In this document: positions 1 to 64,000 of the stretch, piece by piece
How positions within the stretch are numbered: the first letter of the stretch is position 1
How the letters are laid out: every line of letters begins with the position of its first letter
Origin: an uncultured Verrucomicrobiota bacterium
GTDB lineage: Bacteria; Verrucomicrobiota; Verrucomicrobiia; Chthoniobacterales; JACTMZ01
Reading direction: 5' to 3'
DNA length: 64,000 bases
NCBI GenBank assembly: GCA_903953565.1
Contig: CAJBKE010000052.1
Coordinates: 124,001 to 188,000 of the forward strand
The notes under the pieces: model-generated
Seen by the model: the letters and a program-made list of their open reading frames with translations, nothing else
What the model was told of the DNA's origin: nothing
Databases searched by the model: none
Made by a program: the position numbers and the translations under genes

Positions 1-1128
1 TCGAAGAAAAAAGGCGGCAGTGTGCGCGTGCCCAAGCCGGCGGAAATCCGTGCGGAACTGGATCAATTCGTCATCGGGCAGGAATTGGCCAAAAAGACCC
101 TCTCGGTCGCGGTGCACAACCATTACAAACGCATCCTGCACCAGGCCTCCTCCCGCGAGATCGCGTTGCCCGGCAGCGAGGATGTCGAGCTGGAGAAAAG
201 CAATATCCTGCTCATCGGCCCGACCGGCTCCGGCAAAACGCTTCTCGCCCGCACCTTGGCGCGCATTCTCGATGTTCCTTTCTGTATCGCCGACGCCACC
301 ACGCTGACCGAAGCGGGTTATGTCGGCGAGGACGTGGAGAATATCGTTCTCCGTCTCCTGCAGGCCTCCGATTATGACGTGAAACGCGCGGAGATCGGCA
401 TCGTCTACATCGACGAAATCGACAAGATCGGACGCAAGACGGACAACGTGAGCATCACCCGCGACGTTTCCGGCGAGGGTGTGCAGCAAGCGCTCTTGAA
501 GATTCTCGAAGGCACGACCTGCAATGTGCCTCCGCAGGGCGGGCGCAAACACCCGCAGCAGGAATACATCCAGGTTAACACGGACAAGATCCTCTTCATT
601 TGCGGCGGTGCTTTTGTCGGACTGGAAAAAATCATCCAGCGCCGCATGGGCAACCGCGTGCTCGGTTTCCATGCGCGCGTCGCGGAGGAAACCAAGGAGC
701 CACTCGCCGCCTCGACGGCCACCATCCATCAGGTCGAGCCGGAGGATCTCCTTGCCTTCGGTCTTATTCCGGAATTTGTCGGACGCCTTCCGGTGGCCAC
801 CGCCCTCGACCAGTTGACCGAAGACGAGCTGGTCATCATTTTGACCGAGCCGCGCAACGCCATGGTCAAGCAATACGCCAAGCTCATGTCCATGGAGGGC
901 GTTGATCTCAATATCACCAAGGACGGACTGCGGGCCTTGGCCGAGCGGGCTGTGAGCAAGGGCACCGGCGCGCGGGCTCTGCGTTCCATGATGGAAAAAA
1001 TCATGCTCGACGTCATGTATGACGTGCCGAGCCGCGAGGACATCGCCGAGGTGACGATCAACCGTGCGGTGGTCGAAGGCCGCAAGCCGCCGCTCCTGCG
1101 TCGCAAGCAGGACAAAGACGCGGCCTGA
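1..1128 (+). CDS. clpX: ATP-dependent Clp protease ATP-binding subunit ClpX (5' truncated by window edge)
   Basis: AAA+ unfoldase that feeds substrates to the ClpP peptidase in the cytoplasm. The open frame runs to the first base of the window, so the N-terminal zinc-binding domain lies upstream and is not seen. Visible, numbering from the GTG at 22: Walker A GPTGSGKT near residue 66, pore loop GYVG, Walker [12 protein letters not shown] loop (GGRKHPQ), and sensor 2 GARALR. The ClpP-docking loop reads LGF instead of the usual IGF. The GTG at 22 is internal, because ClpX homology begins right at the window edge. The trmB start follows 5 bases after the stop, so the two are probably cotranscribed. 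Confidence 0.97.
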
Positions 1129-1133
1129 TCGCC

Positions 1134-1715
1134 ATGGCGTCCTGTAGCGGCACCGTCCGCGGCGCCGAAATCCCAACGACCGTTGCCGCGGACGGCGATG
1201 CTGCATTTCAGAATTCCGGGCCCCTGGTTTTGGATCTCGGGTGCGGCAACGGGGTGTTTTTGGCGGGGTTGGCGGCGCTGCGGCCGGACTGGAATGTGCT
1301 CGGGATCGAAAGGAAGGATTACCGCGTGCGTCAGGCGCGGCGGCGGGCGGGGGATTTGAACAATGCCCGTATCGCGCACGGGGAAGTCACGGAAGTCCTG
1401 TCCGATCTGCCTCTGTCGTCCATCGCGCGAGTTTATCTGCTTTTCAGCGATCCGTGGCCGAAGCGGCGTCATGCCGTGCGCCGTCTGGTGCAGCCTGAGT
1501 TTGCCGCCTTGCTCGGCACGCGTTTGCGTCCGGACGGAATTTTCTCCTTCGCTTCGGACTCTCCGGAATATGCGGAGTGGGCGGAAGATGTTTTTCGGGC
1601 CGATGGATGGCAGATCTCGGCGTGGGAACTTCCGCCGGACTGGCCGCCTACCGAATTCGAGCAACGATTTGTTTCCGCCGGGGTTCAAATCCGGAGATTC
1701 CAAGCCAAACGGTGA
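1134..1715 (+). CDS. trmB: tRNA (guanine-N7)-methyltransferase TrmB
   Basis: SAM-dependent enzyme that methylates G46 in the variable loop of tRNAs. The SAM-binding motif LDLGCGNG lies near residues 31-38. The family signature FSDPWPKRRH is followed by RRLVQPEF, as in known TrmB proteins. At 193 aa it is slightly short, because the N-terminal arm is reduced. The ATG at 1134 comes 5 bases after the clpX stop. Its stop codon overlaps the GTG of the following sigma factor (GTGA), which suggests translational coupling. Confidence 0.95.
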   Translation: MASCSGTVRGAEIPTTVAADGDAAFQNSGPLVLDLGCGNGVFLAGLAALRPDWNVLGIERKDYRVRQARRRAGDLNNARIAHGEVTEVLSDLPLSSIARVYLLFSDPWPKRRHAVRRLVQPEFAALLGTRLRPDGIFSFASDSPEYAEWAEDVFRADGWQISAWELPPDWPPTEFEQRFVSAGVQIRRFQAKR

Positions 1716-2326
1716 CGCAGGCGACCAAAGAACGTGAGGACGGATTCGGGGAGATTGCTCCCCGGGAGGATGACGATAGCCGCTTGGTTGCTTTGATGCT
1801 GCGCGCGCGGGAGGACGACGAGACCGCGTTTCGCGAACTGGTCGAGGCTACGGAGGACCGGGTTTACGGGACAATCGTCAAGATGCTTGGCGGACTCGAG
1901 GGCGCCGAAGATCTTGCTCAGAAGGTTTACCTGCGCATCTGGCAGGCGCGCAAGCGTTACGAACCCACGGCCAAGTTCAGCACGTGGATGTTCTCCATCA
2001 CACGGCGTCTGGTGCTGAACGAACGTCGTGGACGCGGACGCCGTTCGGCCGTCTTCTACGATCCGCGACCGGAGGAAAAGCCGCATGAAATTGTTTCCGG
2101 TCATTCACCGGTAACGGATGCGGCGGCAGGCGAGTTGGCGCAGGCCATCGATGCAGCGCTGGAGGAATTGCCGGAGGAACAGCGGACGGCACTGGTTTTA
2201 CGCCGCTACGAAGAGATGCCCTACGAAGAGATCGCCGCAGTCTTGGACACGACCGTGCCGGCGGTGAAGAGCCTGCTCTTCCGGGCGCGGGAGAATTTGC
2301 GCGGAAAGCTGAAGGCGTGGCTCTGA
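1712..2326 (+). CDS. RNA polymerase sigma factor, ECF (sigma-70 family, RpoE-like)
   Basis: Extracytoplasmic-function sigma factor of about 204 aa. Region 2 is recognisable (AFRELVEATEDRVY, then AEDLAQKVYLRIW and FSTWMFSITRR). Region 4 follows at the C-terminus (LPEEQRTALVLRRYEEMPYE, then a helix-turn-helix ending in LLFRARENLR). The GTG at 1712 overlaps the trmB stop and gives the usual N-terminal length; the frame stays open further upstream inside trmB, but that part reads as antisense-like filler. No anti-sigma gene adjoins: the next gene is convergent, one base away. Its target regulon cannot be told from here. Confidence 0.9.
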   Translation: MTQATKEREDGFGEIAPREDDDSRLVALMLRAREDDETAFRELVEATEDRVYGTIVKMLGGLEGAEDLAQKVYLRIWQARKRYEPTAKFSTWMFSITRRLVLNERRGRGRRSAVFYDPRPEEKPHEIVSGHSPVTDAAAGELAQAIDAALEELPEEQRTALVLRRYEEMPYEEIAAVLDTTVPAVKSLLFRARENLRGKLKAWL

Positions 2327-2327
2327 A

Positions 2328-3023
2328 TCAGCGGGTCCAGCGGCCACGGGACAATCCCGGCAGCCATTCGTTGCGATACATGACAGAGTAGTCCGTCTTG
2401 CCGACGGCGCCGACCATGGGGACGCCGGTGGCGCGTTTCCATTTCTTCGACATGCTCTCGCCGGTGTGGCAGCCCCAGCTTTTGACCAGAGCCTTGGGGG
2501 CAAAGATGCCGCGGTTGATGCGGCCGAGTTCATCCTCGTGCAGCCACGCCTTCGAGGCGCTGTCGATCTCGTTACTGTAGTCGAACATGAAGCAGGCCTT
2601 GTTCGAGTGGAGGAACCAGTCGAGGCTGGCGATTTTCACCGCGTTGCGAGGTTGTCCGGCGTTGAGGTAGTTGATCACTTGGTCAGGCGAGTTGAACCAG
2701 ATGAGCTTGACCCCGTATTTCTGCGCGATGTTGGCGATCCACGAGGTGAGGGGACCTTCGTTCTGACGGAGACGCCGCTCGTAGCTCGGACGGTGCACCA
2801 GCCAAGTGATTCGCGCATTCTTGTCAGCGTCCCTGATCTGCTGGAAACGCGTGACGGCCGGGCGGATGAAATTGCCCCACCAGCGGTCGTGCGGCGGATT
2901 CTTGAATTTCTCCCACTGGTAAAGCGAGACGCCGCCGCTGACGACGATGTGTTCCGTTTGGTAGGCCGCCTGCAGTGGAGCGGCGGCAACCAGCAGGAGA
3001 GCTATGGCGATGAGGCGTGGCAT
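2328..3023 (-). CDS. secreted protein of unknown function
   Basis: About 231 aa with a Sec signal peptide (MPRLIAIALLLVAAAPLQAA). The mature part is rich in Trp, Arg and Lys (QWEKFKNPPHDRWWGNF, RITWLVHRPSYERRL, SWGCHTGESMSKKW) and carries several cysteines. I do not recognise the family and see no catalytic motif. The ATG at 3023 was preferred over an in-frame TTG at 3032 because it places the positive n-region directly before the hydrophobic stretch. The gene converges on the ECF sigma gene, with stop codons a base apart. An inverted-repeat element lies upstream at 3102-3170. It is likely periplasmic or envelope-associated. Confidence 0.75.
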   Translation of the reverse strand: MPRLIAIALLLVAAAPLQAAYQTEHIVVSGGVSLYQWEKFKNPPHDRWWGNFIRPAVTRFQQIRDADKNARITWLVHRPSYERRLRQNEGPLTSWIANIAQKYGVKLIWFNSPDQVINYLNAGQPRNAVKIASLDWFLHSNKACFMFDYSNEIDSASKAWLHEDELGRINRGIFAPKALVKSWGCHTGESMSKKWKRATGVPMVGAVGKTDYSVMYRNEWLPGLSRGRWTR

Positions 3024-3101
3024 TAAGTGCAAAATGTTCCGCGAAAAGCGGTCCAGGGCAAGCGGATCCGGTGGTTTGATGTGGCGGCGGCCGCCTTGGA
3101 A

Positions 3102-3170
3102 TGTAGCGGCAGCGTCTTCGCTGCCGGTCGTTGTCGATAAAAGGGCGGCGGTGGGGACGGCGACGCTACA
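3102..3170. repeat. composite inverted repeat with TGTAGCG ends
   Basis: The element begins TGTAGCGGCAGCG and ends with the complement of TGTAGCG. Inside it is an 8-bp hairpin at 3108-3127 (CGGCAGCG, loop TCTT, CGCTGCCG). The TGTAGCGGC end also opens the better-conserved element at 11631, and a close variant opens the one at 38247, so I treat it as a divergent family member. It lies between the groEL terminator and the secreted-protein gene. Confidence 0.55.
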
Positions 3171-3187
3171 TCAGGCAGATAGGACGC

Positions 3188-3220
3188 AAAAAAACCGGGG
3201 CGACCTTGCGGTCGCCCCGG
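3188..3220 (-). terminator. rho-independent terminator of the dnaK-groES-groEL cluster
   Basis: There is a perfect 11-bp stem (CCGGGGCGACC at 3195-3205 pairing with 3210-3220) with a 4-base loop. Seven A residues at 3188-3194 become the U-run on the minus strand. It lies 27 bases beyond the groEL stop. Confidence 0.9.
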
Positions 3221-3247
3221 GTGATTGGTTCAGGCTTTGGGCCGGAC

Positions 3248-4903
<1,656 letters not shown>

Positions 4904-4927
4904 TTACGGTGTTCAGTGATTCAGTTT

Positions 4928-5221
4928 TTAGCTGAGGATGCCGAGGATGTCGTCCTCGCGCATGATGAGGTAGGACTTGTCGTCCACCTTGATTTCGGTG
5001 CCGCCGTATTTGCTGAAGAGAACCTTGTCGCCGGCTTTGACGACGAACTCGATTTTCTTCCCGCTGTCGTCCGTTTTACCGGTGCCGACCGCGACAATTT
5101 TCCCCTCCTGGGGTTTTTCTTTGGCGGTGTCGGGAATGATAATCCCGCCTTTGATCGTTTCCTTCTCGTCGAGCGGCTCAACGAGCACGCGATCGCCGAT
5201 CGGTTTGACTTTGGATGCCAT
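4928..5221 (-). CDS. groS: co-chaperonin GroES (Hsp10)
   Basis: A 97-aa co-chaperonin that caps GroEL. It shows [15 protein letters not shown] at the N-terminus, the mobile-loop segment [20 protein letters not shown], and the C-terminal strand with [22 protein letters not shown]-like ribosome-binding site lies upstream on the minus strand. It sits between dnaK and groEL, 92 bases after dnaK and 43 before groEL. A strong hairpin (5272-5291) lies in the gap from dnaK. Confidence 0.98.
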
Positions 5222-5271
5222 AGTGTTGGTTTCTTACCTCCGTTGTGTTGTGTTTGGTGGTTGTTGAAGGC

Positions 5272-5291
5272 GCGGACGGACACCCGTCCGC
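5272..5291 (-). other. intercistronic hairpin between dnaK and groES
   Basis: An 8-bp perfect stem (5272-5279 with 5284-5291) and a 4-base loop, 22 bases after the dnaK stop. No U-run follows in the direction of transcription. It therefore looks more like an mRNA-processing or stabilising structure, or a weak attenuator, than a full terminator. Confidence 0.5.
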
Positions 5292-5312
5292 CCGCGCGGG
5301 TTCAAAGTTGCC

Positions 5313-7280
<1,968 letters not shown>

Positions 7281-7302
7281 TTAAGTTTGAAGGAATCTAA
7301 TT

Positions 7303-7318
7303 AGCAGGATCGGTGCCA
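7303..7318 (-). promoter_or_regulatory. candidate sigma-54-type (-24/-12) promoter of dnaK
   Basis: On the minus strand the sequence TGGCACCGATCCTGCT has GG and GC separated by exactly 10 bases and a good TGGCAC -24 box. It would start transcription near 7292, about 27 bases before the dnaK ATG. A weaker sigma-70-like alternative (TTGTCA, 18 bases, TAAAGT) overlaps just upstream. Both were read by eye. Confidence 0.35.
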
Positions 7319-7330
7319 TACGGACTTTAC

Positions 7331-7456
7331 GTGTGACATGTAATTGGTGACAAGTGACTTGTGATTAATTGATCCGCTTTCGCTCGGCCCTCCAAAGTGT
7401 GACACGATGGCGCAATTGGCGCGCCAGGGGTTCATCCGTGTGACAGGATGGCGCGC
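7331..7456. promoter_or_regulatory. repeated GTGTGACA sites upstream of dnaK
   Basis: GTGTGACA occurs at 7331, 7397 and 7438. The last two are part of a 17-base direct repeat (GTGTGACASGATGGCGC, 16 of 17 identical) spaced 41 bases apart. A 13-base palindrome ACAAGTGACTTGT lies at 7350-7362. The rest of the 273-base gap between dnaK and the HPr-like gene shows nothing else recognisable. These may be activator or repressor sites for dnaK. Confidence 0.45.
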
Positions 7457-7538
7457 TTGTGCTGGGGCTGGCTGGGGCGCCAAGGACCTTGATGCGGCCG
7501 GGGGGTGTCCGGACCGCGGCGATATCTCCCGGTGAGGA

Positions 7539-7811
7539 CTACTTCGCCGATGGATCGCCCGAATCGGTGAGGATCTGCTCGACGGTCTCGGCGGCAAGTC
7601 CCTCATCCTCGCCGAAAGTTTGCACCTCGAGAGCTGTGCCCGCCGCGGCGCAGAGCGCGAGAACGCTCAGGATGTTCCGGGCGCAGGCGAACTGCTCGCC
7701 GCATTTGAGGAACACGACGGAATGCATGTTCTTGATAGCCGAGGCCAAGCGGGTGGCAACGGCGGCGGTGATTCCGGGTTCGGAGGCGAGAACGACGTAT
7801 TTTGTCTTCAT
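7539..7811 (-). CDS. HPr-like protein lacking the phosphorylatable histidine
   Basis: A 90-aa protein with the length and spacing of HPr, the PTS phosphocarrier. The region around HPr His15 (GLHARPA) reads GITAAVA, so residue 15 is Thr. The regulatory Ser46 position reads ARNILSVLAL, so residue 46 is Asn. Neither phosphorylation site is left. The fold family is inferred from the spaced pattern and the alternating hydrophobic segments. The ATG at 7811 aligns with HPr N-termini; an in-frame TTG at 7832 is less likely. It may be a regulatory or structural relative rather than a phosphocarrier. No PTS enzyme gene is nearby. Confidence 0.7.
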   Translation of the reverse strand: MKTKYVVLASEPGITAAVATRLASAIKNMHSVVFLKCGEQFACARNILSVLALCAAAGTALEVQTFGEDEGLAAETVEQILTDSGDPSAK

Positions 7812-7930
7812 GGTTGTATTGAATTCCGACAATGGAAAGGCAGAGCGTGTTCAAATGCGGAGTTGGCAAAAACGCCGCCGCATTCTCGTTTTTGTCGCTG
7901 GTGCTGGCTACCGCTTGCGAGGGCGCCGGA

Positions 7931-8299
7931 TTAAATCACCATGAGAAAGTCAAAATGCGCATCGTCGTGGGCGACTTCAACTTTGTGGTGGCGAGCGCAT
8001 GCTGCGATGAGGATGTCCGCGAAAGGGGCTGTCTTTCCTGCCCGCCGGCAACGGTGGGCGAGTTCGCAGGCCTGCTCCCAGACTTCTTCACCTACAGAAT
8101 ACTCGGGGAGAACTTGTTCGTATTCGCGAAGCACGCGCGCTTCTTTTTCCGTGCCGACGCCACGCCATAACTCGAGGCGGATGGGGGCGCACCATGCGGC
8201 CTCGCCGGCCAGAAGTAATTCCTCGACCTTCGCGCGTTTCTTGGCGTCGCCTTGACGTCGCAGTTGGTGAACCCAGAGCGAGGTGTCGATGATGGTCAT
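7931..8299 (-). CDS. vapC: PIN-domain ribonuclease toxin (VapC family)
   Basis: A 122-aa PIN-domain endoribonuclease, the toxin of a type II toxin-antitoxin pair. Conserved acidic residues are visible: Asp5 (IIDTSLWV), Glu43 (RLELWRG), Asp95 (FADILIAA) and Asp112 or Asp113 (HDDAHFD), so the active site looks intact. Its ATG overlaps the antitoxin stop by four bases (ATGA), the usual coupling for VapBC. VapC toxins typically cleave tRNA or rRNA, but the target here is not known. Confidence 0.9.
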   Translation of the reverse strand: MTIIDTSLWVHQLRRQGDAKKRAKVEELLLAGEAAWCAPIRLELWRGVGTEKEARVLREYEQVLPEYSVGEEVWEQACELAHRCRRAGKTAPFADILIAACARHHKVEVAHDDAHFDFLMVI

Positions 8300-8520
8300 C
8301 GCGCGCCGGTCAGTTTGTCGCGACCTGTTTCGGTTTTACGCAGAGATTCCAAAGAGGGAAAACCTGCGAAGGAACGCGAGTGGCGGACCAAGGCGGCCAT
8401 CCGGCGACGGCGGTTGAAGTCCGTCAGCGCCTCGAGGACCGCGGCCCGCTTGGTCTTGGCCCCGGTGAAACGCATGGCATCCTTCAGCTCGCCTTCCGGA
8501 ATATCGATCGTGGTTTTCAT
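8296..8520 (-). CDS. vapB: VapB-type antitoxin
   Basis: A 74-aa antitoxin. It starts MKTTIDIPEGELKDAMRFTG, the ribbon-helix-helix-like start typical of VapB proteins that pair with PIN toxins, followed by AKTKRAAVLEALTDF. The ATG at 8520 has an AAGGA ribosome-binding site 5 bases upstream. The C-terminal half is probably the disordered part that wraps VapC. It lies directly upstream of vapC and overlaps it by ATGA. VapB usually represses its own operon. Confidence 0.85.
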   Translation of the reverse strand: MKTTIDIPEGELKDAMRFTGAKTKRAAVLEALTDFNRRRRMAALVRHSRSFAGFPSLESLRKTETGRDKLTGAR

Positions 8521-8571
8521 GCTTCCTTTTTGGCACAAAAAGGATTCCGACGCAAGATGCGGTCCAAATGG

Positions 8572-8718
8572 TCAGGCCATACCCAACATCCACCGGATGG
8601 CCGCCCAATAAAGCGGGATGCCGAGGGTGATCTTGAGGGGGAAGGTGATGCTCAGGGAGAGGAGTTCGACCAATCTGGGATTCGCTTCGGGGATGGCGTG
8701 GCGCATGGCGGCGGGTGC
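8572..8718 (-). pseudogene. 3' remnant of an sbtA paralogue
   Basis: The minus strand encodes 48 residues matching the C-terminus of the intact SbtA gene at 9962-10966, ending in its own TGA (8572-8574). About 32 of the last 44 residues agree, including LVELLSL, ITFP and ITLGIPLYW. Homology stops abruptly near 8718, with no upstream coding part. The differences are spread out, so this is an old divergent copy rather than a recent duplication. It occupies most of the 303-base gap between vapB and the YHYH gene; the remaining ~100 bases (8719-8823) show nothing recognisable. Confidence 0.85.
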
Positions 8719-8823
8719 CGTCCGAAACGCGCGGTGTCACAGCTTGGTGCGGTTTCTCGCGTGGCCCGCTTCGGCACGAACGACTCCCGCAAAGTGTCGC
8801 CGCCCTTCGGGCTGTGTGCTGCG

Positions 8824-9864
8824 TTAATCCGGAGGCGGGCCGCCCGGCTGCGGCAGGGCGGCTGCTTCTTCGGCGTCGATGAAACCATCGGCGTTCTTGT
8901 CGTGTCGGGAAAAACTGCGTGCCATAGGCGGCGGAGCTTCCTTTTGGGAAATTTTGCCGTCGCCGTCGCGGTCGAAGCGTCCGACCCGCCCGCGCGAGTT
9001 TCCGCCTTGTCGCGGCGGTCCTCCGCCGGCACCCGGCCCGCGTCTTTGGAAACTCGGATCGGGCGTTCCTTTGGTCATGCGCGGATAAAAAGGAAATTCC
9101 TCCGTGGCCACGTAAAAATACGTTCCCTGCGGATACTCCGCGGTGGCTCCGGTGCGGCCGTTGGCCTCATCGAGCGTGCCGGATGCGGCGACGAATTCGA
9201 AATCCTGCGTGTAGGTGCCGTCGTATTTTCCTCCGGGGCCTTCGCTGCCGCCGGGACGCATGCCGGATTTCAAGCGGTAGCCGGGGCGATCGTCGGAAGT
9301 TTGCGTGTAGATCGGAAATCCGTCTGCCGCGTAACCGACGAGCTTTCTTTCCTTGCCGGGCAAAGTTCGCACCAGGGCGGCGGGGACACCGTGATAATGG
9401 TAGGCGCCGTTGGGCTGCACGTGGGCCATATTGCGGTCCATGCCGAGCAGACCTTCCCCGTCGATGATGCCTTCCCGGTGCCAACCGGACGACGGATCGT
9501 TCTTCCAATATTCCGCCGTGCCGGGATCGAACACGACGCCGTTCAAGGCCACGCCGACGGGTTGGCGTTTCAAAGGAGTGAATGCCGTGTTCGTCGACGG
9601 ATGCAGCGGCATGCGGAAAAGATAGTTCTGCGCGCGGATGGAGTTGGGATTTCCGGGTCCGGAGAAATTGCCCGTGGGGTGATCGGGCAGTCCATTTGCT
9701 CGGACCACGCGATAGTTTCCTTCGGTAGTTATTTCCACCTCCGGTTCCGGCAACTTCGCGCCGGAGTTTCTTCCCGCGGCGGCGGACTCATCGTGACCGG
9801 GTTGGCCGAGCGCCATGGAAAGACTCGTTACCCAAAGCAGCGCGGCAGTTCGAATCGTGTTCAT
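8824..9864 (-). CDS. secreted YHYH-domain protein with C-terminal EF-hands
   Basis: 346 aa with a signal peptide (MNTIRTAALLWVTSLSMALG). The YHYH domain covers roughly residues 45-265 and carries the name-giving motif in NGAYHYHGVPAAL. A Gly/Pro/Arg-rich linker leads to two EF-hand-like calcium loops near the C-terminus (DRDGDGKISQKE and DKNADGFIDAEE). YHYH proteins are secreted or cell-surface proteins of unknown biochemical role, often found in marine and aquatic bacteria. The gene lies between intact sbtA and the sbtA remnant, which suggests local rearrangement around it. Confidence 0.88.
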   Translation of the reverse strand: MNTIRTAALLWVTSLSMALGQPGHDESAAAGRNSGAKLPEPEVEITTEGNYRVVRANGLPDHPTGNFSGPGNPNSIRAQNYLFRMPLHPSTNTAFTPLKRQPVGVALNGVVFDPGTAEYWKNDPSSGWHREGIIDGEGLLGMDRNMAHVQPNGAYHYHGVPAALVRTLPGKERKLVGYAADGFPIYTQTSDDRPGYRLKSGMRPGGSEGPGGKYDGTYTQDFEFVAASGTLDEANGRTGATAEYPQGTYFYVATEEFPFYPRMTKGTPDPSFQRRGPGAGGGPPRQGGNSRGRVGRFDRDGDGKISQKEAPPPMARSFSRHDKNADGFIDAEEAAALPQPGGPPPD

Positions 9865-9961
9865 GACTGATTAAACCGCAGAGAGGGGAAAAAGGTGCGG
9901 ATTATTTGTGCGCTTGAGCGCGTCTTTGCTGCCCTGCTCATGCGTGAGGGGACAAACCGCC

Positions 9962-10966
9962 TCAGCTCACGCCCCACCACCAGCGGATGACCATCCAATA
10001 AAGCGGGATGCCGAGGGTGATGTTAAAGGGAAAGGTGATGCCGAGGGAGAGAAGTTCGACCAGGCCGGGATTCGATTCGGGCACGGCGTGGCGCATGGCG
10101 GCGGGGGCGACGATGTAGCTGGCGCTGGCGCAGAGGATGGCGAAAAGCAGGGCGTCGCCCGGAGCCATGCCGATCATTTTGGCCACGCAGATGCCGAGTG
10201 CCGCATTGACCACGGGCGCAACCAAGCCGAAGACAACGAGCGGGGCGCCGGTTTTTTTGAAGAGCCCGACGAGGCGCCCGGCGTGCATGCCGGTGTCGAG
10301 GAGGAAGAAGATAACCATGCCCTTGAAGAGTCCGGACATGAACGGCTCGAGTGATTTGCCATGGGCCGGGCCGGTGATCCATCCGATGAGCAGGCTGCCG
10401 AGCAGTAGAAAGACCGAGGCGTTGAGGAAAGATTCGCGGAGGAGGGATGACGCGGTGGTCTTCGGTGCGGCGAGGGCGCGGCGAGGTGCGAACATGCGGA
10501 CGAGGAAAATGCCGGCAATGATGGCGGGTGATTCCATGAGCGACATGATGGCCACCATGTAACCGCCGTAGGCCTCGTTGTTGCGGGCCAAGAATTCGGT
10601 GCCGACAATGAAGGTGACGATGCTGATCGATCCGTAAGTCGCAGCCATGGCGGCGGCGTCATAAACGGAGAGAAATTTCCGCAGGACAAAGAAAACGGCT
10701 ACAGGCACGAGCAGGGCCATGACCATGGAAGCCGCGATGTAGAGGAGGACGGTGCCGCTGAGGCCCGAGGCGGCCAACTTGGTGCCGCCGGTGTAGCCGA
10801 TGGCGATGATGAGATAGAGGGAGAAAAGTTTCGGCAGCGGGGCCGGGATCTCGAGGTCCGTCTTGAGCAAAACGGCGGCAAACCCCAGCGCGAAAAAAAG
10901 CGCGGCAGGATTCAAGACATTGGCGATGGCGAGGCCCCAGTCCATAAACGATGGCGCGAATTGCAC
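9962..10966 (-). CDS. sbtA: sodium-dependent bicarbonate transporter SbtA family
   Basis: A 334-aa inner-membrane permease with about ten hydrophobic segments in two repeats. These include NVLNPAALFFALGFAAVLLK at the N-terminus and LGITFPFNITLGIPLYW at the C-terminus, typical of the SbtA/DUF897 family that takes up bicarbonate with sodium in cyanobacteria and occurs widely elsewhere. No SbtB (PII-like) gene adjoins. Carbonic anhydrase is divergent 76 bases away, and the pyruvate carboxylase gene follows that. The neighbours suggest bicarbonate supply for carboxylation. Transport direction and coupling ion are inferred from the family. Confidence 0.9.
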   Translation of the reverse strand: MQFAPSFMDWGLAIANVLNPAALFFALGFAAVLLKTDLEIPAPLPKLFSLYLIIAIGYTGGTKLAASGLSGTVLLYIAASMVMALLVPVAVFFVLRKFLSVYDAAAMAATYGSISIVTFIVGTEFLARNNEAYGGYMVAIMSLMESPAIIAGIFLVRMFAPRRALAAPKTTASSLLRESFLNASVFLLLGSLLIGWITGPAHGKSLEPFMSGLFKGMVIFFLLDTGMHAGRLVGLFKKTGAPLVVFGLVAPVVNAALGICVAKMIGMAPGDALLFAILCASASYIVAPAAMRHAVPESNPGLVELLSLGITFPFNITLGIPLYWMVIRWWWGVS

Positions 10967-11042
10967 AGGGATTTCATGATCGCGTCAATCCGTGGTTGCA
11001 GGCTGGTCAAAGGCGCGGCAGGCGCGTAGCGTGCATGGTCTT

Positions 11043-11630
11043 ATGAGCAAATCCCCTGTTGTCCAGAGCGTCGAAAAAGCCAATGCCGCCTACGTCACCA
11101 CTTTCGGTGAGAAAGGCAAATTGCCGCTGCCGCCGGCTTGCCGCTTCACCGTGCTGACCTGCATGGACGCGCGGCTGGATCCCGCGAAATTCGCCGGGCT
11201 ATCCGAGGGCGACGCGCATGTCATCCGCAATGCGGGCGGTCGGGCGAGCGACGACGCGATCCGGTCGCTGGTCATTTCCTACAAACTGCTCGGAACGAAG
11301 GAATTTTTCATCATTCACCACACCGACTGCGGCATGGTGCTCTTCAACAACCAGATCATGGGTGACCTGCTCTCCAAGAGTCTCGAGCAAGCGGTGGTCG
11401 ACGAAAAAGGCTGGCGCGATGTCGGGCAGGGGCCCGGTTCCCCGGAGGGGGCGAAGATCGACTGGCTGACCTTCACCGATGATCGTCAGGCTGTGATCGA
11501 TGACGTGAAGAAAGTGCGCAACCACCCGCTCGTGCCGAAGAATATTCCGGTCTACGGTTATCTCTACGATGTGCGGACGGGAAAATTGGAAGAGATCACG
11601 GAAGCGACGGAGATCGGTAAAGCGGCTTGA
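11043..11630 (+). CDS. beta-class carbonic anhydrase
   Basis: A 195-aa enzyme that interconverts CO2 and bicarbonate. Zinc ligands are Cys40 (LTCMDARL), His93 and Cys96 (IHHTDCGM), with the Asp42-Arg44 dyad of beta-class enzymes. The ATG at 11043 was chosen because the upstream in-frame extension (from 10992) has no homology-like character. The gene is divergent from sbtA, with promoters in the 76-base gap, and convergent with pyruvate carboxylase. It probably keeps bicarbonate available in the cytoplasm; no signal peptide is seen. Confidence 0.93.
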
Positions 11631-11700
11631 TGTAGCGGCGGTCTATGACCGTCGGTGCCTTTGGACAATCTGCGTCCGGCGGTCATAGACCGCCGCTACA
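11631..11700. repeat. composite inverted repeat (TGTAGCGGCGGTC family)
   Basis: Perfect 21-bp inverted arms at 11631-11651 and 11680-11700, each beginning TGTAGCGGCGGTCTATGACC. Each arm holds a small internal palindrome (GGTC...GACC). It begins directly after the carbonic anhydrase stop and lies between convergent genes. It could fold into a large hairpin in either transcript and so serve as a bidirectional terminator. A near copy lies at 38247-38317. Confidence 0.9.
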
Positions 11701-11724
11701 ATTGAGGCTAACGGCGTTTCGGTT

Positions 11725-14700
11725 TTACTCCCGCATCTTGAGCAGGAGATCGCCGGCATCGACGGCGTCGCCGGCGGCCACGAAAAGTTCCTCGATCGTG
11801 CCGTCGCACGGCGCGTAGATCGTGGTCTGCATCTTCATCGCTTCCATGGTGAGGATCTTGTCTCCCTTGGCCACTTTGGAGCCGTTTCCGTGATCGAGGT
11901 TGGTCACCATGCCGGGGATGGGTGCACCGATTTCCAGCGGCTTCGATGCATCGGCTTTGCGGCGGGACTTCTTCGTGGTCTGCAGCGATTTGTCCGTGAT
12001 GGTGACTTCGCGCGGCATGCCGTTGAGTTCGAAGAAGACAACGCGATAGCCGTCTTTGTCGGGCGCACCGATATTGATCAGTTTGATGAAAAGCGTTTTG
12101 CCCTGCTCGATTTCCACCGCAATTTCCTCGCCGGGTTTGAGTCCGTAGAAAAAGGCCGGGGTGGGAAGGACGCTGACGTCGCCGTATTCGCGCTCGAATT
12201 TGGTGAAGGCCCCGAAGACATCCGGATACATCAGGTGGCTGTAGAGCTCGTCCTCGTCGGGCGCGTGCTTGAGCTTTGCCGCAAGTTCCTTGCGCACGGC
12301 GGGGAGGCTGACCTTCGCGGCGCGTGCCGACTTGGCTTTTGCTTTGCCGAGGACGGCTTTGACCACGTCCTTCGGCCATCCGCCGATGGGTTCGCCCAAT
12401 CCGCCGGCCAGCATGTCTTTGACCGATTCGGGAAAGGGAGTGCCGGGCGGGAGGTTGGGCACGTCGGCTGGTTTGATGCCGCGGGTGAACAGGAAAAGTG
12501 CCATGTCGCCGACCACTTTGCTCGAGGGGGTCACTTTGACGATGTCGCCGAAGAGCTGGTTGACCTCGGCGTAGCAGCGCGCGATTTCCGGCCAACGGTG
12601 ACCGAGGCCCATCGAGGCAGCTTGCTCCTTGAGATTGGTGAATTGGCCACCGGGCATTTCGTGCAAATAAACCTCGGCGCTCCCGGTGCGCGGTGAGGTG
12701 TCGAATGGTGAGTAGAACGTGCGGACCTGTTCCCAGTAGTCGGCAAATTCGTTCAGCGCATCGAGGTCGAGTCCGCTGTCATGCGGCGTGTGCTGCAGCG
12801 CGGCGACGAGGCTGTTGAGGTTGGGCTGCGAGGTGGAACCGGACATCGAACTGATGGCGGAATCAACGATGTCCGCCCCGGATTCGATCGCGGCGAGGAC
12901 GGAAGCTGCATTCACTCCGCTGGTGTCGTGGGTGTGGAAATGAAGCGGCAGGTCGGTTTCGTTGCGCAGGGCTTTGAGCAAAGCGCGGGCCGCGAACGGG
13001 CGGCAGAGTCCGGCCATGTCCTTGATGGCAATGAAGTGCGCGCCCATTTTTTCCAGCTCCTTGGCCAGCTTGACGTAATACTTGAGCGTATACTTGCTGC
13101 GCTGCGGATCGAGGATGTCACCGGTGTAGCAAATGGTGCCTTCGCAGACGGCCTTGGTCTCGCGCACGGCTTCCATGGCCGCGCGCATGTTCGAGAGGTC
13201 GTTGAGCGAGTCGAAGACGCGGAAAATATCCATTCCGCTTTCGGCCGCATGGCGGACAAAACCAGCCACGACATTCGGCGGATAATTCGAATACCCCACG
13301 GCATTGGAGCCGCGGAAAAGCATCTGGAAGCAAATGTTGGGGACTTTTTCGCGCAGGGCGCGGAGACGTTCCCACGGATCCTCGCGCAGGAACCGCATGG
13401 CGGCGTCGAAGGTTGCACCACCCCACATTTCGAGACTGAACAACTGGGGCGTGCGGCGGGCCACGGCGTCGGCCACGAGCAGCATGTCATGCGTGCGCAC
13501 GCGGGTGGCGAGCAGCGACTGGTGCGCGTCGCGGAAGGTGGTGTCGGTGAAAAGTGCGCGCTTTTGTTTGCGCGTCCACTCGGCGAATTTCTCCGGTCCG
13601 AGTTCGAGCAATTGCTGACGCGTCCCGGCGGGAGGATCGATCCGCAGGTCGACCTTCGGACGCGGGGCGGGAGCTGGGCGGACGGAAGGACGGTAGCCTT
13701 TGCTCTCTGCGTTGCCGTTGATGGTCACATCGGCGAGGAAGTGGAGAAGTTTTGTCGCGCGATCGCGGCGCGGCTTGAATTCGAAAAGAGCTGGGGTCTT
13801 GTCGATGAATGTCGTGGTGGCATCACCGTCGCGGAAGACGGGATGCGTGATAACATTCTCGAGGAAGGGCATGTTGGTTTTGACCCCGCGGATGCGGAAT
13901 TCGCGCAGGGCCCGGCTCATGCGGTCGAGGGCGGTCGGAAACGTGCGACCGGAGGTGGTGATCTTGACCAGCAGGGAATCGTAGTAGGGAGTGATCGTGC
14001 TGCCGGTCGTGCCCATCCCGGAGTCGAGGCGCACGCCGAATCCCGCGGAACTGCGGTAGGTGACGATCTTGCCGTAGTTGGGCGTGAAATTGTTCGCCGG
14101 GTCCTCCGTGGTGACGCGGCACTGCACGGCGTAGCCGTTGCGCGGCACGGCATCCTGGGCGGGCAGCGCCAACTCGGGGCCGTGCAGGTGCGCGCCCGCA
14201 GCGACGAGAATCTGTGCCCCCACGAGGTCGATGCCGGTGATCTGCTCGGTCACGGTGTGCTCGACCTGGATGCGGGGGTTCATCTCGATGAAGAACCATT
14301 CGTGGCGGTCGTAGTCGTAGAGGAATTCGACCGTGCCGGCGTTGTTGTAGCTGATGCCTTTGGCGATCTTCACCGCGGCGTCGCAGAGTTCGACACGGAT
14401 GTCGTCGGGCAAATTGATGGAGGGCGCGACTTCCACCACTTTTTGGTGACGGCGTTGCACCGAGCAGTCGCGTTCGTGCAAATGGAGAACGCCGCCGTGC
14501 GAATCGCCGAGGATCTGCACTTCGATGTGTTTGGCCCGCGGGATGTATTTCTCGAGGAAGACGGCGGGATTGCCGAAGGCGCGTCCGGCTTCGCTGCGCG
14601 CTTCGTCGAGAAGCGGGACGAGATCGCTTTCTTTCCGCACCACGCGCATGCCGCGTCCGCCGCCGCCGAAGGCCGCTTTGATGATGAGAGGAAAACCGAT

Positions 14701-15204
14701 TTTCTTGGCCACGCGCAGGGCTTCGGCGCGCTCGGTCACCGGTTCCTCCGTGCCGGGGAGGACAGGAACACCGAGTTTGATCGCGAGGGCGCGGGCGGCG
14801 GTTTTGTCGCCCATCATTTCGAGCAGTTCAGGTCGCGGACCGACAAAGATGATGCCGGCCTCCCCGCAGGCGCGGGCGAATTGGGCGTTCTCGGAGAGGA
14901 AGCCGTAACCCGGATGGATCATGTCCACCCCGCGCTCGCGGGCCAGTCCCACGATGCTCTCGATATCGAGGTAAGCTCCGACTGGACCTTTGCCGTGGCC
15001 GACCGCGTAGGCTTCGTCCGCTTTGAATCGGTGGATGGAAAACCGGTCTTCCTCCGCGTAGACCGCGACCGTGCGCATGCCGAGTTCGGTGGCGGCACGG
15101 AAGGCGCGGATGGCGATCTCGCTGCGGTTGGCGGCGAGAAGGGTGCGTCCGGCCACGTCAATGGAGGCGGGTGTCGTCGTGGATTTCGGGGGCGATTTCG
15201 GCAT
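11725..15204 (-). CDS. pyc: pyruvate carboxylase
   Basis: A 1159-aa single-chain biotin enzyme that makes oxaloacetate from pyruvate, bicarbonate and ATP. The order is standard: biotin carboxylase domain (start LLAANRSEIAIRAF, ATP loop AAFGGGGRGMRVV, active site IEMNPRIQVEHTVTEQ), carboxyltransferase domain from about residue 550 (TFRDAHQSLLATRVR), then the biotin carrier domain with the biotinylated lysine at about 1124 (MEAMKMQT). A GC-rich hairpin (15215-15229) lies in the leader just before the ATG. This is the likely anaplerotic enzyme. It sits beside carbonic anhydrase and SbtA, which can supply its bicarbonate. Confidence 0.97.
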   Translation of the reverse strand: MPKSPPKSTTTPASIDVAGRTLLAANRSEIAIRAFRAATELGMRTVAVYAEEDRFSIHRFKADEAYAVGHGKGPVGAYLDIESIVGLARERGVDMIHPGYGFLSENAQFARACGEAGIIFVGPRPELLEMMGDKTAARALAIKLGVPVLPGTEEPVTERAEALRVAKKIGFPLIIKAAFGGGGRGMRVVRKESDLVPLLDEARSEAGRAFGNPAVFLEKYIPRAKHIEVQILGDSHGGVLHLHERDCSVQRRHQKVVEVAPSINLPDDIRVELCDAAVKIAKGISYNNAGTVEFLYDYDRHEWFFIEMNPRIQVEHTVTEQITGIDLVGAQILVAAGAHLHGPELALPAQDAVPRNGYAVQCRVTTEDPANNFTPNYGKIVTYRSSAGFGVRLDSGMGTTGSTITPYYDSLLVKITTSGRTFPTALDRMSRALREFRIRGVKTNMPFLENVITHPVFRDGDATTTFIDKTPALFEFKPRRDRATKLLHFLADVTINGNAESKGYRPSVRPAPAPRPKVDLRIDPPAGTRQQLLELGPEKFAEWTRKQKRALFTDTTFRDAHQSLLATRVRTHDMLLVADAVARRTPQLFSLEMWGGATFDAAMRFLREDPWERLRALREKVPNICFQMLFRGSNAVGYSNYPPNVVAGFVRHAAESGMDIFRVFDSLNDLSNMRAAMEAVRETKAVCEGTICYTGDILDPQRSKYTLKYYVKLAKELEKMGAHFIAIKDMAGLCRPFAARALLKALRNETDLPLHFHTHDTSGVNAASVLAAIESGADIVDSAISSMSGSTSQPNLNSLVAALQHTPHDSGLDLDALNEFADYWEQVRTFYSPFDTSPRTGSAEVYLHEMPGGQFTNLKEQAASMGLGHRWPEIARCYAEVNQLFGDIVKVTPSSKVVGDMALFLFTRGIKPADVPNLPPGTPFPESVKDMLAGGLGEPIGGWPKDVVKAVLGKAKAKSARAAKVSLPAVRKELAAKLKHAPDEDELYSHLMYPDVFGAFTKFEREYGDVSVLPTPAFFYGLKPGEEIAVEIEQGKTLFIKLINIGAPDKDGYRVVFFELNGMPREVTITDKSLQTTKKSRRKADASKPLEIGAPIPGMVTNLDHGNGSKVAKGDKILTMEAMKMQTTIYAPCDGTIEELFVAAGDAVDAGDLLLKMRE

Positions 15205-15359
15205 TTATGGAGCGGGGCCGTCGCGGCCCGTGCGGGACCCTAATAAAGAAGGGAAGAGGGATAAAGCACTCTTCGGGCGACTGGCGCCGAAATTTCTCCC
15301 GAACCAAGGCTGCCGGTCTTGTCCGCGGGAGGATGTTGATTTAATCAAGGTCAGTCCTC

Positions 15360-15869
15360 ATGGGAAAAGTCATGAAAAAGAACAAGCCGCTGGTCGGGGT
15401 TATCATGGGCAGCAAATCCGATTGGAGCACGATGCGGCATGCAGCCGAGATGTTGACCAAGCTCGGTATCGCCCACGAAACACGCGTGGTCTCGGCCCAT
15501 CGCACGCCGGACCTCATGGCGTCCTACGCCAAGAAAGCTCGCGGTCGTGGACTTATGGTGATCATTGCCGGGGCGGGGGGTGCGGCGCACTTGCCGGGCA
15601 TGGTGGCGGCGCATACCGATTTGCCTGTGCTCGGGGTGCCGGTGAAGAGCCGCGCGCTGCAGGGCATCGATTCGATTCTTTCCGTGGCCCAGATGCCGGC
15701 GGGGATTCCGGTCGGCACTCTGGCCATCGGCGATCCCGGTGCGACCAATGCGGCGCTGCTCGCCGCGTCCATTCTTTCGCTTTCCGATGCGAAAATCCGC
15801 AAGGCTCTGGAAGGATTCCGCGCGCGGCAGACCCAGGCAGTGCTCGAAGCGGGTCGGTTGCCGTCATGA
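15360..15869 (+). CDS. purE: N5-carboxyaminoimidazole ribonucleotide mutase PurE
   Basis: A 169-aa enzyme that converts N5-CAIR to CAIR in purine synthesis. It shows [14 protein letters not shown] near the start, the catalytic-loop segment [11 protein letters not shown] and the [13 protein letters not shown] motif, all characteristic of class I PurE. The ATG at 15360 was kept; an ATG at 15372 (MKKNKPLVG) is equally plausible. The stop overlaps purK by four bases (ATGA). The promoter lies in the 155-base divergent gap from pyruvate carboxylase. Confidence 0.96.
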
Positions 15870-17029
15870 GCCGCGCCTTCGATCCCGGCAGCCGAATTGG
15901 CTTGATGGGCGGTGGTCAGCTCGGACGCATGTTCATTCTGGCCGCACGCAGCATGGGCTACCGCGTGCATGTTTTTGTGCCGGAAAAACATTCGCCGGCC
16001 GGGCAGTTGGCCGACTTGGAAATGTCGCGCGACTACCTCGACAAAGCAGCGGTGCGGGAATTCGCCGGCGGCGTGGACGTGCTGACCTTCGAGTTCGAAA
16101 ACATTCCGCGCCAGACCGTGGAGTGGGCCGCGGAGCATTGCGAAGTGAGACCGCGCGGGGAAATTCTCCACACCACGCAAAACCGGATCCGCGAGAAAGA
16201 GTTTCTCGAGGCCAGCGGGACTCCTTTGCCCGCATGGGCATCCGTTTGCACCGCCGAAGACCTCCCGGTCGCGTTGGCTCGCATCGGATATCCATCCATT
16301 TTGAAGACAGCGTCGTTCGGCTACGACGGCAAAGGGCAGAAGCAGCTCAAGTCGGTCGAAGATACGCGTAACCTTGACCTCGGGGCCGGTCCTTTTGTTC
16401 TCGAGGCCAAAGTGCCTTTTGTCATGGAGATCTCCGTGGTGGTGGCGCGCGGTGCGGATGGCCGAACGGCCTGCTATCCGGTCTGCGAGAACATCCACCG
16501 CAACCATATTTTGGATGCCACGGTTGTCCCCGCCCGCGTGGCACCGGATGTCGCGGAGCGTGCCACCGGGTTGGCGCGCCGTATCGCCGAGCGTCTGGAT
16601 CTTGTCGGCGTGATGGCCGTGGAAATGTTCCTGCTCGCCGACGGATCTATATTGGTCAACGAGTTGGCGCCGCGCCCTCACAACTCGGGTCACTTTTCGA
16701 TCGATGCCTGCGTGACCAGCCAGTTCGAGCAGCAACTGCGCGCAGTCTGCGGTCTGCCTCTCGGGGCGCCCGACCTGCTGCGTTCGTGCGCCATGGCGAA
16801 TTTGCTCGGCGACCTCTGGGCCGGCGGAGAACCGGACTGGGCGGCTGCGGCGGCTTGCGGCGAAGTGAAGATCCATCTCTACGGCAAAGCCGAACCACGC
16901 CCCGGACGCAAAATGGGTCACCTCACCGCGTTCGGCGCCACGCCCGACGAGGCACTGGCCCGGGTCATCGCGGCGCGGGATGCACTGCAGAAGAATGGAA
17001 ACGGCGTCCGCGCCGCTGCAAAAGACTGA
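15866..17029 (+). CDS. purK: 5-(carboxyamino)imidazole ribonucleotide synthase PurK
   Basis: A 387-aa ATP-grasp enzyme that carboxylates AIR with bicarbonate and ATP to give N5-CAIR, the substrate of PurE. It begins [13 protein letters not shown] and contains FEFENIP, the glycine-rich ATP-grasp loop FGYDGKGQ, and the metal-binding segment [12 protein letters not shown]. The ATG at 15866 overlaps the purE stop (ATGA), which fixes the start against the longer open frame. purE-purK form a two-gene operon. Like its neighbour pyruvate carboxylase, PurK consumes bicarbonate. Confidence 0.96.
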
Positions 17030-17097
17030 CCTAGCTGGGGGGGAGCGCGTCAGGGATGGCACATTTCGTGCTCATCCGGTAAGTTTTACGTCCCCTG

Positions 17098-18558
17098 ATG
17101 TCTTCGCTCTTCGCCAATTATGCCCCCGGTGATTTCTTCGATGAGATGTTCTCCGCGCCGGGCGAGGTGCGTCCGCATTACCAGCTTCTGCTGGAGCGGG
17201 CGGAGGGCCTCTCGGTCGATGACTTCAACCGTAAGCGTCAGATTGCCGAGCGGGCTTACTTGAACCAGGGGATCACTTTCACCGTCTACAACGACAAGCA
17301 GGAAGGCACCGAGCGCATTTTTCCTTTCGACCTCGTGCCGCGCATCATTCCGGGCGACGAGTGGCTGCACATCGAGCGCGGATTGAAACAGCGTTTGACC
17401 GCACTGAATGCTTTCCTTCACGACATCTACCACGAGCAGCGCATCGTGAAGGAGGGGGTCATCCCGGAGGAAATCATTCGCAGCGCGAAGCATTTTCGTC
17501 CGGAATTCGCGGGCTTCGATGTTCCGAAAAACATCTACATCCATGTCTGCGGCACGGACCTGATCCGCGACCGCGACGGGCGTTACCTCGTGCTTGAAGA
17601 CAACGCCCGGTGTCCGTCCGGCGTCTCCTACGTGTTGGAGAGCCGCATGACCATGAAGCGGGTCTTCCCGCAACTCTTCGCGCGTTACGGGGTGCGTCCG
17701 GTCGACCGCTACGCGCAGGATCTCCTCGATGTGCTCCACCACGTGGCCCCGGCTTCGGCGGCGGGTGATCCGACCACGGTGCTGCTCACCCCCGGCATCT
17801 ACAATTCGGCTTACTTCGAGCATTCCTTCCTCGCTCGTTCCATGGGCATAGAGATCGTGACCGGAGCGGATCTCGTGGTGCAGAACGACCGCGTCTACAT
17901 GAAGACGACCAAGGGGTTGAAGCCTGTTCACGTCATTTACCGCCGCATCGACGATGACTTCCTCGATCCGAAAGTCTTCCGGCCGGATTCGCTCCTCGGT
18001 GTGCCGGGTTTGGTCGAGGCCTATCGCAAAGGCAATGTGAGTCTGGCCAACTCAATCGGCACCGGCGTGGCCGACGACAAAGTCGTCTATTATTACGTGC
18101 CGGCCATGATCAAATTCTACCTCGGCGAGGAGGCTATCCTCCCCAACGTGGAAACTTTTCTCTCCGCGGTGGAATCCGACCGGAAATACATCCTGGAAAA
18201 TCTGGAAAACCTCGTGGTCAAGTCGGCCAACGAGAGCGGCGGTTACGGCATGCTCATCGGACCGCGCGCCTCGAAGGAAGAGATTGCACATTTCCGCGCG
18301 TTGATCACGGCCGACCCGCGCAATTTCGTGGCCCAGCCCGTCATCTCGCTATCGCGCTCGCCTGCGTGGTGCGATGGATCAATGCAGGGGCGGCACATCG
18401 ATTTGCGTCCTTTCATCCTTTGCGGCGAGGAAGTGCGCATCGTTCCTGGGGGGCTGACCCGCGTGGCCATGCGGGAAGGTTCTTTGGTGGTCAACTCCTC
18501 CCAAGGAGGGGGGAGCAAGGATACCTGGGTGCTGGATGGAAGGAGCACGTCATGCTGA
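17098..18558 (+). CDS. circularly permuted ATP-grasp protein
   Basis: A 486-aa protein of the circularly permuted ATP-grasp family (CP_ATPgrasp_1, formerly DUF404/DUF407). Visible features are [22 protein letters not shown], a [20 protein letters not shown] segment carrying the metal-binding acid and Asn, and [18 protein letters not shown] near the C-terminus, a probable nucleotide loop. The family is predicted to form amide bonds, possibly on peptides; no substrate is established to my knowledge. The downstream alpha-E gene overlaps by 7 bases and is the standard partner. Transglutaminase-like and protease genes that often join this pair are absent here. Confidence 0.9.
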
Positions 18559-19508
18559 GCCGGGTTGGAGACTCCACTTACTGGATGGGCCGCTACATCG
18601 AGCGGGCCGAGAACAATGCGCGCCTGCTCGACGTCAACGTGCAGATGCTGCTCGATTTCGAAAGCCGCCGCGACGAGACCGAGCGGCAGTTTTGGGGTCC
18701 CATCCTCAGCACGCTGGAAGACACCGAGCTGTTCAACGAGTTGCACGGGCAATTCACCGCGGCGGCCGTGCTCGACTACGTGACCTTCGAGCCGCGCAAT
18801 CCGAATTCGATCAGCTCGTGCATCAATTACGCCCGGGAAAATGCCCGAGCGGTGCGCGACCAGATTTCGAGCGAGATGTGGGAGCAGATCAATGCGCTCT
18901 GGCTGTATTTCCGCGACGGTTCGGCGGCCCGCGATTTCCGGGCCAACTCGCACGAATTCTACGACAAAGTCACCTACGCCTCGCAGCGTTTCCAGGGAGT
19001 GACCGATGCGACCATGACCCACGGGGAAGCATGGCGCTTCGTCCAGGCGGGCAAATTTATCGAGCGCGCTGACAGCACGACGCGCATCCTCGATTTGAAA
19101 TACCACATCCTTCTGCCCAGCGGCGAACAGGTGGGCGGCAATGTCGACGTCTCGCAATGGACGTCCTTGCTGCGTTCCTGCAGCGGCATGGAAGCGTATC
19201 TGAAAATCCGCAAAGGCGACGTCACTCCATGGGGTGTGGCCGAATTTCTCATCAGTCACGATGAATTTCCGCGTTCCATCCGCTTTTGTGTGGACCGTCT
19301 CGATGAAGTCCTGCACGACATCGCCTCCGCGGGGGAAGGACGCTTCCGCAACGAGCCCGAGCGACTGTCCGGCCTGCTGCGTTCGCAGTTGGATTACGCC
19401 ACCATCGACGAAGTGTTCCGCAAAGGGCTCCACGAATACCTCGACGGGATCCAGGAACAGCTCATCGAGCTGGATATCGCATTTCTGCGGACCTACTGCG
19501 CTTATTGA
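18552..19508 (+). CDS. alpha-E domain-containing protein
   Basis: An all-helical protein of 318 aa starting [20 protein letters not shown], the signature of the alpha-E (DUF403) family. Further family segments are [17 protein letters not shown] and [19 protein letters not shown]. The ATG at 18552 has an AAGGAG ribosome-binding site and overlaps the ATP-grasp stop, so the two products are made together and probably act together. The biochemical role of alpha-E proteins is unknown; they are predicted partners in peptide or amide-bond synthesis. galE follows 31 bases later. Confidence 0.9.
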
Positions 19509-19539
19509 TCGCCGGAGTTCGTTCCGGTATACGGTGTCC

Positions 19540-20511
19540 ATGAAGATTCTGGTCACGGGAGGCGCGGGTTACATCGGGAGCATTTGTGTCGAAGAAATGC
19601 TCAATCGGGGGCATGAAGTCGCCGTCCTCGACAACCTGACCGAAGGTCATCGCTCGGCCGTGGATCCGCGGGCCACATTTTACGAGGCCGATCTTGCCGA
19701 TCGTGTCGCGGTGGGCTTGGCCATGAAGGAGTTTGTGCCGGATGCCGTGATGCATTTTGCGGCCAATGCGCTGGTTGGAGAGTCGATGACCAATCCGTCG
19801 AAGTATTTCCGCAACAACGTGTCCAACGGCGTGAACCTTCTCGATGCCATGGTGGAAAATGGTGTGAAGCGCTTCGTCTTTTCCTCCACCTGCGCCACGT
19901 TCGGCGTTCCCGAGCGCATGCCGATCGATGAAACGCTGCCGCAGTGCCCGATCAATCCCTACGGTGAGTCGAAGCTGATGTTCGAGAAGATCCTGCGGTG
20001 GTATGACGAGATCCACGCTCTCCGCTTCACCGCTTTGCGGTATTTCAACGCGGCCGGCGCTTCGGAGAAATTCGGCGAGCACCACCGGATCGAAACGCAT
20101 CTTATTCCCAATGTGCTCAAAGTCGCGCTGGGTCAAAAGGAGGCGGTCGAAATCTACGGGACGGACTACGAGACGCCGGACGGCACCTGCATCCGGGACT
20201 ACATCCACATTTTGGATCTGGCCGATGCCCACATCCGGGCCCTTGAACGCACGGAAAGCGGATTTTTCAATCTGGGCACGGGCGGGGGGACGTCGGTGCG
20301 CGAGGTGATCGATTGCTGCCGCCGGGTTACGGGTCGTCCCATCCAAGCGGTGGAAAAGCCGCGGCGTCCGGGTGACCCGCCTCGCCTTGTCGCCTCATCC
20401 GAAAAGATCCGCGGCGCGCTGGGCTGGGAACCTCGTTTCCAGAATATCGAAGCCATCGTGCGGAGTGCGTGGTCCTGGCACGTGAAGAACCCTTCCGGCT
20501 ACGGAAACTGA
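19540..20511 (+). CDS. galE: UDP-glucose 4-epimerase GalE
   Basis: A 323-aa extended short-chain dehydrogenase that interconverts UDP-glucose and UDP-galactose using bound NAD. The NAD motif GGAGYIGS is near the N-terminus. The catalytic region reads FSSTCATFG and the Tyr-Lys pair is in NPYGESKL. Further family marks are YFNAAGA and DGTCIRDYIH. The ATG at 19540 begins the Rossmann strand (MKILVTGG). It may supply UDP-galactose for surface polysaccharide, or join galactose use with the alpha-galactosidases far downstream. Confidence 0.94.
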   Translation: MKILVTGGAGYIGSICVEEMLNRGHEVAVLDNLTEGHRSAVDPRATFYEADLADRVAVGLAMKEFVPDAVMHFAANALVGESMTNPSKYFRNNVSNGVNLLDAMVENGVKRFVFSSTCATFGVPERMPIDETLPQCPINPYGESKLMFEKILRWYDEIHALRFTALRYFNAAGASEKFGEHHRIETHLIPNVLKVALGQKEAVEIYGTDYETPDGTCIRDYIHILDLADAHIRALERTESGFFNLGTGGGTSVREVIDCCRRVTGRPIQAVEKPRRPGDPPRLVASSEKIRGALGWEPRFQNIEAIVRSAWSWHVKNPSGYGN

Positions 20512-20572
20512 GCGCCCGGGCACGGGCGACATTTATCTGGCTTCGGCGGTCCGTTTTTTTAGGCTCTGGACG

Positions 20573-22885
20573 ATGCGCAAACCTGTCCTGCTGTTCCTGC
20601 TATGGCTGGCGGGAATCTGCGCGGCGCGTGCCCAATTCGGCAACTTCACGGATGCGCCGGTGGAGATACGCGCCGACGGGGGAACTCGCTTCGAGGGCGG
20701 CGTGGCCATCGCGGAAAACAATGTGCAGATCCATTTCCGCGGAACGGATATTTATTGCGACTACGCGGAGTACAATCCCGAGACGCGGGAGGTTCTCCTG
20801 ACCGGCAATGTCCGGATCTACCACGAGGGGCAAATTCTCAATGGTCAGCGCGCGATCTACAATCTGGAGAAGCGCCAGATCGAGGCATTGGATTTCGAGG
20901 GCGGGGACCAGATCTACAAATTCACGGCGGTGAGCCTCCGTGCGCCGACTTTGCGGCAGTTCCAGGCGCAGGCCCTCTCGCTCACCACGAGCGACAGCTC
21001 CAAGCCCGACTATCAAGTGCGGTCCACCGGTGCCCGGATCTATCCCGATGACCGTGTGATCCTGTCCAATGCCACGCTTTATGTCGGCCAGACGCCGGTC
21101 TTTTGGTTTCCCTATTTGTATGCCCCGCTCGGTGAGGCGGGGTGGGACATTCAGCCGGGCTACAACTCGACTTGGGGCGGGTTCGCTTTGCTCGGTTATC
21201 GCTTTCCGCTGACCGACAAAATCGACGCCTTGGCGAAGTTCGATTACCGAACCGAGCGCGGTGCGGCTTTCGGTATCGAGCTTGACGGGATTTACGGTCC
21301 GAAGAACGCCAGCAGCGGCAAATTCCGCGGCTACTACGCCTACGATCAAAATCCGGGCGCCAACGATACGGCTTACCCGCGAACCACTCCGCCGAGTAGC
21401 GACCGTTGGATCGTCTCGTTCCAAAACCGCCTGGTCGTCGACGAAGACCTCTACGCCACCACGGACCTCAACAGCATCAGCGACAACTATTTTTTGCAGG
21501 ACTTTTTTCCGGCGGAATTCGCGGTCGACCCGCAACCGGACAACAACACTTCGTTCAACTGGCTGACAGAGAATTTCCAAGTCAACCTGCTCGTCCGATG
21601 GCAAATGAACAACTGGCAGGAAGTGACCTCGCGTCTGCCCGAGTTGAGTTGGACGGCCAAACAAACGCCGCTCTTCGGTTTGCCTGTTTTTTACGATGGA
21701 TCGACGCGCGCGGGTTACCTGCAGCGCAACTTTCCTTCCGGCGAGACACCGGACTACATCACGCAGTTGCAGGAGGGGGTCTTCAACCCGGGTGTGCTGT
21801 CCGACACTACCGGCCTGCAAAACTATTCCGCCTTCCGCTTCGACACTTTCCACCAGCTGTCCTACCCGAAGACCTACTTCGGTTGGCTTTCGCTCACCCC
21901 GCGCGTCGGGTTCCGCGGCACCTACTACAGTCGGACAGGGAATTCCGACCCGAATTCACCCGGCTACGTTGCACTGCCGGGCAACGACTACAACAACGGC
22001 ACGTTCCGGCCGGTCATGAACACCGGTCTTGAGGCCTCGTTCAAGCTCTCGGCGAAGTTCGAGCAGGCCCAGTCGACTTTGCTCGGACTCGACGGGCTCA
22101 TGCATGTCATCCAGCCGTTCGCCAATTACGCCTACGTCTACAATGCCGGGCTGGCTCCGAATCAAATCCTCCAATTCGACCGCGTGGTGCCCTCCGCGCA
22201 GTTGCCTTCGCTGAACTTTCCACAATTCAACATGATCGACGGGATCGCCACGTCGAATCTTCTTCGCTTGGGCGCACGCAACCGGCTGGTCACCCGCCGC
22301 GACGACGGCAATCACGAATGGTTCATTCTCGAGACGTTTGTTGACGTGAATTTCGACAATCCTTACCTCGACGATCCGGGCCAATTTTCCAACCTTTACA
22401 ACAACTTCACCTTTTCGCCGGTCCCGTGGGTCTCCGCCGGCGCATCCACCCAGTTGCCCATCTCGGAAGGCGGCTTCACCGATGTTAATTCTTTCCTCAA
22501 CTGGCAACCGCTGGCTGATTTGTCGCTCTTTGTCTCGCAACGTTTCATTCAGAATAGCCCGTATTTTCAAAACGACAGCCAGGCGACGGCCGGGGGCTAC
22601 TGGCGGATCAATGACAACTGGGCGGTCAGCGCCTCGACGCGCTACGACCTCACGTTCGGCAACTGGGACATCCAGCGTTACATGCTCCACCGCGATCTTA
22701 GTTCGTGGCTGGTTTCGGCCGGATTCCTCATCACGGACAACCGCGCAACCTTCAACAACCAGACGGGCGGTCAGGTTGGCGTGGGGTTTTTGCTGATGGT
22801 CACGCTGAAGGACGCGCCGCAGGTCAACCTGCCGCTGGCTTTCGACGTGATCGGTAACCAGCAGCAAGGACAGCAGCAATACTGA
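20573..22885 (+). CDS. lptD: LPS-assembly protein LptD (OstA)
   Basis: A 770-aa outer-membrane beta-barrel that inserts lipopolysaccharide into the outer leaflet with LptE. A signal peptide (MRKPVLLFLLWLAGICAARA) is followed by an OstA/LptA-like jelly-roll at about residues 30-130 (VQIHFRGTDIYCDYAEYNPE, REVLLTGNVRIY). The barrel follows (PVFWFPYLYAPL, many alternating aromatic strands). The C-terminus ends NQQQGQQQY rather than a classic terminal Phe. It shows that the organism has an LPS-type or similar outer membrane. murI follows after 22 bases. Confidence 0.9.
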   Translation: MRKPVLLFLLWLAGICAARAQFGNFTDAPVEIRADGGTRFEGGVAIAENNVQIHFRGTDIYCDYAEYNPETREVLLTGNVRIYHEGQILNGQRAIYNLEKRQIEALDFEGGDQIYKFTAVSLRAPTLRQFQAQALSLTTSDSSKPDYQVRSTGARIYPDDRVILSNATLYVGQTPVFWFPYLYAPLGEAGWDIQPGYNSTWGGFALLGYRFPLTDKIDALAKFDYRTERGAAFGIELDGIYGPKNASSGKFRGYYAYDQNPGANDTAYPRTTPPSSDRWIVSFQNRLVVDEDLYATTDLNSISDNYFLQDFFPAEFAVDPQPDNNTSFNWLTENFQVNLLVRWQMNNWQEVTSRLPELSWTAKQTPLFGLPVFYDGSTRAGYLQRNFPSGETPDYITQLQEGVFNPGVLSDTTGLQNYSAFRFDTFHQLSYPKTYFGWLSLTPRVGFRGTYYSRTGNSDPNSPGYVALPGNDYNNGTFRPVMNTGLEASFKLSAKFEQAQSTLLGLDGLMHVIQPFANYAYVYNAGLAPNQILQFDRVVPSAQLPSLNFPQFNMIDGIATSNLLRLGARNRLVTRRDDGNHEWFILETFVDVNFDNPYLDDPGQFSNLYNNFTFSPVPWVSAGASTQLPISEGGFTDVNSFLNWQPLADLSLFVSQRFIQNSPYFQNDSQATAGGYWRINDNWAVSASTRYDLTFGNWDIQRYMLHRDLSSWLVSAGFLITDNRATFNNQTGGQVGVGFLLMVTLKDAPQVNLPLAFDVIGNQQQGQQQY

Positions 22886-22907
22886 GCTTGGTGGCTCGAG
22901 GAGACCG

Positions 22908-23741
22908 ATGATGCCCGCCAAGTCTGCGAGTCCCGACCAACCCATTGCCGTCTTCGACTCCGGCATCGGGGGGCTCACCGTGGTGAGCGCGCTGCGCCGC
23001 GAACTGCCCGGAGAAGATATCGTTTATCTCGGTGACACGGCACGTGTCCCCTACGGCGGAAAATCCCGCACCACCATCGAACGTTACAGCGAGGAAATCG
23101 CCTCCATGCTTGTGGCCGAGGGTGCAAAGATGGTTGTTGTCGCCTGCAACACGGCGTCCGCTTTGGCTTTGTCGCGGCTGCGCAATGTCCTGCCGGTTCC
23201 GGTCGAGGGTGTGATCGGGCCCGGTGTGGAGGCGGCGTTGGCCGCGACGCGCAGCGGTCACGTTGCCGTGATCGGAACCAAAGCCACGGTCGGCAGCGGC
23301 GCCTATGCCGGCGCGTTGCAAGCGGCGCGCTCCGACATCCGTGTGACCAGCATGGCTTGCCCGCTCTTGGTCCCTCTGGTGGAGGAGGGCTTGTTCGATG
23401 ACCCCGTGACCGATGCTGTGCTCGAACGGTATCTGGCGGAGATTCGCGCCGGAGATGCCGATGCGCTTGTGCTGGGGTGTACCCACTATCCCTTGCTCAG
23501 TCGCGCAATTGCGCGCGTGGCTGGTCCGGGGATTTCCTTGGTCGATTCCGCGGCCAACTGCGCGCGCGTCGTGGCCCGTCACCTTGATGAAGCAGGTCTG
23601 CGTGCGCCGGCCGGAAAAACGGGGTCCCTCGACATTTCGTTCACCGATGCGCCGGATGATTTTCTCAGTGTCGTCCGTAGCGCACTGGGCTTGGAGGCCG
23701 GGAAAGTGCGTGTTCGCCCGGTTCCGCCGCTCGGTCAATAG
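22908..23741 (+). CDS. murI: glutamate racemase MurI
   Basis: A 277-aa enzyme making D-glutamate for peptidoglycan. DSGIGGLTV lies near residue 17. The two catalytic cysteines are Cys80 (VACNTAS) and Cys191 (GCTHYP). The GDTARVPYG motif near residue 42 is also conserved. It lies downstream of lptD with a short gap, so it may be cotranscribed as an envelope-biogenesis unit. Its stop overlaps the last 7 bases of the convergent membrane-protein gene. Confidence 0.96.
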   Translation: MMPAKSASPDQPIAVFDSGIGGLTVVSALRRELPGEDIVYLGDTARVPYGGKSRTTIERYSEEIASMLVAEGAKMVVVACNTASALALSRLRNVLPVPVEGVIGPGVEAALAATRSGHVAVIGTKATVGSGAYAGALQAARSDIRVTSMACPLLVPLVEEGLFDDPVTDAVLERYLAEIRAGDADALVLGCTHYPLLSRAIARVAGPGISLVDSAANCARVVARHLDEAGLRAPAGKTGSLDISFTDAPDDFLSVVRSALGLEAGKVRVRPVPPLGQ

Positions 23742-24283
23742 ACCGATTCACGCGCACGCTTTTGCCGAGGGAGCGGTTCCTCGCCGAGAAATTCGTGGTT
23801 GTCCGAAATCCGGTAAAGTCCGCGCCGCAGCCACCCGACAGCCACCGGTGCAAGGTGATCGAATCTTTGAGAGGCCCGAACATAAAGCCAGATCGCGGCG
23901 CAGGCTTCGGACAAGGCGACGATGCCGATGGTACCAGCTAGCCATCCGGTGACGGATTCGTGGTCGAACGACCAGCGTGCCGGTTGCCAAAGAGCCAACG
24001 GCCAGGCAAGGAAGGCGACCAAGGCTGACATAATGACACGCCTGCCCAATTTCCGGCGCGTGCCGGGCCAATAAAATCTTTCGGGCGGGAGAGGGCGCCG
24101 GCGGCTGCGGACAAAATGGATTCCACCTTGCCGAGCCAAGACGCCCGAGCGCCACGCGGCCAGCAAAGGCAACAGAATAGCTGCGGCGAGTAAGGTCGGT
24201 GCGGCGGGCAATCCGGCAAGATACTGCAGGGTGCTGATGACCACCCACGCGATCAGCGCGACGATGAAAAGCAGTTCGAGCAT
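23735..24283 (-). CDS. membrane protein of unknown function
   Basis: 182 aa with four or so hydrophobic segments: two at the N-terminus (LLFIVALIAWVVISTLQYLA; PTLLAAAILLPLLAAW), one near residue 88 (LVAFLAWPLALW) and one near 118 (LAGTIGIVALSEACAAIWLY). Basic loops lie between them (RSRRRPLPPERF). The C-terminal tail is charged and cytoplasmic-looking. I do not recognise the family. It converges on murI with a 7-base overlap and follows the acetyltransferase gene on the same strand by 49 bases. Confidence 0.65.
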   Translation of the reverse strand: MLELLFIVALIAWVVISTLQYLAGLPAAPTLLAAAILLPLLAAWRSGVLARQGGIHFVRSRRRPLPPERFYWPGTRRKLGRRVIMSALVAFLAWPLALWQPARWSFDHESVTGWLAGTIGIVALSEACAAIWLYVRASQRFDHLAPVAVGWLRRGLYRISDNHEFLGEEPLPRQKRARESVY

Positions 24284-24332
24284 TCCGGGAATGCAGCACG
24301 GGCCGGCGTGCTGCGCAAGTATGCCGGCCGCC

Positions 24333-24884
24333 TCAGGCGGCGACCGCGTCTTGATTCACCACCGCGGCTGCGGCGACCACGGCACCGGTGGGTTTTCCGC
24401 CGAATTTCGTGCAGAGGAATTTGGCCGACGGAGTGCCGGGACGTGTTTGCCCGACCGCCTCTTGGAGTCCGCGCGCACGCAGCGCTTCGAGCGTGGCGTG
24501 AAGGAGTGCGCCTCCGATGCCCCGGCTCCGGTATTCGATGAGCACGCACGGACCAGTGGTAAGATGGATGCCGTTTTCCGGATCCGGGTCGTAGGCCGAG
24601 GCGGCGATCACGCGGTTTCCGTGCAGGAGAAAGAGGCAGGTCGCTTCGTCACTGAAAGCTTTGCGCACACCGGGCAGCACGACTTCATCGATATGCTTGG
24701 CGCAACCGCTCCACTCCGGGTCCAGATTGTAACCGGCTTGGATGACGCGCAGCGCATCTTCCATCTCCTGCTCGCCGGCCGGGCGCACCGTGTAGGGGCC
24801 GGGCATGGGCACGGATCCGGGCACAAGTTCCGAGAGATTCCACCGGAATTGGGCCAAAGTCACAGGTTTGGACGGAATGGGCAT
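24333..24884 (-). CDS. GNAT-family N-acetyltransferase
   Basis: A 183-aa acetyltransferase. The acetyl-CoA loop is seen in YRSRGIGGALLHATLEALRA (R/Q-x-x-G-x-G/A motif A), preceded by strands with FLLHGNRVIAASAYDPD. The substrate is unknown. The C-terminal end (AVVAAAAVVNQDAVAA) is Ala/Val-rich and beyond the usual fold. The neighbouring same-strand membrane protein follows by 49 bases; the 137-base upstream gap should hold the promoter. Confidence 0.8.
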   Translation of the reverse strand: MPIPSKPVTLAQFRWNLSELVPGSVPMPGPYTVRPAGEQEMEDALRVIQAGYNLDPEWSGCAKHIDEVVLPGVRKAFSDEATCLFLLHGNRVIAASAYDPDPENGIHLTTGPCVLIEYRSRGIGGALLHATLEALRARGLQEAVGQTRPGTPSAKFLCTKFGGKPTGAVVAAAAVVNQDAVAA

Positions 24885-25021
24885 TGGGCGGGGTCGAAGT
24901 ACTAAACAGCGTTATCCCTCAGGAACCCCACAACATATGGTGCCCTTGGTGAAGGCCATCCCAGCCGACAGGAGCCGGAGATGAAATACGCTTTAACAAC
25001 CTAACGTGTATTGGTGCCCAG

Positions 25022-25486
25022 TCAATGCGAAACCTGTGGACGCGGGAAAAGCCGCCCCAGCACCTCGCGGTAGACATCCTGTTTCATCGGCGGGGCCAAA
25101 TGCACCGGGAAGTCCTGCACTGCGACCCATCGAAAAGCTTGGAACTCGCCGCAGGTGGCGGAGAGATCCACTTCTTCGGTGGCCGTATCTCTCAAACGGC
25201 AGAGGAAATAAAACTGTTCCTGACCGTGGAATCCGCGCCGGTCTTGGCCGAACGGAAAGTCGTAGCGGTGCGGCCCGGTCTGCTCTGCCACGGTGTATTC
25301 GTCCGGTCCGATACCGACCTCCTCGAGCACTTCGCGGCGCAGAGCGTCTTCGGCTGTCTCGCCCTCATCGACACCGCCCTGCGGCAATTGCCAACTTTCG
25401 GGAAAGTCCGATCTTTGGCCGATAAGCACCCGACCGTCCGCGCGTTGGAGGATGGCGGCGACGTTCGGGCGGTAGCGTTTCGTCAT
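25022..25486 (-). CDS. Nudix hydrolase, RppH-like
   Basis: A 154-aa Nudix hydrolase. The Nudix box is complete: GGVDEGETAEDALRREVLEE followed by VG. The N-terminus KRYRPNVAAILQRADGRVLI and WQLPQGG resemble RppH, the RNA pyrophosphohydrolase that removes pyrophosphate from mRNA 5' ends and so starts decay. A diadenosine-polyphosphate hydrolase is the alternative. The ATG at 25486 matches RppH-type N-termini; the longer frame to 25525 adds no conserved residues. Confidence 0.82.
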   Translation of the reverse strand: MTKRYRPNVAAILQRADGRVLIGQRSDFPESWQLPQGGVDEGETAEDALRREVLEEVGIGPDEYTVAEQTGPHRYDFPFGQDRRGFHGQEQFYFLCRLRDTATEEVDLSATCGEFQAFRWVAVQDFPVHLAPPMKQDVYREVLGRLFPRPQVSH

Positions 25487-25575
25487 GACTAAACGCATCC
25501 TGCGCGCCTCCGCCATCGACGGCAAGCGACCGGTGCATTGTCAAAAGCTCCGCGCGCGCTAACTTGGCATACATC

Positions 25576-26547
25576 ATGGCGGCATTCTGGAAAAAAGGTC
25601 TGGGCATGGGAGTAGGCGCAAGTTTGCTCGGTGCCGCCGTGGTGGCCCTGCGCCTGCGCGCTCGTCCGCTGCCCAAGCCCTCGCTCCCCGATATCATTTC
25701 TCCGTCTGTTTTCGCGCGCCGCGTGCAGCGCACCACGCGCGGACAAATCGTTTACCACGTCAGCGGGGAGGGGGATCCGTTGGTTTTCTTGCACGACCTT
25801 TTTCCCGGGGCGGCGTCGTATGAATGGTCCAAAGTCTACCCGCACTTCGCGGGAACGCACCGTGTCCTTGCTCCGGATTGGATCGGTTTCGGCGAGAGCG
25901 AGCGGCCGGACCGTCCGCTCCGCGCGGAGGATTACGCGCAAAGTCTGCTTGAGTTTTGCCGCGCCACTTGCGGCGGCCGTCGGCCGGTCATCGTGGCCTC
26001 CGGTCTCGGCGCGGCCTTGGCCTGCCTTGCGGCCGCCCAGCACCCGGAATTCTGCGCGCGCCTCGTTCTTTTTCATCCCTCCGGAACCGGCCACTGGCTC
26101 GACGGCTGGGCTCCCGCGGCGGTGCGTTTTGCTGCTTGGACCAAACGTGGACGGCGCTGGATTTATGCCAACTATCTTTCCACGCCATCGGCCATTGCCC
26201 GCTGGTTGGGCGGGCGCCGCAGCGCGGGTCCTGAACTCGACCTCGCCGAGGCGGTTTCGGTCTATTCCTCGTTCGCCCGGCAATACGGTGCCGGCTCTGC
26301 CATCCAGCGTATTCTTTCCGGGCGCTTGCAGGCCGCCGCTTTGCCTCGCTTGGATGAAGTTTGTGCGCCCGTCACCATTTGGTGGCCGGGATGCCATGCG
26401 GATGGCCAACCACCGGCCGCGTCGGCCGGGTTGCGGCTGGACTGGCTGGACGAGTGTGGACCTTTGGCCCCTTTGGACCGGTCCGATGACCTGGTTTCGC
26501 GGCTTCAAGTGGAACTGTTTGAACCTGTCAGGGTCGCAGCAGGATGA
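25576..26547 (+). CDS. alpha/beta-hydrolase-fold protein, probably catalytically inactive
   Basis: 323 aa. An N-terminal hydrophobic segment (GLGMGVGASLLGAAVVALRL) probably anchors it in the membrane. The alpha/beta-hydrolase core is clear: oxyanion strand PLVFLHDLFPG, then VLAPDWIGFGESERP. At the nucleophile elbow, where G-x-S-x-G is expected, it reads VASGLGAA, so the serine is Gly when the GLGAA tail is aligned with GHSLGAA. The usual C-terminal GH-x-P histidine motif reads CGPLAPLDR. Both catalytic residues seem lost. The ATG at 25576 was chosen over an upstream TTG. Its function is unknown; a binding role is possible. Confidence 0.7.
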   Translation: MAAFWKKGLGMGVGASLLGAAVVALRLRARPLPKPSLPDIISPSVFARRVQRTTRGQIVYHVSGEGDPLVFLHDLFPGAASYEWSKVYPHFAGTHRVLAPDWIGFGESERPDRPLRAEDYAQSLLEFCRATCGGRRPVIVASGLGAALACLAAAQHPEFCARLVLFHPSGTGHWLDGWAPAAVRFAAWTKRGRRWIYANYLSTPSAIARWLGGRRSAGPELDLAEAVSVYSSFARQYGAGSAIQRILSGRLQAAALPRLDEVCAPVTIWWPGCHADGQPPAASAGLRLDWLDECGPLAPLDRSDDLVSRLQVELFEPVRVAAG

Positions 26548-26612
26548 AGGCGGATTGACATCCCCCTTGCCTCCATAGCATTCTCACCCTTCGTCTCAAC
26601 CGCTTCCGATCT

Positions 26613-27164
26613 ATGTCCCAAACCGAAGTTATCCTTACCGCCCACATCCCGAGCCTCGGCGCCGAAGCCGATGTGATCAAAGTCCGCCGTGGCTACGCGC
26701 GCAATTTCCTCATCCCCCGCGGGATGGCCCATGAAGTCACACCGGCCAGCCTGCGCATGACAGACTCTCTCAAGGCTCGCCGCGCCGAACGCGAAGCCCG
26801 GGAACTCAACGAGGCCAATGACCTCGCCAAACGTCTCGGCAAAGTGAAGCTCGCCTTTGTCCTCGAAACCGGCGAAAGCGGCAAAGCTTTCGGTGCCATC
26901 ACGGCCAAAGACATCGCCGATCGCCTCAAGGCGGAATCCGGTCATGACATCGACCGCCACCTCATCGTGCTGGACCGCCCGATCAAGGAAACCGGCGATT
27001 TCACGGTGAACCTCCGTCTCCATCCCGACGTCCAGACTTCGTTGAAGTTTTCCGTCACTTCGAAAAATGCGCGGCCCTCCGAGGCTGGCGGCGAATCCGA
27101 CGAAGCTTACGCCAAGCCTCGTGGTCGTCGTTCCGCGCCGAAGGACGAGGCCGCCGAGGCCTGA
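26613..27164 (+). CDS. rplI: 50S ribosomal protein L9
   Basis: A 183-aa ribosomal protein that binds 23S rRNA near the L1 stalk. It shows the L9 N-terminal domain (EVILTAHIPSLG, KVRRGYARNFLIPRGMA), the long connecting helix rich in Arg and Glu, and the C-terminal domain (KAFGAITAKDIADRL). It is about 30 residues longer than usual, with a Gly/Ser/Lys/Glu-rich tail (SEAGGESDEAYAKPRGRRS...). dnaB follows 112 bases downstream after a weak terminator-like hairpin. Confidence 0.96.
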   Translation: MSQTEVILTAHIPSLGAEADVIKVRRGYARNFLIPRGMAHEVTPASLRMTDSLKARRAEREARELNEANDLAKRLGKVKLAFVLETGESGKAFGAITAKDIADRLKAESGHDIDRHLIVLDRPIKETGDFTVNLRLHPDVQTSLKFSVTSKNARPSEAGGESDEAYAKPRGRRSAPKDEAAEA

Positions 27165-27190
27165 GTTGTTCACACGTTGTTGGTCGGTTG

Positions 27191-27214
27191 TCCGCAAACG
27201 CGGATTTTCTTTTT
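27191..27214 (+). terminator. weak rho-independent terminator after rplI
   Basis: A 5-bp stem (TCCGC/GCGGA) with an AAAC loop, followed by TTTTCTTTTT. The stem is short, so read-through into dnaB is likely. Confidence 0.45.
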
Positions 27215-27276
27215 CGCGCCTCGTGCCCTTCGGCGTTTGACCGCCGTCACGACGCGGTCTCACAATACGCCCTCGC

Positions 27277-28749
27277 ATGATTCCGCCCGTTGACCTCACC
27301 GGTGCTCCCGCACGCCGTGCCACGACTCCGCCGCGCCGCAATGGCCAAGGTGCGGCGAAAGCCGCCGCGTCGTCGGATCTCCACCGGACTCTGCCCCAAA
27401 ATGTCGAAGCAGAGAAAGCGCTCCTCGGCTCGATCCTCCTTGCCCCCCGCGAGGTGCTCAACGATTGCGCCGAGCAAATCACGGAAGAGACGTTCTATTC
27501 GCCCGCGCACGGCTCCATTTATCGCGTCTTGGTCGAAATGTGGTCCGCCAACCAGCAGGTCGACGTCATCACGCTGACCAACCGCCTGCGCGACCTCAAT
27601 CTTCTCGACTCTGTGGGCGGACCCGGTGCCGTCACCGAACTCTACGGTTATGTTCCCACCGCGGCCAACGCGCCGCATTACCTCGAAATCGTGGTCGAGA
27701 AGTCGCTTCTCCGCCGCATGATCACCGCCTGCACCTCCTCGGCTTCGCGTTGCTACGAGGAGCAGGGTGATGTTCCGCAACTGCTCGATGACGTCGAGCG
27801 TGAGATTTTCACCATCGGCGAAACACGCTTCCGCAAGAGCGCACCGGACATGCGCGACGAGGTGTTCACCGCCCTGGAAAACATCGAAAAAATGTATCAG
27901 CAGCGGGGCCGCATCAGCGGTCTGGCCACCGGCTTCACCGTCTTCGACCAAATGACCGATGGCCTGCATCCGGGCGAAATGATCATCGTGGCCGCTCGGC
28001 CTTCCATGGGTAAAACCGCCCTGGCCATGAACGTCGTCGAACACGTTGCGCTGAATCTCGAGGAACCCAAACCGGTCGGTGTCTTCAGTCTCGAAATGAG
28101 CACCCAGCAGCTCGTACAGCGCATGCTCTGCTCGCGGGCTCGGGTCAACATGAAGAAAATCCGCTCCGGCATGCTGGCCCGTGCCGAGCATGGCAAGTTG
28201 AACGACGCGGCGGCCGCACTCAGCGAGAGCAAGATCTTCATCGATGATACCCCGAGCCTGACGATCCTCGAGCTGCGGGCCAAGGCACGGCGCATGCGCG
28301 ATCGCCATCGCATCGAGTTGATCGCCATCGATTATCTCCAGCTCTGCCGCTCGACCTCGCGTCGCGGACAGGACAACCGGCAGATCGAAATTGCCGAAAT
28401 CTCCGCGGGCATCAAGGCTCTGGCCAAGGAACTCGAGATTCCGATCATTGTGCTCGCCCAGCTGAACCGGCAACCGGAGCAACGCGGCGGCGGCAAGCCG
28501 CGCATGTCCGACCTGCGCGAATCGGGATCGCTCGAGCAGGATGCGGACGTCGTTGCTCTTCTCGTCCGCCCCGAGGTCTACGAGGAAGACGAGGATGCGA
28601 GGTCGGAGATGTCAGGCAAGGCCGAGCTCCACATCGCCAAGCAGCGTAACGGCCCGATCGGGGAAATACCGCTCACCTTCATCAAGGAATACACGCGCTT
28701 CGAAAACGCTGCCTTCGACACTCCGCCTCCATCCGGCGGTGACGAGTAA
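27277..28749 (+). CDS. dnaB: replicative DNA helicase DnaB
   Basis: A 490-aa hexameric helicase of the replication fork. The N-terminal primase-binding domain starts at LPQNVEAEKALLGSIL. The RecA-like C-terminal domain carries Walker A ARPSMGKTALAMN, then FSLEMSTQQLVQRML and Walker B IDYLQLC, followed by SRRGQDNRQIEIAEIS and LAQLNRQPEQR. No intein interrupts it. The rplI-dnaB order is common in bacteria. The C-terminal TFIKEYTRFEN segment is conserved in DnaB. Confidence 0.97.
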   Translation: MIPPVDLTGAPARRATTPPRRNGQGAAKAAASSDLHRTLPQNVEAEKALLGSILLAPREVLNDCAEQITEETFYSPAHGSIYRVLVEMWSANQQVDVITLTNRLRDLNLLDSVGGPGAVTELYGYVPTAANAPHYLEIVVEKSLLRRMITACTSSASRCYEEQGDVPQLLDDVEREIFTIGETRFRKSAPDMRDEVFTALENIEKMYQQRGRISGLATGFTVFDQMTDGLHPGEMIIVAARPSMGKTALAMNVVEHVALNLEEPKPVGVFSLEMSTQQLVQRMLCSRARVNMKKIRSGMLARAEHGKLNDAAAALSESKIFIDDTPSLTILELRAKARRMRDRHRIELIAIDYLQLCRSTSRRGQDNRQIEIAEISAGIKALAKELEIPIIVLAQLNRQPEQRGGGKPRMSDLRESGSLEQDADVVALLVRPEVYEEDEDARSEMSGKAELHIAKQRNGPIGEIPLTFIKEYTRFENAAFDTPPPSGGDE

Positions 28750-28806
28750 TATCCTGGGGCAGGGGAAGCCGCGACTACTGAAAAACTGAAACCGCTCTAA
28801 CTGTCC

Positions 28807-28874
28807 GGGTGGATCGCGATGTCCCATCGCGATCAGTTCAGTCGAAAATCGCGCCGGGACGGCGCGATCCACCT
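28807..28874. repeat. composite inverted repeat with two inner hairpins (GGTGGATCGCG family)
   Basis: Outer arms at 28807-28818 and 28863-28874 match at 11 of 12 positions (GGTGGATCGCG). Inside are a 10-bp hairpin at 28812-28834 (loop TCC) and an 8-bp hairpin at 28848-28868. This cloverleaf layout resembles paired REP (BIME) elements. It sits between the convergent dnaB and maf genes and its right end reaches the maf stop codon. The arm sequence differs from the TGTAGCGG family. Confidence 0.8.
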
Positions 28875-29454
28875 AACGCAGAGGCCCGAAATGATGTTTG
28901 AGCGCAGCCAGCGTTCTCTCCACCGGGAGTCCAATCACATTGGAGCGGCTGCCTTCGACCGATTCGACGAGCAACTCACCGCGTTCCTGCAGCGCGTAGG
29001 CCCCCGCCTTGTCCATCACCTCGACTGTTTCCGTGTATTCTTCGATGACGCGATCGTCATAGACGCGGAATCGCACGCGTGTGATTTCATGGAATTCAGC
29101 CTGCCGCCTTGGTTCCATTTGCGCGAGATGAACGCCCGTCGCGACCTCGTGCACGCGTCCGGACAAAGCCCGGAGCATCCGATGTGCATCTGCTTTGTCA
29201 CGCGGCTTTCCCAGCGCGCGACCTTCCAGCCAGACCAGGGTATCCGCGCCGAGGACTACAGCGTGCGGATGACGTGCCGCGACTTCGAGTGCCTTGGCCC
29301 GGGCATTGGTGGTGACCAAAGTGGCCAGGTCCAGCGAAGGATCGTGGATCTCCAATCCCGTGGCGGGATCGCTCAGAAAATCCAGTCCCGCGGCCTGCAG
29401 CAGTTCCTTCCGTCGCGGCGACGAGGAGGCAAGGACAAGCGGACCGAGGCTCAA
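28873..29454 (-). CDS. maf: Maf family nucleotide pyrophosphatase
   Basis: A 193-aa house-cleaning NTP pyrophosphatase (dTTP/UTP or modified nucleotides). It shows the N-terminal LVLASSSPRRKELLQAAGL, the catalytic GADTLVWLEG and GKPRDKADAHRML segments, and the C-terminal ESVEGSRSNVIGLP. The only suitable start is a TTG at 29454 that overlaps the stop of the preceding gene (TTGA). The frame continues upstream but without homology. Coupling to the upstream membrane-protein gene is likely. Confidence 0.9.
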   Translation of the reverse strand: MSLGPLVLASSSPRRKELLQAAGLDFLSDPATGLEIHDPSLDLATLVTTNARAKALEVAARHPHAVVLGADTLVWLEGRALGKPRDKADAHRMLRALSGRVHEVATGVHLAQMEPRRQAEFHEITRVRFRVYDDRVIEEYTETVEVMDKAGAYALQERGELLVESVEGSRSNVIGLPVERTLAALKHHFGPLR

Positions 29455-29747
29455 TAGAAATCGCCGTCCTCGGGGAATCCGGAGTCGTGACGGATCGTCT
29501 CGAGGCGACGGCGGGTGCGGCGGCCTTCGCCGAGTTCGCGGTTGACGCGCACACCGGCGCCGATGAGCAGGGGAACGGTGGCGGCCAAGCCCGCAACGAG
29601 TGCAATGATACCGAGACGTTGGCGGGCGCCTTTGCCGAGTTGATCGGCAAGAAGCAGACCTGCACCCGCGCCCACGGCCATTTCGGCGGCCGCGGCCAGC
29701 GAAGTCGCGGAAAGATTCTGGGAGAGACGGTCGAAAATGTCGGACAT
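29451..29747 (-). CDS. small membrane protein of unknown function
   Basis: 98 aa. It starts MSDIFDRLSQNLSATSLAAAAEM, followed by two hydrophobic segments (MAVGAGAGLLLADQLG; RLGIIALVAGLAATVPLLIGA), then an Arg/Glu-rich tail ending FPEDGDFY. The ATG at 29747 has a GGGAG ribosome-binding site 8 bases upstream, which decides against the longer frame. Its stop overlaps the TTG start of maf. It is divergent from manC. I do not recognise the family. Confidence 0.65.
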   Translation of the reverse strand: MSDIFDRLSQNLSATSLAAAAEMAVGAGAGLLLADQLGKGARQRLGIIALVAGLAATVPLLIGAGVRVNRELGEGRRTRRRLETIRHDSGFPEDGDFY

Positions 29748-29849
29748 AGCAAAGGCTCCCATACCTCGTTTGACCGCGCGTTGCAACCGCAACCGCCATT
29801 TTTTTTCCGCGGGATTGCGCCGCGGCCCGTAAAATCGTCTCATCCTTCC

Positions 29850-30911
29850 ATGGCTCATGATCTCTATGTCCTCATTCTCGCCGGCGGGAGCGGCGAACGC
29901 TTCTGGCCCTACAGCCGCCGCGCCCGACCCAAGCAGCTGCTCAAACTTTTCTCCGATCGCACCATGTTGGAGGAGACCATCGAGCGCCTCGGTGATGCCG
30001 TCCCTCCGGAACGCATCTTTGTCCTGACCAATCGCGAACAGGAGGCCGCCGTGCGGGCGGCCTGCGCCGCCTTGCCCGCCGAGAACATCGTGGCCGAGCC
30101 GGCCAAACGCGATACCGCACCCGCCGTGGCCCTCGGGGTCGGACTCGTCCTCCGCCGCGACCCGCAGGCCGTCATGGCCGTGCTGCCCGCCGACCATCTG
30201 ATCAAAGACACGGCTGCCTTCCGCCGCGACCTGCTGGCCGGCGCCAAGGCCGCCGCGGAAACCGGAGCGCTCCTCACCATCGGTATCAAGCCGACGTGGC
30301 CGTGTCCGGGCTTCGGCTACATCGAGCAGGGCGCGCGCGCGTCCGAGGGCGATCCAGCCATCTACGAAGTCAAACGCTTCCGCGAAAAACCCAACGCCGC
30401 GCTGGCCGAATCGTTCCTCAAGCAGGGCAACTTCCGCTGGAATGCCGGCATGTTCATCTGGTCGATCCCCGCGATCATGGGCGAGCTGACCAAACACGCA
30501 CCCGAATTGGCCGCCTTTGTTTCGCGCATGCGCACCGCGCCCGATCTGACGGCTTTGCTCGAATCGGAATTCCCTGCTCTCCCGAAGATTTCCGTCGACT
30601 ACGCCATCATGGAAAAAGCGGCCCGCGTGCTCGAGTTGGAGGCCGGTTTTGACTGGGACGATGTCGGGAGCTGGCTGGCCGTGGCCAAATACCTTGCGCA
30701 ACACGAGGGCGGCAACGCGGCGAACTGCGCCCTCACGTCGCAGGATGCTTCGCACAACATCGTTTTCTCGGACGGCAAAAAACACATCGCCCTCGCCGGA
30801 GTGCAGGACCTCATCGTCATCGACACCGGCGATGCGCTCCTCGTTTGCCACCGCAACGAGGCGGAAAACATTAAAAAGCTCGTGCCGCGCGTTCCGGAGG
30901 AACTGCAGTGA
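29850..30911 (+). CDS. manC: mannose-1-phosphate guanylyltransferase
   Basis: A 353-aa nucleotidyltransferase making GDP-mannose from mannose-1-phosphate and GTP. The signature VLILAGGSGERFWPYSRRARPKQ lies near the N-terminus (LAGGSGERFWPYSR). ADHLIKD, RFREKPNAALAE and FRWNAGMFIW follow, and DWDDVGSW lies near the C-terminus. It lacks the C-terminal phosphomannose isomerase domain of bifunctional AlgA-type enzymes. The ATG at 29850 directly precedes the Rossmann strand. Its stop overlaps the GTG of ruvX (GTGA). GDP-mannose would feed surface glycans or glycoproteins. Confidence 0.93.
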   Translation: MAHDLYVLILAGGSGERFWPYSRRARPKQLLKLFSDRTMLEETIERLGDAVPPERIFVLTNREQEAAVRAACAALPAENIVAEPAKRDTAPAVALGVGLVLRRDPQAVMAVLPADHLIKDTAAFRRDLLAGAKAAAETGALLTIGIKPTWPCPGFGYIEQGARASEGDPAIYEVKRFREKPNAALAESFLKQGNFRWNAGMFIWSIPAIMGELTKHAPELAAFVSRMRTAPDLTALLESEFPALPKISVDYAIMEKAARVLELEAGFDWDDVGSWLAVAKYLAQHEGGNAANCALTSQDASHNIVFSDGKKHIALAGVQDLIVIDTGDALLVCHRNEAENIKKLVPRVPEELQ

Positions 30912-31327
30912 CCCGCACCATGGCCATCGATCTCGGCACCGCCCGCACCGGGGTTGCCGTGAGCGACGAACTCGGCATGCTCGCCCAACCGTGGAAAACA
31001 TTGCCGGGGGGCGAGGCCTCGCTCGAGGCGGTGGTTGCCGCCGTGCAGGAAGTAAAGCCGGGCCGCATCATTGTCGGTCTCCCGCGCAACATGGACGGAT
31101 CGTCCGGTCCCGCCGCCGAATCCGCCAAAGATTTTGCCGGACGTTTGCGCGAGCGGGTTTCCTGTCCGGTCGATCTGTGGGATGAGCGCCTGACGACGGT
31201 CGCCGCGCAGCGTTCCTTGCGCGAGAGCGGACGCAAGGCGCGCGACCAACGCGGGGTGATCGACCAAGTGGCCGCGCAGATTTTGCTGCAGAGTTGGCTC
31301 GACCGCGCCCCATGCGACTTAAGCTGA
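30908..31327 (+). CDS. ruvX: Holliday junction resolvase-like nuclease RuvX (YqgF)
   Basis: A 139-aa RNase H-fold protein. It shows MAIDLGTARTGVAVSD at the N-terminus, GLPRNMDGSSG in the middle, and LWDERLTTVAAQRSL, which carries the conserved acid. YqgF in E. coli acts in processing pre-16S rRNA 5' ends; resolvase activity has also been proposed. The GTG at 30908 overlaps the manC stop, and truA overlaps its 3' end by 16 bases, so manC-ruvX-truA look cotranscribed. Confidence 0.93.
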   Translation: MTRTMAIDLGTARTGVAVSDELGMLAQPWKTLPGGEASLEAVVAAVQEVKPGRIIVGLPRNMDGSSGPAAESAKDFAGRLRERVSCPVDLWDERLTTVAAQRSLRESGRKARDQRGVIDQVAAQILLQSWLDRAPCDLS

Positions 31328-32076
31328 GCGTTGCCTACGACGGCGCCGCCTTCCGCGGATGGCAAAGCCAGCCGGGTGGGGGAGCGGTGCAGGATGTTTT
31401 GCGGGAGGCGATGACGCGTCTCGCCGGTGGAAAGGTCGTCTTGGTGCAAGGATCCGGTCGGACCGATGCCGGCGTGCATGCCGTTGGACAAGTCGCCCAT
31501 GCCGATGTGCCCGACGAGCGGGGCAATCCTCTTTTTTGGCAGCGCGCACTCAACGCGACCTTGCCGCCATCCTTGCGCATTCTTTGCTGCACTCGTGCAT
31601 CGCAGGACTTTCATGCGCGCTACGCCGCCACGGGGAAAACTTACGAATATTTGCTGTGGACCGCGCCGATTTTGCCGCCGCACTGGGCGGGACGCGCCTG
31701 GCATGTGCAGCCGGCTCCAGAATTTGCCGCTTTGCGGCGGGCAGGCAAAGTCTTGCAGGGCGAGCATGACTTTGCCGGTTTCTCCGCCAATCGAGGAACT
31801 CCGGTGCGCGACACGCGGCGTCACCTCCGTCGCATCACCGTGACCCGCGACGGACCGCTCGTCCGTCTGCGCTTTGAAGGCCGCGGATTCCTCTACAAAA
31901 TGGTGCGCATGCTCGTTGCTGCCATGGTGCGCGTCGCGCAGGGCAAAGCGGATCTCGCGGGTCTGCGCGCGCGCTTGGCCGGGCGCCCCAATGATCTTCC
32001 GCGCACTGTCGCGCCGGCCGACGGGCTCTATCTCGTTCGAGTCGCTTACGCGGGGCGGAAAACGCAATCGGATTGA
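31312..32076 (+). CDS. truA: tRNA pseudouridine(38-40) synthase TruA
   Basis: A 254-aa enzyme that modifies positions 38-40 of the tRNA anticodon stem. It begins LKLSVAYDGAAFRGWQ. The catalytic aspartate is Asp52 in GSGRTDAGVHAVGQ. Other family segments are RYAATGKTYEYLLW and GRGFLYKMVRMLV. The ATG at 31312 lies inside the end of ruvX, a 16-base overlap. The length is standard. Confidence 0.96.
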   Translation: MRLKLSVAYDGAAFRGWQSQPGGGAVQDVLREAMTRLAGGKVVLVQGSGRTDAGVHAVGQVAHADVPDERGNPLFWQRALNATLPPSLRILCCTRASQDFHARYAATGKTYEYLLWTAPILPPHWAGRAWHVQPAPEFAALRRAGKVLQGEHDFAGFSANRGTPVRDTRRHLRRITVTRDGPLVRLRFEGRGFLYKMVRMLVAAMVRVAQGKADLAGLRARLAGRPNDLPRTVAPADGLYLVRVAYAGRKTQSD

Positions 32077-32108
32077 ATTCCTTCGCCTCGCGCTATTAGT
32101 TTCCTCAC

Positions 32109-33257
32109 GTGCGCGCCCCGCCCGCCTCTTTAGCCGCTGTTCTTTTTGTGGTCCTGATCGCGGCGCTCCTCGTGCCCCGTTCCGGCGCGCAGATTTCCGC
32201 CGAGGAGCAGCGCAAGCGTGACTTGTTCCTCAAGGCGCGCGAATCGATCGAACCCGCTCCCGCCGCCACCCCGGCCAAGGCCCCGGTCAAACCCCAACCG
32301 CGCCCGCGTCCCGTCGTGGCCGATAGCATCGAGCAACCGCTTGAGCCGATTGATCCGATCACCTTGCCGCCGCCGCGCTCCACACCGCCGCCCACCCCGC
32401 GACCCAAAGCCACTCCGAAAGTCGAACCCAAGCCCACGCCGAAGCCCGAACCACCCGAACCGCCCGAGCGTAGGCAACCGCCTCCGGTTGTCGCCGAGGA
32501 ACCCGATGACATCGTGCTGCCGCCGCCCGGCCGCGACTCGGACGACATTATCAAACTTCCCCCGCCGCGCAGCGAGCCGACTCCTCCGTCGCGTGACCGC
32601 ACAGAAATAAAAGAGGAAGAGGAAGAGCCAAAAGTTACCGAACCTCCCAAGGATGCGCCCATCGTCGTGGAGAAATCCGGTGCCGCGGAGGATGAAGGTC
32701 TCGCTCCGCCCCCGCCGCGCGAACGCCGTGGCTGGTTCGGACTGGGCGGCGGTCCGCGCTACCGCTACCTGACCCGCAGCGTGCGCAGTGCCATCGACGG
32801 CGCACCGGTCAAGCGGGGACGCTGGCAATACGTCATCGTCCACAACAGCGGCACCCGCCAAGGCAACGCCCGTATTTTTGCCAACTACCACCGCAACGTG
32901 CGCAAAATGAAGAACGGCCTCGCCTACCACTTCGTCATCGGCAACGGCACATCCTCCGGCGACGGTGAGATCGAAATCGGACCACGCTGGACGAGCCAGA
33001 TCAACGGCGGCCACGTGGCGAGCGACTACCTCAACAATATCGGCATCGGCATTTGTTTTGTCGGCGATTTCAACCGCGACGTTCCCACCCGCGCACAACT
33101 CGCCGCACTGCAGGAAATCATCACCTACCTGCGCAAACGCGTCGGCCGCAGCAAGGGACGTGTCCTCATCGTCAAAGCCCACCGCGAAATCAATCCCAAG
33201 CCAACCGACTGCCCCGGCAACCGCTTTCCTTACCGCTGGTTGCACCGGACGTTCTGA
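32109..33257 (+). CDS. exported N-acetylmuramoyl-L-alanine amidase/PGRP-like protein
   Basis: 382 aa. An N-terminal signal sequence (AAVLFVVLIAALLVPRSGA) precedes a long Pro/Lys/Glu-rich linker at about residues 45-210. The C-terminal amidase_2/PGRP domain follows: first zinc His in YVIVHNSG, the AYHFVIGNG segment, and the second His plus Cys in KAHREINPKPTDCPGNRF. It should cleave the amide bond between MurNAc and the stem peptide, or bind peptidoglycan, in the periplasm. The linker could span the envelope. The start is a GTG at 32109; no better ATG precedes the signal sequence. Confidence 0.85.
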   Translation: MRAPPASLAAVLFVVLIAALLVPRSGAQISAEEQRKRDLFLKARESIEPAPAATPAKAPVKPQPRPRPVVADSIEQPLEPIDPITLPPPRSTPPPTPRPKATPKVEPKPTPKPEPPEPPERRQPPPVVAEEPDDIVLPPPGRDSDDIIKLPPPRSEPTPPSRDRTEIKEEEEEPKVTEPPKDAPIVVEKSGAAEDEGLAPPPPRERRGWFGLGGGPRYRYLTRSVRSAIDGAPVKRGRWQYVIVHNSGTRQGNARIFANYHRNVRKMKNGLAYHFVIGNGTSSGDGEIEIGPRWTSQINGGHVASDYLNNIGIGICFVGDFNRDVPTRAQLAALQEIITYLRKRVGRSKGRVLIVKAHREINPKPTDCPGNRFPYRWLHRTF

Positions 33258-33259
33258 CC

Positions 33260-34126
33260 ATGCGCCTGGGCATCACCGGGGCATCCGGCTTCATCGGCCG
33301 TCGGGCCACGCAACTCGCCGCCGCGCGGGGTTGGGACGTCGTGCCGTTCAGTCGCCATCCGCGCGACGCACGCAGCAGGCCCTTTGTTCCGGGGGAAGCT
33401 GCGGACGTTGACGGACTTGATGCTGTCCTTCATCTGGCCGGGGAGCCGGTGCTCGGACTTTGGACCGCGGCAAAACGCGCGCGCATCATGGATAGCCGCG
33501 TCCTCGGCACGCGTTCGCTCGTCGAAGGATTCGCGCGTGCCTCGCACCCGCCGCGTGTCTTGGTCAGCGGATCAGCCATCGGATTTTACGGCAATACGGG
33601 AGATCGCGAGGTTGACGAGAGTTCGCCGGCCGGAACCGGGTTTCTGTCCGATGTCTGCCGCGCCTGGGAAGGGGAGGCGGAAAAAGTGCGCGATGCGCGC
33701 GTCGTTCTTCTTCGCACCGGGTTTGTTCTTGGGCGCGAGGGGGGAGCTATGAAGATGATTCTCCCCGTATTCCGCGCCGGCTTGGGTGGACGACTCGGTA
33801 GCGGCCGACAATGGATGTCTTGCGTTCATGTCGACGACGTCGCCGGCCTCGCCTTGTGGGCTGTCGAGAACGAAGCGGTCCGCGGACCGCTCAACGCGGT
33901 CATGCCGCAGCCCGTGACCAATGCCGACTTCACCCGCGACGTGGCGCATGCCGTGCATCGTCCGGCGATTTTTCCGGCGCCGGCGTTTCTTCTGCGACTG
34001 TTCCTCGGCAAAATGGCTTCGATGTTGCTCGACAGCGCGCGCGTGCGTCCCGCCGTGGCGGAGCGCGGGCATTACCGGTATTCGTTCGTCGATGTCCCGG
34101 ACGCGCTGATCGACATTGCGCGCTGA
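33260..34126 (+). CDS. TIGR01777 family NAD-dependent epimerase/dehydratase-like protein
   Basis: A 288-aa Rossmann protein starting LGITGASGFIGRRATQLAAA. The family marks are DAVLHLAGEPV, WTAAKRARIMDSRVLGTRSLV, VSGSAIGFYGNTGD and RTGFVLGREGGAM. The C-terminal segment SMLLDSARVRPAVAERGHY matches the DUF1731 end seen in this family (E. coli YfcH, plant SulA-like). Reaction and substrate are unknown. The ATG at 33260 is 3 bases after the amidase stop. Confidence 0.9.
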   Translation: MRLGITGASGFIGRRATQLAAARGWDVVPFSRHPRDARSRPFVPGEAADVDGLDAVLHLAGEPVLGLWTAAKRARIMDSRVLGTRSLVEGFARASHPPRVLVSGSAIGFYGNTGDREVDESSPAGTGFLSDVCRAWEGEAEKVRDARVVLLRTGFVLGREGGAMKMILPVFRAGLGGRLGSGRQWMSCVHVDDVAGLALWAVENEAVRGPLNAVMPQPVTNADFTRDVAHAVHRPAIFPAPAFLLRLFLGKMASMLLDSARVRPAVAERGHYRYSFVDVPDALIDIAR

Positions 34127-34174
34127 ACAATTCCGCTTGTCGCCCGCGCGCGGAAAACGAATCCTCGTCTTTTC

Positions 34175-35158
34175 ATGTCCGCTCGCCCGCCTCTCATCGA
34201 TCTGCACCGCCATCTCGACGGCAGTGTGCGTCTCGAAACCATTCTCGACCTCGGCCGCCTTCACAAGATTCCTCTGCCCGGTAACTCATTGGACGAACTG
34301 CGCCCTCATGTCGTCGTCACCACGCCGCAGCCCGGGCTGATCGAATTTCTCGCCAAATTCAAATGGATGACCGCCGTGCTGGCCGATTATGACGCTTGCC
34401 GCCGCGTGGCCCGGGAAAACGTGGAGGATGCGCATCGCGAGGGAATCCGTTACATCGAATTGCGCTTCAGTCCGGCCTTCATGGCCGACGCGCACAATCT
34501 CGATCCGTCTCGCGTCACGGCCGCAGTCATCGAAGGCGTGCGCGAAGGCGAGGCAGCCACCGGAGTCAAAGCCAACCTCATCGGTATTCTCACCCGCACC
34601 TACGGTCCGGTCCGCGCGCGGCGCGAGTTGCGCGCATTGCTCGACCACAAAAACGAGATCACCGCGCTCGATCTTGCCGGCGACGAGGGCAACTGGCCGG
34701 CGGAGCTTTTCGTCGAGCACTTCAAGGAGGGGCGCGGGGCCGGTTGGCAGGTGACCGTCCATGCCGGTGAAGCTGCCGGCGCACAGAGCATCGTCACCGC
34801 GATCGAACAACTCGGAGCCACGCGCATCGGTCACGCCGTCCGCGCCGCGGAGGACGCAGCCGTTATGGATCTTCTCCGTGAGCGTCGCATCGGCATCGAG
34901 GCGAACCTGACCAGCAATGTCCAGACCAGCACGGTGCCCGACTATCCCAGCCATCCGTTGAAAAAATTCCTCGAGAGCGGCTTGCTCGCCACCATCAACA
35001 CCGATGACCCCGGGATCAGCGGTATCGATCTTGCGTATGAATTGGATGTGGCCGCACCGGCTGCGGGACTCAACGAGTCGCAAATCATTCGCGCGCTGGA
35101 AAATGCCTGGGAAATCGCCTTTCTCGGGCCCGAGGAAAAAGCCCGATTGCGCCAGTGA
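34175..35158 (+). CDS. add: adenosine deaminase
   Basis: A 327-aa zinc enzyme that deaminates adenosine (or a related purine) to inosine. Zinc ligands are His11 and His13 (LHRHLDGS), His196 (TVHAGE) and Asp277 (INTDDPG). Catalytic Glu199 and His220 (RIGHAV) are present, so it looks active. Substrate choice (adenosine, adenine or a futalosine-type nucleoside) cannot be fixed by eye. It starts 48 bases after the epimerase-like gene on the same strand. Confidence 0.92.
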   Translation: MSARPPLIDLHRHLDGSVRLETILDLGRLHKIPLPGNSLDELRPHVVVTTPQPGLIEFLAKFKWMTAVLADYDACRRVARENVEDAHREGIRYIELRFSPAFMADAHNLDPSRVTAAVIEGVREGEAATGVKANLIGILTRTYGPVRARRELRALLDHKNEITALDLAGDEGNWPAELFVEHFKEGRGAGWQVTVHAGEAAGAQSIVTAIEQLGATRIGHAVRAAEDAAVMDLLRERRIGIEANLTSNVQTSTVPDYPSHPLKKFLESGLLATINTDDPGISGIDLAYELDVAAPAAGLNESQIIRALENAWEIAFLGPEEKARLRQ

Positions 35159-35243
35159 GCCCTTTCCCCGGTGCGGCAGGCCCCCAAACCGCCCGCAGAA
35201 CGTTTTCCGCGCTGGAAAACCGCCGCCAACAGGTTCTTAATCA

Positions 35244-36017
35244 ATGCCGATGAAAGGATCTGCTCTTCTCTTCGTTTTTGCGGCCCTGCTCGTTCTTCCT
35301 GCTTTGGCACAGACCGACCGGCAGTTGCCGGCTTATGAGGCTTTGCGCACGGTGGCGCAGGCCAAAGGTCAGGACTGGCTTGGTCGACTGGTCGAGATGC
35401 GCGGCGTCGATGGCGACCCGCAGCCCACGCGTTGGCTGCTCACTTTTCGCGATGACAGTGCGCGCGGTGGCGTGCGTGAGTTCGCCGTCGCGCGCCAAGG
35501 GATCGTGAGCGAACGCACCCCGGTGCGCGCGGCGGGGGTTCCTTCGTCCGTCATGTCCGCCCGCGCCCTCAACTTGGATTCCACCGGCGCCTTCTCCGCC
35601 GCGAACAAACAGGCAACGCAGTCCAAGCTCGGTTTTGCTTCGGTCAATTATCTGCTGCAGAACCGCGACGGCGTGCCCGCTTGGCTTGTCCAAATGTTCG
35701 ATGCCTCGGGTGCCGAAGTCGGCAAAGTGGTCATCTCGGCGCGCGACGGGTCGCTCATTTCGCGTCTGCGCGCCCCGGCCGCGACCAAGAAGCCGGCCGA
35801 GGGATCTTCGCCGTCATCATCGGCATCGCGGCCTGCCGCGCCTGACAATCGGCCTGTCGGCGATCGCTGGGTCGAGGGTGGGGGACTTGTCGGTCATTCC
35901 AAGCGCTGGGGTGAAAATGCCTGGCAGACCACGACCAATACCGCGGTGCGCGTCGGCGACAGCATCAGTGCATTTTTTATCGGACGTCCCGCACCGCAGG
36001 GAACGCCCGGCAATTGA
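35244..36017 (+). CDS. secreted protein of unknown function
   Basis: 257 aa with a signal peptide (MPMKGSALLFVFAALLVLPALAQ). The mature part has a beta-rich central segment (WLLTFRDDSARGGVREFAVA; GVPAWLVQMFDASGAEVGKVVIS) loosely like PepSY-type domains, then a Ser/Pro/Ala linker near residues 185-210 and a C-terminal segment WVEGGGLVGHSKRWGENAWQ. No catalytic motif is seen. It is directly upstream of the nfeD-like gene (stop and start regions touch), so it may belong to the membrane-organising operon. Confidence 0.7.
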   Translation: MPMKGSALLFVFAALLVLPALAQTDRQLPAYEALRTVAQAKGQDWLGRLVEMRGVDGDPQPTRWLLTFRDDSARGGVREFAVARQGIVSERTPVRAAGVPSSVMSARALNLDSTGAFSAANKQATQSKLGFASVNYLLQNRDGVPAWLVQMFDASGAEVGKVVISARDGSLISRLRAPAATKKPAEGSSPSSSASRPAAPDNRPVGDRWVEGGGLVGHSKRWGENAWQTTTNTAVRVGDSISAFFIGRPAPQGTPGN

Positions 36018-36025
36018 ATCCATCG

Positions 36026-36496
36026 ATGGACGGTCCCGCCCTGATCATCACACTCTTCGTCGTCGGCTTTTTGTTGCTCGCCGCCGAGGTGTTTCTGCCC
36101 GGCCTGATCGTCGGAACGATCGGGCTCCTTTGCCTCATCGCTTCGGTCGTTCTTGTCTTCAACGAATACGGAGCGCCGGCCGGGGTGCTCGCCGCTTTTG
36201 TCGTCGGCGGTCTCACCGTGGCGGGCTTTGTCATCTGGTTGAATATTTTTCCGCGCACGTTTATCGGCCGTCGCATCATGTTGTTGACCCGGCAAGACAC
36301 CGGCGGGGTGGCTTCCGAAAACCAAGCACTCGTCGGCCAATCCGGCGAAGCGATAACACCCCTGCGTCCCTCCGGCACGGCGCGGATCGGCGGAAAACGC
36401 GTTGATGTCACGGCAGTTGGCGATTTCCTCGAGCAAGGAGTGAACGTCGTTGTTGTCGCCGCCGACGGCATGCGCGTCGCGGTGCGTCGGCAGTAA
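36026..36496 (+). CDS. NfeD-like membrane protein
   Basis: 156 aa with three or four transmembrane segments at the N-terminus (ALIITLFVVGFLLLAAEVFL; LIVGTIGLLCLIASVVLVF; VLAAFVVGGLTVAGFVIWL). A C-terminal soluble OB-fold domain follows (GQSGEAITPLRPSGTARIGG, RVDVTAVGDFLEQG). It is the short NfeD form without a protease domain, usually next to a flotillin-like gene, as here. An in-frame TTG at 36014 overlaps the upstream stop and is an alternative start. Confidence 0.9.
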   Translation: MDGPALIITLFVVGFLLLAAEVFLPGLIVGTIGLLCLIASVVLVFNEYGAPAGVLAAFVVGGLTVAGFVIWLNIFPRTFIGRRIMLLTRQDTGGVASENQALVGQSGEAITPLRPSGTARIGGKRVDVTAVGDFLEQGVNVVVVAADGMRVAVRRQ

Positions 36497-36591
36497 CGAC
36501 GGGACGCCCGCTCGTCCGCTCGCCTCTGAAAATCCGCTCGGGGCCCGCAAAGGCTTTGCCCCATCCGTCCGGATGCGGCTAAGATTCCGGT

Positions 36592-37611
36592 ATGGGTTCT
36601 CTCTTTATCTACATCGTGACCGGCGTGGCCGTTGTCCTCGGCCTCGTCCTCCTCATTGTCCTCTTCAATTTCTTCGGCATTTGGCTGCGCGCCAAAATCG
36701 CCGATGCGCCGGTTTCCTTCGCGCGTCTCGTCGGCATGCGTTTGCGCCGCGTTCCCGTGGGCATGATCGTCGATAGCCGCATCACCGCGGTGAAGGCCGG
36801 CATTCCGCTCGATACCGACGAACTCGAAGCCCACTACCTGGCCGGTGGCAGCGTGGATTCCGTCGTGCTGGCCCTCATCGCGGCGGACAAAGCCGGCATC
36901 AAGCTCGACTTCAACCGCGCCTGCGCCATCGACCTCGCCATCAAAGGAACAAGCAAAACGGTCCTCGAGGCCGTCCGCACAAGCATCAATCCGAAAGTCA
37001 TCGACTGCCCCGCTCCCGGTTCCGGCCGCTCGACGATCGACGCCGTGGCCCGTGATGGCATCGGGGTCAAAGTCAAAGCCCGCGTCACCGTGCGCTCGAA
37101 TCTCGACCGCTTCGTTGGCGGTGCCACTGAGGAAACCATCATTGCCCGCGTCGGTGAGGGGATCGTCACCTCGATCGGTTCTGCGCTCTCCTACAAGGAC
37201 GTGTTGGAAAATCCGGACCGCATTTCGAAAACCGTCCTCCAGAAGGGCCTCGATAGCGGCACCGCGTTCGAAATTCTTTCCGTCGATATCGCCGACATCG
37301 ACGTCGGCGAAAACGTCGGCGCCAAGTTGCAAGGCGAGCAGGCCGAAGCCGACAAAGTCGTGGCCCAAGCCAAAGCGGAGGTGCGCCGCGCTGCCGCCGT
37401 CGCCCTCGAAGGCGAAATGCGCGCCAAGACCCAGGAAATGCGCGCCAAAGTGGTCGAAGCCGAGGCCCAGGTCCCGCAGGCCATGGCCGAAGCCTTCCGC
37501 AACGGCAACCTCGGCATCATGGATTACATGAGGATGAAAAACATCCAGGCCGACTCGCAAATGCGCGAATCCATCGCCGGTTCCGAGCGCGGTAACGCCG
37601 AAGCACGGTAA
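36592..37611 (+). CDS. floA: flotillin-like protein FloA
   Basis: A 339-aa membrane scaffold protein of functional membrane microdomains. The N-terminal hairpin membrane segment ([20 protein letters not shown]) is followed by a long SPFH-like region ([37 protein letters not shown]) and a coiled coil near residues 240-305 rich in Ala, Glu and Lys. The C-terminus has the conserved [20 protein letters not shown]. Length and sequence match the FloA/YqfA family. It follows nfeD by 95 bases and precedes a small membrane-anchored protein by 21. Confidence 0.95.
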
Positions 37612-37632
37612 GAATCCGTCACCGGTTCCGCC

Positions 37633-38232
37633 ATGGAACAACTTGTCCTGCTTGTTGTCATCGGGTTGATCAGCCTGATCAATTGGGTAATGCAGCAAGC
37701 TGCCGAGCGACGCGAGGCGGCCAAGACGAAGCGGGTCGAAAAGCGCGATCTGAAGCGCGAAACGCGGCGCAACGTTTACACGCAACCCGCCCCGGCGCCA
37801 GTCGCGCGCCGGGCCGCGGCGGAGCGCGATCCGTTCAAGGATCTGATGGATGCACTCGGGCTGCCGGCCGAAGGAGTTCCGCCCCGTCCGGTGGTCGCCC
37901 GCCCCGACGACTTCGAGGAGGAAGAGTTCTCCTCGCTCGAAGCCCCCGCTCCCCCCGCGTTGCCCGAGCGCGTGGTGACCAAGCCTCGCGGCAAGGCCGC
38001 ATCTTGGCATCCGCCCGCGCGGCGTGCGCAGCCCGACGAAAAAACGAAGCAACTTGCCTCGGCCTTTGCCGCTTTGGAGGACGCCTCACCCGAGACTTGG
38101 CGCGGCGGCAACGTGCGCTCCCTGCTCGCCAATTCTTCTTCCCAACGCAAAGCAGTGATTCTCTCCGAAATCCTCGGCACCCCGCGCGGCCTCGCCCGCA
38201 CCGATGCCCTCATGACGCGCGGGCATCTCTGA
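37633..38232 (+). CDS. membrane-anchored protein of unknown function downstream of floA
   Basis: 199 aa. One N-terminal membrane segment (LVLLVVIGLISLINWVMQQ) leads to a strongly basic stretch (EAAKTKRVEKRDLKRETRR), a Pro/Ala/Glu-rich middle, and a short C-terminal domain (GGNVRSLLANSSSQRKAVIL, SEILGTPRGLARTD) reminiscent of a small helical motif. No enzyme motif is seen. Close spacing to floA (21 bases) suggests that it is part of the same unit. It ends just before the inverted-repeat element at 38247. Confidence 0.7.
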   Translation: MEQLVLLVVIGLISLINWVMQQAAERREAAKTKRVEKRDLKRETRRNVYTQPAPAPVARRAAAERDPFKDLMDALGLPAEGVPPRPVVARPDDFEEEEFSSLEAPAPPALPERVVTKPRGKAASWHPPARRAQPDEKTKQLASAFAALEDASPETWRGGNVRSLLANSSSQRKAVILSEILGTPRGLARTDALMTRGHL

Positions 38233-38246
38233 GGTCCGAGGTTTTT

Positions 38247-38317
38247 TGCAGCGGCGGTCTATGACCGTCGCAACCTCGTCGAAGTCGGGGCACCGACGGT
38301 CATAGACCACCGCTACA
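38247..38317. repeat. composite inverted repeat (TGTAGCGGCGGTC family)
   Basis: 24-base arms at 38247-38270 and 38294-38317 that match at 22 of 24 positions and share the GCGGTCTATGACCGTCG-type core with the 11631 element. It lies between the convergent floA-linked gene and yebC. It can fold into a long hairpin in both transcripts. Confidence 0.9.
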
Positions 38318-38334
38318 AGTCAAAGGCAGCGCCG

Positions 38335-39066
38335 TCACTTCACCGCCGCCCACACCCGATGCACGTCGTCATGGTCGTCGAGGGCTTGGAGAAAGGCGCC
38401 AACCTCGGCTTGTTGCTCGTCACTCAGATCCGGACATTGCTTCGGCACGTAGCCGAGTTCACTTGTCACGACGGTCCACCCGTTTTCCGACAGCCATTTC
38501 GACACCGTGTGCGTATTTGTGCGGTCGGTGATGAACCGCGCGCCGGTGGCGTCGGCCGGGATGTCGTCATTTTGCGCGTGGGCGAGGGGCTCAACCTCGT
38601 TGGCCCCGGCCTCGATGGCCGCTTCTTCCAGATCGACCTCCGCTTTTGCCGTGTGTGCTTCGACCAGCCCGACTTGATCGAACAAAAACTTGTTGCTGCC
38701 CGAGGCCCCGAGTTGCCCCTTTTTGAAGAGCACGCGGATCTCCGGCGCGGTGCGGTTGTGGTTGTCGGTCACGGCCTCCACGATGACCGGCACCTTGTGC
38801 GGCGCATATCCCTCGAAAGTCATGTTTTCGAGCGCCGTTTTGTCCGCACCCGTGCCCGCACCCTTGGCGATGGCCCGCTCGATGACGTCTTTCGCGACAC
38901 TTTCCTTGCGCGCCTTTTCCAGTGCTGCGGCGAGTCGCGAGTTCGTCGCCGGGTCCGCCCCGCCATGACGCGCTGCGATGGTGATTTCGCGGATGAACTT
39001 CCCCGTCGCCTGCGATTTCCGGAGCGAGGCAACCTCGCGCTTGGCTAGCAACCATTGACGTCCCAT
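38335..39066 (-). CDS. yebC: YebC/PmpR family protein
   Basis: A 243-aa protein of the YebC/TACO1 family. It starts MGRQWLLAKREVASLRKSQ and continues with KFIREITIAARHGGADPATN, AIAKGAGTGADKTALENMTF and YAPHKVPVIVEAVTDNHNRT. Some family members are reported as transcriptional regulators; others act in translation at difficult (for example polyproline) stretches. The N-terminus differs from the common AGHSKW-type start but keeps its position. It is usually linked to ruvC; here ruvC is not nearby. Confidence 0.93.
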   Translation of the reverse strand: MGRQWLLAKREVASLRKSQATGKFIREITIAARHGGADPATNSRLAAALEKARKESVAKDVIERAIAKGAGTGADKTALENMTFEGYAPHKVPVIVEAVTDNHNRTAPEIRVLFKKGQLGASGSNKFLFDQVGLVEAHTAKAEVDLEEAAIEAGANEVEPLAHAQNDDIPADATGARFITDRTNTHTVSKWLSENGWTVVTSELGYVPKQCPDLSDEQQAEVGAFLQALDDHDDVHRVWAAVK

Positions 39067-39101
39067 AGGCGGAGGATCCTAAGCGAAAGCCTGCCGCCCG
39101 C

Positions 39102-39650
39102 TCAAGGCTGCGTCCCGTCCACGTGCAGCATCACTTCATTGCGCCGCATGAACGGTGGAATCCACGGCGGATCATAATATCCGAACATCGGGTCCCCCTC
39201 GACCTCGAGCCGCCGCTTATCGACCCACGCCCTCAATTTGCTCAAGGCCTCTTGCTCATTCGCCTCATTGCGTCCGCCCCAATACTGGTAAACCGCAAAC
39301 CGCCCGGCTGGTAGTTCGTCCATGGTCACCGCCGAATCTTTCGGTGCCGGCACCTTTTTCGCCGCCACATCCTTCGGCACAATAAAGCTCATACCGGTGC
39401 CTTCGCCCTCGTGCTTCATCAAGACCGGTGCCGTCATGGCAATCTTCTGCTCCGCCTCGTTCCCTCCCGAAATATAGCTGAAGAGCCGCATGAAATCTCC
39501 ATCCCCCGAAGCCGTCCGCACTAAAGTCAGCGCCGGATACTCCCGCACCTCGAACTTTCCGTCCTGTAGAAGGACTTTGTAGTCGGGTGTTTCGGTGGCC
39601 ATGGCAGTGCACGCGAGGGTCAAAAAGAAGGCAATAGTCCGGGAGATCAT
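39102..39650 (-). CDS. SOUL-domain heme-binding family protein, exported
   Basis: 182 aa with a signal peptide (MISRTIAFFLTLACTAMA). The SOUL domain is clear: YKVLLQDGKFEVREYPALTL, FMRLFSYISGGNEAEQKIAM followed by TAPVLM, and RRNEVMLHVDG near the end. SOUL proteins bind heme or related ligands in eukaryotes; bacterial members are mostly uncharacterised. The ATG at 39650 is chosen because it begins the signal peptide; the longer frame upstream lacks one. It lies 35 bases upstream of yebC on the same strand. Confidence 0.9.
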   Translation of the reverse strand: MISRTIAFFLTLACTAMATETPDYKVLLQDGKFEVREYPALTLVRTASGDGDFMRLFSYISGGNEAEQKIAMTAPVLMKHEGEGTGMSFIVPKDVAAKKVPAPKDSAVTMDELPAGRFAVYQYWGGRNEANEQEALSKLRAWVDKRRLEVEGDPMFGYYDPPWIPPFMRRNEVMLHVDGTQP

Positions 39651-39763
39651 GATGGGATCATACCACAACGACCATGACATTGCACCTGCACCGGGCCCGC
39701 GCGCGGGACGTAGCCGCCGAATTTGAGGCTGCCATCAGTCGCGTCTCCAGCTAGACTAGCACT

Positions 39764-40189
39764 ATGCCCAACGACCCTGATGTCCGCTGGCACCAGCGTT
39801 TGCAGAGTTTTCACAAGGCATTCGTCCGTCTTTCGGAGGGCACGCGGCTGGCTGGCGAGCGGGAGCTTTCTCCGCTGGAAAAGCAGGGGCTCATTCAGGC
39901 GTTCGAGTTCACCCACGAGCTGGCTTGGAACGTGCTCAAAGACTACCTCGAAAGCCAAGGCATCCAAGGAGTGGTCGGGTCCAAGGGCGCCACGCGCGAG
40001 GCTTTCAAGAACAGTCTCATTGCCGACGGCGAAGTCTGGATGGATATGATCAAGAGCCGCAACCAGACCAGCCACACTTACAACGAAGTGACAGCGAACG
40101 AGATCACGGAGGCCATCCTCACACGCTATTGCGCGCAATTTTCGCAATTCTCCACGCGCTTTTCCCGGCTGCAGGAGGCGGGATCATGA
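39764..40189 (+). CDS. HepT-like HEPN toxin (nucleotidyltransferase substrate-binding family)
   Basis: A 141-aa helical protein of the HI0074/HepT family. The HEPN RNase motif is complete: Arg99-Asn100-x3-His104-x-Tyr106 in SRNQTSHTYNEV. In characterised HepT/MntA systems this tyrosine is AMPylated by the antitoxin. Further family marks are QAFEFTHELAWNVLKDYL and GSKGATREAFK. It overlaps the nucleotidyltransferase gene by ATGA, toxin first. It could cleave RNA when unmodified. Confidence 0.87.
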   Translation: MPNDPDVRWHQRLQSFHKAFVRLSEGTRLAGERELSPLEKQGLIQAFEFTHELAWNVLKDYLESQGIQGVVGSKGATREAFKNSLIADGEVWMDMIKSRNQTSHTYNEVTANEITEAILTRYCAQFSQFSTRFSRLQEAGS

Positions 40190-40530
40190 ACGGGCACGGC
40201 TTGGCGCCACAGACCGTGGAGCAGATCCAAGGAACGCTGGCCCATTTTCCCGAAGTGGCAAGAGCCGTTCTTTTCGGGTCCCGGGCCAAGGGAACGGCCA
40301 GGCCAGGTTCCGACATCGACCTTGCGCTTTACGGGGAAGGTCTCGATTGGCGTGTGCTCGGTCGGATCGAGGACGAATTGGACGATCTGCTTTTGCCCTA
40401 CACCTTCAGCTTGCTCCGCCACGACACCCGAACCGATTCCGAAGTGGTCGCGCATATCGCGAGGGTCGGAGTCCCTTTTTACCAACGCGGGGCGGCGAAA
40501 ATAGGAAGCCTCCCAGTGCCGGTCTCCTAG
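40186..40530 (+). CDS. MntA-like minimal nucleotidyltransferase (antitoxin)
   Basis: A 114-aa minimal nucleotidyltransferase. The motif GSRAKGTARPGSDIDLAL gives Gly31-Ser32 and Asp43-x-Asp45. An AGGAGG ribosome-binding site precedes the ATG. It would AMPylate the HepT-like partner to neutralise it. The third catalytic acid, which in relatives such as HI0073 lies in LPYxxDLS, is not evident: here the segment reads LPYTFSLLRHD. The enzyme may therefore use another acid nearby or be impaired. The C-terminal HIARVGVPFYQR is typical of the family. Confidence 0.85.
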   Translation: MNGHGLAPQTVEQIQGTLAHFPEVARAVLFGSRAKGTARPGSDIDLALYGEGLDWRVLGRIEDELDDLLLPYTFSLLRHDTRTDSEVVAHIARVGVPFYQRGAAKIGSLPVPVS

Positions 40531-40667
40531 AGCGCGGCGGCTGCCGGTCGCTCGCGCTGTGGCCAGACGCACCGTCAGCACCTCAGTCTTTGCCCGGCTG
40601 AGCGGCGTGACGCGCCGAGCTGGAATGCTCTTGTCGGTCGGGGTGCGGCAGCGGATGGTCGTCGTCG

Positions 40668-41858
40668 ATGGATGCGTTTTTTGTCGATCTCGGACGGCGG
40701 GTGCGGGAGCGGTGGCAGGCGGTGGATTTTTCCCTCGCTGCTTTCCCTGGCCTCGCGCAGGCCGCTCTGGAGGAAAATCCCCCGGCGACACAGGTGGACC
40801 TCAAGGCTCTCACACGCTCGTTTTTGCGAGAGGATGAGCAGCCGTTTCAAACGGCCTCGGGATTTGGTCAGCCTGAGTTGGTCGTCTTCGACGATCCGCG
40901 GTTTTATATCCAGATTCTGTTCTGGCTGGACGGGACCACGCAGATTCACCAGCACGAGTTCTCCGGGGCCTTTCATGTGCTCGAGGGGTCGAGTCTGCAC
41001 GCCGAGTTTGCCTTTGCCAACGTGCGGCCGGTCACCGCGCATTTCCGGCTGGGTGATTTGCAACTGACCGGCACCGAGTTGCTGGAGACCGGGCGGACCG
41101 TGCCGATCACGTCGGGCGGGGCCAGTATTCACTCGCTCTTTCACCTCGAAACGCCGTCGGTCACGGTGGTGGTGCGCACCCACTCGGATCCGGGGACCGG
41201 ACCGCAATTCACTTACCTGCCCCCGCATGTCGCGGTGGACCCGTTTTTTTCCGACGCGCTGACCACCCGGCGCCTGCAACTGCTCGACGTGCTCGACCGG
41301 ACGGTGGCCGAGGACTACGCCGAGGTGGTTCGCGCCATGGTGGCCTCGCTCGATTACGAAAGAGGTTTCTTCACTTTGCAAAATTGCCTTGTCGCCCTGC
41401 AGGAGCGGGGAGAATGGGAGGAAACGTGGGATGTTTTTGCAAAAAAGCACGGACCACTCGCCGCCTACGCCGCACCCACGCTCGAGGAAATTGTCTGGCG
41501 CGACCGCCTCGTCAATCTGCGCGGGTCCATCGAGGACGCCGACCATCGTTTCTTTCTGGCTCTCCTGCTCAATGTCCCGCGGGCCTCGGACATTCTGTCT
41601 TTGGTGGCTGCGCGTTTTCCCGGTGATCCTGTCACCACCGTGCTGGCTTGGGCGGAGGAATTGAGCGAGTCCTCCGAAGCAGGCACATGGATCCTCGATG
41701 CGGAGTATCCGGCCGGGGAAGAGGAAGCAGGAAGCGAAGCTCCCCTCGATCGCTTTCTCGGCACCTTGGCCCGTTGCCTCAAGGGCGAGACCAAGGCAAC
41801 CGACGCCGCCCGGCGCGAGGCGCTGGCGCAGTCGAGCCTGCGGGCTCTCGTGGCGTGA
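40668..41858 (+). CDS. cupin-like protein of unknown function, coupled to a J-domain gene
   Basis: 396 aa. A cupin-like core lies near residues 75-175: His94, His96 and His103 in TQIHQHEFSGAFHVLEGSS, and His155 in GGASIHSLFHLETPSVTVV, which would fit a metal site. The C-terminal half (from about residue 190) is helical with no recognisable motif (LQLLDVLDRTVAEDYAEVV; HRFFLALLLNVPRASDILSL). I do not recognise a named family. Its stop overlaps the GTG of the J-domain gene (GTGA), so the two are translationally coupled. The start at 40668 lacks a clear ribosome-binding site. Confidence 0.65.
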   Translation: MDAFFVDLGRRVRERWQAVDFSLAAFPGLAQAALEENPPATQVDLKALTRSFLREDEQPFQTASGFGQPELVVFDDPRFYIQILFWLDGTTQIHQHEFSGAFHVLEGSSLHAEFAFANVRPVTAHFRLGDLQLTGTELLETGRTVPITSGGASIHSLFHLETPSVTVVVRTHSDPGTGPQFTYLPPHVAVDPFFSDALTTRRLQLLDVLDRTVAEDYAEVVRAMVASLDYERGFFTLQNCLVALQERGEWEETWDVFAKKHGPLAAYAAPTLEEIVWRDRLVNLRGSIEDADHRFFLALLLNVPRASDILSLVAARFPGDPVTTVLAWAEELSESSEAGTWILDAEYPAGEEEAGSEAPLDRFLGTLARCLKGETKATDAARREALAQSSLRALVA

Positions 41859-42619
41859 GCAGCGCAAATCACTATGACACGCTCGGCCTTGACCGGCGTT
41901 GCACCACGGCGCAGATCCGCGCCGCCTACCGCCGATTGGTCAAACAACATCATCCTGACGTCAATCACATCCAGCCCGACGCCACGATACGCGTCCAAGC
42001 GCTCAACACAGCGCACGCGACGCTCAGCGATCCCATCCGACGTGCGGCTTATGATTGTGAGCTCGACGAGAGCGTTTCCGCCGGTCCAGCCGCGCCGACC
42101 GGAAGGCAACGGGACATTGCCCAGGATGTGATGTTGCGAGTCGAAGAGTTTATCCGCGGGGCAACGCTGACCATTCGGGTCAACGACCCCGCCAACCCAC
42201 ACGGAACAGAAACCTACGAACTCGAGGTTCCGCCGGAAACGGCTCCGAGCGCGAAGTTTCGCATGCCCCGAGCCGAGCCATTCACGGGGAGCTTCGTCGT
42301 TGTCCGTTTGCGCGCTCTGCCCGGCGGTCGCTTCCGGGCGCGGGGTTCGGATCTGCGCACCGACTTGCGAATCAGTGCTGCACGGGCAACCAGCGGCGGC
42401 ACCGAGACGGTCCCCGGCGCGAGCGGACGCATGGTCCGCGTGACCATTCCCGCCGGAGTCACGCGGGGTGCGGTGCTGCGGGTAACGGGCGAAGGCCTGC
42501 CCAAGCCACGCGGCGGCCGCGGAGATCTGCTGGTGCGCGTAACCTATCGGGTGGAAGTAAACGTTTCGCGCGGGGCCAAGCGGACGAGCTCTTCCTACCG
42601 GCGGATCCTCGGAAGATAG
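41855..42619 (+). CDS. DnaJ-like (CbpA-type) J-domain protein
   Basis: 254 aa. The J-domain is at residues 6-68 (HYDTLGLDRRCTTAQIRAAY) with the HPD motif at 33-35, so it should stimulate an Hsp70 ATPase. No zinc-finger region is present. A DnaJ C-terminal-like beta domain follows, seen in VMLRVEEFIRGATLTIRV and VRVTIPAGVTRGAVLRVTGE then GLPKPRGGRGDLLVRV. The GTG at 41855 overlaps the upstream stop and sits directly before the J-domain. Being coupled to a cupin-like gene rather than to dnaK, it may be a client-specific cochaperone. Confidence 0.88.
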   Translation: MSSANHYDTLGLDRRCTTAQIRAAYRRLVKQHHPDVNHIQPDATIRVQALNTAHATLSDPIRRAAYDCELDESVSAGPAAPTGRQRDIAQDVMLRVEEFIRGATLTIRVNDPANPHGTETYELEVPPETAPSAKFRMPRAEPFTGSFVVVRLRALPGGRFRARGSDLRTDLRISAARATSGGTETVPGASGRMVRVTIPAGVTRGAVLRVTGEGLPKPRGGRGDLLVRVTYRVEVNVSRGAKRTSSSYRRILGR

Positions 42620-42776
42620 GCGGAGCTTAAATGGACAACATCAAATATTGATTAACTCACCCCAAAGCGGTGGCTCGGCCACTGCATCAAGGCGCCAGAG
42701 CGAAGAACGGCTTTGACCGAACGCTGAACCAGTATTTTTGGCGTGGCACTCTCCCGCACACGTCTAATGTCTCCCC

Positions 42777-43466
42777 GTGTCCGAGGTATACCGCCGACCA
42801 AGTTTTCGCGCCATTGCGCTGGTCCTTGTGGGTGTTGTTATTGGACTGATGATTGCGGGTGGAATTGCACTCTGGGATGCCAACCGCAAGGTGCAGTTGC
42901 TCGCCTCACTGGATTTTCGGATTCACGATCCGGGTATCCCGGAGAACGTCCTCACCACCATACGGAACGCCGAACTCACCGCATATGACGACATGGGATT
43001 GGTTCGCAAGGCTGTGGAGAATATTCAGGATTCATTGGCGTTGCTCTGGCCCGGCTTGGCCTTTTCCTATGACTTCTCCATTGGCCCATACTGCATCAAG
43101 GCCAGCACGGTGCGAGAGATGGTGGATTTCGCCTTGGACGAGGAGTATCTGACTCTCAACAGTGAACGCTCGAGCCGCTATAACGAAGTGCTTCCTCTGT
43201 TCGCCCTGCAACCTTCTATCAACGACTGGGAAGCCAGCGTGTTGCTGGAGTATCTCCGGCGGCGACACCCCGGATTGCGCAACATGACATGGCAGGCCAT
43301 TGCGGCCGACCCCAACGCAATCGCCAAGCTCTATTCAGGCTACATGGGGGCCGGTGGCGACTGGGCACGCTGGGAATCCGATCTCGTGCCCGGTGCAGTG
43401 TCACGCGATCGTCTTGGATACGACCCTGCCACGGGGAAATACGCAGCGGTAGCGCCCTCGAACTAG
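42777..43466 (+). CDS. membrane-anchored protein of unknown function
   Basis: 229 aa. One N-terminal membrane segment (AIALVLVGVVIGLMIAGGIALW) precedes a soluble domain with many aromatic and acidic residues (IPENVLTTIRNAELTAYDDM; LLEYLRRRHPGLRNMTWQAI). The pattern resembles a secreted helical protein, and remote similarity to lysozyme-like folds is possible but unproved. The start is a GTG at 42777. The 157-base gap upstream holds a small hairpin (GTGGC-TCG-GCCAC) and possible promoter sequence. Codon use looks somewhat less GC-biased than the neighbours. Confidence 0.6.
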   Translation: MSEVYRRPSFRAIALVLVGVVIGLMIAGGIALWDANRKVQLLASLDFRIHDPGIPENVLTTIRNAELTAYDDMGLVRKAVENIQDSLALLWPGLAFSYDFSIGPYCIKASTVREMVDFALDEEYLTLNSERSSRYNEVLPLFALQPSINDWEASVLLEYLRRRHPGLRNMTWQAIAADPNAIAKLYSGYMGAGGDWARWESDLVPGAVSRDRLGYDPATGKYAAVAPSN

Positions 43467-43643
43467 CGCGACCTGACCAAGGACAGCGCGCCCGGGACGC
43501 ACAACACACCAAATTGCACCGTTGACCGCCCAGGATCAAAAAATGGAGAAGTTCGACGGCGGTGTTTAGACGGAGTTTGCTGCCCGGCACTCCGCAGGCG
43601 TGGGTTAGAAGCAAACGGGTGTGCGTTGATCGCCGCCCTCGAC

Positions 43644-43681
43644 ACTCCGCAGTTGGCTAAGGTTGCTATGCGGAGTTTTTT
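43644..43681 (+). terminator. rho-independent terminator upstream of the HTH/alpha-CTD-like gene
   Basis: An 8-bp stem ACTCCGCA/TGCGGAGT (43644-43651 with 43669-43676) with a 17-base loop, followed by six T residues. It ends transcription from 42777-43466. Otherwise the 341-base gap 43467-43807 shows no recognisable gene. Confidence 0.75.
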
Positions 43682-43807
43682 AGCTGCCAGCTAAGTCTTT
43701 GAAGCATTTTGGCGGCATCCGAAAGTGCGCAAGTCTGGCGCCGATGCTTGAAATCACTGGAATTCTGCCGAAAACCGCGAGCGATTGAGCACCGCACTGG
43801 GGCAAAG

Positions 43808-44242
43808 ATGTTGAATTCCAATCAAGCACCATTAATCGCCCCTATCATGCACCACCAAACGGACCAAGTGTCAGTTTCCGCTTCCACAGTCCTTTTTTCC
43901 CGACGAGTCGAACCCGTGCCGCAAAGAGTTCGTGAGATCGCCATGTTACGCGGTTTGGGCTGTTCGTTCCGGGAGATCGCTCGGCAATATCATGTCACCC
44001 CGCAAGCCATTTCATTGATGTTGTCGCGTCACAAGAAATGCGCAAAGTCCTTGTGTAAAGCCACGGAGCTGACTGTTCTCTCCTCACGAGCCGTGAATGC
44101 TTTAGGTCGGTTTAGAATAGGCAGCCGCGAGGAGGGCCGTCGATGCAACGCACTTGAGTTGCTCAAAGGGGCGCGTAACTGCGGCCGAAAAACACTGGCA
44201 GAGATCGAACACTGGCTGAACGAGGAAAAGGGCGCGGCATAG
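43808..44242 (+). CDS. small regulator with HTH and RNA polymerase alpha-CTD-like domain
   Basis: 144 aa from the ATG at 43808. A helix-turn-helix lies at residues 41-75 (REIAMLRGLGCSFREIARQY then HVTPQAISLMLSRHKK). The C-terminal part, residues 91-138 (LSSRAVNALGRFRI, then ALELLKGARNCGRKTLAEIE and HWL), follows the pattern of the helix-hairpin-helix domain of the RNA polymerase alpha subunit C-terminal domain, which binds UP-element DNA and activators. The rest of alpha is absent. The frame stays open upstream to a TTG at 43709. It may be a DNA-binding regulator that mimics alpha-CTD. No named family is recognised. Confidence 0.7.
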   Translation: MLNSNQAPLIAPIMHHQTDQVSVSASTVLFSRRVEPVPQRVREIAMLRGLGCSFREIARQYHVTPQAISLMLSRHKKCAKSLCKATELTVLSSRAVNALGRFRIGSREEGRRCNALELLKGARNCGRKTLAEIEHWLNEEKGAA

Positions 44243-44301
44243 ACGGCTAGGCATGGCACTGCCTGCCATTTTCTTTGCGTAGGGAAAGCGACGAGAGCAC
44301 T

Positions 44302-45420
44302 TTGAGTTATTCGAGAAAGAACCCGTTTCCAGCGCGGTTGACTGCCACCCGCCGCCTGACCGCGCCCGGTTCGGGCAAAGAAACAGTGCATTTTGAAGTG
44401 TCGCTGGCCGGTTCGGGACTCGTCTATGAAGTCGGCGATTCGCTCGGCATTTTTCCCGCGAACGATCCCGCCGAAGTGGATGCCGTGCTCGCCGCCGCCG
44501 GCCTGAGCGGCAATGAAGTGGTTGAGAGCGCGGGCGCCAACCTGCGCGATGTGCTCACACGCCAAATGACGCTGCGCGAACCATCGCGCCAGTTGCTTGC
44601 CGCCGTCCTCGAGAAATGCCCTGAGGCCACGGAGTTGTCCGAGTTGATTGACCCGGAAGCCAAATCGGTGATGGAGGATTGGATCGACGGACGCGAGGTG
44701 GTCGACATTCTGCGGGCTTATCCGCAGGCCAATTTTACCGCGGAGGAACTGGTCAAAGTTTTGCGCAAACTCCAGCCGCGGCTCTACTCCATCGCCTCCT
44801 CGCCCAAGGCTCATCCCGAAGCGATCCACCTCACCGTGGCCATCGTGCGCTACGAGTTGCACGGACGTGGACGCCAAGGCGTTTGCTCCACGTATCTGGC
44901 CGACCGCGTGAAGGATGCATCAATGCCGGTTTTCATCCACTCGGCCAAACACTTCCGCCAACCCGAGGACGCGTCGGTTCCGGTCATCATGGTCGGCCCA
45001 GGCACGGGCATCGCGCCGTTCCGCGCGTTCTTGCAGGAACGCGAAGTGCTCGGTGCTCCGGGCAAGTCATGGCTCTTTTTCGGCGACCGCAATCGTTCGA
45101 CCGATTTCCTCTACGAGGAAGAAATCAACGCGTGGTGCGCCAAAGGCGTGCTGCACAGGCTCGACACCGCCTTCTCCCGTGACCAGGTCGAGAAGGTTTA
45201 TGTACAGCACCGCATGAGGGAAAATGCCGACGAACTGTGGAAATGGCTCGAGGAAGGCGGATACTTCTACGTCTGCGGCGATGCCTCGCGCATGGCCAAA
45301 GATGTCGACGAGGCATTGCATCGCATCGTTGAGCAGGCCGGCGGCAAATCGAAAGAAGACGCAGCGGCTTACGTCGAGGAACTGAAAAAAACCAAACGCT
45401 ACCGGAAGGACGTCTACTAA
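44302..45420 (+). CDS. sulfite-reductase-type flavoprotein (CysJ-like) without flavodoxin domain
   Basis: A 372-aa diflavin-reductase-like protein with FAD- and NADPH-binding modules only. It starts MSYSRKNPFPARLTATRRL. The FAD motif is RLYSIASSPKAHP, the NADPH loop VGPGTGIAPFRAFLQER, then GDRNRSTDFLYEEE and the C-terminal KRYRKDVY typical of CysJ/cytochrome P450 reductase. The FMN (flavodoxin) domain of CysJ is absent, so electrons must pass to a separate acceptor. The TTG at 44302 gives the N-terminus usual for this family. No cysI hemoprotein gene adjoins. Confidence 0.88.
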   Translation: MSYSRKNPFPARLTATRRLTAPGSGKETVHFEVSLAGSGLVYEVGDSLGIFPANDPAEVDAVLAAAGLSGNEVVESAGANLRDVLTRQMTLREPSRQLLAAVLEKCPEATELSELIDPEAKSVMEDWIDGREVVDILRAYPQANFTAEELVKVLRKLQPRLYSIASSPKAHPEAIHLTVAIVRYELHGRGRQGVCSTYLADRVKDASMPVFIHSAKHFRQPEDASVPVIMVGPGTGIAPFRAFLQEREVLGAPGKSWLFFGDRNRSTDFLYEEEINAWCAKGVLHRLDTAFSRDQVEKVYVQHRMRENADELWKWLEEGGYFYVCGDASRMAKDVDEALHRIVEQAGGKSKEDAAAYVEELKKTKRYRKDVY

Positions 45421-45700
45421 TGATCGCTTCCAAGTCCTGCACTTTGCGAAGGCGCACTTAGACTTGATGCCCTGACCGCCGCCTTGGCCGAATTCATGTC
45501 ATCCACGGTGTTTTGAGCCGTCGCTCGTTCACATGCTTTGGGCTTCGTGAGAAGACAGGGGTTCGGCGAAGAGGAGCGGACCCCTGATGTGTGGCTTGGC
45601 CACAGCGCGAAATTATTGCCTAGGAGGCTGAAACCGCCGCGAAAGCAGCGAAAAACGGAGGCGACGAGCCGAGTTCTAGCTTGGAGTCTAACTGTTAGAT
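45421..45700. other. 280-base intergenic stretch without a recognisable gene
   Basis: The stretch lies between the flavoprotein and adenylate-kinase-like genes. A small hairpin (GTGGC-TTG-GCCAC) lies inside. An open frame that starts here and runs into the kinase gene has no family character. Base composition is a little less GC-rich than the coding neighbours. Confidence 0.4.
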
Positions 45701-46369
45701 ATGCGAACTCTTTCCACTGCATCGGAGCTGGGGCGCGAGACGCCGCTGGTTGCGAGGCCGGGCGACAAATTCCGCGCCGTTCTTCTCTTCGGCGCACCAG
45801 GAAGCGGCAAGGGGACGCAGGGTCGGTTGCTTGGGGCTACCCCGGGTTTTTTCCATTGTGCTTGCGGAGACGTCTTCCGGGCTCTCGACGTCCAATCGTC
45901 GCTTGGAAGAGCTTTCATTGATTACTCGACTCGCGGCGAGTTAGTGCCCGATGAACTGACGGTCCACCTTTGGCGGAAACGCCTGGAAGAACACGTGGCA
46001 TCATCCGCGTTCCGTCCGGACCACGAGTGGCTCGTTCTCGACGGCATTCCCCGCAACGTGGAGCAGGCGCGGATGATGAAAGCCTTCGTCGACGTTTCGC
46101 TCGTCTTACACCTCCGTTGCGACGATCCTGCCGTGCTCGAAAGCCGCCTCGCGCGGCGAGCGTCAGAAGGCTCACGCCCCGACGACACATGCGTGGAGAT
46201 TGTGCGCCGACGGATAGCCGTCTTCGAGTCCGAATCACTCGGCGTTCTCGACTGCTATGCCCGCCCGATCGTGCGGTCCATCGATGCCTCTGCTGCTCCG
46301 GGGAGTGTTTTTGCCGAAATTCTTGGACACGTCCTCAGCACGGGCGATGCGGTTTCGGGCGTCACCTAA
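45701..46369 (+). CDS. adenylate-kinase-like nucleoside monophosphate kinase
   Basis: 222 aa. The P-loop is at residues 31-39 (GAPGSGKGTQ). The NMP-binding and Walker-like segment reads VLDGIPRNVEQA (canonical DGFPR has Phe where this has Ile). The LID region RLARRASEGSRPDD is the short form without zinc cysteines. An N-terminal extension of about 25 residues (TASELGRETPLVARPGD) precedes the fold. It probably phosphorylates AMP or another NMP with ATP. It stands alone between two larger intergenic gaps, so it may not be the housekeeping adk. Confidence 0.85.
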   Translation: MRTLSTASELGRETPLVARPGDKFRAVLLFGAPGSGKGTQGRLLGATPGFFHCACGDVFRALDVQSSLGRAFIDYSTRGELVPDELTVHLWRKRLEEHVASSAFRPDHEWLVLDGIPRNVEQARMMKAFVDVSLVLHLRCDDPAVLESRLARRASEGSRPDDTCVEIVRRRIAVFESESLGVLDCYARPIVRSIDASAAPGSVFAEILGHVLSTGDAVSGVT

Positions 46370-46638
46370 TTACGACCAGCCCGGACTTAGATGGGGAACC
46401 AGAACCGCACTACCTAGTATGATTCGCCGCTGGTACCAAGGTGCTGGCAAGTCTCCGGACTTTCTATTGAATAGACATTGTTGAACTGAGGATGCCGAGC
46501 GGGCGGGGAGTTGCTGCTGTCCGCTGTGGCACCAGAGCTTTTCCGCTTACCTCTTCGGTCGACAATCGCGCAAATGTGGCCGAAAAACGGGGGTTTAGCG
46601 CTAAAGCTGTCTCTAAGTTAGATATTCACCGCGTTTCA
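46370..46638. other. 269-base intergenic region upstream of the dehydrogenase-FAH-E1-E2 operon
   Basis: It holds the likely promoter of the operon that follows; an AT-richer segment near 46450-46485 (TTGAATAGACATTG) is a candidate region. An open frame from 46492 joins the dehydrogenase frame but shows no homology before 46639. No RNA gene was recognised. Confidence 0.35.
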
Positions 46639-47616
46639 ATGCCAGCCCCGATCATTGCAGTCACCGATTGGACGTTCTCCGACCTGAGTGTCGAGGAGCA
46701 AGCCGCCGATAAAGCAGGCGCCAAGCTGGTAGGCCGCCAATGCCGAAGCAGTGAGGATCTTGCCGCGTTGTGTTTTGACGCCGATGCGGTCATCACTCAG
46801 TTCGCCAAGCTGGATGCCGGGGCCATCGGGCGAATGCCCAAGGCCCGCGTCATCGTGCGCTACGGGATAGGCGTGGATAATGTCGACCTCGAGGCGGCCA
46901 AGGGTCGCGGCATTCCTGTCTGCAATATTCCGGACTACTGCGTCGACGAGGTCGCCGATCACACGGTGGCTTTCATCCTCGGCCTCACGCGTCAAGTGGT
47001 GGCCAATGCGACTCTCTTGCGCGACGGAGGTTGGGGGCTTGCTTCCCCCCTCGAATCGATGGGCACACTGAAGAACCTCACGGTGGGCATTGTAGGCTTC
47101 GGTCGCATCGGTCGTGAAGTGGTGCGGCGCTTGTCGCCTTTCAAATGTCGTATTCTGGTTTTCGATCCGGTTGCGCCGCGGGCGGAAATCGAGGCAGCGG
47201 GTGCTGAGGCTTGCTCGTTCGCCGAATTACTCGCTGCTAGCGACATTGTGTCGCCCCATTGCCCCTCGAATGCGTCGACCAAGAAGATGTTTGACGCAAA
47301 TGCATTCGCCGCCATGAAAGACGGAGCGCTATTCATCAATGTCGGCCGCGGGGATCTCGCCGATGCCGAGGCGCTGGTTGCGGCTTTGACCACCGGCAAA
47401 CTCGGTGGGGCCGCGCTCGATGTTTTCGACCCCGAACCCATTCCCGCCGATCACCCGATCCGCCGCATGAACAATGTTATTCTGGCCGCGCACATCGCCT
47501 CGGCCAGTCCGACCGCCGTGCGGACCCTTCGTGAAACGGCTATCTCCATCGCTTTGCAGGCAGTCCGCGGAGAGCGGCTGCCAAATATCGTCAATGGCGT
47601 AAGTCAAACTAGTTGA
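46639..47616 (+). CDS. D-2-hydroxyacid dehydrogenase (phosphoglycerate dehydrogenase-like)
   Basis: A 325-aa NAD-dependent D-isomer-specific 2-hydroxyacid dehydrogenase. The NAD loop is VGIVGFGRIGREVVRRL. Catalytic Arg is in INVGRGDLADAEAL, Glu in DPEPIPADHP and His in ILAAHIASAS. The substrate is unknown. The CtBP/SerA-type N-terminal half (ARVIVRYGIGVDNVDLEAAK) is well conserved. The ATG at 46639 (MPAPIIAVTDW) was chosen because upstream sequence lacks homology. It heads a probable operon with a FAH hydrolase, an AhpD-like protein, E1 and E2, so it may oxidise or reduce a hydroxy acid tied to that pathway. Confidence 0.88.
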   Translation: MPAPIIAVTDWTFSDLSVEEQAADKAGAKLVGRQCRSSEDLAALCFDADAVITQFAKLDAGAIGRMPKARVIVRYGIGVDNVDLEAAKGRGIPVCNIPDYCVDEVADHTVAFILGLTRQVVANATLLRDGGWGLASPLESMGTLKNLTVGIVGFGRIGREVVRRLSPFKCRILVFDPVAPRAEIEAAGAEACSFAELLAASDIVSPHCPSNASTKKMFDANAFAAMKDGALFINVGRGDLADAEALVAALTTGKLGGAALDVFDPEPIPADHPIRRMNNVILAAHIASASPTAVRTLRETAISIALQAVRGERLPNIVNGVSQTS

Positions 47617-47674
47617 GTCATGTCCTTCATACGGATGTCTACTGTCCGAATTACGAATTTCACCTCTACTCACA

Positions 47675-48472
47675 ATGCGCATCATCCGTTACCAAGATCC
47701 CCGAGGCCAAATCCACTACGCAAGCGAGACGATCGATAGCCAACGCCTCCTCATAGACGGCGATATTTTCGGCGGCTTCGAGGTTACTAATAAGCCGGCA
47801 CAGGTAGGCAAGCTCCTCGCTCCGGTCGCTCCGACCACGTTGGTCTGCATCGGTTTGAATTATCGCCGTCATGCCGAGGAAGGAAATCTCCCGGCTCCCG
47901 ATTTTCCGGTCGTCTTCATGAAGTTCCCCGCCGCGGTGCAAAATCCCGGCGATCCGATCCAACTGCCGCAGCACTTGAAAAGCGGCGAGGTGGATTACGA
48001 ATGCGAGCTGGCTGTGGTCATTGGAAAGACGGCGCGCAACGTGAAGCGCTCGAATGCCCTCGATTACGTGCTCGGTTACACTTGCGCCAACGACGTGAGT
48101 GCGCGCGACTGGCAAACGAAGTGGGGCGGGGGGCAGTGGTGCCGCGGCAAGACGTTTGACACCTTTGCGCCCTTGGGGCCCTGTCTCGTTCTCAAAGATG
48201 AAATACCCGATCCAAACAAGCTGCAGATCAAGACGATCCTCAACGGGAGCGTCATGCAGGATTGGAACACGGACGACATGATTTTTGATGTTCCCGCCTT
48301 GATCGAATTTCTTACCGGAGACACGACCCTGCTGCCGGGAACGGTCATCCTGACCGGAACGCCGCACGGCATCGGTGCCGCTCGGAAGCCCCCCGTTTTT
48401 CTCAAGGCCGGGGATACGATCAGCATCGAGATCGAGAAGATCGGCACACTAACCAATCCTGTTGTCGGCTGA
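47675..48472 (+). CDS. fumarylacetoacetate hydrolase family protein (first copy)
   Basis: A 265-aa FAH-family protein. Metal-binding acids are Glu109 and Glu111 (VDYECELAVVIG) and Asp140 (CANDVSARDW), with the N-terminal LNYRRHAEE active-site segment. Such enzymes cleave C-C bonds of 2,4-diketo acids or decarboxylate related compounds. A paralogue at 58295-59086 has its metal residues at the same numbers. Here it lies 58 bases after the hydroxyacid dehydrogenase and 18 before the AhpD-like gene. Confidence 0.92.
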   Translation: MRIIRYQDPRGQIHYASETIDSQRLLIDGDIFGGFEVTNKPAQVGKLLAPVAPTTLVCIGLNYRRHAEEGNLPAPDFPVVFMKFPAAVQNPGDPIQLPQHLKSGEVDYECELAVVIGKTARNVKRSNALDYVLGYTCANDVSARDWQTKWGGGQWCRGKTFDTFAPLGPCLVLKDEIPDPNKLQIKTILNGSVMQDWNTDDMIFDVPALIEFLTGDTTLLPGTVILTGTPHGIGAARKPPVFLKAGDTISIEIEKIGTLTNPVVG

Positions 48473-48490
48473 CCGGCATCATTTCCGACC

Positions 48491-48838
48491 ATGAGCGCTC
48501 CCGCCGAAACACTCGCTGCCTGGCAGCGTGACTTTGCTACTCTCCGTTCGCAGGCGCCCGATGTGGCCAAAGCTTTTGGTGGTATGCATCACGCGCTCAT
48601 GCAACCCGGCGCTCTCTCCAAGCGCGAAAAAGAACTGATCGCCGCTGCAGTTGGCCTCGCACAGGGCTGCACCGAGTGCATCCACATCCACACCACCGAG
48701 GCGATCAAAGCCGGGGCGACTCGTGAGCAGGTGATCGAAGCGGCCGGGGTGGGCGTGATGATGGGCGGCGGTCCGGCCTTCGTCCATTTGCCGGAAGTCC
48801 TGCGTGCTCTTTCTTCCGAAACTACTCCTGCAAAATGA
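48491..48838 (+). CDS. carboxymuconolactone decarboxylase/AhpD-like protein
   Basis: 115 aa of the AhpD/CMD fold. The redox or proton-relay motif reads AQGCTECIHIHTTEAIKAGA, giving Cys-x2-Cys and a nearby His as in AhpD-like proteins. Helices with LSKREKELIAAAVGLA precede it. AhpD in some bacteria couples to dihydrolipoamide-containing complexes (E2/E3) to reduce peroxides; the position directly before E1-E2 here fits such a link, but that is inference. It overlaps the E1 gene by ATGA. Confidence 0.88.
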   Translation: MSAPAETLAAWQRDFATLRSQAPDVAKAFGGMHHALMQPGALSKREKELIAAAVGLAQGCTECIHIHTTEAIKAGATREQVIEAAGVGVMMGGGPAFVHLPEVLRALSSETTPAK

Positions 48839-50883
48839 AGCTAAAAACCAAACCGGACAGAACGGCAGCCCAAAAGATTCCGACGTCACTCGACGCCGCG
48901 GCATCGGACACCGCTCCCGACGCACGCGATCTTTACCGCCGCATGCTGATCATTCGCGCGGTCGAGGAACGCTTGGCGCGGTCCCATCAAAAGGGACTCA
49001 TCCATGGTGCTTGTCATACCTATGTCGGACAGGAGGCCGTGGCCGCCGGAATTTGCGCCAACTTGAGTCCCGACGACGCGGTGTTCAGCACGCACCGCGG
49101 GCATGGCCACGCTCTGGCCAAGGGATTGGAGCCGTTCGCGCTGATTGCCGAGTTATACGGAAGATCCGAAGGTTGCTCGCGCGGACTTGGCGGGAGCATG
49201 CATATTTTCGCGCCCGAGATCGGCATGCTTGGAACGAGCGGCATTGTTGGTCCGTGCATTCTACAGGCTGCGGGTGCGGGCTACAGTTTTCGCCTGCTCA
49301 AGACCGACCGCGTTGCGGTGGCTTTCTTCGGCGATGGCGCGGTCAACAACGGTGCGTTCCACGAGGGACTCAACATGGCCAGCATCTGGCGTCTTCCGGT
49401 TTTGTTCGTCTGCGAGAACAATGGCTATGCCACGGAGGTGCCCTTCGATTATGCGGCGGGCAATCCCAGCGTGGCCGCGCGTGGAGCGGCCTACGGCATC
49501 GAGTCGATCGCGGTGGACGGCAATGATGTTTTGGCCGTGCAAGCCGCCGGCCGCGCAGCAGTCGCGAGGGCGCGGCGCGGCGAAGGTCCGACGCTCATCG
49601 AGTGCAAAACTTACCGCACCCGCGCCCATGCCGAGGGCATGGTCGATTTCGGCTACCGCACCAAGGAAGAGGTCGAGGAGTGGAAGCAGCGCTGTCCCAT
49701 CGCGCGCTTGCGCAAATACCTCATCGAGGAGGACATCGTTCCCGAAGCCGAACTCGCCGCGCTCGACGCCGAGATCGACGAGGTGGTCAACCAAGCGCAC
49801 CTTCGCGCCGAGAAAAGCTCTTATCCGGCGCCGGACACGGCAACCAACCACGTCTATGCCGTTTCGGAAAACACGGCGCGCGATGTGCCTGCCGTTGCGG
49901 GTCCGGTCCGCGAAATCACTTACATGAAAGCCACGCTCGAGGCCTTGAGCGAGGAGATGGCGAAAAACCCGCGCATCTTCGTTCTGGGCGAGGGAGTGGG
50001 CGTGCGCGGTGGCAGTTTTGCCACGACCACGGGACTGTACGCGATCCACGGTCCCGAACGGCTTCGCGATACGCCCATCTGTGAACGGGGTTTTGTCGGT
50101 TTGGCTTGCGGCGCGGCGATGAGCGGCACGCGGCCGGTCGTCGACTTCATGTTCGCCGACTTCGTGCTCGATGCGGCAGGCGAGATCATCAACCAAGTTG
50201 CCAAAATGCAATACATGAGCAGCGGACGTCTCAAGATGCCGGTCCTGCTCCGCGGCTGCATCGGCATCGGCCATGCCGCGGCCACGCATCACTCTGGCAG
50301 CTATTATTCAATGTATGCCAACTTCCCGGGCTTGCGCGTTGTTGTGCCTTCGACGCCGCGCGATGCGAAAGGCCTGATGAAAACGGCGCTGACTTGCGAT
50401 GATCCGGTTCTTTTTCTGGAACACCGCGAATTGCTCTCGGTCAAGGGGCCAGTGCCGGAAGGCGAATACTACATCGACTTCGGTCATGCCGCGGTGGTGC
50501 GGGAGGGTTCGGATCTCACCGTTGTTACTCTCGGCCTGATGGTGCACCGGGTGCTCGAAGTAGCAGCGAAACTCGCGGAGGAAGGAATCTCCGTCGAAGT
50601 GATCGATCCGCGCACGGTCTCGCCACTGGACACTACGACAATCCTCAACTCCGTAGCCAAGACCGGCCGCCTGCTGGTCGTCGACGAATCCTTCGCGCCC
50701 TGCGGACTGGGAGCCGAGATCGCCGCACAAATGGCCGAGCACGGATTCGACGAACTTGATGCGCCGATCCGTCGCCTGAACGGTTTGCATTCACCGACGC
50801 CCTATAGTCCGCCGCTTGAGGCCGCAGTCGTGCCGGGGACAGAACAGATCGCCGCGGCGATCAGGAGTCTGCACGCGGAATAA
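48835..50883 (+). CDS. 2-oxoacid dehydrogenase E1 component, alpha-beta fusion (pyruvate dehydrogenase-type)
   Basis: 682 aa. The E1-alpha part is residues 1-340, with the thiamine diphosphate motif GDGAVNNGAFHEGLNMA (166-182) and ENN at 194-196. A linker leads to E1-beta from about residue 356 (REITYMKATLEALSEEMAKN, VLGEGVGVRGGSF, FMFADFVLDAAGEIINQVAK). The two subunits are usually separate genes, so this is a natural fusion. It decarboxylates a 2-oxo acid (pyruvate, acetoin or branched-chain acid) and acetylates the E2 lipoyl group. E2 follows 17 bases later; no E3 gene is adjacent. Confidence 0.93.
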   Translation: MKLKTKPDRTAAQKIPTSLDAAASDTAPDARDLYRRMLIIRAVEERLARSHQKGLIHGACHTYVGQEAVAAGICANLSPDDAVFSTHRGHGHALAKGLEPFALIAELYGRSEGCSRGLGGSMHIFAPEIGMLGTSGIVGPCILQAAGAGYSFRLLKTDRVAVAFFGDGAVNNGAFHEGLNMASIWRLPVLFVCENNGYATEVPFDYAAGNPSVAARGAAYGIESIAVDGNDVLAVQAAGRAAVARARRGEGPTLIECKTYRTRAHAEGMVDFGYRTKEEVEEWKQRCPIARLRKYLIEEDIVPEAELAALDAEIDEVVNQAHLRAEKSSYPAPDTATNHVYAVSENTARDVPAVAGPVREITYMKATLEALSEEMAKNPRIFVLGEGVGVRGGSFATTTGLYAIHGPERLRDTPICERGFVGLACGAAMSGTRPVVDFMFADFVLDAAGEIINQVAKMQYMSSGRLKMPVLLRGCIGIGHAAATHHSGSYYSMYANFPGLRVVVPSTPRDAKGLMKTALTCDDPVLFLEHRELLSVKGPVPEGEYYIDFGHAAVVREGSDLTVVTLGLMVHRVLEVAAKLAEEGISVEVIDPRTVSPLDTTTILNSVAKTGRLLVVDESFAPCGLGAEIAAQMAEHGFDELDAPIRRLNGLHSPTPYSPPLEAAVVPGTEQIAAAIRSLHAE

Positions 50884-50900
50884 GCTAAGAACTACGACGT

Positions 50901-52118
50901 ATGGCGATCGAAATTACGTTGCCGAGACTCGGCTGGTCGATGGAAGAGGGCGTCTTCCAGTCGTGGCTGAAAAACGAGGGCGAGGAAGTTAAGTCGGGCG
51001 ATCCGCTTTTCGTGCTGGAGACCGACAAGGCGGCGCAGGAAGTGGAAGCCACGGACAGCGGAATCCTCCACATTCCCGCCAATGCGCCGCAGTCCGGCGA
51101 GGTGACCAAAGTTGGCCGCGTTTTGGGTTATCTGCTCGCGCCCGGGGAAAAGCCGCCGGCCGTTGGTGCGACCAGTGCCGCGGTTGCCGAAACCCCTAAG
51201 GATGTCGCGGACGATCAGGCCGCGCCACAGCCCGTTGCTGTGCAAGCGCCTTCGGCGACCCCTCTTGCTGCAGTTTCCACGGAAACTCCGGTCAGTCCGC
51301 GTGCACGTCGTGCGGCAAAAAACCGCGGAGTCGACTTGTCCCGTGTTGAACCCGGTGGCGCCGGCGGACGCATCCGCGAGAAGGATGTCATGGCGGTGGA
51401 GGTTAGTTCGCCTGGCGTAGGGGGTCAGCCAGTGGCCAACCTTCGGCGCATCATCGCGGCACGCATGATGCAGAGCAAACAATCCACTGCTCCGGTTACC
51501 CTGCATGCGCGTTGTGATGCTTCCCGCTTGGTGTTGCTCCGACGCGAACTCAAGGAAGCCTTGGGTGGCGACGGCGTGCCTTCGTACAACGACATTATCG
51601 CCAAGGTCGTGGCGCGCGCGCTAGCCAAACATCCCATGCTCGCGTCGCGCTGGGAAAACGATGAAATCTTCATGCCCGAGTCATTCAACATCGGCCTGGC
51701 TGTGGATACCGAGCAGGGCTTGCTCGTGCCGGTGATCAAAGATGTCGGCAATTTGCCCCTATCCGCTGTCTCGCGGAAGTCACGCGAACTGATCGAAAGC
51801 GCCCGCTCACGTCGTATCTCCCCGCAGGATCTGCAAGGTGGAGTCTTCACCATCACGAGTCTGGGTAGCTTCGACATCGAGTCGTTCACCCCTATCATCA
51901 ACTACCCGGAGACCGCGGTGCTCGGCATCGGATCTATCTTCCGCGAACCGACCGAGGGAGAAGGAGGCACGATTGTCTTCCGCGACATGATGCGGCTGAG
52001 CCTGACCTTCGATCACCGGGTGGTGGACGGCGCGCCGGCGGCGCGCTTCTTGCAGGATGTGCGCCAGGGTGTGGAGACGCCCGCCATCGTCCTGTTGGCC
52101 AACGCCCCGAAAGCCTGA
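50901..52118 (+). CDS. 2-oxoacid dehydrogenase E2 acyltransferase
   Basis: A 405-aa dihydrolipoamide acyltransferase. The lipoyl domain has the attachment Lys43 (LETDKAAQEVEA). After an Ala/Pro linker comes the peripheral subunit-binding domain at about 133-168 (SPRARRAAKNRGVDLSRVEP). The catalytic domain ends with His372 and Asp376 in DHRVVDGAPAARFL. One lipoyl domain is present. With the fused E1 it should form acetyl-CoA (or another acyl-CoA). E3 must come from elsewhere in the genome. Confidence 0.95.
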   Translation: MAIEITLPRLGWSMEEGVFQSWLKNEGEEVKSGDPLFVLETDKAAQEVEATDSGILHIPANAPQSGEVTKVGRVLGYLLAPGEKPPAVGATSAAVAETPKDVADDQAAPQPVAVQAPSATPLAAVSTETPVSPRARRAAKNRGVDLSRVEPGGAGGRIREKDVMAVEVSSPGVGGQPVANLRRIIAARMMQSKQSTAPVTLHARCDASRLVLLRRELKEALGGDGVPSYNDIIAKVVARALAKHPMLASRWENDEIFMPESFNIGLAVDTEQGLLVPVIKDVGNLPLSAVSRKSRELIESARSRRISPQDLQGGVFTITSLGSFDIESFTPIINYPETAVLGIGSIFREPTEGEGGTIVFRDMMRLSLTFDHRVVDGAPAARFLQDVRQGVETPAIVLLANAPKA

Positions 52119-52270
52119 GTCCCAGGTAACATAGGAATTCCGTGCCCCGGCGAAAAACAGGGGGTAAAATGGACGAAATAAGAGGCGCGGCTGCCGAAAA
52201 ACGTAGATTGTCCACTCGGCATCGATTCCCCCTGCAAGTCATGTCCAAACATCAAACAATTGCCCGCCGA

Positions 52271-52286
52271 ATGCACATAAGTGCAT
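52271..52286. promoter_or_regulatory. small palindrome upstream of the 52337 gene
   Basis: ATGCAC at 52271-52276 and GTGCAT at 52281-52286 form an inverted repeat spaced by four bases, 51 bases before the start codon. It could be an operator. The rest of the 218-base gap shows nothing clear. Confidence 0.3.
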
Positions 52287-52336
52287 GGCCGTGTGCCGTT
52301 GTCCCACGAAGAGTTTCTTCAGACTGTTCCTTTTGA

Positions 52337-53410
52337 ATGAAAAATCTGCGCGATCTGCAAAAAGTGCTTCGGGGCGCCGGTCGTCACCCTGAAACCCTCG
52401 GCTTCCGCGACGGAACACGTCTGCTGGTTTTGCCGCACGGAGGCCGCTTGCTCGGTGTTTTCGCGGCGGGAAGCGAGGAAAATTTTTATTGGACCAACCC
52501 GGCGCTGGATTCCGTTGCCTCAGCCAAGGCGTTTTTCGCCGGTGCGGCTTGGCATAACTCGGGAGGGGACCGCACGTGGTTGGCGCCCGAAGTCGATGTC
52601 TTCCTTCCCAAGTTCCCCGATCTGACCGCCTACGACCAACCGCGCTCCTTGGACCCTGGGAATCACCGCGTGGTGAGGAAAAGCGGATTCCTCTTTTTGG
52701 AAAACAAGCTGACGCTTCGTCTCTCGCGCTCCGGTCGCAAGGTCGACCTGAAGATTGTGAAGTCGTTCGGGCCTTCGCCGGATCCGCTGCGCTACGAGCG
52801 CGACATGAATTTGAAAGGGGTCTCCTATGCAGGCTACGCTCAGTTCACTTCGCTCGCTTTCGCCGGTGGTCGGGTGCCGGCGGGCGCGCAGCTCGGGCTC
52901 TGGAATCTCATCCAGATGCCGCATGGCGGTGAACTACTTCTTCCTACGTTCTCGCGCTCGGAACCGTTGCATATTTTCAGCACCGTGGGTCGGATCCCGA
53001 AATCCGCCGTGCGAATCGGCGAGCATTTGATCCGCTATCGCATGGACCAACGCGGCGAGCACAAGTTAAGTTTTCGTGCGGCGGCCATGGCGGGGCGCGC
53101 GGCCTATATCCACGGAAAGGGAAATGATTGGTCGCTGGTCGTCCGCAACTTCGGGGTGAATCCGTCCGGCGAGTATGTCGATGTGCCGTGGCACGACCCG
53201 GAGTGGCGGGGGTTTGCCGTGCAGGCGTGCAATGTCTGCAGCGGACTCGGGGCGTTCAGCGAGTTGGAATACCACATTCCGGGAATCGGCGCTGGCACCG
53301 GCCTCAGTTCGTGCCAAGATCTTGCGCAAGTGTGGGCTTACCGCGGTCCGAAAGACCGCATCCTGGCCATCGCCCGCCGCCTCGTTGCCGGCAACGATTT
53401 CCGCATGTGA
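52337..53410 (+). CDS. uncharacterised protein, DUF6786-like
   Basis: A 357-aa protein rich in predicted beta strands (TRLLVLPHGGRLLGVFAAGS, ENFYWTNPAL) and with WHNSGGDRTWLAPE and GLWNLIQMPHGGELLLPT. The pattern recalls aldose-epimerase or sugar-binding beta-sandwich folds and a family often annotated DUF6786 in Verrucomicrobiota and Bacteroidota; that assignment is from memory. No signal peptide is seen, so it is cytosolic. It lies directly upstream of the AraC regulator and secreted alpha-galactosidase and may act on a sugar intermediate. Confidence 0.6.
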   Translation: MKNLRDLQKVLRGAGRHPETLGFRDGTRLLVLPHGGRLLGVFAAGSEENFYWTNPALDSVASAKAFFAGAAWHNSGGDRTWLAPEVDVFLPKFPDLTAYDQPRSLDPGNHRVVRKSGFLFLENKLTLRLSRSGRKVDLKIVKSFGPSPDPLRYERDMNLKGVSYAGYAQFTSLAFAGGRVPAGAQLGLWNLIQMPHGGELLLPTFSRSEPLHIFSTVGRIPKSAVRIGEHLIRYRMDQRGEHKLSFRAAAMAGRAAYIHGKGNDWSLVVRNFGVNPSGEYVDVPWHDPEWRGFAVQACNVCSGLGAFSELEYHIPGIGAGTGLSSCQDLAQVWAYRGPKDRILAIARRLVAGNDFRM

Positions 53411-53447
53411 CGAAATTGGTCGTGGCTCTTCATTTCTTGGCGAAATT

Positions 53448-54404
53448 GTGATCAAGGCGCGAAAAACCAATCCGCAAAAGCTCAGTTGGCTGATGGAAGC
53501 TGACGAGTTGGGTCCACGCTTGAGCGATTCCGCGCCGATTTTCGTCAAATTGTTCGAGCAGAAGACTGCCGCGGAGGCGCCCGGTCCGGCCCGCCACCCT
53601 TACTGCGAAATCAATGTATCGCTGAAAGGAGAGGGGATCGTCATGGTGGAGGGCGAGGAAACACGGCGCGGGGTCAATGATGTCATGCTGCTCGGGCCCG
53701 GCGTGCCGCATTGGGGCAAAGTAACCAAGTATCCGCACCGCGCGATCACGGTTTACTTTCTTCCCTCCGCCCTGCTCGAATTCTGCAATCCGCAAGTCAG
53801 TGTCAGCATCCTGCGGCGCTTCTCTGCTCCGCGCTCTTTGGGCGAACGTCTGGTGCGCTTGTCCCCCGACATGCACCGCGCCTTGGTTCGCGGTTTGAGC
53901 GAGATCCATGAGGAGTTTCGCGGCCGCGGGTTCGGATGGGAGCTGCGGGTCGGCGCCATACTTTTCAGCGAGATTGTCCGGCTCATGCGGTGGGAGGCTT
54001 CCCGCGGGGCAAAGTTGGGTGAGGACAATTCGGACGTCGACTGGCGTCCGGTCGTGCAGGCGCTGCGCTATCTCCGCGAGAACTATGCCGAGCAAATCTA
54101 CGCTGCCGATGTGGCCCAAGCGGCCGGCATCAGCGAGACCCGGCTTAAACTTGTCTTCCGGCGGGCGGTCGGCATGCCGTGGGTCAAGTATCTGCAGATT
54201 TACCGCACACACCGCGCGGCGCTCCTGCTCTGCGAAGGCAAAATGAATGTGACAGAAGTCGCGCTCGGCGTCGGCTTCGAGAGCCTCAGCCATTTCAATT
54301 CGACCTTCCGCGCGATCATGGGCCAAACCCCCTCAGAATACGCACGGCAGAACCACCGCCCGCAAACCGGGCGCGCGAAGCGTTCTTCGCGTCGGCGCCG
54401 ATAA
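53448..54404 (+). CDS. AraC-family transcriptional regulator
   Basis: About 318 aa. The C-terminal AraC DNA-binding domain has two helix-turn-helix motifs (ADVAQAAGISETRLKLVFRR; MNVTEVALGVGFESLSHFNS) and TFRAIMGQTPSEYARQ. The N-terminal region has a cupin-like sugar-sensing look (YCEINVSLKGEGIVMVEGEE, LLGPGVPHWG). The GTG at 53448 is the chosen start; an ATG at about 53491 is an alternative. It is 22 bases upstream of the GH36 gene on the same strand and is the likely local regulator of the carbohydrate genes. Confidence 0.9.
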   Translation: MIKARKTNPQKLSWLMEADELGPRLSDSAPIFVKLFEQKTAAEAPGPARHPYCEINVSLKGEGIVMVEGEETRRGVNDVMLLGPGVPHWGKVTKYPHRAITVYFLPSALLEFCNPQVSVSILRRFSAPRSLGERLVRLSPDMHRALVRGLSEIHEEFRGRGFGWELRVGAILFSEIVRLMRWEASRGAKLGEDNSDVDWRPVVQALRYLRENYAEQIYAADVAQAAGISETRLKLVFRRAVGMPWVKYLQIYRTHRAALLLCEGKMNVTEVALGVGFESLSHFNSTFRAIMGQTPSEYARQNHRPQTGRAKRSSRRRR

Positions 54405-54426
54405 TCAGCGAAAAGAGAGGTGCACA

Positions 54427-56514
54427 ATGAGACAATCTCCGCTTCACGCCGTCTTCTTTGCGCTGGCTCTATCGGTGATTTCTGTCCCGTTGGTGCTCTC
54501 GGCCTCATCGCCGCAGGAGTGGGATACGCTGGAGAGGTGGACCTCGGCCTTCCTTGGCGACCGCGTAGAGGAATTGCCTTTTTCCTTCCGCTATAACGGC
54601 GAAACGTCCCGCAATTTCCTGCCGCAGTGGAAACGCTCGGTCCAAACCAAGGAGTTGGATAATCGGCGGAAGGCCATTACCTGGCTGTTTACCGACCTGA
54701 CAACCGGTCTCTCGTTGAGAGTGGAGGCGATCATCTACCTCGACTTTCCGGCGGTCGAGTGGGTGCTTTGGTTCCGGAATGACGCGCAATATTGGAGTCC
54801 TCTGATCGAGGATGTCCGGGCGCTTGATGCGGATCTGCCGATGCCGGAAGACATGAAGGCGGTGTTGTTTTACAACCGCGGGACAAATATCGAGGCGACC
54901 CCGCTGCCCGGGCGCGACGAGTTCCAACCGGCCGAAGTGGATCTTTTGCCCGGTGACCAGCGCCAGTTCGAGCCTTACGGCGGGAGGCCTTCCGACACGG
55001 TGATGCCTTTTTTCAATGTGTCCGGCCCCGACAAAAAGACCGGCGTGTTTTTCGCGATCGGCTGGACCGGACAATGGTCGGCCCGGTTCCAGCGGGAGAG
55101 TTCCGGTGATCTGGTGGTGACTGCGGGCATCAAGCGAATGCGCGCGAGTCTCGCCCCCGGCGAGGAGATCAGGACACCCGCCGTCTTGGTAATGACTTGG
55201 CAAGGAGCAGACCGTGATGACGGGCAGAACCAGTTCCGCAGGCTGTTGCTTGAACATTACACGCCACGCATCGGCGGAAAAACGATCGTGCCCCCGATTT
55301 CCGCGGGCCCGCACGGCATCATCCGGTTCGAGCACTCAAGCGAAGCCAATCTGCTGGCATGCATCCAAAATGTCGCATCCCACGGGGTGCCGGTGGACAA
55401 CTTCTGGCTGGATGCGGGTTGGTATACCTGTCCCGACGAACCGAGCGGTTGGGACAAGACAACGGGCACATGGGAGCCGGATCCGGTGCGCTTTCCGCGC
55501 GGCTTGCGCCCGGTGGCGGACGCCGCAAAACAGCATGGGATGGACTTTCTCGTTTGGTTCGAGCCCGAGAGGGTGATGCCGAAGACGTGGCTCTACGAGA
55601 CGCATCCGGAATGGTTGCTTGAGCCTGCTGATTTCTTGCCCGAACGAAGCTATCAGGCGGCCAGCAATTTCCGGCTTTTGGATTTCGGAAATCCCGAGGC
55701 GCTCGCTTGGGCGGAACAATATTTTTCGGATTTCGTGCGCGAGCAGGGAGTTTCCATTTTCCGGATGGATAGCAACTTGCACACCACCCTTTACTGGCAG
55801 AACAACGAACCGCCGGCCCGCGTCGGAATGCGGGAAACAAAGCACGTGATGGGTCTCTACAAGTTCTGGGATAAACTCGTGGCTAACAATCCGGGTCTCA
55901 AGCTCGACATCTGCTCCGGGACCGGCAGCCGGATCGACTTCGAGGTGATGCGGCGGGCCATGAACCTGACGCGGGCCGATGGTGCCTGGTGGGAACCTGC
56001 CCCGGACCAGGCGAAAACAACCGGTCACGCGCCGTGGACTCCGCACACGGGCATCGGGACCGTGTCGGACGACCTTTACAGATTTCGTAGCGGCATGGGC
56101 GCGATGTTCTGCGCCAACATGAATTGGCACAGCACCGACAAGGCGGACTGGGAGCGATGGAAGGCGCTGATGGTGACAGTCAATGAACTGCGCGACATCT
56201 ACGAAGGAAATTTTTATCCGCTTACCGAGTGGAGTATTTCCGAGGAAGATCTCGCCGCGTGGATGTATCACCGCCCGGATACGGGCAGAGCCGTGGTGCA
56301 AGTCTTCCGCCGCAGCCAAGCGGCAATGCCCGAGGGCTACAAGCTGCGCTTGAAAGGTCTGGATGCAGGAGCGGATTACGAAGTGAAAGATCTCGATAAT
56401 CCGCAAAATCCGGTGCGCATGACCGGAGCCGCATTGATGGAGGATGGGCTGCCGGTAGATCTTCCGCAGCAGCCTCAGTCGGCTCTATTCGTTCTCCAGA
56501 AAAAGGGTTCCTGA
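54427..56514 (+). CDS. secreted alpha-galactosidase-like glycoside hydrolase (GH36)
   Basis: 695 aa with a signal peptide (AVFFALALSVISVPLVLSA). An N-terminal beta-supersandwich is followed by the GH36 barrel: FWLDAGWYTCPDEPSGWD, FLVWFEPERVMPKTWLYETH then PEWLL. The likely nucleophile is Asp448 (IFRMDSNLH), and the acid/base candidate is Asp504 in CSGTGSRIDFE, where many GH36 enzymes have SGGGRxD. A C-terminal beta domain ends the protein. It should remove alpha-galactosyl (or related) residues outside the cytoplasmic membrane. A GAGAGG ribosome-binding site precedes the ATG. It follows the AraC gene closely. Confidence 0.88.
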   Translation: MRQSPLHAVFFALALSVISVPLVLSASSPQEWDTLERWTSAFLGDRVEELPFSFRYNGETSRNFLPQWKRSVQTKELDNRRKAITWLFTDLTTGLSLRVEAIIYLDFPAVEWVLWFRNDAQYWSPLIEDVRALDADLPMPEDMKAVLFYNRGTNIEATPLPGRDEFQPAEVDLLPGDQRQFEPYGGRPSDTVMPFFNVSGPDKKTGVFFAIGWTGQWSARFQRESSGDLVVTAGIKRMRASLAPGEEIRTPAVLVMTWQGADRDDGQNQFRRLLLEHYTPRIGGKTIVPPISAGPHGIIRFEHSSEANLLACIQNVASHGVPVDNFWLDAGWYTCPDEPSGWDKTTGTWEPDPVRFPRGLRPVADAAKQHGMDFLVWFEPERVMPKTWLYETHPEWLLEPADFLPERSYQAASNFRLLDFGNPEALAWAEQYFSDFVREQGVSIFRMDSNLHTTLYWQNNEPPARVGMRETKHVMGLYKFWDKLVANNPGLKLDICSGTGSRIDFEVMRRAMNLTRADGAWWEPAPDQAKTTGHAPWTPHTGIGTVSDDLYRFRSGMGAMFCANMNWHSTDKADWERWKALMVTVNELRDIYEGNFYPLTEWSISEEDLAAWMYHRPDTGRAVVQVFRRSQAAMPEGYKLRLKGLDAGADYEVKDLDNPQNPVRMTGAALMEDGLPVDLPQQPQSALFVLQKKGS

Positions 56515-56579
56515 CCGGCAAGGCGAGCCGCGCGCTCGGAGCAGGGGTAATCCCGCGCACGAGATGTTGGCGATTATCC

Positions 56580-57611
56580 TTACCGCTCGATGCGTCCCGA
56601 GCCCGAGCCTCCGACCAGTGCCATCACCTCGGCCACGGAGACATGGTTCAAGTCTCCGTGGATGCTGTGTTTCAGGCACGATGCCGCCGCGGCGAATTCG
56701 ATGGCTTCCTTTCCGCTCTGGCCGCTGAGCAAGGCATAGATCAAACCGCCCGAGAAAGAATCGCCACCGCCGACGCGGTCCACGATACGCATGGTGTAGG
56801 AACGGCTCAGCCAGCATTCTTTGCCGTCGGAAAGAAGACACGACCAGCCGTTTTCCGACGCATTGATACTTTTGCGCAAGGTTGTGGCCACGTAGCGGAA
56901 GCCGAACCGTTCATGCAGTAAGCGGGCAACTTCCGCATAACGTTCCGAGTCGAGCGAACCGGCGTGCACGTCCACTCCCTTGGCCTCGACCCCCAAAACC
57001 AATGCGGTGTCTTCCTCGTTGCCGATCAGCACATCCACGTGCTTGACCAAACCGTTCATAACGCGGCGCGCTTTCTCCGGACTCCAGAGCTTCGCCCGGT
57101 AATTGAGATCGCAGCTGATGGTGAGCCCGTGTTTCTTCGCCGCCTCGCAAGCCTCCGCGGTGACCTCGGCCATCGAATCACTCAGCGCGGGAGCAGTTCC
57201 CGACCAGTGGAACCAGTCCTTTCCCTCGAACACGGCGTCCCAAAGAATATCGCCCGGTTTCAGCTCCGTGATCGAGCTTCCGGCCCGGTCGTAGATGACT
57301 TTCGATGGGCGCTGCGACGCGCCCGTCTCAAGGTAAAACGTTCCCAACCGTCCTCCTTGCCGGAGAACGTGATCGGTGTTTACCCCGAACTCGCGGATCT
57401 TGTTAATGCAGGCTTGGCCGATTTCCGTGGCGGGAACGGCGGAGACTACGAAGGCATCGAGACCGAAGTTGGCCACGGAGACCGCGGCATTGGCTTCCGC
57501 TCCGGTGTAGCCGACCTCAAAATCGGTGGCCTGCACGAAACGCTCGAAGCGCTTTGTGCCCAGACGCATCAAGAGTTCCCCGAAGAAGACGGCCCTTTTT
57601 TTCCGATTCAT
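56580..57611 (-). CDS. kdgK: 2-keto-3-deoxygluconate kinase (PfkB family)
   Basis: A 343-aa PfkB-family sugar kinase. It shows VFFGELLMRL at the N-terminus, substrate loop VGYTGAEANAAVSVANFG, IGNEEDTALVLG, and the catalytic loop DRVGGGDSFSGGLIYAL with the base Asp (the more common form is GAGD). Lying 10 bases after eda on the same strand, it most likely phosphorylates 2-keto-3-deoxygluconate (or -galactonate) to KDPG, which Eda then cleaves. Fructokinase is a less likely alternative. It converges on the GH36 gene. Confidence 0.87.
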   Translation of the reverse strand: MNRKKRAVFFGELLMRLGTKRFERFVQATDFEVGYTGAEANAAVSVANFGLDAFVVSAVPATEIGQACINKIREFGVNTDHVLRQGGRLGTFYLETGASQRPSKVIYDRAGSSITELKPGDILWDAVFEGKDWFHWSGTAPALSDSMAEVTAEACEAAKKHGLTISCDLNYRAKLWSPEKARRVMNGLVKHVDVLIGNEEDTALVLGVEAKGVDVHAGSLDSERYAEVARLLHERFGFRYVATTLRKSINASENGWSCLLSDGKECWLSRSYTMRIVDRVGGGDSFSGGLIYALLSGQSGKEAIEFAAAASCLKHSIHGDLNHVSVAEVMALVGGSGSGRIER

Positions 57612-57621
57612 GGCGTTGTTG

Positions 57622-58272
57622 TTACTTGGTCCGGCTTTGACTCACGATTTCGATGAACGCCCTGGCGTTCTCGGTGATCTTGTCGAATTCACGCGCGGCA
57701 ATCATCGGCTTTCCGGCCAGCTCACTTCCCACGCCCACAGCGCACGCGCCCGCCTTGATAAATTGCGGTGCAGTTTCGCGATTGACCATGCCGGTCGGCA
57801 TCAATTCGATTTCGGGGAACGGTCCTTTGAGATCTTTGAAGAAGCCTGGGCCGCCGACTCCGGCCGGAAAGATTTTCACCACGTCACCGCCGAGTTCCCA
57901 CGCTTGGAGAACTTCGGTCGGAGTCATTGCCCCGGGCATGCACGCGACACCGTGGCGGCGGCAGGTTGCGACCACATCGGGCCGGACGGCCGGCGAAACG
58001 ATGTATGCCGCGCCGGCGAGAATTGCGGCGCTGGCGGTAGCTGCATCGAGGACCGTTCCGGCGCCGATCAGCACCTCGTCCTTAAGTTGGTCGACAGCCC
58101 TCTCGATTACCTGAAGCGCCTTGGGCACGGTCAGGGTGATTTCGATCAAGGTCACGCCGCCTCGCGCCAAGGCGCGTGCCACTTCGATAAGGTCATCCGG
58201 TTGGTCGGCACGAATGACCGCCACGACGCCGGTGGAGTGTATCCGGTTGAGGACTTCGGTTTTCTTGGACAT
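57622..58272 (-). CDS. eda: KDPG/KHG aldolase (Eda)
   Basis: A 216-aa class I aldolase. It shows GVVAVIRADQPDDLIEVARA, catalytic Glu in LIEITLTVPKAL, GAGTVLDAATA, the Schiff-base Lys in GGDVVKIFPAG, and LMPTGMVNRETAPQFIKAGA. It cleaves 2-keto-3-deoxy-6-phosphogluconate (or the galactonate form) to pyruvate and glyceraldehyde-3-phosphate. It sits in a minus-strand operon FAH hydrolase, eda, kdgK (gaps of 22 and 10 bases). Confidence 0.93.
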   Translation of the reverse strand: MSKKTEVLNRIHSTGVVAVIRADQPDDLIEVARALARGGVTLIEITLTVPKALQVIERAVDQLKDEVLIGAGTVLDAATASAAILAGAAYIVSPAVRPDVVATCRRHGVACMPGAMTPTEVLQAWELGGDVVKIFPAGVGGPGFFKDLKGPFPEIELMPTGMVNRETAPQFIKAGACAVGVGSELAGKPMIAAREFDKITENARAFIEIVSQSRTK

Positions 58273-58294
58273 GGTTCTTATGGGTTGGGTTATT

Positions 58295-59086
58295 TCAAAC
58301 TTTGCAGGCTGATGACATCAGGACGGGGTTAGCGAGAGTTCCTATTCCTTCGACTTCCACCTCGACGCTGTCTCCATCACGCAGAAACGGTCGCGGTTCG
58401 GCCAGCGCTGCCGGTGAGCCCATGCACAGGACGGTGCCGGGCTGCAAAGTCATGCATCGGGAAAGAAAACTAATCGTTGTCGTCACGTCGAAAATCATGA
58501 GCGATGTCGTGGATTCCTGAACGGGCACGCAATTGACCTTTGATGCTACGCGACAGTTTGCCGGATCTAGCTCCGTTTCTATCCACGGACCGAGAGGACA
58601 AAACGAGTCGAAGGATTTGGCCCGCGCCCATTGACCGTCGGCCGATTGGCAATCTTTTGCTCCAACGTCATTGGCCACCACGTAACCAAACACGAAATCG
58701 CAGACGGAGGACGGCGAAACATTCCGCGCTTTCTTGCCAATGACTACAGCGAGTTCAGCTTCGAAGTAGACCTCGGAGGCAGCCATCTCAGGCAGAACGA
58801 TCGGCTCGCCCGGTCCTATCACACTCGAGGTGGACTTGATGAAGAGGAGGGGTTGTTTGGGGTAGGAGGGGTTGTCATCGCCGGGAAACGAGCGGTAATT
58901 TTTCCCCAGACACAATAGGTTCGGAGGAGTTAGAGGCGCATTAAGACGAAGATCGGCCAACCGAATGCGATCCCCGCTGCGTCGCCACTCTCCGAAGATG
59001 TTGCCGTCGATGCGGTCGACCAAGCCGTCCTCCAGCACGCCGTGAAAAGCGGCGTCCTCACCCTTCGAGCACCGGACAATCCTCAT
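58295..59086 (-). CDS. fumarylacetoacetate hydrolase family protein (second copy)
   Basis: A 263-aa FAH-family protein. Metal acids are Glu109 and Glu111 (VYFEAELAVVIGKKARNV) and Asp140 (VANDVGAKDC), at the same residue numbers as the copy at 47675. It opens the operon with eda and kdgK and is divergent from the secreted sugar-binding and GH36 genes. In rhamnose and fucose pathways FAH-family enzymes hydrolyse 2,4-diketo-3-deoxy acids to pyruvate plus a hydroxy acid; such a role is plausible here given the SDR and RhaT-like genes nearby. Confidence 0.9.
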   Translation of the reverse strand: MRIVRCSKGEDAAFHGVLEDGLVDRIDGNIFGEWRRSGDRIRLADLRLNAPLTPPNLLCLGKNYRSFPGDDNPSYPKQPLLFIKSTSSVIGPGEPIVLPEMAASEVYFEAELAVVIGKKARNVSPSSVCDFVFGYVVANDVGAKDCQSADGQWARAKSFDSFCPLGPWIETELDPANCRVASKVNCVPVQESTTSLMIFDVTTTISFLSRCMTLQPGTVLCMGSPAALAEPRPFLRDGDSVEVEVEGIGTLANPVLMSSACKV

Positions 59087-59328
59087 TTGCGCGTGGCCTT
59101 CCTGTCTTCGGAAGAAGATGGATTCCGCAATGGCAGGGGAGGGGGGCAGTCCATGGCTTGTTGCAAAGCATTCTGGCAGGCCAGCGCGAGCCTAACTGCC
59201 TCTTTTGCCGACATATTCTTCGGTTTTCCCGGTCGTCGGGACGAAAAATCGAAGCACCACTGGTTCCTAATACAGGCAAAAAACGGTCAGAAAAAGGTGT
59301 CGGGCGCCCGGGATTCGACTTAACTACC

Positions 59329-60000
59329 ATGTCTATGTTCTCCCGATCCGCATCCCTTCTTTTCGCTATCCTCTTCGCCACAGCATCATTCGCCTCCGCG
59401 GGCCAAACGTGGAACGCATTCGATGACTTTTGGAGCAAGAGCGCCAATTTTCCGGGGCCCACCACGCCGAACGCTTGGAGTTACGGCAGCGCATCGACGA
59501 GCCAGCCAAACGGTGTGGCTGCGTTTACTGCGTTTACTGATGACAATGTCGAATTGGAAATCCCGACCGGCGGGCCGCTTTTCAAGCACGCCAATCCTGG
59601 AGCGCCTGAACCCTGCGTCGCCCGAGCTAACGCGGCCTGGTATCCCGGTGCGCCTCCCATGCCACCTTTCCTTTTCGTGCATCCGAGCGACACCAGCTTT
59701 GCTGTCGTCCGCTGGCAGGCGCCGGAGGCCGGGACTTACAAGGTCAAAGCCTCCTTTCTCGCATCGGGAGAGACGGGGCTGAAGTCCGTCGGGATTGTCC
59801 GATACAAGGAATCCGGTCCCCCAGAGGATTTGATGAAGCCCGCTCTCATCAATCGCCAAGATACCGAAAGCGGGCAAAAAGATTATGAGGGGTCGGTAAA
59901 GCTGGATGCCGGGGAGTTCGTCGCCTTTTACGTCGGGAATGGCGGTGATGGTTACGCTGGCGATGCCGTCGGTTTGGATGCTGCCATTGCCGCAGAATAA
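59329..60000 (+). CDS. secreted beta-sandwich protein, probable carbohydrate binding
   Basis: 223 aa with a signal peptide (FSRSASLLFAILFATASFASA). The mature part has aromatic, Gly/Asn-rich strands (WSYGSASTSQPNGVAAFTAF; FAVVRWQAPEAGTYKVKASF; DAGEFVAFYVGNGGDGYAGD) like a jelly-roll carbohydrate-binding module. No catalytic motif is seen. It lies 72 bases upstream of the 908-aa GH36 gene, which has a similar beta domain at its own N-terminus. Both may bind the same glycan. Promoter and regulator sites probably lie in the 242-base divergent gap from the FAH gene. Confidence 0.7.
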   Translation: MSMFSRSASLLFAILFATASFASAGQTWNAFDDFWSKSANFPGPTTPNAWSYGSASTSQPNGVAAFTAFTDDNVELEIPTGGPLFKHANPGAPEPCVARANAAWYPGAPPMPPFLFVHPSDTSFAVVRWQAPEAGTYKVKASFLASGETGLKSVGIVRYKESGPPEDLMKPALINRQDTESGQKDYEGSVKLDAGEFVAFYVGNGGDGYAGDAVGLDAAIAAE

Positions 60001-60072
60001 TAATTGTCCATCGCGAACTGCTTGAGGCGACTTTGAGCGTTGCGCGAGCGGCATCTCCGTCTTCACGCATGT

Positions 60073-62799
60073 ATGATTCAGCCGACTGGTAGATTTATTA
60101 CTCTCGGTCTTTTGCTTTTCTGGACCTGTCTGCCCGTCGGCGCGGCCGATCAGGCTGTGGTGAATCTTCAATTTGCCGGCCGCGGAGGAACGCCCCAAGG
60201 TGCGGCGGATCCCGAGCCACTTGTTTATTCCGCGCCCGGAGTTCTGGGCAGCGGAAATCATTGGAACACGATCGTTGCCGGGAGTTATCAGACCCCGTTT
60301 TTCATCGAGCCTCCCTCGAATTTCGTTGCCGACGACGGAAAAACTCCGGTGGCTTTGGAACTCGATTACCTTGGTTTTGCGGGCGCGGACTGCTTCCCTC
60401 CGGCACAAGGAGGCAAGGTCGAGCAGCCGCTTCTCAATGCCTACATCGTCGCGTCGGGTAGGCCGGCCTCATTGACATTATCCCGCCTTGTTCCCGGGGC
60501 GAACTATCACGTTGTTTTGTTCGGGAGCAATTCCCGCTCGGGGGCCGGCGTCTTGGCGCGGCCGAGCGGGGATCAGTCCGCGCGAACCACCGGCACGGGC
60601 AACGCTCCTTTTCCCTCAAAGGGCGAGGACTATTTGGAGTTTGCATCAGCGCAAGCGGATTCCTCTGGACGCTTGGTCCTCGAGATTCTGCCGGGCTCGG
60701 GACCGTCCGTGCTCAACGGTCTCCAAATCGAAGGTCCCTTCAACGTGCCGGCACCGGCCCAGGCAGAAGGAGCGATGGGTCGCTGGGCCGCCGCGACATT
60801 GCCGCCGCCAAGTTCTTCAACTTTCTCCGGCGAGTTGCCCATCGACTTTCGTTACGGGGAGAAGTCGTTCCGTGAGTTGGCGGGGAGCTGGAATTTTACG
60901 AGCGAAGCGGTCGAGGGTTCGCCGGCCACGACGGTCTCCCGTTGGGCAGATCCCAAAACCGGCCTCGTGGTCGAGCTACGATCACGTGTTTTTGAGGATT
61001 TCCCCGTGGCCGAATGGGTGGCAACGCTGACCAACACGGGGAAAGAAAAGACGCCGCTGATCTCCGAGCTGAGTGGTTTCGACGGACAGATCCTCGGCGT
61101 TCCGCGCAACGGATACCTCCTTCACTACCAACTGGGCAGCCGCACGCAGATAGACGACTTCGCGCCGAAGACGCAACCGCTCGAATCCGACGGCACGTTT
61201 GCCCTCGCCACCAGTGGCGGACGTGCTGCCATGACGCACCTCCCGTTTTTCAATGTCGCATGGAAAACCGGAGGCGCGATTGTCGCGGTTGGCTGGCCGG
61301 GCCAATGGGAAACGGTTTTTTCGCGCAAGGAGTCCGGTTCCCGCCTCTCCATCAAAGCCGGCCAGCAGTCGCTGAGCACTGTGCTGGAGCCGGATGAAAG
61401 CATTCGCACCCCGCGCATGGTTCTCCTGCTTTATTCCGGCGATTGGATCGACGGTCAGAACCTTTGGCGGCGGTGGGCGATCGCCCACGTCATCCCTCGC
61501 ATCGACGGGAAGCTGCCCGGCCCGCTTCTTACGCCGAACACCTCGCACCAGACTCACGAAATGGAGAAGGCCACGGCGCAGAACCAGAAAGACTACATTG
61601 ATCGATGGCTCAAAGAAGAAATCCGCCCCGACTTTTGGTGGATGGATGCCGGTTGGTATGAGGGCGATGGTTCGTGGGTGCAAACCGGGACGTGGAAGGT
61701 GGACAAAAGGCGCTTCCCCAACGGGCTCGTCGAAATTTCCGACCATGCCAAAAGCAAGGGCGTCGGCACCATTCTTTGGTTCGAGCCGGAACGCGTTTCG
61801 CCCGGCACCGAATTGTCCCGCGATCACCCCGAGTGGTTATTGGCACCCGTCAACCTGCCGCCGGAACTCGGCTTCCAAAAAGATCGTGACTGGCGGCTTT
61901 TGAACCTCGGCATCCCGGAGGCGCGGAAATGGATCACCGATCGCGTGAGTAGCCTGCTGACGAGCGAAAAGATCGATATCTACCGGCAGGATTTCAACAT
62001 GGATCCACTCTATTACTGGCAGTCGGTGGACAAGCCGGGCCGCACGGGACTCACGGAAAACTTGCACGTGCAGGGATATTTGAAGTTCTGGGACGATTTA
62101 AAGGCCCGTCACCCCGGGCTCATCATCGATACGTGCGCCAGCGGCGGCCGTCGCAACGACCTGGAGGCGATCAGCCGGGCACTTCCGTTTTTGCGCAGCG
62201 ATTATGTTTTTGAGCCGACCGGTCTCCAGGGACAAACTTATGGATTGTCGTTCTGGTATCCTTACACCGGCACCGGGCTGGCCGACATCGTCTCGCTGAG
62301 AGGTTCGGCCATTTTTCCGAATACGCCCTACCTGCCGCCGCCGGGCGAGAGCGACAAAATCTGGACCGACTATCTGTTCCGCAGCGCCATGTGTTCGCAC
62401 TTTGCCTCGGGCATCGACTCCATGAACTCCGAGGTGGATTTCGCGAGGTTGCGCGTCCTGTTCAAGCAATGGCGTGAGTTGGCGCCGAACTACTACGGGG
62501 ATTACTATCCGCTCACGCCTTACACCTTGGAAAACAGCGATTGGATGGCTTGGCAATTTGACCGGCCGGAGTTGGGCAAGGGCATGGTTCAGGTCTTTCG
62601 CCGGCAGGACTCGCCATTCGTCGCTGCGGTTTTTCCTCTGCGTGGATTGGATCTTGCTGCGAGCTACACCATCCGCAACGTGGATACCGAAGGAAGCCAG
62701 ACCCTCAGCGGGGCCGAGCTGTTGCAAAACGGTCTTCCGGTCAAAATCGAGACCAAACCCGGTGCGGTCATCTACACCTACGAGAAGGCGTCAGAATAA
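60073..62799 (+). CDS. secreted GH36-family alpha-galactosidase-like enzyme with N-terminal beta domain
   Basis: 908 aa. The signal peptide (FITLGLLLFWTCLPVGAA) is followed by a carbohydrate-binding-like beta domain at about 27-222 (VVNLQFAGRGG; ASLTLSRLVPGANYHVVLFG). The GH36 supersandwich and barrel come next: WWMDAGWYEGDGSWVQTG, ILWFEPERVSPGTE. The nucleophile candidate is Asp640 (IYRQDFNMDPLYYW) and acid/base Asp696 (TCASGGRRNDLE). The ATG at 60073 directly precedes the signal peptide. It is longer than the 54427 paralogue mainly because of the N-terminal domain. It probably removes alpha-linked sugars from an extracellular polysaccharide. Confidence 0.88.
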   Translation: MIQPTGRFITLGLLLFWTCLPVGAADQAVVNLQFAGRGGTPQGAADPEPLVYSAPGVLGSGNHWNTIVAGSYQTPFFIEPPSNFVADDGKTPVALELDYLGFAGADCFPPAQGGKVEQPLLNAYIVASGRPASLTLSRLVPGANYHVVLFGSNSRSGAGVLARPSGDQSARTTGTGNAPFPSKGEDYLEFASAQADSSGRLVLEILPGSGPSVLNGLQIEGPFNVPAPAQAEGAMGRWAAATLPPPSSSTFSGELPIDFRYGEKSFRELAGSWNFTSEAVEGSPATTVSRWADPKTGLVVELRSRVFEDFPVAEWVATLTNTGKEKTPLISELSGFDGQILGVPRNGYLLHYQLGSRTQIDDFAPKTQPLESDGTFALATSGGRAAMTHLPFFNVAWKTGGAIVAVGWPGQWETVFSRKESGSRLSIKAGQQSLSTVLEPDESIRTPRMVLLLYSGDWIDGQNLWRRWAIAHVIPRIDGKLPGPLLTPNTSHQTHEMEKATAQNQKDYIDRWLKEEIRPDFWWMDAGWYEGDGSWVQTGTWKVDKRRFPNGLVEISDHAKSKGVGTILWFEPERVSPGTELSRDHPEWLLAPVNLPPELGFQKDRDWRLLNLGIPEARKWITDRVSSLLTSEKIDIYRQDFNMDPLYYWQSVDKPGRTGLTENLHVQGYLKFWDDLKARHPGLIIDTCASGGRRNDLEAISRALPFLRSDYVFEPTGLQGQTYGLSFWYPYTGTGLADIVSLRGSAIFPNTPYLPPPGESDKIWTDYLFRSAMCSHFASGIDSMNSEVDFARLRVLFKQWRELAPNYYGDYYPLTPYTLENSDWMAWQFDRPELGKGMVQVFRRQDSPFVAAVFPLRGLDLAASYTIRNVDTEGSQTLSGAELLQNGLPVKIETKPGAVIYTYEKASE

Positions 62800-62887
62800 A
62801 GTGCCCGGCAGTGCGGAGATGCGTGTGGCACTTCGTGAAAACGAATGTTTTTCGCTGGAAAAACAATAGCAATTCGAGGAGTGCTGG

Positions 62888-63748
62888 ATGAGCCTCGTGC
62901 TATCCCCAATCATCCCCCTTATGCAGACACAAAGAATGCACGGTAAACGCGTGCTGGTCACAGGTTCAGGAACCGGCCTTGGTCGTGAGATCGCGCTCGA
63001 ATTTGCGCGGGAAGGTGCCGACGTCGTCCTCCACGATGTCCACTATCCTGCCGACTCCGCGAAAAAGGAAATCGAGGACCTCGGCCGGAAGGTTGCGGTT
63101 TTCCAAGCCGACCTGAGCAACCTCGAGCAAACCTATGAACTCGCGGACAAGGCCCTCGAGGTTTTCGGCGGGTTGGACTGTCTGGTGAACAACGCCGGCA
63201 TCTGCCTCAACCGTCCCTTTTTGGAGAACACGCCCGCCGAGTTCGAAAAAATCTACAGCGTCAACGTGCGCGCCCAGTTTTTGCTCATGCAGAAATTCGC
63301 TTCGCACATTGTCGCGCACCAAGGCGAGGGGACAGTCTGCAACATCGCATCGATCCACGGTTTGTCGGGCGCCCCGGAGCATGCGATCTACGCCGGAACG
63401 AAAGGCGCGATCATTTCGCAAACCCGGGCTATCGGCATCGAAATGGCGCACAAGGGTGTCCGGGTGAATGCGATCGCTCCGGGTTGGGTGACGGTGGAGA
63501 GCTACTACAAGGCCCTACCGGGATTCAACGAGGAGGATGCCAAGAAGGCCGCGGCGGACAAAGTTCCTTTAGGTCGGTCCGGTCACAAACACGAAATAGG
63601 AAAACTCGCGGTTTTTCTTTGCTCGGAAGACAGCGGCTACGTTGTCGGCCAGACTATTGTTGCCGACGGTGGGACAACATCGTTGATGTCCCTCATCTCC
63701 GATTTCCGGACCCGCTCGACCGCCCAGTTCGGGAAGGACTACCTATAG
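62888..63748 (+). CDS. short-chain dehydrogenase/reductase (SDR)
   Basis: A 286-aa classical SDR. The NAD(P) motif is LVTGSGTGLGREIALEFA (TGxxxGxG), then CLVNNAGICLNRPF, catalytic Ser in CNIASIHGLSG and Tyr-x3-Lys in YAGTKGAII, and APGWVTVESYY. The ATG at 62888 has a GAGGAG ribosome-binding site 6 bases upstream, which favours it over the ATG at 62921. It lies downstream of the GH36 gene and faces the RhaT-like gene. Candidates are a sugar 1-dehydrogenase or a 2-keto-3-deoxy-acid 4-dehydrogenase; the substrate cannot be read from the sequence. Confidence 0.88.
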   Translation: MSLVLSPIIPLMQTQRMHGKRVLVTGSGTGLGREIALEFAREGADVVLHDVHYPADSAKKEIEDLGRKVAVFQADLSNLEQTYELADKALEVFGGLDCLVNNAGICLNRPFLENTPAEFEKIYSVNVRAQFLLMQKFASHIVAHQGEGTVCNIASIHGLSGAPEHAIYAGTKGAIISQTRAIGIEMAHKGVRVNAIAPGWVTVESYYKALPGFNEEDAKKAAADKVPLGRSGHKHEIGKLAVFLCSEDSGYVVGQTIVADGGTTSLMSLISDFRTRSTAQFGKDYL

Positions 63749-63822
63749 ATTGTCTACAGGAGTCGGGTCGGTTTATCTGAGGGAACGACGAGTGAATCCA
63801 GCCCGGCCATCCTGGCGCGTGC

Positions 63823-64000
63823 TCAAACTTTGGATTGGGTATTTCCCATTGCCATGATGACTGCGGCGACGATGAGGAGGGCGATGGCGACAAACATGAG
63901 GTTCCGCGGTTTGCCGTAAACGCCTTTCCACTCTCCGCTCAAGAATCCCAGTCCTTGGCCTCCGAGCATTTGGGAAGCCTGCTGGATTCCGAAACCGACC
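63823..64000 (-). CDS. rhaT: L-rhamnose/proton symporter RhaT-like (C-terminal part, cut by window edge)
   Basis: The minus strand is open from the window end to a TGA at 63823-63825 and encodes 59 residues. The end reads ASQMLGGQGLGFLSGEWKGV then GKPRNLMFVAIALLIVAAVI and MAMGNTQSKV. The SGEWKGV segment followed by a last membrane helix and a GN end fits the C-terminus of RhaT-family symporters. The remainder lies beyond the window. It suggests that rhamnose or a similar 6-deoxy sugar is used here. The 74-base gap to the SDR stop shows no terminator. Confidence 0.75.
   Translation of the reverse strand, partial: VGFGIQQASQMLGGQGLGFLSGEWKGVYGKPRNLMFVAIALLIVAAVIMAMGNTQSKV

Follow-up and report, generated by a model that had tools for sequence, protein, structure and literature searches.

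A cupin-like protein and a J-domain protein encoded by overlapping genes in a verrucomicrobial genus: a possible facultative partnership

Introduction

Among the J-domain co-chaperones (JDPs), those of class B are defined by a G/F-rich linker and DnaJ_C domains without a zinc finger, and DnaJ_C domains bind short hydrophobic stretches. To our knowledge, client choice by bacterial JDPs is understood in few cases. A closely comparable system is AtcJABC of Shewanella oneidensis, reported to encode a special JDP together with partners whose function is unknown, the contact being made by a short C-terminal tail (PMC6715715). Within the open-access literature, no cupin-JDP pair is announced in the titles or abstract openings among the matches listed, an absence that is weak evidence.

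In this work, we analyse a 64,000-nucleotide stretch of DNA (the window) from an uncultured verrucomicrobial genome of 2.86 Mb in 70 contigs, in which the gene of a 396-aa cupin-like protein overlaps that of a JDP.

The overlapping genes and their surroundings

The features of the locus are the following:

40668-41858, forward strand: 396-aa protein, with a cupin-like N-terminal half and a C-terminal half predicted to be helical (low-confidence model)
40947-40955, forward strand: H94-Q-H96, first His pair of the presumed metal site; invariant in 43 sequences; aligned to the HxH that cysteine dioxygenase (CDO) has
41130-41144, forward strand: H155-S-L-F-H159, second His pair, at the position of cupin motif 2 (by eye); both His invariant in 43 sequences
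41814-41855, forward strand: C-terminal tail, residues 383-396, with R383 and SS[LWF]RxL (S389-L394, including R392)
41855-41858, forward strand: GTGA overlap of the JDP start (GTG) and the cupin stop (TGA), identical in the 4 genomes of the genus found to carry the pair
41855-42619, forward strand: JDP of 254 aa (PF00226 and PF01556), with no zinc finger and no G/F-rich linker
41951-41959, forward strand: HPD motif of the J-domain, read from the sequence; HPD in 30/30 family members
42125-42547, forward strand: DnaJ_C domains (PF01556, residues 91-231)

Both reading frames and the GTGA overlap of the preliminary description were recovered at these positions. The overlap is conserved in 4/4 pair-carrying genomes found in the genus, where the JDPs are just 78-81% identical to that of the window and GTGA is kept nonetheless; at the thresholds used, neither gene was found in 7 other examined genomes of the genus. 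Since the cupin gene is matched in 62/213 and the JDP gene in 30/213 genomes of the order (both counts take in the genome of the window), the overlap exceeds a chance overlap of open reading frames. An earlier TTG start, proposed by a mechanical 323-aa ORF, proved superfluous: 30 JDP homologues align from residues 1-6 of the GTG-started frame, and for this reason we take GTG 41855 as the start. We infer translational coupling of the putative cupin-JDP unit.

Comparison of the window with the loci L014 (genome G010), L015 (G005) and L016 (G006) revealed a single block of 82-85% DNA similarity, running from about 60 bases before the cupin gene to the end of the JDP gene; L015, a contig of 3.5 kb, is uninformative on the flanks. 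A region further upstream, containing the FloA, YebC and SOUL genes (33749-39614, in pieces), is also common to the window and L016, and relative to L016 the window has an additional upstream stretch with a HEPN-nucleotidyltransferase pair. None of the upstream flanks common to the window and L016 match in L014. Because the pair block is shared while the flanks of L014 differ from those of L016 and the window, the cupin and JDP genes remain together amid changing surroundings within the genus.

The HEPN-nucleotidyltransferase stretch (39764-40530, forward strand) encodes a HEPN-like protein (PF08780, E 4.2e-43) and a Polbeta nucleotidyltransferase (PF18765), the composition of a HEPN-MNT toxin-antitoxin type pair. 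Located upstream of the cupin-JDP genes in the window, it is missing from that place in L016 and lies downstream of them in L014 (L014:8650-8951 and L014:10038-10830), once nearly whole and once partial; it seems to move around the locus. Downstream of the JDP gene of the window are a 229-aa protein with a hydrophobic N-terminal stretch and no Pfam match (42777-43466, forward strand) and, at about 1.7 kb, a flavoprotein reductase (44275-45420, forward strand; FAD_binding_1 and NAD_binding_1, CysJ-like by reading) with no DNA match in L014 or L016. A 691-aa ORF (35977-38052, reverse strand) opposite the FloA flotillin-like gene (PF12127, 36592-37611, forward strand) is probably a high-GC artefact.

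A conserved family with a cysteine dioxygenase-like stretch

The 396-aa protein belongs to a conserved family that has four invariant histidines and is absent from the protein-family libraries we searched. It had no significant match in Pfam, NCBIfam, PHROGs (window protein alone) or the PDB sequences, where the best hits of phmmer (E 0.95) and of the profile (E 0.17) were both unrelated. Single members among the 43 homologues gave weak hits that were likewise unrelated, with no cupin family among them. The family itself is real, as its 62/213 genomes of the order show, and fits none in these libraries. Besides the 62 genomes of the order, it was found in 34/384 genomes sampled in the class (profile search) and in 10/387 sampled across the phylum; plasmid records and viral contigs contained no relative.

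Some occurrences stand apart. In the tree, the cupins of G275, G394, G406 and G709 (family f18, outside the order) are nested among cupins from the order, a possible horizontal transfer; the first three are 57-58% identical, and G709 was detected by the profile only. A homologue truncated by a contig end (L018:3508-3930, 62%) is found on a 3.9-kb contig of a MAG labelled Akkermansiaceae, suggesting misbinning or transfer. In the genus g30, the cupin matches of L163 (G061:C96) and L167 (G070:C272) read through in-frame stops.

The histidine-rich core previously pointed out is well founded, with H94, H96, H155 and H159 invariant in 43 sequences, as are W86, G107, R170 and others. We take H94-Q-H96 to be cupin motif 1 without the usual Glu. 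An HxH plus a later His, with no motif-1 Glu, is the pattern that we assume for the CDO family in this comparison, and the protein shows it in the invariant H94, H96 and H155. The core (residues 55-195) aligned with six CDO sequences in hhalign over 43 columns, HxH on HxH, with motif 2 lying outside the alignment. The score was 28.1, whereas 200 column shuffles had a median of 12.3 and reached 20.5 at most. As the hhalign probability is 23%, a CDO-like cupin is supported rather than proven. Against the Cupin_2 proteins of its own genome the core scored 17.0, within the range of 100 shuffles (maximum 23.3); for scale, CDO scores 30.7 against the same Cupin_2 set. In the same hhalign series, a high score of the C-terminal half against CDO, over 32 columns, was nonsensical and was discarded. 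PF05995 (CDO_I) matched neither the window protein nor any protein of G000. The S-x-H-x-Y that follows the third His has a role in CDO, and it is missing from the 396-aa protein, which by eye has T166-V-V-V-R170 where CDO chains show s-l-h-l-y.

The AlphaFold models, made from 5 and 6 sequences, were unusable (mean pLDDT 41 for the full length and 34 for residues 1-200). The helical half noted before is indeed predicted, but only by the very low-confidence full-length model (mean pLDDT 41). The 396-aa protein is best described as a predicted His-rich cupin with a motif 1 resembling that of thiol dioxygenases and with a second domain. It is probably either an Fe(II) oxygenase or a sensor that evolved from such an enzyme, in which the cupin fold, the binding of a metal and an enzymatic activity are all putative.

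A J-domain protein without a G/F-rich linker

Pfam identified DnaJ (PF00226, E 1.5e-18; 67.1 bits, cut-off 27.8) and DnaJ_C (PF01556, E 3.1e-17) in the JDP. Its designation as a CbpA-type DnaJ without zinc fingers holds for the DnaJ_C domains, the HPD motif and the lack of zinc fingers, but not for the linker, since the G/F-rich segment of class B is missing (G+F fraction 0.00-0.16 in 30 sequences). The genome of the window encodes three JDPs over the Pfam cut-off. The other two are L160, with zinc-finger motifs, and L161, which lacks a zinc finger but has a G/F-rich linker; these we name a canonical DnaJ and CbpA-like, respectively, from their sequences.

The JDP family was matched in its 30/213 genomes of the order at a threshold of 1e-30, with at least 51% identity, and in 5/387 genomes of the phylum sample at 1e-25. 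It is set apart: in ten genomes searched without the 1e-30 limit, the next matches were at 1e-14 or weaker.

The C-terminal tail of the cupin and the presence of the JDP

The idea of a tail came from inspection by eye of the C-termini in the alignment of 43 rows, in which the 12 JDP-carrying genomes all have SS[LW]R close to the C-terminus and many others do not. In 25 further genomes, a loose pattern was found in 7/7 cupins with the JDP and in 9/18 without it; contig ends truncate some of these 18. When the stricter SS[LWF]RxL was applied to 57 proteins, the tail was present in 19/19 cupins from JDP-carrying genomes versus 14/38 from the others (15/38 with a loose pattern, which included a false hit in G113). 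This set comprised the 62 cupin genomes of the order, minus nine with fragments, contig ends, unclear frames or distant sequences (G063, G070, G074, G075, G114, G115, G139, G204 and G210; the distant family f17 was omitted), plus the four genomes of family f18. G709 was counted as JDP-less without a JDP search, and this scoring works against the tail hypothesis because G709 has the tail. In g30, 6/8 proteins of the set end at 350-356 aa without a tail, which looks like a loss of the C-terminus in that lineage.

A comparison of single residues pointed to the same end of the protein. Of the 121 columns identical in the 19 cupins with the JDP, the least kept in the 38 without it were R392 (14/38) and R383 (19/38), both within the last 14 residues; next came V313 (22/38), then S22 and R127 (26/38 each). 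Setting aside the g30/G058 clade, with its 9 sequences of which 7 are short, left the two arginines in the same two top ranks. In the reverse control, none of the 103 columns kept in at least 37/38 JDP-less sequences fell below 84% in the JDP-carrying ones. A mirror test on the JDP, with weak numbers, found four residues the most relaxed without the cupin: D91 and G145, at 6/11 each, followed by T17 and R86, at 7/11 each. Plain presence or absence of the whole tail was rejected as the feature that tracks the JDP, S389 and L394 being kept also without it (29/29 each outside the g30/G058 clade); of the tail residues, only R383 and R392 do so.

Parsimony on a single FastTree tree with midpoint root, built from the columns of residues 1-335 and therefore free of the tail, gave 9 tail losses when a gain cost three times a loss and ties were broken toward JDP presence. 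All 9 are on branches with a JDP-less lower end, two of them with a JDP-carrying upper end; JDP-less branches make up 55% of the relevant length, which gives a rough p of 0.005 for the nine losses. This test of the association was devised after the data had been seen, and its control for phylogeny is rough. The pattern of 19/19 versus 14/38 suggests that the cupin tail is a candidate optional docking tail for the JDP, a lead of moderate strength because tails vary more than cores, many JDP-less MAGs are incomplete and the idea was derived from the data.

Co-occurrence of the two genes and alternative explanations

Among the 213 genomes of the order, many of them incomplete MAGs whose absences are to be read accordingly, 19 have both genes, 43 the cupin alone, 11 the JDP alone and 140 neither. 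The cupin is thus present in 19/30 genomes with the JDP versus 43/183 without it (Fisher p 2.6e-5, uncorrected for phylogeny), and the count by genus (8 shared of 12, 11 among 45) gave p 2.8e-4, also uncorrected.

Both genes are adjacent in 6 of the 19 genomes, covering three families and two gene orders. The overlap itself accounts for four of these, all from one genus, and the remaining two are from families other than that of the window: in G078 the genes adjoin in reverse order, with the JDP first, and in G045 they are 429 bases apart and do not form a plain operon, because an ORF on the other strand separates them. They lie 12-14 kb apart in two further genomes (G029 and G015) and on different contigs in 11. 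For the 15 genomes from outside the genus, the probability of at least two adjacent same-strand pairs arising by chance is about 2.6e-5, a rough figure that assumes independent placement and independent genomes, with a distance limit picked after the data were seen.

The protein trees of the cupin and the JDP are correlated (Mantel r 0.68, with 0/5000 permutations as high), and several placements differ. Neighbour families common to cupin loci occur within lineages, at 7/44 loci at most when ORFs overlapping the cupin are set aside, and give no functional clue; ten neighbours of JDP genes that we scanned were of unrelated kinds or unmatched. Opposite-strand ORFs of 123 and 94 aa, 55% identical to each other, lie beside the JDP gene in G045 (L047:5183-5554) and G029 (L115:16214-16498), which belong to one genus; the former has no Pfam match.

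The pairing therefore recurs in other genomes and is not limited to this strain, and its upstream member fits no known family in the libraries searched. Both results agree with the dedicated chaperone envisaged in the preliminary description, but 43/62 cupin genomes are without such a JDP, 11/30 JDP genomes are without the cupin, and 11/19 genomes with both carry them on different contigs. A dedicated, obligate chaperone is therefore supported in part only. What hints at a partnership that is real but optional is that the related cupins keep certain tail residues wherever the JDP is present.

The alternative that survives best is a neutral one, in which descent or a joint transfer placed two accessory genes of the same lineages side by side in a single genus. 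The two would have no functional link and the overlap would be ordinary packing, an explanation that we regard as only slightly less likely than the reading favoured below. In most genomes neither gene requires the other, the strict overlap is confined to one genus, the two trees disagree in several placements, and a pair kept as one block in changing surroundings also fits transfer as a unit. Nevertheless, such a neutral history predicts neither that the genes would again be neighbours in two further families, and in two gene orders, nor the association of the tail with the JDP.

Alternatively, the cupin may control the JDP, as an adaptor that senses a metal or thiols and switches or directs the DnaK system, much as CbpM does for CbpA and maybe AtcC for AtcJ. 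JDPs with a partner of their own have precedents in AtcJ-AtcC of Shewanella (PMC6715715) and CbpA-CbpM (PMC4063869). Moreover, because the JDP has no G/F linker, a partner could supply its specificity. We consider this control improbable, since the cupin occurs in more genomes than the JDP (62 vs 30 of 213) and its histidines are invariant even in sequences from JDP-less genomes, which argues that it has a role of its own. A common third target, for instance in thiol or sulfur stress, acted on by two co-expressed proteins without mutual contact, would agree with the CDO-like stretch and the co-occurrence, but no sulfur gene was recognised among the shared neighbours and the flavoprotein reductase is unmatched in the two long loci of the genus compared, and we give this explanation little credence.

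Proposed mechanism

The reading that we favour, tentatively and with less than even confidence, is that of a facultative pair, formed by an enzyme-like cupin and an unusual JDP that binds the cupin tail and hands the cupin to DnaK. In most lineages the cupin would act without a partner. In genomes that have the JDP, the DnaJ_C domains may bind the tail (R383 plus SS[LWF]RxL), and through its HPD motif the JDP would then pass the cupin to DnaK, to be folded, loaded with metal or repaired. In the genus of the window, the two genes form one overlapping unit.

A more specific version, unlikely as a whole, would be a JDP system dedicated to one client. Here the cupins would be a new family of metal enzymes bearing a short C-terminal tag (R383 plus SS[LWF]RxL), and a JDP without the G/F linker would read this tag with its DnaJ_C domains. 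Lineages devoid of the JDP may then lose or alter the tag, and the genes would have been joined more than once, in one genus with overlap. If true, this would provide a JDP client marked by a short tail, with a partner naturally present or absent across a single order, so that client choice could be tested both genetically and biochemically.

Comparison with known systems

With CDO_I (PF05995), the 396-aa protein has in common an HxH in the same strand context (ILFWLDGTTQIHQHEF vs IICWRSGQRSPIHNHAA), a later His and a motif 1 without Glu. It differs in its invariant H159 at the position of the CDO Asn and its R170 near the place of S-x-H-x-Y (both by eye), as well as in a length about twice that of CDO, with a second domain and no Pfam match. 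The JDP resembles CbpA and other class B proteins in that its J-domain contains HPD and precedes DnaJ_C, and in lacking a zinc finger; in contrast to them, it has no G/F-rich linker, whereas the CbpA-like L161 elsewhere in the same genome has one.

As a JDP with its own partner protein, the pair is similar to CbpA-CbpM of Escherichia coli (PMC4063869), although CbpM is a small MerR-like binder of the J-domain and no cupin. AtcJABC shares with our locus a special JDP with a co-encoded partner, and its contact by a short C-terminal tail is like the one proposed here; however, that tail of 21 residues belongs to the JDP, which consists of a J-domain and the tail only, whereas the candidate tail described here is that of the partner (PMC6715715).
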